64,000 nt of DNA from Crambe crambe (Eukaryota; Porifera; Demospongiae; Poecilosclerida; Crambeidae), in NCBI GenBank assembly GCA_963924555.1, contig OZ004585.1, forward strand, positions 2,989,488 through 3,053,487. Direction: 5' to 3'. Of this stretch, positions 1 through 64,000 are shown piece by piece. The stretch's first letter is position 1, and each line of letters begins with the position of its first letter. A model generated the notes under the pieces. That model was not told the DNA's origin. It saw only the letters and a list, made by a program, of their open reading frames with translations, and did no database searches. The position numbers and the translations under genes are program-made.

Positions 1-772
1 AATGTTGGTTTTTGTATTAGCTGACATATATTGTCTCTAGCATTTGCAAGTGGTGTTAAAACTGTAATCCCTCTCCCAAGAAATAGATTAACAATATTGA
101 AACTGTATTAGTTATTTCAGGGAAAGGATAGAACAGTAAATGGAATTGGTGCATTCGTTTTCTATACAATAGTCATCCTATGGAGATGGCAAGCTTACTA
201 TATTTCCCCCCTAATATCCATAGGGTCCACAGGACAGCTGACTGAGCCGAATTCTTGTGGTGGATGGTGTCAAAATCCAACAGCCAAAAGCTGGAAGTAT
301 TGCAATAATGTTGATGAGGGAGAACTGAGCAGAAACTGGCGGATAACTTTGGGGCAAAATTATCTAGCTATAATAATAACGAATTTATGTCTAATTTTAA
401 TACCAAAAGTCATTCTGGCCTTTCTTTCAAATCAATCACATAAAATTAATGTATAATGAGCAATGATAGGTACTCATAGTTATAATTACAAGGAAAAAAG
501 TTATGAATAATTAATAACTTCCTTCCTCAGACTCTCCAACTTCAACTCTCTGACTCTTCACTTCTTCAATACCTTCCCCTTAGCTTACTTGTACTATTCT
601 ATGAGCTGTAGGAGCAGAATATCACTTTAACTGCCTTGAAAGGAGTGAATATTGATCTCTTTTCACAACGATTAATATAATTAATGCTGCATGCGCGTGC
701 GCATCTGTCAACGCGCCACGGTTGTGCAGTTCATTGGGCGTTTCCAATCCCGTAAAACCTCTTATATCTATG
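1..772. repeat. Left arm of a long inverted repeat (pairs with 17808-18728)
   Basis: This stretch reappears as its reverse complement at 17808-18728 with scattered substitutions and small indels. Shared landmarks include the CTGACATAT block near the outer end, the AGGGTCCACAGGACAGCTGA block near 220, and the CGTAAAACCTCTTATATCTATG block that ends the arm. The arm starts at the window edge, so it may run further left. The partner arm carries a 155-bp insertion that is absent here. No protein or known element family was recognised in it. Confidence 0.85.
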
Positions 773-1125
773 TATTGTTCAACGGAGTCTCCAGCTTCTG
801 CCCAATACCGGATGGCATAAATTGTGGGATACTGCTCAAGACTTTGGTATTCATAGTGCTACTGTACAGTATCTATGGTGCAGCTCTATTACATGTCCCA
901 TCAATTCTTTTCTTTCAAACATTCAAAACCTTTATACAGATTTTTCTTTGTTGCTAGTCTTCCATGGTCACATGAGCTTGCAAGAGTTGATAGCTGATGG
1001 AATAAAACCCACCACTGAGTGATACATCTGTTGGTAGGATTGGCTTGAATTGTTTTTTGTTGTTAGTTTGTTTATTTTTGTTTTTGTTTTCTGTATAAGA
1101 CAATTTTTTTAAAGCTACCATGCAA

Positions 1126-1176
1126 TGAGTGCATTAGTCTCACGATTCAGGCTGGCTCGCAAGACTATGAGTGCAT
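1126..1176. mobile_element. 33-bp palindromic mini-element between 9-bp direct repeats
   Basis: The 9-mer TGAGTGCAT occurs at 1126-1134 and again at 1168-1176. The 33 bp between them begin TAGTCTCACG and end CGCAAGACTA, which are nearly inverted copies. The TAGTCTCGCG-type end also occurs on the RecQ-bearing element at 18979 and on the solo end near 53186. It looks like a deletion remnant of that family flanked by its target-site duplication. Confidence 0.55.
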
Positions 1177-1724
1177 ATGGTATATAAATTACACAGCTAG
1201 CAGTCAGCTTCTTTTGGTTTGCAATCCACTACCTGTGAGGTAGCTAAACAAACTCTACAGGACAAGTGGAATCAGATCCTTGAAGCCTAGAGTGTGGGTG
1301 GCTAGTTTCTGATTGGAGCTATACATCACAAACAGATCAGACTCCGGAACCAAGATGACATGGACAGTATAATGCATGGCTACAGTATTATTTACATCCT
1401 TTAGCTACTTTAAGTTGTGCTTCACAACACCCAAAAAATATGGCATTGGCACATAAACATTCTCCATAGCTCCATAGCTAGCTACTATGACCATTGTGAT
1501 TGCTATATGAAAATTGAGTCCATGTTGTAGATGAATTAATTAGCTACAGCATGCATATTCACATTCATATGATTTGCTTGATTCTTTACCACATTCCGAT
1601 AATGGTTGTTTACTACAATGTTTGGGCTATCGTCAGTTCTGTGGGGAGGAGAATGTCGTGGGATTTTGCTTTACACACGTGAGACTGCGAACTATACAGA
1701 GGGGCGTTACCACTTGATCAGAAA

Positions 1725-2823
1725 ATGTCTCGATCATCCAAGACGGTGGCTGCTGCTTCAGTTAGAAGCAGCACTAAACCCAGCCTCGCTTCCAGCGAGC
1801 TGAGCAAACACCTATCAGCTGGTGTTCAGTCTAAACGCGAGTCGAAACGTACTGGGCCTGGGGTAAAAGCACACATCGTCCAGATGAAACGCAAGCTGAA
1901 AAAGCTTCCAGATTATAAGAATACTCCTGAGGAGGAGCTTCTTAAAGATACCGAAATGTTTATAACAGTTGATGGGTTGAAGCAAATATTTAGTCACCTC
2001 ATTGATGAGCCTCTTGGCAATGTTGTTGATGAAATCAATGAAGTCAATGAAGCTTTAAAACTTGGAGGAGGTGATTTTGTGAATTCTCTTGAACGCGAGG
2101 CTGCAAAAGAGAGAGAGAAGATTCATCACGATTCAGTCACCCAACTCAGGATTGTCATTCGACTTGAAGATATTGACCAAGAACATGATAGGATCTTGTG
2201 TGGCTTGGGCAACTTTTTAGGCATGGACTACAGTGGAAAGCATTCTGTCGTCTTCATAGGTGATGTCCGTCTCGAGTGGGGGCAAGAAAATGTCGTGATT
2301 CCCAGGAGACAAGGTGGTGATGCAGGCTTTATATTTGAAGGTGAAGTTGAGGAAAATACTAAGTACCATCATCATGTAGCAAGTACTCGCCCGCAGACTA
2401 ATGACGACCCCAAGAATTGGAAAGATGAGTTTGATATCCTGTGGAATACGCAAGAGCAGAAAGAAAAAGTGATCTCTGATATCATTCAAGTCATACTGTT
2501 ATACAACATGCACTACTACTATGATCCTATCCACCGAAATTGTCAAGGATATTTTGAAAGGAGTAGGAATCAACTCACCTGTCTTCAAACTTAAACAGCA
2601 AGAGTACATTGAACGATTACGAGATGGAAGAGTAAGAGTTCCAATGTCCTTTCGGAATCATGAAGATATCGATTCTTATGTAATGAAGAAAGAGTTGAAT
2701 GGACTTGGTGCTAATGACTTGGAATACCTATGTCTAGCTTATGAGCATCATCACAATGACAAGCCTTGCACTGAAGTGTCATGCAAATATGAACTAGTGC
2801 TACAGGCAATTGCTCAACTTTAG
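1725..2823 (+). pseudogene. Frameshifted copy of the papain-like-fold gene at 4071-5192
   Basis: It starts at the same MSRSS as the neighbour at 4071 and matches it along nearly its whole length, including the HSVVF.GDVRLEWGQ and DPIHRNCQG motifs. Just after NCQG about 11 bases present in the neighbour are missing. The first frame therefore closes at 2594, while the rest (DILKG..GI to AIAQL) continues in another frame to 2823. The loss falls on the residues after the presumed catalytic cysteine. It is either a pseudogene or a locus making a truncated product of about 289 residues. The rest has few other disruptions, so the break looks young. A sequencing error is possible but less likely for an 11-base gap. 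Confidence 0.75.
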
Positions 2824-2872
2824 CTTGGTGAATTAGACCATGGATATATTCACTTGATCACATGCTCAAATA

Positions 2873-2993
2873 GGGGAGAAAGAATTGAATGAACTTGGTG
2901 CAGATGACTTGAACTACCTGTATCTATACCTACACCATCATAGCAAGCCTTGCAATTAATCATGAATAGTGCAGCATTGCTCAAAAACAAAAT
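2873..2993 (+). pseudogene. Remnant of the 3' end of a third copy of the same gene
   Basis: Right after the 1725-2823 copy, the DNA again resembles the last part of the gene (KELN.LGADDL, then a HH.SKPC-like stretch), with stops. It is a leftover 3' fragment and suggests that the gene pair arose by unequal tandem duplication. Confidence 0.6.
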
Positions 2994-3054
2994 GTATAAT
3001 TATAATGTAGCTAGCTTAGCTAGCTTGTTTATTTGAATTAATTCATGTTCTTTT

Positions 3055-3315
3055 CAGGGGTGTATCTACTACTCTGGTTGGTCTAGATTTCACCGGACCA
3101 CATTTATTACCCCACCTACGAAACCTTAGCTAAGTAGCTACCTTATTTTCATCATAAGTTGGACATGGAAGTTGTAACTAATGAGTTCATTGATGCCAAA
3201 GAATCATAAAATTTTCAAAATTCAGGTTTACTGATCAAAAAAGTGGGCATGGCCATCCAGAAATTTCCATGCACAAGCATACCGGACAACTCAAAATTCT
3301 GTGGCTACACCCCTG
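3055..3315. mobile_element. MITE with CAGGGGTGTATC ends, copy 1
   Basis: It begins CAGGGGTGTATCTAC and ends GGCTACACCCCTG, imperfect inverted ends flanked on both sides by TTTT. It shares internal sequence, such as AGTGGGCATGG and CACTCAAAATTCTGTG-like blocks, with 58520-58745. The CAGGG ends suggest a hAT-like non-autonomous element, but the flanking duplication is short and ambiguous. It has no coding capacity. Confidence 0.7.
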
Positions 3316-3489
3316 TTTTACTTAGTAATTAGCTAGACACTACCATGATGACTGTTGTTATCATCAGTGTCATATTGAATTGCAATATTCAGGTATTAGC
3401 TACCCAAAATTACATGTGAAAGCATTGGGCAGCTTTGACCATAGTAAATCTTGCAAGGAGAGGAGGCCTGTATTTCTAGCTAAGTTCCA

Positions 3490-3941
3490 TGATTCTCGCA
3501 AGCCAGCCCACTCATTTTTTTCGCAGGGCGGTAGAAAAATAAGAGTCTGGTCAAACTCGCATGGTCGAGTTGTTTTGCAGAGTCAGCAGTACTGGCCGGC
3601 CGGATCCTTAATCTGACCTCATGCGTCATTATGAATAATCGCGCGTGCAATGTTGCTCTGCAGAAGATCATGGCTTTGAAAAGGGCTATCTTGGAGAGTG
3701 CTGAATTGTTGGGCTACAAGCAGTATAAATGAAAAGCAAATAGAAGCTGTGACTGTTTTTGTGTACTTTTGTTACCTTACCCACAGGATATCTTGAAGCC
3801 ACACCCCATTACGAAATATGACGCGTTAAGTACATCCGTCCAGAAAAAATCTGGACACTCAGAACAACTCGACCGACCAGACCCTTATTTTTCCACCGCC
3901 CGCGAAAAAAATAAGTGGGCTGGCTCGCTAAAATCATGAGC
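3490..3941. mobile_element. Foldback element with arms of about 85 bp
   Basis: The arm starting TGATTCTCGCAAGCCAGCCC near 3490 returns as its reverse complement ending near 3941 (GGGCTGGCTCGCTAAAATCA). Both arms share the AAAAATAAG.GTCTGGTC stretch. About 280 bp lie between the arms. It sits between the two papain-like gene copies. No transposase or clear target duplication was seen. Confidence 0.65.
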
Positions 3942-4070
3942 ATATCGTCACAAATTAAAACACTATACTAGTTGGGGGGCCGGGGAGGGGCAAATTTTTG
4001 TCGCGGCAGGTCGCATGCACGTGCACTGTTGGGTCAGCTGCTTCATTCATATCATGCACCCGCACCGGAG

Positions 4071-5192
4071 ATGTCTCGATCGAGTGCTGCTTCGTCCAAG
4101 GCAGCGGCTGCTGCTTCAGTTAGAGGTATTACTAAATCCAGCCACGCTTCCAGCGAACTGAGCAAACACCTATCAGCTGATGCTCAGTCTAAACTTGAGT
4201 CGAAACGTACCGGGGTAAAAGCAAGCATCATCCAGATGAAAAATAAGCTGAAAAGACATCCTGATTATGCGAACGCACTTGAAAACGAGCTTCTTGAGGA
4301 CGCCGAGATGCTTATAACAGTTGATGGGTTGAGGCAACGGTTCAGTCACCTCCTTGATGAACCTCTCGATGATGCTGTCGATGAAGTCAATGAGGCTTTA
4401 AAACTTGGAGGTGGCTACTTTGTGAATGATAGAGAACGTCAGGCTGCAAAGGAGAGAGAACAGATTCGTCACGATTCAGTCACTCAACTCAGGATTGTCA
4501 TTCGACTTGAAGATGTTGACCAAGAAAATGATAGGATCTTGTGTGGCTTGGGCAACTTTTTAGGCATGGACTACAGTGGAAAGCATTCTGTCGTCTTCGT
4601 AGGTGATGTCCGTCTTGAGTGGGGACAAGAAAATGTCGTGATTCCCAAAAGAGAAGATGGTGATGCAGGCTTTATATTTCAAGGTGAAGTTGAGGAAAAT
4701 ACTAAATACCATCATCATGTAGCAAGTACTCGCCCACAGACTGATGATGACCCCAAGAATTGGAAAGATGAGTTTGATATCCTATGGAATAAACAAGAGC
4801 AGAAAGAAAAAGTGATCTCCGATATCATTCGAGTCATACTGTTATACAACAGGGAGTACTACTATGATCCCATTCACCGTAATTGTCAAGGTTTTGTTAA
4901 AGATGTTTTAAAAGCATCAGGTATCGACTCACCCATCTTTAAACAACCCCAACAGCAAGAGTACATTGAACGATTGCGAGATGGAAGAGTAAGAGTTCCA
5001 ATGTCCTTTCAGAATCATGAAGATATCGATGCATATGTAATGAAGTTGGATGGGAAGAAAGAGTTGAATGGACTTGGTGCTGATGACTTGAAATGCCTAT
5101 GTCGAGCTTATGAGAATCATCACAATGGCAAGCCTTGCACTGAAGAGTCATGCAAATATGAACTAGTGCAGCGGGCACTTGCTCAAAAATAA
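4071..5192 (+). CDS. Putative permuted papain-like (PPPDE/LRAT-like) hydrolase, 373 aa
   Basis: A single uninterrupted frame. The frame is open upstream to an earlier ATG at 3972, but the neighbouring copy at 1725 starts at the equivalent of the MSRSS methionine, so 4071 is preferred. The N-terminal 60 or so residues are Ser/Ala-rich and low in complexity. A charged, probably helical region follows. The core has a histidine at about residue 172 in SGKHSVVFVGDV and a cysteine at about 272 in IHRNCQGFVKDVL. His-before-Cys order with an NC..FV motif is typical of circularly permuted papain-like domains (LRAT, PPPDE, permuted NlpC/P60). No signal peptide or membrane segment is visible, so it is probably cytosolic. 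The substrate is unknown. The family name is inferred from motif order only. Confidence 0.7.
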   Translation: MSRSSAASSKAAAAASVRGITKSSHASSELSKHLSADAQSKLESKRTGVKASIIQMKNKLKRHPDYANALENELLEDAEMLITVDGLRQRFSHLLDEPLDDAVDEVNEALKLGGGYFVNDRERQAAKEREQIRHDSVTQLRIVIRLEDVDQENDRILCGLGNFLGMDYSGKHSVVFVGDVRLEWGQENVVIPKREDGDAGFIFQGEVEENTKYHHHVASTRPQTDDDPKNWKDEFDILWNKQEQKEKVISDIIRVILLYNREYYYDPIHRNCQGFVKDVLKASGIDSPIFKQPQQQEYIERLRDGRVRVPMSFQNHEDIDAYVMKLDGKKELNGLGADDLKCLCRAYENHHNGKPCTEESCKYELVQRALAQK

Positions 5193-5526
5193 ATTTTATA
5201 TGACTGTATTTGAATGGATTTTGTTTTATACATGATTGTGTAAAATACGTTATCTGAATCGCAAATCACAACTTGTAATCAGATAGCTAACCGGATTGTT
5301 TTCACAGTGAAGGAGCAGCTTAAACTAACATGTAGCACATCAAAACTAAAATGAAAGGAGGCCTGACAATGATATTCTCATCTATCTTGGTCCCACATAT
5401 GGTGTAATATGTACACATTAATGTTACTTAGGATTATACGATAATAACAAAAGGCAAAATAAAAATACTCAACTCTTAGCACAATAATAATCATGATTAA
5501 CTAATTACACTGTGATGCGATAAATT
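5193..5526. other. Short spacer between convergent genes
   Basis: AT-rich DNA between the papain-like gene and the LAMP-like gene, which are convergent here. It presumably holds both 3' UTRs. No reading frame, RNA or repeat was recognised. Confidence 0.5.
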
Positions 5527-7285
5527 TCAGTCATCAGAAATGGCCTCATACCGTCCTTCTCTTCGCTTCCTTCGTACGTAGGCAATGAGGTAAGATACAA
5601 AAATGATTATAAGAAGAAGTGCCAGGATTCCACCCACTACTGCTGGGACTATGATCTCTTGCAGGCGGATGTAGTCCTCCATACAAAGTTTCTCTATAGC
5701 AAACATTAATAAAGGCAAACCCTTGCTTGAAATTGGTAGAATAGCAAATGTATACACAGGATTTTGAGGTTGGGGGTGTGTCCCTGTATGACTCCCTGAT
5801 TTACACAATTGTGAATCAGTATGATTTATGGGCCCAAGAAGCAGTTGGTAAAGGGTTAACAGCACAAAAGCCTCGGGCGCATTAATCAGCATGGATCTAC
5901 CCCATAATGTAGTAAGTAGTCAGCTATATGAAACTAACTGGATATGCCTGTCTGGTTGTCCAAATCACCAGGGAATATCACAGAATCGTAGAGAAAAACA
6001 TAGGAACACAAGGTACTCTTATTGTCTTCTGACTTGTAGCACGGTCCAGTCCCATTATAAGTAGTGTCATTGTTTTCACGCAACCAAATCTTCTTGCAAG
6101 ATTTACAATAAAAGTACTCATTTCTGTTAAAAGTTCTATTGAAAAACTCATATCCTGAGGTAGTTAGATACACTTGATCAGGAGAACCTGTAGAAAACAC
6201 AGTGTACTTCTCATATTATACTTCATGACAGTTTACGGTTTATAGTGGAACCTCCAATAAAGGACACTCTGAAATTTCTCCAAAAGAGTTTCTGATCAAT
6301 ACAAAGGGCTAAAGGATGGGGTGTATCCATTATTCAGACGATAATGTTAGTAAACTACCAGAATATGAAATAGAAAACTAATTGGCGAACTCTCCCCAGT
6401 GTAATTTATGCATGAAGACTTTGGAAATTCAAGTAGTTATAGCTAATTATGAGATGGTTCTTTATGATACCTTCTGGTGCAGTGAATGTCGTGTTCTCTA
6501 TTTCAAAGTTGAACTGAATTCCAGACAAGTACCACACACTTTGCTTGATCATGAAACTGAAGGTGGCAGTATATTCATGGTCATCTTGATCATGCCAGGT
6601 CAGGCCTGCACTCACACCCTGATCGTTGCAATTGTATACCAGGGTTGTCTGGTTATTGCTGGGCAATTCAACTTCTCGGCTCTAGAATAAGAGCAAGTCA
6701 GAAAAGTAAGAGGAAGTACTATGGCAAGACCAGTGTAAATAGGAACATTCAGATCATGAGAGTTTAGAAAAATATTCAGCATACACCAGAGCATAAAATA
6801 TTGGTTGGAGCAAGTTAAACTCTGACAGACATTACCTTAAGGCTGGTATTTCAGCAGGTTCTCATTTAGCGACTAAGGCACAACTTTCTACACCTATAGA
6901 CCTATAACTTTGCTATTATAATTGTCATTAAGTTAGAAGATCTACTATAAAAAGTCCATGTTGCAGTGATGTAAGTTTTCTAAGAAAAACGCTATTAGTA
7001 CCAAATCGCTAACTGCTAAGAACCAGCCCATTTATTACGAACTTTACACTATAGTACATAGACTATACATACCTCAGTATCAGCAGTAATGTTATTAGGA
7101 TTGGAATAGTTGAGGATAGAATAGGCGAAGGTGAAGCTTGCTCTGAAGGACATTGTCATACACTCAGTGCCATTGGGGAAATTCATACGGTACACATAAC
7201 TCTGATTAGTAATGTAGCGCCCTGAATCAGCTGCATAATAACATTCATGTGATGATGATGACAAACAAACTAAAAGATACTTCAT
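5527..7285 (-). CDS. LAMP-like lysosome-associated membrane protein, 4 exons
   Basis: Proposed coding exons are 7285-7073, 6681-6471, 6187-5969 and 5693-5527. All have GT-AG borders and compatible phases, giving 269 residues. The luminal part carries many N-glycosylation sites and the LAMP-type NFPNGTECM.MSF stretch, then T.VYNCND and SFMI....YLSGIQFNF, as in the conserved LAMP domain. The last exon has one membrane helix (IIVPAVVGGILALLLIIIF), a basic stop and a 15-20 residue tail with YEAI, close to the lysosomal sorting signal GYxxI of LAMP1/2. The expected role is a glycosylated lysosomal or endosomal membrane protein. There is one LAMP domain rather than two. The leader before residue 15 is short for a signal peptide; the true 5' end may be another exon spliced onto an acceptor inside 7285-7220. 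Confidence 0.8.
6243..6280. repeat. Short TAGTGGAACCTCC.ATAAAGGACACT repeat end
   Basis: It lies in an intron of the LAMP-like gene. The same GTGGAACCTC..ATAAAGGACACTCTGAAA core occurs in opposite orientation near 42640 and 47637. It looks like an isolated end of a mariner-like or other MITE family. Confidence 0.45.
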
Positions 7286-9317
7286 GATGTTGTGAGCAGT
7301 ACATAAAAAAGGAGGCCAAATTTGAACTTTCGATGATACCTAGTACATACGTACATACATGGTGGGGAAGGCTTTCAATACTGACTGTTGAGAAAAGGAA
7401 TTGTGAATGCAATCTCCCCACCCCCTTATTTTTTCCTCCTTACATGTGCATGCAATTTGCAAACGATGTAAGTCAATTCGCAAACACATTACTACACATT
7501 TCAGAACATGATAGTGTCTCTTATGGTTGATGAATACTAGCTACACATATCAGCAAGTTAAGGTGACACCATTCAGCAATTCTTTATGCTCATTCAAAAG
7601 GTATTCAATAACAAGTTTGTCTTTAAAAAGACTTGATGCCTCGGCACGTAGTAGACTTGGCTATAATGCATTATTATTTTGATTTTCACTGATTTCTTTT
7701 GTGCTGTGTCTACCTATATAATTATACTGAAGACTGAAGATCTTACTTTACTTGTCATTTAAATATTCTATAATTATCACATCAATGACTTTCTATGCTG
7801 TAGCAAACTAATATAGTTAGTGGCTGCTATAGCTCGTTTATTTAGTTTTGTTGGCTCTCTCTACTTTTCCTCAGGACTTTTAACCTACTTATAACTTTGT
7901 AGCTTCTGTTCTTGATTGCCTTTCTTGTAAGCTCTCTTGCTGCTTTTTTAGAATTTTGAACTTTATACCCTCTACTCTTGCTATTTCATGTTGGTTTTCT
8001 TGCTCCCAGTACTGATCGTTGCGTTTACTTGCCTACAGCCTCTGTTCTCGCTGCTTCTGCTTTCTCACGATTGTTAACTCGTCTTGCCTACTACTCTAGT
8101 GACTTTGCAGCTTCTGTTCTTGCTATTTGCTGCCTTTTCAGACTGGATCTGCTCTCGTTCAACTGCTGAGCTGTGCATGTGACTGTAAGGTCAAGGTCAC
8201 GTGCATACGTTTGCGCGTGCTACTAATAGGACGTACGTACCACCCACACATAGTCGCCTCCAGCACTGCACCTTGGCACTTCGGTGCCGAGGCAAAAAGG
8301 GAGAGATTCAGACCTGCATGACCAAAATGACTGGTGTCCAAGATAAACAGGTTATCACATTTGATTTTTCTCAGCACAAAGATTGAAGTTACATTGCTAA
8401 CAATTCCCATATTAACTACATATCCATCCTTACACCCAATAGAGACTACAAGTAAAAAAGGCCAACTAAAAGAAAGGACACTGATCTCTTGACAAAAGAT
8501 TAAATTAAGGAAGTATCTATAGTCGCAAAGGTTTTGGAGAGGAATCTTTTATTGAAACTCTCAATAATGCTTTGATACCTCATAAAGAACCTGAAACAGG
8601 ATCTTTTGTGCTCATGAAAGCATTGGGTGCAGCATACATGTAGATGCTCTTTACAGCACATCTTCAACTTGTAAATACACAGGGAAAACAAGAATTATGT
8701 AGAATACCTGATAAGTGTCAAATGGGAATTTATTTGATCAGATTGTAGTGAAAATTGATTATGCAATATAAAGGTTGATTGACTGGAAAATGTCCAGTAT
8801 CAAGTTACAATTAGTGCAATCTGCTATCCTACAGCTACAGTTAAAATTAGAGCTCTTACCTATGCATCGTTGGGAGTGTAGAAGCAGACACAATAGACAT
8901 ACTATTGAAGCTTGTAATCTGTACAACGCCGCCATGGTAAATACTGAAACGTGGGTGAATTAATACAGGCTGCGCTAGCTATTTTAGCTAGCTCGAACTT
9001 GAAGTTGTCTGTGTAGAGTTTCAAATAGCACCTAATCTACACACTTTCATGGTTCTTTTTCTTAGGAAGCTAGCAACACATTGAAGTCAGTCGATCGGTG
9101 GTTAATTTTTTTTGCTCGAGATAAATAGTCATGTGACTGTTGCTGAGCAATACAATTTTAATGTCACGTAATTGTCACATGACATGCATAGTAACCACGT
9201 GGCTTGAATTGTTTTCGTATAAGTACTGTACTACTTACTGTACTGTTTTCTGCTGTCCTGCTTTCTGAGTATGAGAGATGATAAATCTATTCTTTAAGTA
9301 CTGAAAGGGTCGCAGTT
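7286..9317. other. Intergenic region between LAMP-like gene and ZC3H14 homologue
   Basis: The two genes diverge here, so promoters for both should lie in this 2-kb stretch. It holds a transposon-derived fragment at 8195-8302 and nothing else recognisable. A TCATGTGACT/GTCACATGAC pair of near-palindromes at 9129-9184 lies shortly before the ZC3H14 start and resembles E-box/CLEAR-like CANNTG sites. This regulatory reading is weak. Confidence 0.4.
8195..8302 (+). repeat. Fragment of the hAT 5' region also seen near 36400-36530
   Basis: The stretch with ACGTACCA, TAGTCGCCT and a TTCGGTGCCGAGGCAAAAA core matches, in opposite orientation, the DNA at the N-terminal end of the hAT gene at 36.4-36.5 kb. 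It is a short isolated piece with no remaining transposase. Confidence 0.6.
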
Positions 9318-28908
<19,591 letters not shown>

Positions 28909-29940
28909 CATATACGTGGAGGTGTTCACCATAGCATTCACCCTTCCTTGGTTATGATTTGGCCCCTGATGGATTATGCTTTTATTATTCTATTCTCAAA
29001 TTCTTAACCTTTTTTTTTTTTTTTTTGCTATTATTTACCTATTATCTGACCCTGGCAAAAAATTTAGTATTGCAACATGACAGATAAAGTGTTTTTAACT
29101 GACTTAGAAAGCAGTAGGTTTTCTAAGTGTTTTATAAGAGCCAGGGGCACTTAGAAAACTGTTTGGCACTTAGAACCCTAGCTATCAGGGCATAGTTACT
29201 GTATGTTGTAATGCAGTAAATTTCCGGATACGCCTGTTGGCGGGGTTTCAGAAGCTAGTTTCTCTTCTGGTGCTGGAAAGCTCCAACCGAAGCTAAAAGA
29301 AGAGTAATAAGGTACCAAAAGTAGCGTAGATGACATAGCCTGTCTGTGTTTCAAAGAATTTCAACTTAGCTCACATCTCTGTGCACAAAGCTTTTTATGG
29401 CTGGCTAGCTAACTTTAGCGCTTCATTAGATGCCTTTCTACTCTACCAGTGGTTTATTGCTATGTTCTAAATAAGTTACACAACTTGACCAATGGAATCT
29501 AAGTTAGAGACCCTCAGGCCCTTGGTACACATCTCGCTGCGCTCTGGTCGCTATAGCCCTGAGCCTTCGGGTCTCTAAGTAACCTAGATCAGGGCTGTCC
29601 TCAGAGCACGCTAGCACGGCACAGCGCGGCGCAGCGCTGTGCTACTATAATGATTTCTAAAAGCTTAGACTAAAGTAGGAAGACCTCAAATCAAGCTCCA
29701 AAGCTAGCTATAGTCTTGCGAGGGTCTGGCTCAGCTAGCTAATGCACGGAGAAAATCCAGCACACCAGTGGTAAGGTAAGCTTTTAAGCTTATGCAATGG
29801 AATAATGAACTAAGCTATTTTCGCTACCTCTTCGATACCTTACTTGATTCTAGCTCTATAGTTAGTTCGAAACTCAGCTCATCCACACTGCACCTGCACA
29901 GCTGCTGATGATGGCTGCACAAGTACTATCATCCTAAAGT
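28909..29940. other. Region downstream of the ZC3H14 homologue
   Basis: It holds the presumed 3' UTR, a poly(T) run near 29011, a short imperfect palindrome around 29510-29575 (AGAGACCC.CAGG / CCT.CGGGTCTCT), a GC-rich CACGGCACAGCGCGGCGCAG stretch near 29614, and TAGTCTTGCGAGGGTCTGGC at 29714, which resembles a worn TAGTCTCGCG-type element end. No gene was recognised. Confidence 0.45.
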
Positions 29941-30066
29941 CAGGGTTCTCCCCAGTATGGGTCCATCTTTCTTTCATGCGGTTAAAACAATAGCCACAAG
30001 AATATCAAAATCCTTTGATGTGGTATTCAAGCACCACTCTGATCAGTTTCACTGGGGAGAACCCTG
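29941..30066. mobile_element. 126-bp hAT-type MITE inside the hAT C-terminal coding region
   Basis: It has perfect 16-bp inverted ends, CAGGGTTCTCCCCAGT at the left and its complement at the right. It separates the hAT coding blocks WSKAF and VLVQPSSAA, which are normally nearly adjacent. Flanks share TAAAG but not an exact 8-bp duplication. Confidence 0.8.
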
Positions 30067-31259
30067 TAAAGGCTTTAGACCACTTATGAAGATCAGCTTT
30101 GTGTAACTTCCACCATGTAATAGGGTCTATTTCACAAGATACATCTTCTGCTGCAGTCAAATACATGGGTAGTTCTGACTTCAAATCATCATTAATAGGT
30201 ATAGAATCCAAAAGGTAAATGCATGGAAGGATTTTTAGCTGTGGGTTTAAACTCATTTACCCGAGATGGTAAGAAGTAACGAGCTGCCTTAAAAGCAAGC
30301 TTGAGGTCACAATCAAACTTTGTCTGAAAGTAACTATAGGCTGGTTGAACACAAGATTTAGCATAAGACACAAGTTGTTGTTCTCGTGCAAGATCACCTC
30401 CAGATGGTTTCTTTGCAACAGCTCTCTCATTAGGATAGTGTTCTGCTGTGATGGCAGTGAAGAGAGTACTCAGACGCTCATATGCAACTAAAGCCAAAGA
30501 TAAGTGGCCATGACAAAGGTCTCCATAGCGTCAACAGTGATGGCAAGTTCCATTTTTTACACTTAGCTGCATCATTAAGAATTTCAAGCAGTTTACTGGA
30601 AGTGGCAGGTGGCAAGTCATCATGCACTTTCTAAAAAGCCTGTTACATCTCTAAAGGCATTATGAACTTGATGAACCACTTCAAACCTGCTCCACTATCT
30701 TGTAGCGGAAAATGATGGAGGGGATAATGTTTGAGCCCTCCAGGATAGGTGTGATTTAGGACAATCCAATCCATGCCTTGGAGAAATCATCTAGCACAGG
30801 TGTCTTCATGTTTTTACTGACACGGTCAATTGTGTGGGAGAAACAACCAATATCCTATTTGATTGTATAAACGGCCACTATCTTAAGACCATCGCTACTG
30901 AATTCACAGAAGCTTGATCACGCATAGCTGCAATAACTAAATCTGAAGAGATTCCCAACCCAGTAGATAATATGATTTGTTGGGCAATTTCCTCCCCTGT
31001 CATGCTTTTTACAAGTAGCATCAACTTGCAAACACATTGCTTGATAGTCCAATCATCTGTGATATACTGAAGAACAATGACCATTGCTTCACACCAAGGG
31101 CGTATCGACCCGCTGAAGGTGGGGAGAGGGCATGCAACTCCCGCACAGCCTGTATAGCCACCGAAATGCTGGAGGTTACTAAAAATAGATCGCGGTTTCG
31201 CGTCACGTTTCGTCACTACTACTACGCGCGCCCACGAACAGCTGTAGCTGTTACACAGC

Positions 31260-32470
31260 ATGGCTGAGGCAAACTTCTTTGTTTATGACCAGGAATTGGA
31301 GGAAGAGATAGAAATGGACACCATAATTTTTTTTGAAGAAGATATTGAGGTTGAAGAACAGATGGCTAGGGAAATGAGCATGGATGATCCAGAGGATAAC
31401 ACTGGTAGCTATAATAATTTGCATGAACACAACATAAACACAACAACTAGCTATAGGTTCATCCTTCCATAGGTTCTTCAGTCATCAAATCACCTTCTGG
31501 ACCTGGACCTTCCATACCTGCACCTTCTGTACCTGTAAAGAAAAAAAAAACAAGACTGCTAAGGAAAGAAGAGCGTAGCCTGGTACAAAATATTAATACG
31601 GCAGCAGTAGAATTACATGTAAAAAGATCAGTACCCCCTGGTCTCGTATCATCCTTATTTCCTGAGCGTAAGAGATTTTGGGATTCTATTACTGACTCTG
31701 AACAGCTTAAAACCTTTATAGGACACCTTGTTGACAAGTATATTTCACTTTATGAGAAGTACAGTAAAGGGAAGGATAAATACACCAATCTGTACCTTGC
31801 CTGGCTCAAAGTTATTAGAAATTTTACTTATAAATCACAACAGACACAATCTACCAAGGCAGAGTGGGCACCAGTATTAGCTAAGCATGACACTACAGTG
31901 TCAGACAGTGTTCAATCCACAGTACTAGCCAGTATACTCCATGCTGTCCAAGAAGAAATTCAGTTGCAACTGGCTAACCATATTGAATCACTAACAGAAG
32001 GACCAGCCTTAACTACAGAAAAGCCATCTGATCACACAGCCCTTTATAGAATCTCAGGGTGGGCTTTAAAATCAGCTATAGACTACCGAACAAAATATAA
32101 AACAGTAAAATCAGAGGATGAACTTCAACTGCTTAAAGCATTGAAGCGATCACAAGTTTCCAAGACAACATTACCAGCTGGTGCTCAATATTTGGATCGT
32201 GGAGTATCAGATGCACTATTGCTACAACATTTCAGTAATGCAGTTGATGGTGTACTTTCAACTGCAACTACTGAAGTAATTACAAGAGTCCATGGAATCT
32301 TATTAACAAAGATGTACAATGCAAGAAGCAATGAATTCTTGCGCTCAATTGGAAAAATTGAATGCTTCAGAAAAAATAGGGCAGTAGATGTGAATATTGG
32401 CTTAAGAGACAAACTTAAGTCATATGCAGCTGACAAACAGTCCAGTACTGTAACAACTTCAAATAAATAG
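31260..32470 (+). CDS. Second gene of the P-like element: 377-aa protein of unknown function
   Basis: Exons 31260-31404 and 31482-32470 join in frame (GT-AG, phase 1). The ATG lies about 85 bp inside the left TIR. The N-terminus is strongly acidic (EELEEEIEMD-like, EEDIEVEEQ). A Pro/Ser linker (SGPGPSIPAPSVP) and a basic KKKKTRLLRKEE patch follow, which could be a nuclear signal. The remainder looks largely helical and Lys/Leu-rich. No known domain was recognised; no DDE or zinc-finger motif is visible. It ends about 40 bp from the end of the transposase gene. Both frames appear intact, so it is probably a real accessory protein of the element. Its role is unknown. Confidence 0.65.
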
Positions 32471-32509
32471 TCACTCTCATACTCACAGTTCATATTTATC
32501 ATCATCTGA

Positions 32510-35500
32510 TCACCTTTCATTTTTTAAAACACTCACCACTTTTTGTAACTGATTTCCGAGCAACTTCCGTCTGAGTTGTGATTGCCGTATGTTAAGGGGT
32601 GTGTCCCAATAGTCATCCTTTGGCTTAGTGCCCACTACCTGTCGTCTAGTGAGCAATACAGCTTTAGCACTTTCATAGCTGTGCCCTGTAAGGTTGCCAC
32701 TAGTTCTGTGCTTCAGTTGGCCAAATAGTGTCTCAACACCACTACCATTCACTCTCCTAGGATTAATGTGGTGCCCAGGATGACTACATAAAAAGTCTTT
32801 CACCAGTCCACGAAATCCATAAACTGTCACACAAAGAAGATCCCAAGTCTATGTATACAGGGCACACACATACAATGGTGTACTATACGATGGACATTAA
32901 ATAGAACATTAGGATTGCTAAAATACATACCTGCCATGCAATAAACCTTTTACTATCAACTCCATCATCAAACTCCCCAGAAGATACCAGTTCCTCTGCC
33001 CAGTCCTTGAAATATTGAAACCCTTCATCCAAGCGCTGGCTGAATCCCAGTGCCTTCATAATCAAAGAAACGGGTCTTCGATCCAAGGAGCGTCTGTTCA
33101 AAAATCTTATTCAGAGCAACCAGGTATTTCGTTGTGGCCAATACTTCTTGACGCTCTGGGCCTGTGCAGTTTGTTGCAAATTCTAACAATTCACTGATGA
33201 CTTCATCTTGCTACAGTGGGAGAGAACACATGGTGATATTTAAATACACTACTTGCAGTGAAAATCGAAGTATATTTTCCATTCTACATAATTATGTATG
33301 TACACGCAACACACAACCCTGATGCATATATGCACCTGCATAACTTTTGAAGGCATGACATTCAACCACGTCCATGAATCTCTCACAATAAAACTCTCCT
33401 TCAGTTTAGGAACTCTTGTCACCTGCCCAGCTTGAATGCGTCCCACCTCCCTCTGATACAGGTCTTGAATTCAATGCCATTCGTCTCCAAAGACCTTGTC
33501 CCTCCTGTCCCCCTAGGCCGAGATTGGAAGAGCGCTGATACCATGTTCTTTAGCTGCCAATATTAGTAAACACAGAGTGCAAAGATTCTAATTATTACCT
33601 GGTGACTAGGACAAATCACAAAGTGTACCCGGCAATCAGTATAAGGATTCACAAACCATGTCTTCACCATGAATCTGTCACTTTCAGAAACACTCAGTTT
33701 AAACCTAAATAAAGTATCATACATGTAGTCATAAGTGTTTTATTAACTAAGGATTTCACCCACCCATATGCTTTGCGATCAGCACCTGTCATCGCCTTGA
33801 TCATACTGAGATTTGAAGACGCTCCATCACATACAATAGCACATGTTTCGAATCCACATTTGTGAAACTTGAACATAGCATCCATTACTGTTGGTAACAG
33901 AAATGTGTGATCTGCAGTCTCCTCACTGGTGTAATGAGGGCCAATTATATCCACCTATAGGTTCATAAGTACAGATTTTCTTAAAATAAGATAATAAGTT
34001 TACCTCTGAGGTCAGGTCTCGCCATAGGGTCTGCGTCTTTTTTTGGCGAAACTCTGGGTCAATAGTCTTGTACACATCACATAATGAACTCAATTCCTCG
34101 TGAGACATGCAGTGGCCTATGAACTTCTGGTTCCTGCTGCTCCATACAAGTCTGACTCCCACCTAAATAAAATAAAGTAATTATGCTCACAGTAACACAA
34201 TCCCACCCACCTTGACTTCGTCAATGATAAGGACTCCATCTCCAGTAGGCAAAACTTCACGAGTTACTTCATCATCTGCAGTAAAAATCTAGCTACCAAA
34301 GTGTCCAACTGATTAGAGGGATGGCCACATGTATCTCAGGGAGTCTTGTTTGGACAATTCAAGTGACTGGGGTACACATTAAAGCGTGTTCACTATGAAT
34401 CCTATGCACTTTCATTACCGGTCTTTCTTTTCTTTTTTTCTTCCAAAGCACGCCTCTTCTCCTCAACCATCACCAGGTACTGTCTTCTTTCCTGCTCTAA
34501 CCGATCCATACACTCTCCAGTACCTTCAACATTAGCACCTACATAGTGCTTTAGGGTACGCACAGATGGGAGCTGCAATAGCTTAAAACTTCTCAAGCCT
34601 TCATAAGCTGCAGGGCTCCTAGTATACACTGCAAGTGCTGCAAATAAATATGCTATAGTACACTGTCAAGAGCCATGCTGATGTATTACTTCTCTACCCA
34701 TTCGAACTGTAATGGCATTCCACCGGTTCCCCTTCTTGCCAGTAACTATGTGTGCAAAAACCAGTCACATACTTATTAATCAATGCACATCATTAGTAGG
34801 TATGTAACACACCTGAATTTGCCTGGTCTTTCTCATAATCCAATCGTTCTACCACATCTTCCTCCCATGCTGTACGTAAAATGTTATTCTCTTCACCAAA
34901 GTCATCTCCACGAGAACAAATTTCTTCAATCACTTTGGAATCTCTTTGGTGAATTGCACGCACGGTTTCCAGGAGTTCATCATGTTGCTTGTCGTTCATC
35001 TCACAAGTAAATCGGTTGCAGCCAGGTTTCTCCGGTCCTTTGCTATCCGTGACACTCTTCTCATCTGACTCTCAGGTGACAAGTATTTCAGTGGGTAATT
35101 TGAATCAGGTCAAAGCCTGGATAACCAGTCCACATTTTCACTCTTTTGAACCAGCTGTCTAATATCATGGGTTAGCCGCCAGGTGTCTCGAAGGGGACTA
35201 CCATGTGGGTGCTTAGCATTAGATGGAACATGCCACAGCATACATTTCAGTGCATCCATCCTATTAAAGGGAAGGCCCCACTCCCGCAAATTCTTTGTTT
35301 TGAAGCGAATTTCAGTATGAGGATAGTTACTAATTCCAGGGCAAAGCTTGTACTCTGACGTTGAAAGCTGGTCCAAGTATGGCTTTAGTATTTCAAAAGA
35401 ATATACACCACTGGTGACAGTATGAAACCAAACTTGCCACTTATACAAAATTGAGTCATCATGAGCATAAATACAGAGACGAGGATTTTGTAAAGGCCCA

Positions 35501-35845
35501 AATTCTGAAGAGACAGTTACAGCCCTATAAGGAGTATAAACAATAATGTTCAGCAGTATCCCTCTAGAAGAATCAATAATATTATGATAGCGTGTTAGGG
35601 TTATTTTTATAGTACCTTGATACGACTATCCACTCTTGACCTTGTTCTACATTCAGTGTTGAATACTGCTCTTTCACCAACTGGAAGATTGAGCCTAGTT
35701 CCACCGTTGAACTTGAGGCAAACTTCTGACGGGTTGAGGTAGAAATAGGCGAATTCCTCTGCAGTCGCTTGTACTTCCTCAGCACATTCCTTGCAGCAAG
35801 CTGTGTTGGAGTTCTTGGACTGGCACGCCTGGAAGGTGACTCCAT
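32510..35845 (-). CDS. Multi-exon P/THAP9-like DDE transposase
   Basis: Coding blocks in order on the minus strand: 35845-35616 (MESPSRRASP start), 35524 to about 35110, about 35040-34810 (MNDKQHDELL), about 34630-34410 (LLQLPSVRTLKHYVG then a KR/E coiled stretch), about 34280-34210 (GDGVLIIDEVK), about 34160-34005 (VGVRLVWSS, TLWRDL), about 33955-33750 (VDIIGP, CDGASSN), about 33690-33600 (CPSHQ), short exons to 32940, and 32830-32510 (GVETLFGQLK). The LIID, CDGASSN and VETLFGQ motifs match the RNase-H-fold acidic residues and insertion domain order of P-like transposases. The exon-1/exon-2 join (35616/35524) is in frame; most other borders are approximate. No THAP zinc finger was seen at the N-terminus. 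The gene looks broadly intact. Confidence 0.75.
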
Positions 35846-36540
35846 ATGGCCATCTCTCTATAGTACTAGTACGTCATGATGATAGTCAGCTGATTTCATG
35901 ACCTCACCACGCGTCATAGCATAGCGCGCTGAAATCTATTTTTAGTAACCTCCAGCATTTCGGTGGCTATACGAGTTGCATGCCCTCTCCCCGCCTTTGG
36001 CAGGTCGATACGCCCTTGTTCACACACATGCATTGATCCGTCAAAAATGGTAGATATAATATGTTTGTCAGCTATTTCATTCTTCAATCACCTCATTTCT
36101 TCATGAAGAATAAATGGCAGCAGTTGCCAGAGGTTAGATGAACTAGTAAGAATAAACCCAAGTAAAATTGTCAATCTTACTGAGTGGAACACCTGCTTTC
36201 AATATTGCAGTGACTACTTGAACTCTGTAAACACGAACTGAGTCTGGTAAAGTCATGCCTTCAGGATAACTTGGAATCAAATTTTGAGAGCTTCAATAAT
36301 GTTACCCTCACACTCACGTTGGCTATTCTGAACCCATCTCTTCTTTCCCCTCTGGATTTTACATGGAAAGATATCTTAGTAGCCACTTCCTCATGACAAG
36401 CAGCACAGAATAATTTTTTGCCTCGACACCAGAGTGCCGAGGCACAGTGCCGAAGGCGACTATCTATGATGGTACGTATTAATAGCACGTGCAATGATGC
36501 GCGGTGATGCATATCGAGCACGTGCATTAGCAAGCTTAGC

Positions 36541-38251
36541 TAGCTAGCTCTCTAGCCAACACAACTTCAAGCTCTACAGTACTAATGACAAACAGACAGG
36601 CTCAGGCTCGCAGTCACTACGCAGCAACCCCATGCAGAGAACTGACTAAAGACAGCAATGAACAAAAACAACAGAGATTGCAATGTACACAAACTAGGTG
36701 ATCATTTGAAGTGGCAAAGAGAGAGCCATGTTGAAATGAAAGAATCCAGTACACATACTTCAATCAAGCTATGCGTGAGAATCATTCAAAACGGCAGTTT
36801 GAAAGCATTGAGCAGCAAGAATACTAGCTGTGTAAATACCAACCTTACAACAATAAGCCATGTTGCTCAGTGCACATTATTTAGAAAGTTTAATAATAAT
36901 AATAAAGGTTGCACTGAAGTCCTGCTGAGGCATTCCTAGTCTTTTTAAAAGACTAACTTGTTATTGAGTACAGAAAGATGTTCATCTGGATGGTCAGCCG
37001 GTACAATACTTTTGGGATTTGCAGCTACAAATCCTTTACCTCATTTTGACCAATGGGAGGAAAGGTTCTTTTCCAAACCAGTTCTGATGTACTTGGTGAG
37101 CACAGTCTGCTTAGGAGAGATAACAGCAGAATCTGAACTAGTAGACTTGTCTCAGCATCAGTGCTGACGATACAGTTACTATTATCGTCAGACTCTCGTT
37201 CATCAGAGTCTTAAAACTAATTGTTTCTTTTGTCATTAGATCATGCATGACATCAACCCCTGACACTGGACACGTACGTACACACGTACACACTAGACAG
37301 TCGACTCTTATTGATGCCCACTTACCATGATGTCATAGTGGAATTTATAAGCACGTGCATGACATCATAACACCCTATTATTTGCTAGCATAATCCATCA
37401 AGACCTAGGTCCCTCCCACATGAAAATTCCTCTTCCTCAGACGTTTTTTATGTAGTACCGTTTCATTCTTATAAAATTTTTCATGTTTGTTTATTATAGC
37501 GAAAGAAAATTTGCTGTTGCTGAAGATCAAACTACAAATTTATCAGTGTAAAAAAAAACAACAGCTTGCTATATATAGCTAGCTGTTTCATTATTTTGTA
37601 ATCATAATAGCCAACTTGATTATTATACTAATGTTATAATTATTGTAATACTGCACATGTTATTATTACTACTGCATCATACTATAAGTTACAAACAAGT
37701 TACATGATGATCTGCTTTACAAAATTGAATTGTAGGTCACTCCAAGGATTATACTGATGCTCATTTGAACCACTGTAGTGATACTCTGTCCCTATAATAA
37801 GAAATTAGATTCTGCGTAATTGCAAATGGGCACAAGTAAGGCCAAAAAGTCTTAAAGTGGTCATATTTCAAAGATAAGGATATAGCTAATACTCGGAATT
37901 TGATTCTTTCCCAAGCTGCTTTATCCCTTAGCTAATAGAGAGAGCTAGGTGTCAAAGACTGCTTTTTCAGCATAGTACTGTGAGTAGCTTGTGAACGATA
38001 CTGGATAAATCATCATCAATGATGTAGTAAGCCTGCTAGCAGCTGGATTGTGCACTCTCCAATGCTTGTGGGAGTAGCTCATAGCAATGCCATAATTAAG
38101 TACTAATGAAATTCATAGTTATTATAGTTGAGTTACATGTATGGATCGTTACCTTTTGTGATGCAAACAGAATCGATAGCTTTTAATGCAAGTAGCTATA
38201 AAATTGCTAAAATAGAGTGAAACCGAGCATATCCAGTCCAGGAAACTAATA
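36541..38251. other. Intergenic region
   Basis: 1.7 kb of AT-rich DNA between the hAT element and the first DUF4430-like gene. Only short frames occur and none resembles a known protein. A small hairpin, GACTCTCGTTCATCAGAGTC, lies at 37191-37210. Confidence 0.45.
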
Positions 38252-39321
38252 CTAGTACAAAGCTAACTTTGCCTTATATTCTATGACAAAGCAACAATCT
38301 CTACCTGTGATAATCATTTTTACCTTAGCTCCAGAGTCTGTGGTAGTGGCAGGCACCTCTGGTTCTTGAAAACGCAAAATGAGACTTGACATTTCATTTT
38401 CTTGAAGAGCATGCAAAAAAACAGAAATAGGTGTTCTTCCTCCTCCATTTGGTGTCATCACAAAAGCAAACCAAGAGCAGGACCCATTTGTAGCTACGTC
38501 ATTCAGTTGGTTAATCCTATAGTTGTTCATAGAGCCACCATAAATTGCTGAAAAGCGGTACGATTGCCCATACTGTGCAACAGCTTGCTCCATGACATTG
38601 ATCGCAGTGCTTCCAATGGGCGTAGTCACCCTGACACTGTCGGGAGGAGTCCGTTGTACGCAGGTAGGATCAGGATACTCAATAGTGTAATCAGTAGTAA
38701 TCACAGATGTAACTGAAAACTCCTCGTAACTCATGATTATTTGGAAGTTTTGTCCGGGTATGTAAGTTGAGATTTTTTGGGTTGGTTTTATGCGGATTCC
38801 ATCAGGAGATTGGACATAAAATACCCAACGACACGATGGCTCGGTACTCCTTCCTCTTCCATTTATGATATCAATGGTGTACCCAGGTTCTCTTTCTTCA
38901 GAGTATGAAGCAGTAAACAGGTATTCAGTGCCTTGTATTGCTGCCTCCCGTATGACATCAAAGGCAGTACCAAAGTACAAGACAGTGATGTTTAGGGGAC
39001 TTGCATCTATTCCACCACAAGTTGTATTCATTTCATTGTATACAACATGGTACTCCAAAATCTTTTGAGCTAGGACCTATGCAAAGGTTGTTAGCTAGGC
39101 CAGGTGAGTACTTATTTTAAATAAACTATTTTTAACAGAGCAGTAGCTAGGTGGAGATGGGTATGGAAACAGTTTCTTGGAATCCATTGCCCTTATCTGT
39201 ACCTTTATTACAAACTTGATGGTCATTAATATTTTCTTTAGGCCTACTTTTTGTAGCTTACCACTTTTCCAGGGATCAAGAGAAGTATTGCTAATATACT
39301 AAGTTGCAGCATGTCTCTCAT
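38252..39321 (-). CDS. Secreted protein with two DUF4430/transcobalamin-C-like domains
   Basis: Exon 1 (39321-39262, 20 residues: MRDMLQLSILAILLLIPGKV) is a signal peptide and splices in phase 0 to exon 2 (39076-38252). Two homologous domains follow. Each starts near a cysteine (TTCGGID; PTCVQR), has V..P.G.....VM..A....G..Y.F.A.Y.G and Y.I..LN, then a C.W.F.V.(S/T)P.G motif and an LRF/MSY strand. This matches the beta domain at the C-terminus of transcobalamin/intrinsic factor (DUF4430). The last 24 residues after SGAK may be intron read-through: a GTAAAA donor lies at that point, so a further 3' exon is possible. Ligand unknown. The signal exon was partly copied by the neighbouring tandem duplication. 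Confidence 0.75.
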
Positions 39322-39940
39322 CTTGACCGTACCATCCTCATGAAACGCGCGTGCGTATTATTGCATTGTGCTTTCTGCATGAAAGCCTGTGATAGCTTGC
39401 TAGCTATCAAATTTTTGAGTATGAACAACAACAAACAGCACATAGTACCCAGAGGGAAAAAAATCGTTTTGCAGCTATTTATACAGCTAGCTAGTTAGAA
39501 TGCATCCCAGCAACAGCTATGTAGCTAGCTAGAATAGAGAAATGGATATTGAAGACTGTGAGTATGCAGTATAGTCAACCTGTGACCTAGCTTAGCTACT
39601 ATGTACAATCATAGATAGGATTCTATCTATGGTAATTATAAGGTATTTATGTATGGCAATAATCTAAGATAGCTAATTGTTTAATTTCATGATGATAATA
39701 ATATTATTATTGATGATCCACCATTTTTCAACAACTTAATAGCATACAACCAAGTGATTAAAAAGTGGTTAAGGTGGTATGTTGCTAGATGGATACCCTA
39801 GCCTCACAGTTGACATGTGAAACTGGCTATATGACATGAATTATGCTAAATGGTGCTATAAAAACAAAAGCATTCAATGAGCGTGCATCAGTCCAATCAG
39901 ATACAGCACACAGAAAGAGCTGACTAATTGAGCTTGCAAA

Positions 39941-41294
39941 ATGGTGAATATCATCAATCTGACACTTCTTTTCATTCTGGCTGCATCTGCAGTTCATCCC
40001 ACTTTGGCCAAAGGTAGCTAGCTATGATCTAGAACTCATAGCCAAGCCACCTTCTTTTGCATACTCAGATCATTATTTCCTTAATGCAGCAGAAGATTCC
40101 GCACAATTCATGCTACAGCAGCAGCAGAGTGAGCAGGCAGCAGAGCAGGATGAGTGGGCAGTGCAGCAAGTTGAATGGCCAGAGCAGCAGGGTGAGGTGA
40201 AAGAGCAGCAGGATGAGCAGCAGGAGGTAGTCCAGGAGGAAGAGCAGGCAATGCAGGAGGGACAGCAAGAGCTATTTGTAGATGAAATGCAGGAGGATTC
40301 AGTGGATGCACAGCAAGGTAGCTAAAATAACTAGCTATACACAACAGCTATACGTAGGTGTCGTTTTGATAATTACTAGGACTCCCCTTTTCAAAAATTA
40401 ATTAATTGTCTAATGGTCAAGCCTCCCCACATAGTTGGCCCTTTAGTTTTCTCAGAACATACCATCTTTTCTCAGACCATAGCTACACTGGTTTATCAAA
40501 CCGTACCCTCTTACTGTGCTCTTGCTTCACTAGAGAGTGATCTTGTAGATTGAGGGCACAGTTAAAGGTTAGAAACAGCCTTTGAGCCCCCACTTCCCGC
40601 AACATGGACATTAATTCACCACTCCTCCTGTACTGATATATAGCTACTGTTTAAATGGATTGAAACAGGTTCTTGTGTTTGGTGATGGGTACGGGTAAGG
40701 GTTACTTTCACTATAAAACTAGCTCTCTATGAACTAATATTTGATTATACAGTCCGTGGTAGAGGTGGACTTTTCACAAGGTGGGGAAATAGATTCTGTC
40801 CTCGTGGAGCAACTACTGTATATTCTGGCATCACTGCTGGCACTCACTTTCGACAGCGGGGAGGAGCATCCAATTACGTTTGCCTGCCACGTGCTCCAAG
40901 AACCTTTAAGATGCGTCGAGGTGTTCAACGCAATGCTCAAATCTTCGGCACTGAATATGAAAATCCAATTCTTCCAGGACGTCAGAATCGCAATGCTCCA
41001 TGTGCTGTATGCCTTGCAAATTCTCGTCAGACAGTGATGATGGTACCAGGAAGAACCGACTGTCCTCGACGCTGGAAGAGAGAATATTTTGGTTTTCTTA
41101 TGACTGCGCATCGTCTGCATCATCGCACCGAGTTTGTTTGTGTTGATCGAATTCAAATGCCTCTTCCCGGAACGAGCGGGAATACTAACGGTGCTTTGTT
41201 TTACCATGTGGAGCCAGTTTGTCAGAAAGGTGGGATACCATGTCCTCCCTTCTCTGCAGCTGCAGAGCTCAGCTGCGTAGTTTGCAGCATTTAG
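39941..41294 (+). CDS. Secreted short-chain collagen C4-like protein, copy 1
   Basis: Exons 39941-40013, 40090-40317 and 40753-41294 join in frame with GT-AG borders, giving 280 residues. Residues 1-23 are a signal peptide (LTLLFILAASAVHPTLA). Residues about 25-100 are Gln/Glu-rich (QQQQSEQAAEQDEW and similar), likely a coiled or disordered spacer. The C-terminal 180 residues have the domain found after the collagen triple helix in sponge short-chain collagen C4: FTRWGNRFCP, VYSGITAGTHF, GGASNYVCLP, APCAVCLANSR, RTDCP..W.REY.GFLM, EFVCVD, NGALFYHVEPVC and a final LSCVVC. The cysteines are conserved in pairs. No Gly-X-Y repeats are present, so it is not itself collagenous. An extracellular or matrix role is likely. 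Confidence 0.85.
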
Positions 41295-42582
41295 AGATCT
41301 TGTCTGAAAATGTGAAACAAACACTGAATATAATAGAATTGGTTATTAGTTTGCTATCATGTATAGTAGTTGTGATAGCATGGACATGATTATTGTAAAG
41401 TCTCATTATTTTTTGTAGTAACTAGCTGTGTAGCTGGATAGCCATTATTTTTTATTACTTTTTGGAGTGCAACTATTATCTAGCAAGCTATAGCTCTAGA
41501 GCTAGTCATGATTAATTGTTTTGATCACAGTTAGAGGATTATCTTTGAAAGCTACTCCTATAGAGAGGACAAACCTCAATAAGATTACATGCACTCTATA
41601 GCTATAGCTAACTTTAACTTCTCTAGCTACAAAGGACAAAAGGATTGCTCTCAAGTGTGCCCACTCTTTGGAGGTTTCACTGTTACGGCTGCTTGAAGTG
41701 GAATTAATACAATCATAATCATCATAGTTTCCACACCTAGTCTGATCCTGCTTGTACACATCAATAAGATAATTAAAGTAGTAAGATAGTTGATGATAGC
41801 TAGCTACTGTTTATTTTTATGAATTTCAAATTTGAACATAGTTTCACACTTAGTCTGATCTTGCTTGTACACTTTATTATACATAATTAAAGTAGTAGCT
41901 AAGTACTAGATAGCTAAAATAAAAGGACAAATTAATGATAGCTACTAGCTGTTTCCGAATTAAGTTTAAAGGTGGAAGAAGTGCAAAAAATTGCCTAGAT
42001 TGTAATTAGCACATCTCTAATGCTATTATAAGCAAGTACCTCTACCTATAGAGGAAGCACATTAGAATAAATAATTTAGTTGTGTGCTTGCAGCTTAAAA
42101 TCACAAGAAAATGGAGCATGGCATTGTGCGATTAAATAAGTACTATTAATTAATTTTTGTATAGGGAATAATTAGTTAACTGTTGTTTTCTCAAAAAAAT
42201 AACATTTAATTTACTATCTCACTTAAACTCCACATTTTGCTCACTTACTGTAAGGTACTCTCTCAGAGTCTTCTTTTTTTTTCAATGTACTAACCATACA
42301 TTACTGAGATATAATTATTAGCTATGTAGCTATGTACATGAATATTATGATGATTTTTCCTTCCTTAATTGTATCATAGCTAGTATTTTAATTCCAGTAC
42401 AACCAGTACAATTAACCATTGCAAATAAAGATCTGTAGTGACCTTAATCTAACCAGGGTGACCTTTGATTGGGCAATCTATATCCCTTTAACAAAGTAAA
42501 TAACATATTTCAAGAGCTACAATTTGGTATTAAAATCAACTCTTAGGTGTAGCTAGTGTGATGGACAAAGGAATAAACTGTT

Positions 42583-42640
42583 TATCCCTCATTAAGAGGT
42601 TTGTCCTCTTTCAGAGTGTCCTTTATTAGAGGTTCCACTG
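42583..42640 (-). repeat. CAGTGGAACCTC repeat end (unit 1)
   Basis: On the minus strand it starts CAGTGGAACCTCTAATAAAG and continues GACACTCTGAAAGAGGACAA. It is a MITE-type end also present at 47637 (duplicate) and, more diverged, at 6243. A second family member with both ends is at 63569-63733. Confidence 0.5.
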
Positions 42641-43353
42641 TAGCTATACTTGAGTTTTGAGAGAGTCAGTGCATGTAAGGAGAGAGATAATAATATAGCA
42701 ATTGCAGTATTTGATTTGGATCTTGGTAGCTATGGACTATAGCTAGGTATCCACTTACATAGAGGTTGCCCTGTAATAAAATTCCTATTAAATTTTATAA
42801 AGATTCTTTGAAATAAGTTATTAGTTAATAGTCTGGTTAATTCCTGGTGGCTATCAGCTATCAATAAAAGTTTCTTTGAAACTGTATCTAACTAGCTATT
42901 ATGTTAAGTTATTAAACTAGTTAAAACTTTACTGCTAGGAATCCCACTTACCTACTTACCACTTACCTACTTACAGTTCTAAAGAAACTTTTACAGATGC
43001 TAATTATGCTAATAAAATCCCTATCAAAGTTGTAAAGTGTATATTGATCTTTAATTGAAACAGCAGCTAGCTACTCTCTTTTGTAAAGTATATATTATTG
43101 GTTTGTGAAGTAGCTATCCTTTGAAATGATAACTGCCTATAGATAATCTGAGAATACCACTTTAGACGGTATGGCTGGTTTGTTTATTGAAAAGATTTTT
43201 TTGAAACATGCAGTAGTTACAGAATTGACTAGGCTATAGTTGCCCCTTGATTTGTAGCTACTACCTAAACAATAATAATCATTAAGGCCAGTGGAACTGA
43301 GTGGGAACATAATTCTTGAGATGTAGGTGAGTTGTCAGATCCCCTCCTCAAAT

Positions 43354-43760
43354 TTACAATGTTGCATTCACACTAGAATGCTGGGACATCACATTCACAA
43401 GCCTTATAAATGGTATCAACAAGGGCTGGCTTGTCTGCTTCCCAGAGCAAAAGAGAGGAATCAAAGAGGGCCGATGGATAGCTGCATAGTTTATGCTTGA
43501 ATGCCAACTCCAGTTTATCTGATGATTGTATGACAGTAGTAAGTCTCTGAAAGAGGAGCTGTGGATCGATCTGGATTTTATCTCCATCGATCTTGACGGA
43601 TGATGACTTCAGGCCTACCTGTATTTTCCTCTGAAAGGTGTGTTGTCCCATTCAATATATCCCCAACTGCCACTGCTTTATCAACGTTGATAGTGTGGGC
43701 GTGCATTCCAGTGGCAATGCTCCACAGACTTGGATCTGTGCTGAATGGGTTTCGCTCCTG
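43354..43760 (-). pseudogene. Fragment of a repeat-encoded protein (unit 1)
   Basis: The minus strand encodes DPQLLFQRL, HKLCSYPSALFDSS and EADKPAL..TIYKA, preceded near 43740-43660 by FSTDPSLWSIATG..AHTINVDKA. I recall the PQLLFQRL....LCSYP.ALFDS block from a many-copy protein family in sponges and cnidarians that is probably linked to a mobile element; this is from memory. Only part of it is present, and the identical piece recurs at 48342-48750 in unit 2. Confidence 0.5.
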
Positions 43761-43970
43761 GTACAGTTAGTGTGTCTTTCCAGTCACAAGCCTATCTTGC
43801 TTTTGTCAAACTAACACCAGCATTTCGTCACTCCAATTTGTAGAAACTCAAGCAAGTGTGGGTCATAACTCATCCATTTTCCAGGGATCAAGAGAAATAT
43901 TAATATACTAAGTTGCAGCATGTCTCTCATCTTGACCGTACCATCCTCATGAAACACGCGTGCGTATTAT

Positions 43971-44339
43971 TAGCGATTCTGGAAGCCATACATTTCCTGA
44001 AACTTTGGCCGGCCAGCGCAGCCTGACGGTTATAGAAGCGCTTGATGTTTAGATATCACTAGCTAGCTTATAACAAGGCCTACCTGCTGGTGTGGGTTAA
44101 CCAAGGAACAGGTGAAGCACATAGATATTATACAGATTTACCGTTTTCCCCATATAAATCTCCATAGAACTAAAAATCAACGGCGCTAACTGTGAACATA
44201 ACACACTGGTTCATTTGGTGTTTGAGTAGTTAGTACATTTATTAAGCTGCTGCTGGATATGAGTTAAGCGTTCATGTGTTGATTGATCTTTGAGATAGAG
44301 CTAGTTATATGTGGGCAGGTCTAGCTTCCGGAATCACTA
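43971..44339. mobile_element. 369-bp TIR element present only in unit 2
   Basis: The ends TAGCGATTCTGGAAG and, inverted, TAGTGATTCCGGAAG match in 13 of 15 positions. GTATTAT flanks it at 43964-43970 and 44340-44346. Unit 1 has the uninterrupted CGTGCGTATTATTGCATTG at the same place (about 39349), which is the empty site. The TAGNG end and 7-8 bp duplication suggest a hAT-like non-autonomous element. Confidence 0.9.
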
Positions 44340-44921
44340 GTATTATTGCATTGTGCTTTCGAATTTCTGCATGAAAGCCTGTGATAGCTTGCTAGCTATC
44401 AAATTTTTGAGGAGTATGAACAACAACAAACAGCACATAGTACCCAGAGGGGAAAAAATCGTTTTGCAGCTTTTTTTACAGCTAGCTAGTTAGAATGCAT
44501 CCCAGCAACAGCTACGTAGCTAGCTAGAGAAGTGGATATTGAAGACTGTGAGTATGCAGTATAGTCAACCTGTGACCTAGCTTAGCTACTATGTACAATC
44601 ATAGATAGGATTCTATCTATGGTAATTATAAGGTATTTATGTATGGCAATAATCTAAGATAGCTAATTGTTTAATTTCATGATGATAATAATATTATTAT
44701 TGATGATCCACCATTTTTCAACAACTTAATAGCATACAACCAAGTGATTAAAAAGTGGTTAAGGTGGTATGTTGCTAGATGGATACCCTAGCCTCACAGT
44801 TGACATGCTATATGACATGAATTATGCTAAATGGTGCTATAAAAACAAAAGCATTCAATGAGCTTGCATCAGTCCAATCAGATACAGCACACAGAAAGAG
44901 CTGACTAATTGAGCTTGCAAA

Positions 44922-46275
44922 ATGGTGAATATCATCAATCTGACACTTCTTTTCATTCTGGCTGCATCTGCAGTTCATCCCACTTTGGCCAAAGGTAGCT
45001 AGCTATGATCTAGAACTCATAGCCAAGCCACCTTCTTTTGCATACTCAGATCATTATTTCCTTAATGCAGCAGAAGATTCCGCACAATTCATGCTACAGC
45101 AGCAGCAGAGTGAGCAGGCAGCAGAGCAGGATGAGTGGGCAGTGCAGCAAGTTGAATGGCCAGAGCAGCAGGGTGAGGTGAAAGAGCAGCAGGATGAGCA
45201 GCAGGAGGTAGTCCAGGAGGAAGAGCAGGCAATGCAGGAGGAACAGCAAGAGCTATTTGTAGATGAAATGCAGGAGGATTCAGTGGATGCACAGCAAGGT
45301 AGCTAAAATAACTAGCTATACACAACAGCTATACGTAGGTGTCGTTTTGATAATTACTAGGACTCCCCTTTTCAAAAATTAATTAATTGTCTAATGGTCA
45401 AGCCTCCCCACATAGTTGGCCCTTTAGTTTTCTCAGAACATACCATCTTTCCTCAGACCATAGCTACACTGGTTTATCAAACCGTACCCTCTTACTGTGC
45501 TCTTGCTTCACTAGAGAGTGATCTTGTAGATTGAGGGCACAGTTAAAGGTTAGAAACAGCCTTTGAGCCCCCACTTCCCGCAACATGGACATTAATTCAC
45601 CACTCCTCCTGTACTGATATATAGCTACTGTTTAAATGGATTGAAACAGGTTCTTGTGTTTGGTGATGGGTACGGGTAAGGGTTACTTTCACTATAAAAC
45701 TAGCTCTCTATGAACTAATATTTGATTATACAGTCCGTGGTAGAGGTGGACTTTTCACAAGGTGGGGAAATAGATTCTGTCCTCGTGGAGCAACTACTGT
45801 ATATTCTGGCATCACTGCTGGCACTCACTTTCGACAGCGGGGAGGAGCATCCAATTACGTTTGCCTGCCACGTGCTCCAAGAACCTTTAAGATGCGTCGA
45901 GGTGTTCAACGCAATGCTCAAATCTTCGGCACTGAATATGAAAATCCAATTCTCCCAGGACGTCAGAATCGCAATGCTCCATGTGCTGTATGCCTTGCAA
46001 ATTCTCGTCAGACAGTGATGATGGTACCAGGAAGAACCGACTGTCCTCGACGCTGGAAGAGAGAATATTTTGGTTTTCTTATGACTGCGCATCGTCTGCA
46101 TCATCGCACCGAGTTTGTTTGTGTTGATCGAATTCAAATGCCTCTTCCCGGAACGAGCGGGAATACTAACGGTGCTTTGTTTTACCATGTGGAGCCAGTT
46201 TGTCAGAAAGGTGGGATACCATGTCCTCCCTTCTCTGCAGCTGCAGAGCTCAGCTGCGTAGTTTGCAGCATTTAG
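44922..46275 (+). CDS. Secreted short-chain collagen C4-like protein, copy 2
   Basis: Exons 44922-44994, 45071-45298 and 45734-46275, offset from copy 1 by exactly 4981 bp. Its 280 residues differ from copy 1 at very few places, for example Glu for Gly in the QEEQQ stretch of the Gln/Glu-rich spacer and Ser for Phe near QFSQD/QFFQD when read in an alternative frame. Splice sites and stop are unchanged. Nearby promoter-side DNA is also duplicated, so both copies may be expressed alike. Confidence 0.85.
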
Positions 46276-47574
46276 AGATCTTGTCTGAAAATGTGAAACA
46301 AACACTGACTATAATAGAATTGGTTATTAGTTTGCTATCATGTATAGTAGTTGTGATAGCATGGACATGATTATTGTAAAGTCTCATTATTTTTTGTAGT
46401 AACTAGCTGTGTAGCTGGATAGCCATTATTTTTTTATTACTTTTTGGAGTGCAACTATTATCTAGCAAGCTATAGCTCTAGAGCTAGTCATGATTAATTG
46501 TTTTGATCACAGTTAGAGGATTATCTTTGAAAGCTACTCCTATAGAGAGGACAAACCTCAATAAGATTACATGCACTCTATAGCTATAGCTAACTTTAAC
46601 TTCTCTAGCTACAAAGGACAAAAGGATTGCTCTCAAGTGTGCCCACTCTTTGGAGGTTTCACTGTTACGGCTGCTTGAAGTGGAATTAATACAATCATAA
46701 TCATCATAGTTTCCACACCTAGTCTGATCCTGCTTGTACACATCAATAAGATAATTAAAGTAGTAAGATAGTTGATGATAGCTAGCTACTGTTTATTTTT
46801 ATGAATTTCAAATTTGAACATAGTTCCACACTTAGTCTGATCCTGCTTGTACACTTTATTATACATAATTAAAGTAGTAAGTACTAGATAGCTAAAATAA
46901 AAGGACAAAATTAATGATAGCTACTGTTTCCGAATTAAGTTTAAAGGTGGAAGAAGTGCAAAAAATTGCCTAGATTGTAATTAGCACATCTCTAATGCTA
47001 TTATAAGCAAGTACCTCTACCTATAGAGGAAGCACATTAGAATAAATAATTTAGTTGTGTGCTTGCAGCTTAAAATCACAAGAAAATGGAGCATGGCATT
47101 GCATGCGATTAAATAAGTACTATTAATTAATTTTTGTATAGGGAATAATTGGTTAACTGTTGTTTTCTCAAAAAAAATAACATTTAATTTACTATTTCAC
47201 TTAAACTCCACATTTTGCTCACTTACTGTAAGGTACTCTCTCAGAGTCTTTTTTTTTCTCAATGTACTAACCATACATTACTGAGATATAATTATTAGCT
47301 ACGTAGCTATGTACATGAATATCTCATGATGATTTTTCCTTCCTTAATTGTATCATAGCTAGTATTTTAATTCCAGTACAACCAGTACAATTAACCATTG
47401 CAAATAAAGATCTGTAGTGACCTTAATCTAACCAGGGTGACCTTTGATTGGGCAATCTATATCCCTTTAACAAAGTAAATAACATAATATTATTATTTCA
47501 AGAGCTACAATTTGGTATTAAAATCAACTCTTCATATAGTTAGGTGTAGCTAGTGTGATGGACAAAGGAATAAA

Positions 47575-47637
47575 CTGTTTATCCCTCATTAAGAGGTTTG
47601 TCCTCTTTCAGAGTGTCCTTTATTAGAGGTTCCACTG
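47575..47637 (-). repeat. CAGTGGAACCTC repeat end (unit 2)
   Basis: The duplicate of the repeat end at 42583-42640, carried along by the tandem duplication; it is not an independent insertion. Confidence 0.5.
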
Positions 47638-48341
47638 TAGCTATACTTGAGTTTTGAGAGAGTCAGTGCATGTAAGGAGAGAGATAATAATATAGCAATT
47701 GCAGTATTTGATTGGTAGCTATAGACTATAGCTAGGTATCCACTTACATAGAGGTTGCCCTGTAATAAAATTCCTATTAAATTTATAAAGATTCTTTGAA
47801 ATAAGTTATTAGTTAATAGTCTGGTTAATTCCTGGTGGCTATCAGCTATCAATAAAAGTTTCTTTGAAACTGTATCTAACTAGCTATTATGTTAAGTTAT
47901 TAAACTAGTTAAAACTTTACTGCTAGGAATCCCACTTACCTACTTACCACTTACCTACTTACAGTTCTAAAGAAACTTTTACAGATGCTAATTATGCTAA
48001 TAAAATCCCTATCAAAGTTGTAAAGTGTATATTGATCTTTAATTGAAACAGCAGCTAGCTACTCTCTTTTGTAAAGTATATATTATTGGTTTGTGAAGTA
48101 GCTATCCTTTGAAATGATAACTGCCTATAGATAATCTGAGAATACCACTTTAGACGGTATGGCTGGTTTGTTTATTGAAAAGATTTTTTTGAAACATGCA
48201 GTAGTTACAGAATTGACTAGGCTATAGTTGCCCCTTGATTTGTAGCTACTACCTAAACAATAATAATCATTAAGGCCAGTGGAACTGAGTGGGAACATAA
48301 TTCTTGAGATGTAGGTGAGTTGTCAGATCCCCTCCTCAAAT

Positions 48342-48750
48342 TTACAATGTTGCATTCACACTAGAATGCTGGGACATCACATTCACAAGCCTTATAAATG
48401 GTATCAACAAGGGCTGGCTTGTCTGCTTCCCAGAGCAAAAGAGAGGAATCAAAGAGGGCCGATGGATAGCTGCATAGTTTATGCTTGAATGCCAACTCCA
48501 GTTTATCTGATGATTGTATGACAGTAGTAAGTCTCTGAAAGAGGAGCTGTGGATCAATCTGGATTTTATCTCCATCGATCTTGACAGATGATGACTTCAG
48601 GCCTACCTGTATTTTCCTCTGAAAGGTGTGTTGTCCCATTCAATATATCCCCAACTGCCACTGCTTTATCAACGTTGATAGTGTGGGCGTGTATTCCAGT
48701 GGCAATGCTCCACAGACTTGGATCTGTGCTGAATGGGTTTCGCTCCTGGT
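48342..48750 (-). pseudogene. Fragment of a repeat-encoded protein (unit 2)
   Basis: The tandem-duplicate copy of 43354-43760, with the same PQLLFQRL and LCSYPSALFDSS blocks and a few substitutions. Confidence 0.5.
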
Positions 48751-48860
48751 ACAGTTAGTGTGTCTTTCCAGTCACAAGCCTATCTTGCTTTTGTCAAACT
48801 AACACCAGCATTTCATCACTCCAATTTATAGAAACTCAAGCGTGGGTCATAACTCATCCA

Positions 48861-50101
48861 TACTTTGTCTGTTTTAGTACCAAAATATTGGTCATTCAGA
48901 GAGCTTTCCAGTGGTAGCTAGCTATAATTATTAAGTTTTGAAATAAGTAGTATCCCAGCTACGTAAGATATGACTATAGACACTATAGACACTATCAAAC
49001 TGCTAAGAAATAAAATCGGAGTTTTGCACTTAGTAAGTGATTTACACACACTTCCAACAAGAGGATTTCTTAGGAGTCATTGAGGACATGCAATTTATGT
49101 GAGGCTGACCCAATATTTTTGGTAAAATAATTCCCCACTACTATAATCCTTTAAAGTCACACCAGCTAGGAGAAAAATATGTAAACCACTCATACTCATA
49201 AGGGATCGTTTGCTACGAAATGTTTACAAAACATAGCTATGGTCTAAACCATTGGGCATATTTTGAAGGAGATTGAAGCAATGTGCTCCAATAAATTCAA
49301 TTCTATTTTGAAGAGTAAGACTAAACAATCCTTGAAGTCAGCAATATAATCAATTAGTTAAAATACAAGGCACCTACACTACTCTCCCTTCTGAAATGTT
49401 GCTTGCAGACTAAAATTCCTAGATTAAATGTTAATTTGATAATGGTGATGATTGCCGCATGTTCACTACTAATTCAGTGATTGACCCCTTGATCCTGTAT
49501 GCAGCAAAATAGGTAAGTTGATGTTGGGAGCTAAGAGTATAATGATTATTAATAACAGCCCTAATAATTGGTTTGGCATATCAGCATCTACAAAAAATGG
49601 GTATCTGCATGTCTCACAGTACTACAATCAAGTTAGTGGATAATGTTTTGATATGAAGGTAAAAGAATGGCAGCAAGAAAGTTGAGCTTTATCCACCTGG
49701 TTATTACATGTATGATACAATTACATATAAACACAACATGATAACAGTAGTTAATTGTATCATACATGTAACAACCAGGTGGATAATAACACTAACATAA
49801 CTACATTTATGTTCAAATCATATTGTCCACAGTTGCAGGACTTCTGCGGTGTTGAATCTTGAATATTCATGCATGCTTAAGGATCACTTTGAACTATACA
49901 TTATTATGGTCATTCAGAGTAGCTATAACTATACAATAATATTGTACAAAGTGATAGTATACCACAAGTACATAACATCATTCATTCAGTACCCTTGGAT
50001 TAGCATGGTATAATTAGTTTCTAGCTAGCTACTCTTTCTGTGACCCAAGCATTATCTTTTCCATAGAGCAAATAATACGTAGCTATTCTTCTATTTAATA
50101 G
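48861..50101. other. Non-coding stretch after the tandem duplication
   Basis: AT-rich single-copy sequence with no protein of note. The only structured part is the hairpin at 49691-49784. Confidence 0.45.
49691..49784. repeat. 94-bp hairpin element
   Basis: ATCCACCTGGTTATTACATG at the left is matched in inverted form at the right (CATGTAACAACCAGGTGGAT), with arms of about 33 bp. Probably a small foldback MITE. No target duplication was identified. Confidence 0.75.
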
Positions 50102-51188
50102 CAGTCTACACTAAGACCACGGTATGGTAGTGATTGTGGAATGTACTATTAACAGCAATCAACAAGCATGAATATCATTACTAGCTAATAATTCACACGT
50201 TAGATTATCACATATGCGAACAAGCCAAAGTACAGCAGAAATGTCTGAAGCCTCTGAGGGTTCCAGCTATCTTCATAATATTCTGAATCATCCTGCTCCT
50301 GAAGTTCTGTGGTATCATCCCACTTGATTAGGTCATTGCAATCGAACCCATTATTCATGTTTGCGGTCGCCAAAATATTGCCCAACACCCACGCAACTTG
50401 ACCAAAGTTCACCTAATGTTTCATTATTATATTGGTTTTCTCATGTCTATATTTTCATCGGGTAATGGTCTACTGGTTGAAAAAGGTCATTTAGACTTAG
50501 GTACGTCAGGCCTCCAATTAGCTTGTGGAGCCAGTTTCTTCGTGCAACGACCCTTGGCTCCTACTTGTTGTGCAGTCTACTGAAATCGAGGTGGTCGATA
50601 GAGTCTCTTCAATAGAACAGGCTATATTTTACCTAGCGTTTGATTAGTAAAGGTGAAAACTGTGTGCTTGGTAGAGTTAATGTGAAAGTAACTATTGATA
50701 AGTCCTAGTTAGCTAGAGTAGTCTGTGTGGTCCACAATATCTAGTTCAAAGACGACCGATTTAGCCATTTTTTGATGCCATCTATCCTGGACTCTCAAGG
50801 AACCAGTGGTTTGAATATCTGATATTGTGTTCAAGAACCTTCCTACTATCACCTGTCAAGAGATGGAGCCCTGGCTACAGTTGGCTCCTTGCTGTGCAGT
50901 CAACTGAAGTCATCGAGTACAGGAATTGTGACCTGTATATCCGAGATCTCTCCTGCCCTCAAGTTGGCACTAGACTAGATTGATTTATTGTAAAAGAAAC
51001 TTTGTTTATTACTCTCTATGGTTGATAAATTATATGAACTCTAACGATCTATAACTGTCAAAAATATCAAAATACAAATTGCCTCAGTTTTGCCTCCATT
51101 TTCCCGCCTTGTAGCCTGCTGCTGCGCTGCATCTCAACCGGAAGTGGTCAGCCCAATACCGGCCATACCGTGGTCTTAGCGTAGACTG
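50102..51188. mobile_element. 1.09-kb candidate TIR element
   Basis: The left end CAGTCTACACTAAGACCACG is mirrored at the right end with one mismatch over 26 bp (CCATACCGTGGTCTTAGCGTAGACTG). ATAG flanks both sides (50098-50101 and 51189-51192). No transposase is inside; a minus-strand frame at 50412-50200 ends in a hydrophobic LLYFGLFAYVII but was not recognised. It is likely non-autonomous. Confidence 0.55.
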
Positions 51189-51497
51189 ATAGGTACAACT
51201 AGCAACTTCTTCGAGGAGCAATTCTGTCAATGTAGGAAAGAAGCTGACTCTTTGGCAACCTCTGGATCTCCCATCAGGAGGATATTGATGTTCCCACAAA
51301 TCTTGAGTGCAGTTCATGCCTCCCACCAGCAGAAGCAGTAATGCTTTCTTCACATCTTCATGTATTGACCATATCTCAGGGCAAGTGCCTATACGTAACT
51401 AGCTACAGATTAATTTTATTAGCTATAGCATGCAACTTCACATATATTATACATAGCTCCCCACAAATGTTATCAAGCAAATATAAGTGTGCTATAG

Positions 51498-53515
51498 CTA
51501 GCTACTTTTCTTGTTCATTAAATTTGGTGGTGCCATTGCAGCATAGACAAGTCTCACAGTATAGCCATTTGAAGGAAAGTAGTAGAAATCTACTTTAACA
51601 CTAGGCACTTGGTAACCACCACTTGGGGTATAAATACGATATATCCAGTAGCAACTTATATCCATGAAAACTGGATGGGGACTATTCATCGTTCCATTAA
51701 TGCCTAAAATGTTATGGCCTATCCCAGTGTCTTGCTGGTACTCTGCTACAAAGCTGTAGTCACTTCCAAAGGTGTCGACAGCTCGCTCCATCACAGTTAG
51801 AACACTACTCCCAGGAGGAACTGTTACATTTACCGCTTTAGGTCCAGTGGCATTGCTACAAACTGGGAATATGTAGTCAATTCCATATGTGACATTAATA
51901 ACCGAAGAGCCATGGTAATGTTCATATCGTAGTATCACAGTTGAATTGGGAGGAGGTATGAAAGCTGCAATTCCCACCTCTGGCTTTACCTCAGTACCAT
52001 CCGGAGACCGAACATAAATTGACCAAACACATGGAAATGCTTCATTCTTCCCATTCACAGATGTAATATGATAGCTTCCATTCTGAGTCCCATAATATTC
52101 AGCTGTAAATCTGACAGTGAAATCTTTATCTTGCTCGACTATCATCTTCATGACATCCAATACTGTAATGAAGTATGGAACATTGAGGGTGACAGGGGCA
52201 GCATTGTGCTTCGTCCCATTGCAAACTCCAAATTCTTCAATAAATTCAACTTGGTAGTGAATGGTTACTTGAGGTTTCACCTTGGCAAAGGAATTTAGCT
52301 AAATTAATAATGTCCATTATCACAGTGCTATAAATAATTTATGAAGGTACGTACGTAGCTATAGCATGCCCATATTGATGGTATTGTGAAGTAGTTTCTA
52401 TTCCTTCAGTATTAGCTCCTCTATATGTAGCTATATGCAATAGAAGAATTATGGCTATTAATGAAAGGAGCTTTGATTGTAGGACATGCATGTTTTTTTG
52501 TTTTTTTTAATGAGGAAATTGGTGCTAGTCTACAGAGAACCCTATAATGAGACTACTTCAGAATGTGGGATAAAATTTGTGATCATGAAAATCAATAGCT
52601 ACACAAATGGTCTGCACTTCAAAATCACACCCCAATGCTATCATGCTATGTCTATAAGATCTCTTGCCTTCTAACAGAATGACCAGCTGTTAGCTACTCA
52701 TAGCTCTTAGAACACCTTTATACACAATAATGGATACTAATTTGTTCATGCCTTGTGTTGTGAAATCTGCTAACAGAGATTCTGAAATGGTCTCACTGAG
52801 TGAGCTAGTAGCTAGTATACATGTGACTGTGTCCACCATTTTGCTCACACACATGTGCACATCATAGCTATACAGTAGTCTCATGAGCCAAATGTAAGGG
52901 GGAGGGAGGAGGTGGTAAAACACCAAAGTTCTCAACTACATCACTTTCCATGTGACTCTGACTGCAAATTCCAGCGTAGAAAGCATGCACTTTATCCACG
53001 ACCTTTGTGCTCCCCATAACCTTTGAACTCATCCCATTACACAGTGTGATCTATATAGGACATGAATCAACGATCTGATTGGTTCTACCAGCATTCTGGC
53101 AGAGGTTCATGAAAACCTTGTGTATTTCACCAGACATTTTCTCCTACCCCTCAAACTTCTTCCACTATACATCTGGCTCGCGAGACTAATGTACAGTAGG
53201 AGTTATTAAACTGCATACCAATTATGCTATGACTCCAAGTGAGTAATTCCAAATGGCAGTGAAATTCCAGATACTTGAAATAACTGCTGAGACTTTATTT
53301 TGAAAGTTGTACTACAGTACAATGGTATCCTCTGACCTTGAACCCAGAATTATTAGTCTCAGCACTTTCAGGCTATACAATAGCTAGCTAGGTATTGTAT
53401 TAGCCATGGTAGTTTCTTTGATTAAAGAAACCTCACAATGTTAAGCAATATTTACCACTGATAGTATTCCAAGTGCGAGAGCCAGGGAGATGAAGTGCAG
53501 TCCTGCAAACGTCAT
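51498..53515 (-). CDS. Secreted protein with two DUF4430/transcobalamin-C-like domains
   Basis: Exon 1 (53515-53456, MTFAGLHFISLALALGILSV) is a signal peptide and joins in phase 0 to exon 2 (52280-51498). The intron is 1175 bp. The total is about 280 residues. Both domains follow the pattern of the 38-39 kb gene: C.....P.TLNVP.....LDVM..........FTAEYYG, Y.I.S.NGK....C.W.IYVRSPDG, then CSNATGPKAVNVTVPPGSSV and LTVMERAV, C.WIYRIYTPSGG and a final VRLVYA strand. Several N-glycosylation sites are present. The 20-residue signal exon ending in Val before a phase-0 GT donor is shared with that gene and shows common descent. The fold suggests binding a small ligand; the ligand is unknown. Confidence 0.8.
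53070..53186. repeat. Single diverged end of the RecQ-bearing TIR family
   Basis: On the minus strand it reads TAGTCTCGCGAGCCAGAT from 53186, then GTCTGGTGAAATA.ACAAGGTTTTCATGAACCTCTGCCAGAAT, collinear with the left end of the element at 18979-19090. Only one end is visible. It lies in the intron of the 51.5-53.5 kb DUF4430-like gene. Confidence 0.7.
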
Positions 53516-53588
53516 GATATAATGACATGTGAATTTAATGATGCAATTATAATTACGTCATAGAAATTATGTAATCAATTCAAAAAAA

Positions 53589-55367
53589 TTAAACAATGAG
53601 ATTTAGATTCTTTAAAATTGTGTGCAATAATTCAATCAATCGGTGAATGAAAGCTGCTGCCATTGATTTATCAAATCTTGAAATAAAACTGTTGGAAAAA
53701 TAATTGAGTAGCAGCTGTACAAGTGCTGGTTGATACTGAGTCTTGGCCTCTGATACCATCTCCATCCAGAGATTGATAGCCCAATATTCTCTCTTTGGAT
53801 CACCAGAGATGAATTTATCCTCGTGATAACCAGCAGGGACGATTTTAAACTTTCTGTTACTCTCGTTGTCGGGATCTGTAACATCTCTCAACTGTTTTTC
53901 GATGAAGTCTGTCCATGACTCAACCATGCTGGTGTAATCCTGATCAGTTATACTAACATTGGCAAATGTAAGCACAATGACAGCATGCTGCCACACCTCC
54001 TTTCCGAGAATGCTTGTGACATTTTTTAGATTTCGAATCACCTCTTTTCGATTTTCTACAATCCCAATACAAAAGAGAAAGAGGCCCAATTTATCACTGT
54101 AGTAATTCAGGCGAATATCTTCAAGATAGCTCTGTAATCCTGGAGTATCCCACACACGACAAGTAACTTTTTCGTGTCGAAACTCTTTGAAGTAGGCTTT
54201 GGCAGTGCTGGGGTAAATAGTCTTTCCTTCAGCGAGTGCTTCCCTTCCAAAATACAGGGAATTGATGAGGGAAGTCTTCCCAGATCCCAATCCACCAACA
54301 ACCATGATGTCAACCGAGGAGCTCACTTTTTTCCAGTAACTGAGCAAATTGTGATCACCATGAGATTCATTTAATGCTATAACGCGCTGAAGTGTGTGGA
54401 CGTTTTTCAGCATGACCTCTTGAAGATTCAGGAAACTGCAAACGAAACCAATGATCCTCTTTCTTTCATGGATGCAATGTGTGCCAGAATCGAGGATTTT
54501 CTGCTGGTAAACATACTGATGAGATGCGATGAAGCGAACTAGCTTTTCTCCACTGATGAGGTTTTCTTCAAATATCTTGTGCAGGAGTACTCTCAGAACA
54601 ACAGGTTTTGCAGCAGTTTTAGCTGCATGAAGAATAGAAAACCACATGTCATGGACCCAGGATGTTCCTCTTGGTTCTGTCTCCAAGTGGCTTTGGCTAG
54701 TGTACCCTGCCTGGATAATCTGGATATTTTGGACCAAATCCTTGGGTAAAACACTGCTTTCGAGGTATTGGCGAATATTCCTCTCCCACTCCTGCCGCCT
54801 CTCAATGTAGCGCTTTTTTACATAATCTGAAGAATCAGATGAATCTTTGATGGCATCAATGCATATGTTAGCATTCATTAATACAATCACAGCATTCTTC
54901 CAGAAAACTTGATTGAATGTTTCGGTTAGCATCTTCATAACTGTGATATTCATGTCATTCTCTTCAAATCGAGACTTATTCATGTCTATAGCATAAAGCA
55001 GCACATCAGCCTCCCTTTTACCAATAGGCCAAAACACCTTCAATTTGATGTCATTTAGAGATTTCCTATCTTCACTCCCCCTAGCAGTGAAACCAGGTGT
55101 ATCCCATATAACAACTTCATCACCACCCACCCCAAAGGCCACTCTCTTGCTGGTAGTTGTACACGGAACTGTGTAAGAACCTCCTTCCAGAAACAGATTC
55201 GAACTTATCAGTGAATTTGCCAAGGCTGACTTACCAACCCCAGCTATTCCAACTATGACTATTTTCACATTCGGCTTGAAGAGCAACCTCGCGGGGCCTT
55301 TACACTGCTTCCATTCTTCAGCTTCTTTGAGAAGAGCTACTTCAGTATTAGCGTCAGGGCTAGACAT
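53589..55367 (-). CDS. Tandem double AIG1/GIMAP-like GTPase, 592 aa
   Basis: A single long frame. The N-terminal GTPase domain has Walker A GIAGVGKS at residues 40-47, a switch-I Thr-rich stretch (CTTTSKRV) and G3 WDTPGF at about 88-93. The second domain has GGLGSGKT at about 356 and WDTPGL at about 405. Each domain is followed by an AVIVL..AN strand in the place of G4, where the AIG1 family has no strict NKxD. The two halves are diverged, so the fusion is old. No membrane segment or signal is visible. AIG1/GIMAP proteins act as membrane-associated GTPases in immunity and cell survival in other eukaryotes; the role here is inferred from the fold only. It is transcribed away from the gene at 55503. 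Confidence 0.8.
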   Translation of the reverse strand: MSSPDANTEVALLKEAEEWKQCKGPARLLFKPNVKIVIVGIAGVGKSALANSLISSNLFLEGGSYTVPCTTTSKRVAFGVGGDEVVIWDTPGFTARGSEDRKSLNDIKLKVFWPIGKREADVLLYAIDMNKSRFEENDMNITVMKMLTETFNQVFWKNAVIVLMNANICIDAIKDSSDSSDYVKKRYIERRQEWERNIRQYLESSVLPKDLVQNIQIIQAGYTSQSHLETEPRGTSWVHDMWFSILHAAKTAAKPVVLRVLLHKIFEENLISGEKLVRFIASHQYVYQQKILDSGTHCIHERKRIIGFVCSFLNLQEVMLKNVHTLQRVIALNESHGDHNLLSYWKKVSSSVDIMVVGGLGSGKTSLINSLYFGREALAEGKTIYPSTAKAYFKEFRHEKVTCRVWDTPGLQSYLEDIRLNYYSDKLGLFLFCIGIVENRKEVIRNLKNVTSILGKEVWQHAVIVLTFANVSITDQDYTSMVESWTDFIEKQLRDVTDPDNESNRKFKIVPAGYHEDKFISGDPKREYWAINLWMEMVSEAKTQYQPALVQLLLNYFSNSFISRFDKSMAAAFIHRLIELLHTILKNLNLIV

Positions 55368-55502
55368 GATGCTTGGCTCTAGCTAGCTACAAGTCAAACA
55401 TTTTGGTAAAGATCGTCGTGTTTACATGTCACCCTGCATCACGTGCAGGGCATGTGATAGTGCTAGTGCTGAGTAAGCAAGAGCAGAGCTGCAGTTGGAA
55501 GC
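55368..55502. promoter_or_regulatory. Bidirectional promoter region between two GTPase genes
   Basis: The two start codons face away from each other across 135 bp. The interval contains paired CACGTG-like sequence (ATCACGTGCAGGGCATGTGA near 55439) and no obvious TATA box. Both 5' UTRs must be short or contain distant introns. The shared promoter is inferred from spacing. Confidence 0.6.
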
Positions 55503-56780
55503 ATGGAGTCAGAAGTTGACCTTGCCCCTTCAGAAAATGCGTATGAAGATGAACGGGCTACCTTACTCATGTCTTTCACTACTGGGTCTCCAGATACAGT
55601 TACTACTGAATCCCCTGAGAGTGAGTCCTTGGTAACTGGAGCTAATGCACATGAAGTAACTACAACCACCAGTGAGGAATCAGAGCCTAACATGCGACAG
55701 AAGTGTATTGAATTCATTGAAAATTTCCAAGAAGGTGTTCTTTCGAATGAAGAGAAGGAAGCCATCATTAAAGAGTTGGATGAGGAGAAAGTTATTCGCA
55801 TTATGGTATGTGGATTAACAGGTGCTGACAAGAGTACGATTTTAAATGGCCTGGTTGGTAGGAAGGTCTTTACAGAAGGAGATATATTGAGTCACGAAAC
55901 AACTGAGATTACGACCCACACAATAAGAGAACCAAATTGTAATGCAGAGGTGATTGTGTACGATACTCCTGGTTTCTGTGATGCCTCTGGAAATGAGGAG
56001 GAATACATAAGAAGTGTGGAAGAGAAGTGTAGTAACATAGATGTTCTGATTTATTGCTTATCTGTTTGTTCAACAAGAGCTATAATGGATAATGACATAG
56101 CTACGTTGAAGCAACTAAAGCTTGCTTTGGACACTGACGTATGGAAGCGCTGTGTCATAGTTCTGACTTTTGCTAATGCCATAGTTTCAGTACTTGAACA
56201 AAAAAAGACATGGAATGCAAAAGACGTGTTTCAGAAAAAGATCGAACAGTGGAAGAATGAAGTGCATAAGTCATTCAAAGAAGCTGGTATCGATTCCGCC
56301 AATGTCCCCATTGTCTTGGCTGGATGTCGCAATAAGCCTTCTTTATTTGGAGGATCTAAAGTATACTGGTTGAGTCAGATATGGTATGCCATCTTTGACA
56401 GAACCTCAACTGATGGAAAGATAGTTCTCCTGCTGATAAATTCCCACCGTTTCAAATCACATGAGGACATAGATTCCAGTGCAGAGATTTTTGATCAACC
56501 GATAGTGGTTGAACGTGAACCGACCTGGTTGAAAAAACACTTCCCAAAGCTCCTTGGTATTGCTGGTATAGCTGGAGCTGGTGGAGCAGCAGGTGCTACA
56601 GGAGCAGGCATAGGAGCTACTATTGGTGCTTTGGCTATTGGCATACCAAGTTTTGGTGTGGCAGCAGGAGTTGGTCTACTTCTGGGTGCTGCTGTTGGCG
56701 GTGGAATTGGCATTGGAGTGAGTGCTGTCACTGCAGTAGCGATTGCTAAAATCAAGGGAAGACTAAATTCTGATGAATAA
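55503..56780 (+). CDS. AIG1/GIMAP-like GTPase with a Gly/Ala-rich membrane tail, 425 aa
   Basis: A single frame. The N-terminal ~65 residues are Ser/Thr/Glu-rich. The GTPase domain begins at about residue 98 (VIRIMVCG). Walker A reads GLTGADKST (104-112), with Asp where the family has the last Gly of GxxGxGKS/T. G3 is DTPGF at about 154-158, and CVIVLTFAN stands at the G4 position. Residues about 350-415 form long Gly/Ala/Ile-rich hydrophobic runs (GIAGIAGAGGAAGATGAGIG and following), able to form one or two membrane hairpins, ending in a basic IAKIKGR. The Asp in the P-loop would be expected to weaken or abolish GTP binding, so it may be a pseudo-GTPase. It is paired head to head with the double GTPase at 53589-55367. 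Confidence 0.8.
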   Translation: MESEVDLAPSENAYEDERATLLMSFTTGSPDTVTTESPESESLVTGANAHEVTTTTSEESEPNMRQKCIEFIENFQEGVLSNEEKEAIIKELDEEKVIRIMVCGLTGADKSTILNGLVGRKVFTEGDILSHETTEITTHTIREPNCNAEVIVYDTPGFCDASGNEEEYIRSVEEKCSNIDVLIYCLSVCSTRAIMDNDIATLKQLKLALDTDVWKRCVIVLTFANAIVSVLEQKKTWNAKDVFQKKIEQWKNEVHKSFKEAGIDSANVPIVLAGCRNKPSLFGGSKVYWLSQIWYAIFDRTSTDGKIVLLLINSHRFKSHEDIDSSAEIFDQPIVVEREPTWLKKHFPKLLGIAGIAGAGGAAGATGAGIGATIGALAIGIPSFGVAAGVGLLLGAAVGGGIGIGVSAVTAVAIAKIKGRLNSDE

Positions 56781-58066
56781 TCCAGTGCAACATAATTTTT
56801 CATCTGCCTTTAATTATAATAGCTATTAAGCTATAAAAGTGTGTACTTTTTATCTGTGTTTAATATTCAGCTGATATGATTTTGCTCCTGATTCGTTATA
56901 ACACTGGTAAGGCTTAGATAAATTATACTGGCATTTTGAGAATAAGTAATCCAAGAATAATGTTGGGGGAAAAGTATGCTTTTTTTAGACAGAAAGTAAA
57001 AAAACCACGTCATTTCATCTTTGTGGTTTATGGTTGAGTGACTCTGCTAGCTGCCTTCTACTTTTTCTGATCTTCTGACTAGCTTCTAAAGTGAATGTGA
57101 GCAGAGAAGAAACAGTGAGTGTTAATATCAGCTTTTTGTACTGCAGTGTCCTAATTAAGCCTTGGTCAATACAACTACTGTAATTGAATTCTATGTAGCT
57201 ACATATGCATAGATTATATGGAATCTTGGGTAACTCTGAGAGAATAATAGGTAAGCACAGCTAAGCCTAACCATGGAAAAGAAAGCCCTGAGAGGTAATC
57301 CTATGTTTACTTTCTGAAGCTCACAGGGGTCAAAGATCTAACTCATTACCAGCAGGGACAGTATGATCCCTTCCAGGAACTATTTTAGCTGTAGTTATCA
57401 GCTATCTACAGCCAGTGTAACTGTTCCACCTGGTGAGATTAGCTAATATAGCAATGAGAAAGCTAAGCTTGTGATACTATAACTGACTGCTGGACATAGG
57501 CTGAGTGCTAGTGATGTTGATAAAAGCTTGGGATAATAGCTAATTCATCAAAATAAACTTTTTTTTCCTGGTACTTCTTAATTATAGCTGCATGTACTGA
57601 TTTAGAATGGGGGGGTCTTTATGTTGTATTATGTTAGGTGATCTGGTGCATTAACTATAAAGATTCTTAAGATAATAGCTAGCTTGTTCCCTACAAGCAG
57701 CTTTGCTTACGATATCAACTACATGCATGTACCATGTGGCTTCAGTTTGTGATATGGCTTGGCATAAAGATTTGGTTCTGGACCAATTTTAGTCCGATGA
57801 TGGAAATAATAATGTAGTCCATCACCTCTACTTCTGAATCAGCGTTTGTCCGTTCCTTTATTCTCCAAAGCCTATAATAACTTCTGTACAGGTACTATAC
57901 CAAGGTGGGTTATGTGTAGCTCTATGGCTTTCTACTTTGAACCCAAGACCCAAGCCTAATTTATTTCCCTTCCCCACAAAGAAATCAGGCTGAGGTTCGA
58001 GTAGCATACAAACATTTAACAGCTATATGGCTTGATGTTATATAGAAGTGAATGTGTGAGAAGTAG
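56781..58066. other. Intergenic region
   Basis: 1.3 kb between the GTPase gene and the first small DUF4430-like gene, whose 3' ends converge here. No frame, RNA or repeat was recognised. Confidence 0.45.
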
Positions 58067-59092
58067 CTAGCTGGTACCATTAAAAGTTGGTATAAATTGT
58101 GGTCTTCTATAACGTAATATGATAGTTAATCCATCTTCCTTGATGCTAAAATTTGTTATTCCAACAGAAGAGGATATAGTAGTACCATCAATTCTTCGAG
58201 TATACAGTTCCCAAATGCATCCTCGACTGAGATCAAACTTAACTCCATTAAGAATAGTGACAACGTAACCAATTTTGGACCCATAATAGATAACAGTGAA
58301 TTCATACGCACTTCCATATTGAGTAACAGCAATTTCCATTATGTTCTGTGCTGATGCTCCAACCTCTGATGGAACTGACACATGTCTTGGTCCTGAGAAG
58401 TTGCTACAGTATGAGTCACTGTACTCTATTCTGTATTCAGTCCAGACTTTCTTACCCTAAACATGTTAATTTTATTAATAGCATGTCACTAATACTTAAT
58501 ACTACAGAGCTATATAATTCAGGGGTGTATCCACCACTCCGGTGGGTCCGGTTTTCACCAGACCATTTTTATTATCAATTATAATTTCATCCCATGCCTG
58601 CAGAGTTAGCTAAGTGATTATATGAACCTTCAAGAATCATGATCACATTAGCATCCTTCTGATAAGTGGGTAAAGGATAAAGTGGGCATGGTGATCCCAT
58701 GCACAAGCACACCGGGCCACTCAAAATTCTGTGAATACACCCCTGTAATTCCTTCCCACTGATGTATTCTTAGTCAATCAAGAAGCTATGACCTGTAGGG
58801 ACAGCTGCATGGATATGCTAGGCTTATCCCACTCTTCCATCTTCCATCCAGATTGACTTTCTGTGGATCTCAGCATCTCCCCTCTGAAGAAGCTACGTAG
58901 CTATAAACTGCAACTGTGTATAGCTAAAACTAACTAGCTACATCTTAATCACTATTACTGCATCTTGCTGAAAATCAATATTCATGCATGATAAATTTTA
59001 CCTAGTACCTTGAACCATCCTTCACATATAACAGAATTGCTGATTAGAACAGATAGAGTGATGGCCAAGCCAATATTAGCAAAATGCTTCAT
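58067..59092 (-). CDS. Small secreted protein with one DUF4430-like domain (a)
   Basis: Exon 1 (59092-59009) encodes 28 residues with a signal peptide (IGLAITLSVLISNSVICEG). It joins in phase 0 to exon 2 (58456-58067), giving 157 residues. The domain has TEYRIEYSD.YC, VSVPSEVGASAQNIMEIAV, YGS.YEFTVIYYGS, GYVVTILNG, GCIWELYTRRIDG, VGITNF and LTIILRYRR. The intron contains the CAGGGGTG-end MITE (58520-58745). It is one of three close paralogues in a row with the same two-exon layout. Confidence 0.82.
58520..58745. mobile_element. MITE with CAGGGGTGTATC ends, copy 2
   Basis: It starts CAGGGGTGTATCCACCACTC and ends GTGAATACACCCCTG. TAATT directly flanks both sides. Same family as 3055-3315. It lies within the intron of the DUF4430-like gene (a). 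Confidence 0.8.
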
Positions 59093-60054
59093 TGTGCCAA
59101 AATCTGGAGCATTGTAGCTGTAGCTGAGAGAATACCCGCACAGCAATGTAATGAAAATTATCTATGCATAGCTAGCTACAGCTGATGAGAATATAATAAT
59201 GTAGTTGTCATGTACACATGTACATAATTATGGCTATAAGCTGCTGATGGTGTCTGGTAGCTTCTATTATGATCAGCAATAGTTGACGTTGTTATTGCAT
59301 GTAGCTACCACTGGCACTTTGGAACATAGCATTCATAATTTTAGTGCTGGACTCTCTATCTACTGTATGTATGTCTAATAAATCAGTCAGTGACATGCAT
59401 GATATTAATTCTGGATGCCCACTGCTATAAGCCATACAAATAAACAATAATCAGAAATGCCTATAGGCATCAAGACAACAGTGAAATGCCTGCCATACAC
59501 TGTCACATAGCTACATAGAGTCTCAGGGAGCAAACCAAGACAGCAGCAGCAAAATGGCAACCAATTAAGGTAGCAACTATACACACCACTAACTTGGACA
59601 ATTCTATCACAGATAAAAACAATACAATACAACACAGCAACTTAATAAAGGCACAGTATGCAGCACCACACCCATGTCTTATCTCTGTACAACATTCCGT
59701 TAACTAAGTATATAGCTAAGACCATTTATGTGGCAGTTACTTCTGAGCGGGCTAAAAATGGCACTGTAAACAAAGTTTTCCCATGTGAAATACTGGGAAG
59801 TTCAGTCGAAAACCAAAGTCTGCCAGTTTGGCTTTCATGACTCCATCCAATAATATACTGTATTGTGGCACTATACAATATCACATAGCTAGACAAAATT
59901 CAATAAGAGACATTTCATTTCTAAATTACAAGGGGGTGAGATAGAAGCAAGGAGGAAATTCCCCCCCCCCCCAAAAAAAAAAATGCAGCCCTGGCTATTG
60001 TAATAATAAACTTGATTCACATGGTATATGCACTGTTATGCTACATGTCTCTCT
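59093..60054. other. Spacer between DUF4430-like genes (a) and (b)
   Basis: It should contain the promoter of gene (a). A C-run followed by an A-run lies at about 59960-59982. A small frame on either strand shows no recognisable protein. Confidence 0.45.
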
Positions 60055-61207
60055 TCAATGAGGAATAAAAGGATTGGGTATCATTGTTAATCTTCGATAA
60101 CGTAACAGGATTGTTAAACCATCTTCATTGACAATGAAATTTGTTATCCCAACATAAGAAGGTATAGTTTTGCCATCAATTCTGCGAGTAAAAAACTGCC
60201 AATTACAACCTAGTGTGTGGTCATCAAATTCAACACCATTGAGTGACTTAATAACATAACCAATTGCAGATCCATAGTAGCCAGCAGTAAACTGATAGTC
60301 ATGTCCAAATTTAGTCACAGCATTTTCCATGATGTTCTGTGCTGATACCCCTGTTAAAGAGTGAACTGCCACAGGTTTAGGATTAGTGTGGTTACCCCGG
60401 CAATGAAGATCATCATATTCTATCCGGTATAGAGTCCTAATGGGTTTTTCCTGCGATTCAAGAAAAAAATTGATAACGCAGGGCTAGCTAGGCCAAGGGC
60501 TAGAGGTACGTAGGGCTTGGGCTAGAGGTAGCACATTATGGACTTTTTTTATCTTCTGTACGTCATTCATACATATAGACAACAAAATGGGTTATCAGAT
60601 GTATGTGAGATTGCCATGCTTGTCCATAGCTACATCTATAGGATATGAAATATGAATAGCTAGCTAAACAATGGCAATCAATCAACTTGGTAGCGATTAC
60701 ATTTTTGAATAATATGGGCAATTGACTTGATTACAGTGATTGCCTCGATTTCTGGGCTAAAATGATACGAAATCAACTCAATTTTAAGCAATTGACTTGA
60801 GATATTAAATATGATTACTTGATACATTCTCATCAAATCAATATTATTCTGTTCTAGATTTAAGCCAGTTTTTGGTGGTACTGAATAATACTGATATGCT
60901 CTATGTCTATCTATATTTAATTGATTTTGAAACAAAAGGCTTACCATATTATACTGAATTGCTATATAAATATACAACCACCCACATAATACGTACAGCA
61001 GTTGCTAGATACGTAGTAGATGGCCTGAATCAGAATGGGGTAGGGGGAGTGAAGGAGATAGCTAGAGATGGATACTGTGTAGCTATATAATTAGCTAAGC
61101 TTAAGTGCATGTGCACTTACCCTAAGCTGCCCTTCGCATACTCCAGAGTTGTTTATAAAGACTGAAAGAATTATGAAATTGCAGAGTACTCCAAAGTAGA
61201 ATTGCAT
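60055..61207 (-). CDS. Small secreted protein with one DUF4430-like domain (b)
   Basis: Exon 1 (61207-61121) encodes 29 residues with a signal peptide (GVLCNFIILSVFINNSGVCEG). It joins in phase 0 to exon 2 (60450-60055), giving 160 residues. The domain matches paralogue (a): TLYRIEYDD.HC, AQNIMENAVTKFG, YQFTAGYYGSAIGYV, LNGVEF, GCNWQFFTRRIDG, VGITNF and LTILLRYRR. It is followed by a short Pro-rich tail. Gene, signal exon and intron phase are conserved with (a) and (c), indicating tandem duplication. Confidence 0.82.
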
Positions 61208-62844
61208 TGCTGAAATCAGCTATTAGCTAATAAAATACATTAAATTTTAATATATAGCTCACCTCTCAGTCAGCTTCTTGATCACAAGTGGATTAGCTGG
61301 TAATGTTCTGCTTATCTTAACTACCAGGATGTCAGAATAAGTAGAATTATGTACTATGGAAGATGTCAGAATTAATTGAGACAGTTTCATATTCACTGTA
61401 GCTGTATGACTGTGCATTATATGTAGCTATAAATGTGTGCTAATTGAGCTTCAAGGAAATGACCTCTAGTTACATGAGAGCACTATTATAATGCATGGGT
61501 TATTGTGTGCACAATTTCCATTATTATAGTTACCATAATAATTGTTATACATACATACAGTAGCTACATGCAAGTAATGCAGTAGATTTATAACCTGACA
61601 GTATAATTATTGTAATGCCTGTAGTTATGCATATTTGAGCTCCTTCTATATAAGCTCCTCTGGCAGACACATAATAGCTAGCTGCATGTGAGAAGAGAGT
61701 GATCAGTTCAAGGAATTGACCTTTTTAATAGCTATGTATACTCTCATATACAATAGCTACATCTATATTCCTTGCGTATAGTGTACTATATACCTATAGA
61801 GTTACCATCCCCTCTTTATCAATATGGAAGCTTTGTTTATGAGTTAATTGCCCGAGTCATGTATGGTGAAAGATGAAGTGTGCAGTATTTCTGACAATGT
61901 GAGCTCAGATAATCATGGAGGGAGTTCTCTTTTTCAGTGGTTCATAAATGGTACACATTGATTTAATTAATGAAAAAAAATACTTTTGTCAAGTGGTTGG
62001 ACCAAACCATTTAGCTAAAGTTCACAGACCTCAAGTTTCCTAGTGATCGGAAAGTATGAAAAAATAAAACTATTATCATAATAGCTAGTTGATTTCAATC
62101 ATGGCAATATAATTTTGGATAACTATGTGGAATCCTTTATTATCATAGCCACAAGGAAAAAATGAGATATACTGTGTTGCTATTAGCTACCACTGCTGAT
62201 TTATAACCTATAGCTTTCATTTGTTGAATGCCCACTCTATACATGTAACTGAAACAATAGTTGACTACTATTACCTAGTGAACCATGTAATTGCAGCTAT
62301 CCAAGATTAATAATTGTTGTGGTCTAAAACTCTTCATGATAGCTAGTTAGAGTTAGACTATAAGATTCCTCAAAGTAACCTTTTTTCTCAAGGTATGAAG
62401 GAGATTCATTTGCTGATCATGGGAGGGAGGAGGAGGGGACACACTTTGAATGTGAAATTATCAAACTCATGCATAATAGATGACTAGCTATTGCACAAAC
62501 TAGCTACTATGAAAATATTAACGAGTTATCGTATGAAATTTAAAGAGATGCTGGCAATGGATGAGAGTAGCCTCTTAGGAAAATGTGCGTAAGTTAATCT
62601 TAGCAGTTTGAATCAGATAGCTATCAACCTCTCTAGGAAAATGATAAGTGATTCATAAACCTTTTTATGGTGGCCAAAGAAAGTATCATAGGAAAATTCA
62701 TTTTCATGAAGAGTATAGCTGAGTAATTAAAACAGCATGCTGAGTAACACCAATTCTTGTAGGGGAAATTTTTCATAAATTTCAGTACTGCAGAGTAAGA
62801 TCTATAATTATTAGTAGCTAGTTATATTATGTTCACAGTTGCAT
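61208..62844. other. Spacer between DUF4430-like genes (b) and (c)
   Basis: 1.6 kb of AT-rich DNA with no recognised gene or repeat. The part next to 61208 should carry the promoter of gene (b). Confidence 0.45.
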
Positions 62845-63386
62845 CTATCGTCCTGGTACAGCAGCTACACTTTCGTAGCGCTGTATTATGGTCAGTCCAT
62901 TGTGGATGATGTGGAAATTTGTTATGCCGACTGGAGAAAGTATTGTGACTCCATCGTGCCTCCGAGTGTAGAATTTCCAGATGCAGCCTTTGTTATTTGC
63001 AACTCCATTGAGCTCTATGGTCTTATATCCAATAGCAGATCCAAAGTATGTGGCAGTGAATCGGTAATTCGATCCAAACTTTGTCACAGCATTTTCCATT
63101 ATGGTCTGTGCTGTTACTCCCACATCTGAATAAACAGCCACAAAATCTGGACTGGACAGTTTGGAGCAGTTAGGGTCAGGATATTCAATCCTGTATTCAG
63201 TCCTTACTTTTTTCGCCCCCTGAATAATAATTATTATTAATGTTTGTTCCCAATGTTATGCTTATTTGCCACTATTATTATTATGCTAACAAGTAAGCAA
63301 TAACAAATTACCCAGATCCATGCCTCAGCATTGCTTATCAGAATAATAGCAATTATAGCAGTGGCAATTACTCCAATATACTTCAT
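62845..63386 (-). CDS. Small secreted protein with one DUF4430-like domain (c)
   Basis: Exon 1 (63386-63312) encodes 25 residues with a signal peptide (MKYIGVIATAIIAIILISNA). It joins in phase 0 to exon 2 (63219-62845), giving 149 residues; the intron is only 92 bp. The domain has TEYRIEYPDPNC, VTAQTIMENAVTKFGS, YRFTATYFGSAIGY, ELNGV, GCIWKFYTRRHDG, VGITNF and LTIIQRYE. It is closest in wording to (b) in the AQTIMENAVTKFG helix. It is the most upstream of the three and has the shortest intron. Confidence 0.82.
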
Positions 63387-63568
63387 CACTCTGCAAACTT
63401 TTTATTCTCTTTCTAACTTTTTGTTCTCTAATCAACCAACTATGAAAATCCTGTGCTAGCAGCAGTCTGGATTCTTTTATGGTTATAGTTACCTGTTTTA
63501 TACTGTAAGGTATGCTAATTCCATTGGTGGGTGGGGTACTTCCTCACCCTGGATCTCACTTCCTATTA

Positions 63569-63733
63569 CAGTGGAACCTGGTTAGCTAGCTATAGTTGTC
63601 ACAGGTCACCTCTCTATAACAGTCAGGGGTCCAAGTCTTTTAGTGTACATTTCAACCTGAGTTAGCAAGCCACCTTTTTATAGCAGCTGTTTCTTGCTGG
63701 CCCGAGGGTGACCACTATAACCAGGTTTCACTG
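63569..63733. mobile_element. 165-bp MITE with CAGTGGAACCTGGTTA ends
   Basis: The left end CAGTGGAACCTGGTTA is mirrored at the right (TAACCAGGTTTCACTG, one mismatch). An inner pair, GGTCACC/GGTGACC, extends the symmetry. It lies upstream of DUF4430-like gene (c). The CAGTGGAACC end resembles mariner-type MITEs. Confidence 0.8.
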
Positions 63734-64000
63734 CATTGTATGCATGCATGATCCTCATATCTTAATTTAATCAACCCACTGATTTGCTAGATTAGCTAAT
63801 GGGCTAATGGGCTGTGGCAAGCCATTATTATTGCAGTGCTGAGATTATTGGCGTAACGTAGCTATTACTTAATTATGATGAGATTCAAGAGTTATGGTCA
63901 CGTAAAAAATATAGATTTCGATCTTCACTGACTTAAATGCAAACCCCATAAGAGTGCAAGTGTCATTAATTAAATAAACAAATGAATTAATAAAAAATAA

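Follow-up and report, generated by a model that had tools for sequence, protein, structure and literature searches.

Organization of the locus

The window, i.e., the whole stretch of 64,000 nucleotides of Crambe crambe DNA that we analyzed, carries a P-like element of 4,924 bp (positions 31095-36018) whose two genes are arranged tail to tail (Table 1). Its inverted ends, which were delineated by an inverted-repeat search, begin with CAAGGGCG and measure 96 bp on the left and 85 bp on the right side; the right end lacks 11 bp that are present in sibling copies. An earlier sequence-only reading of this DNA had proposed a P-like transposon that carries a second gene in convergent orientation, and this is borne out by the terminal inverted repeats (TIRs), the target-site duplication and both genes. 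The TTCACAC duplication of 7 bp that it had named is found on either side of the element, and the TIRs exist as well but are longer than the approximately 75 bp it had given. When the element was excised in a script together with one copy of the duplication, an uninterrupted minus-strand frame of 92 residues resulted (30878-31094 joined to 36026-36087). Since excision restores this continuous frame, it supports the boundaries that we assigned. By eye, the flanking frame resembles a frame of locus L045 (8387-8821), which we take for the protein of another transposon; the element has thus jumped into an older gene, which probably belongs to another transposon.

Table 1. Coordinates of the features of the two-gene element within the window
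Feature	Position	Strand	Basis and remarks
Left target-site duplication, TTCACAC	31088..31094	.	Sequence; 7-bp duplication perfect in 15/17 TIR-bounded copies (see text)
Left terminal inverted repeat, 96 bp	31095..31190	+	Inverted-repeat search; copies elsewhere 93-97%
Second gene, exon 1 (acidic N-terminus)	31260..31404	+	Open frame, spliced translation; splice sites by GT/AG and frame, not RNA
Second gene, rest of coding part	31482..32470	+	Open frame; siblings have 44 additional codons and a 58-nt intron at about 32205
Catalytic transposase gene, several exons, damaged	32510..35873	-	Frames, Pfam piece, siblings; exon limits approximate
Transposase open frames	35110-35625, 34793-35071, 34402-34665, 33923-34162	-
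Transposase open frames	33694-33954, 33025-33210, 32883-33110, 32510-32848	-
Right terminal inverted repeat, 85 bp (lacks 11 bp)	35934..36018	-	Inverted-repeat search, sibling comparison
Right target-site duplication, TTCACAC	36019..36025	.	Sequence; empty-site frame

The two parts of the plus-strand gene, when spliced, translate into a protein of 377 amino acids, in agreement with the two-exon gene described before, and its stop is separated by 39 bp from that of the transposase gene (about 40 bp had been stated). Three motifs had been reported for the minus strand; CDGASSN and GVETLFGQ are contained in the open frames, and LIIDEVK is readable in the minus-strand DNA outside the listed frames of at least 50 amino acids. 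The second protein of the window matched no Pfam family, and a search with Rfam matched nothing in the window.

The catalytic gene and its early stop

Judged from its sequence, the P-type RNase H core places the element in the P superfamily. The N-terminal part of the RNase H fold (PF21787) was found above the cut-off in five relatives (L015, L017, L039, L040, L041) and its C-terminal part (PF21789) in L039, while the GTP-binding insertion (PF21788) scored above the cut-off in many distant P-like loci (L039 and L041 among them), the window being absent among the matches listed. In the window itself, frame 33694-33954 reached 22.3 bits with PF21787, under the cut-off of 24.6 bits; we link this piece to the P superfamily through its close siblings and family C. 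The helix-turn-helix Pfam family stayed below the cut-off in the relatives. Residues 501-553 of the Drosophila P transposase, around the catalytic E531, align with the end of the L041 protein (E 4e-6; 6p5a); the catalytic residues of the Drosophila enzyme were taken from PMC7776569. No THAP match was obtained in the N-terminal pieces that we scanned, which represent approximate first exons. A Cys motif (C-x2-C, then YR..LR) is shared by eye near the N-terminus of L039 (4529-5362), L041 (4108-5355) and L042 (4880-5503), and it is possibly another zinc-binding part.

The Drosophila P chain continues for about 220 residues past the catalytic glutamate with a disordered linker and a helical C-terminal domain (CTD). 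In the elements studied here, the distance from this glutamate to the stop of the frame is 64-76 residues in 14 of the 16 loci with a motif match, with shorter distances in L016 (32) and L067 (14); this count covers 23 loci, seven of them without a motif match, and is based on unspliced open frames. For the window, L010, L011 and L017 the distance is 73-74 residues. The catalytic frame thus ends early, without a CTD on the same frame; a further exon seems improbable, as the second gene lies directly behind this stop on the opposite strand.

State of the window copy and spread of the family

The genome holding the window (143 Mb, 119 contigs) contains three further near-complete copies of the element (L009, L010, L011) whose divergence from the window amounts to 1.1-1.5% substitutions, and all four are mutually 1.1-1.9% apart. 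The family is therefore fairly young, as the sequence-only reading had suspected of this copy, but the copy itself is decayed, and the view that both of its genes are largely intact did not hold. Comparison with the three siblings reveals 12 places at which the window is missing bases found in at least two of them. The largest of these gaps, located at about 32205 and 190 bp long, has cost the plus-strand gene 44 codons and a 58-nt intron but leaves the frame open, which is why the 377-residue protein looks clean; it is an internally deleted form of a protein of about 421 amino acids. L009 and L011 have an open frame across the corresponding stretch; in L010 the frame is shifted there. Gaps of 16, 13, 16 and 4 bp set the transposase region of the window apart from its siblings, and gaps are likewise seen in each of the four near-complete copies when it is compared with the other three.

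The search for TIR copies scored the best 40 of 118 candidates. Both TIR starts were found in 17 of 24 loci examined. The 7-bp duplication is perfect in 15 of these 17, three of the 15 being one site repeated on contig C7, and matches in six of seven bases in the other two. There are also short copies of 590-650 bp with the same TIRs; at their ends, the match to the element extends over about 95-350 bp, and neither gene is whole in them. Three short copies (L022, L023, L024) have an identical site and lie about 39.95 kb apart on contig C7 of G000 (115,406 bp), a spacing that suggests either a 40-kb tandem unit or one unit that was assembled repeatedly.

Pairing of the two genes across the genome

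Both genes are present in all four near-complete copies of the window family, and the same convergent layout was found in the three copies of a diverged family (L015, L016, L017) whose second protein is about 30% identical. The relics L012, L013 and L014 (about 50%) keep parts of this layout. L014 (5371-6124) is a deletion derivative of intermediate type, in which pieces of both genes are convergent and close together. Searching outward with the transposase, we found that the distant P-like elements L039, L041 and L042 also possess a convergent second gene, positioned 30-65 bp from the transposase stop.

Among the best 100 of 276 second-gene matches, at least 59 lie within 5 kb of a listed transposase match (convergent in 56 cases, on the same strand in two and divergent in one), and fewer than 0.01 neighbors per second-gene match are expected by chance. 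These counts are lower bounds, as 100 entries were scored from each of the two candidate lists (276 and 379); the last nine of the 109 listed transposase matches, which are extra pieces at loci already counted, are left out of the pairing table. In 12 of the 42 transposases without a listed partner, hand-picked mostly for their long open frames and hence a non-random sample, we inspected 3 kb of downstream DNA; the opposite strand carries a second gene in ten and none in two. The trees of the two proteins are near-identical for 21 pairs (about 16 of them distinct): the Mantel correlation is 0.947, a value that none of 10,000 permutations reached, and 13 of 18 splits are shared without any conflict supported at 0.9 or more on both sides.

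Arrangement, recurrence and co-inheritance of the two genes show that the pairing is no quirk of the window copy. Whether the genes always travel together had been posed as a check; they do so in the four near-complete copies, in the three copies of the diverged family and in most distant elements, but not in two of the 12 sampled loci, and orphans exist with second-gene sequence and no transposase match (L044) or with transposase pieces and no second-gene match (L035/L046).

Comparison with known transposons

The element resembles the Drosophila P transposase system (6p5a/6pe2) in the homology of its catalytic core, with relatives that carry the RNase H and GTP-binding families, in being a TIR-bounded cut-and-paste transposon, and in a predicted CTD-like fold, which is found here in a distant second protein. 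It differs from it in having two convergent genes instead of one, in a catalytic frame that stops 64-76 residues past the glutamate, in the lack of a THAP match in the pieces scanned, and in its duplication of 7 bp, versus the 8 bp given for the P element in PMC7776569. Because of this duplication of 7 rather than 8 bp, we refer to the element as P-like and not as a canonical P element; nor does it have the single gene and the CTD on the catalytic chain that characterize the latter. THAP9 and zebrafish Pdre2 are, like the element described here, represented by transposases of the P superfamily, and THAP9 is described as one chain with a C-terminal domain and with 8-bp duplications (PMC10983969, PMC7776569). 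The sequence-only reading regarded the two-gene layout as the best candidate for an undescribed arrangement, and we found no description of this layout in the open-access literature searched, subscription journals and Repbase reports being outside its scope.

Identity of the second protein

For one distant second protein, structure modeling predicts a fold like that of the CTD: the top-ranked fold match was the C-terminal domain of the P transposase (6p5a_B), the very domain that had been predicted beforehand. Residues 1-145 of the model for L047 form an extra N-terminal helical region with low-Z fold matches only. The Pfam family PF12596 gave no match over the cut-off in the genome (best E 0.65 genome-wide and 0.032 for a single protein), and its lax matches all fall within the second genes. 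A PDB sequence search with the distant profile returned nothing beyond a designed helical bundle at E 2, and neither the distant profile nor the window protein detected relatives in scans of viral contigs.

The second proteins of the window type are more difficult to connect. The model for a relative of this type (L017) has a pLDDT of 53. In the best comparisons of window-type and distant profiles (P 0.006-0.008), the same DRGGL motif is paired in order, and none of 200 shuffles in the control for the best link scored as high. Other comparisons gave P 0.39 (family-C profile alone versus distant) and P 0.033 (A4 alignment of window-type fragments versus the distant profile), and two further alignments gave P 0.016, with a shuffle control (shuffles up to 135 versus 26 observed) that we counted as no support. 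When eight sequences were compared with the distant profile, the window protein reached E 0.9 and L012 1e-4. When the genome was searched with proteins of the window type, matches were obtained to types A, B, C and E of this group and to no distant-type frame.

The ratio of non-synonymous to synonymous changes between types A and B (L011 versus L012) is 0.14 in the middle and 0.16 in the C-terminal part of the second protein, with synonymous sites near saturation. It is 1.3 for the recent copies L016 and L017 (six changes) and 0.55 for the catalytic core of L015 versus L017; the two comparisons that involve the window were excluded. These values fit a second protein that is under long-run selection while individual copies decay neutrally.

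A probable transposase in two pieces

The P transposase is the textbook single-protein transposase of eukaryotes, and its CTD sits on a loose linker and extends to the partner subunit. Such a position would make it possible to supply the domain as a separate protein. We consider it probable that this P-like transposase is encoded in two pieces, with the convergent second gene providing the CTD in trans; it is likewise probable that a large, old branch of P-like transposons in this genome uses a two-subunit transposase whose genes are inherited as a pair. For the distant families, the case is fairly strong. The minus-strand gene would yield a catalytic subunit that has, in better-preserved relatives, the RNase H fold and the GTP-binding insertion of the P transposase and that ends about 70 residues past the glutamate, and the plus-strand gene a helical protein providing in trans what is the end of the same chain in Drosophila. 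Both proteins would assemble on the TIRs and jointly cut and join the DNA; we infer a physical contact between the two chains and a requirement for both. As a speculation, the N-terminal helical region of about 145 residues in the distant second proteins may dock in the place of the linker.

The sequence-only reading had taken the plus-strand product for an accessory factor. Autonomous DNA transposons with a transposase and a second gene are known from MuDR (mudrA/mudrB) and Harbinger, and the genes of MuDR are also convergent; both belong to other superfamilies, and the proteins of their second genes are not known to be fragments split off from the transposase. A separate factor of this kind (for DNA binding, regulation or export), resembling the CTD by chance among helical proteins, is an unlikely alternative. 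Against it, the catalytic chain lacks exactly the domain in question, the top-ranked fold match is the one domain predicted beforehand, and the lax PF12596 matches are confined to second genes. The earlier proposal thus appears incomplete and can be replaced by a specific one, namely the missing CTD of the transposase.

Alternatively, the transposase might be split in the distant families, with the second gene of the window type (A, B, C, E) encoding an unrelated protein in the same place. The lack of a clear sequence link between the two kinds of second protein, the poor model and the acidic N-terminal segment speak for this reading, which we nevertheless regard as improbable. The placing is the same in position, orientation and spacing (39 bp versus 30-65 bp in L039, L041 and L042), the partner stops equally early (in the window, L010, L011 and L017), and an ordered motif is common to both kinds of protein. 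Given this agreement in placing (position, orientation, spacing) and in how early the partner stops, we infer that the window-type and distant second proteins represent the same domain.

Transposons do capture host genes, and second-gene fragments that stand alone (e.g., L044) would accord with capture by one element, but this reading, like chance or an assembly artefact, is very improbable and was rejected, since many diverged families show this pairing and the trees of the two genes are congruent.

Implications of a proposed split P-like transposase

If the CTD is indeed made as a separate protein, the linker would be dispensable, and these elements would offer a natural two-component system for learning the role of this domain. 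It would also become a testable question which of the two states, split or single-chain, is ancestral; the single chains of fly and fish would then represent either a fusion of the split state or its unsplit ancestor. A separately supplied DNA-contacting domain would furthermore give an element a natural means of limiting its own activity. In at least one animal genome, many open frames without an assigned function would gain an identity, and annotators would be warned that such frames are halves of a transposase and not host genes.
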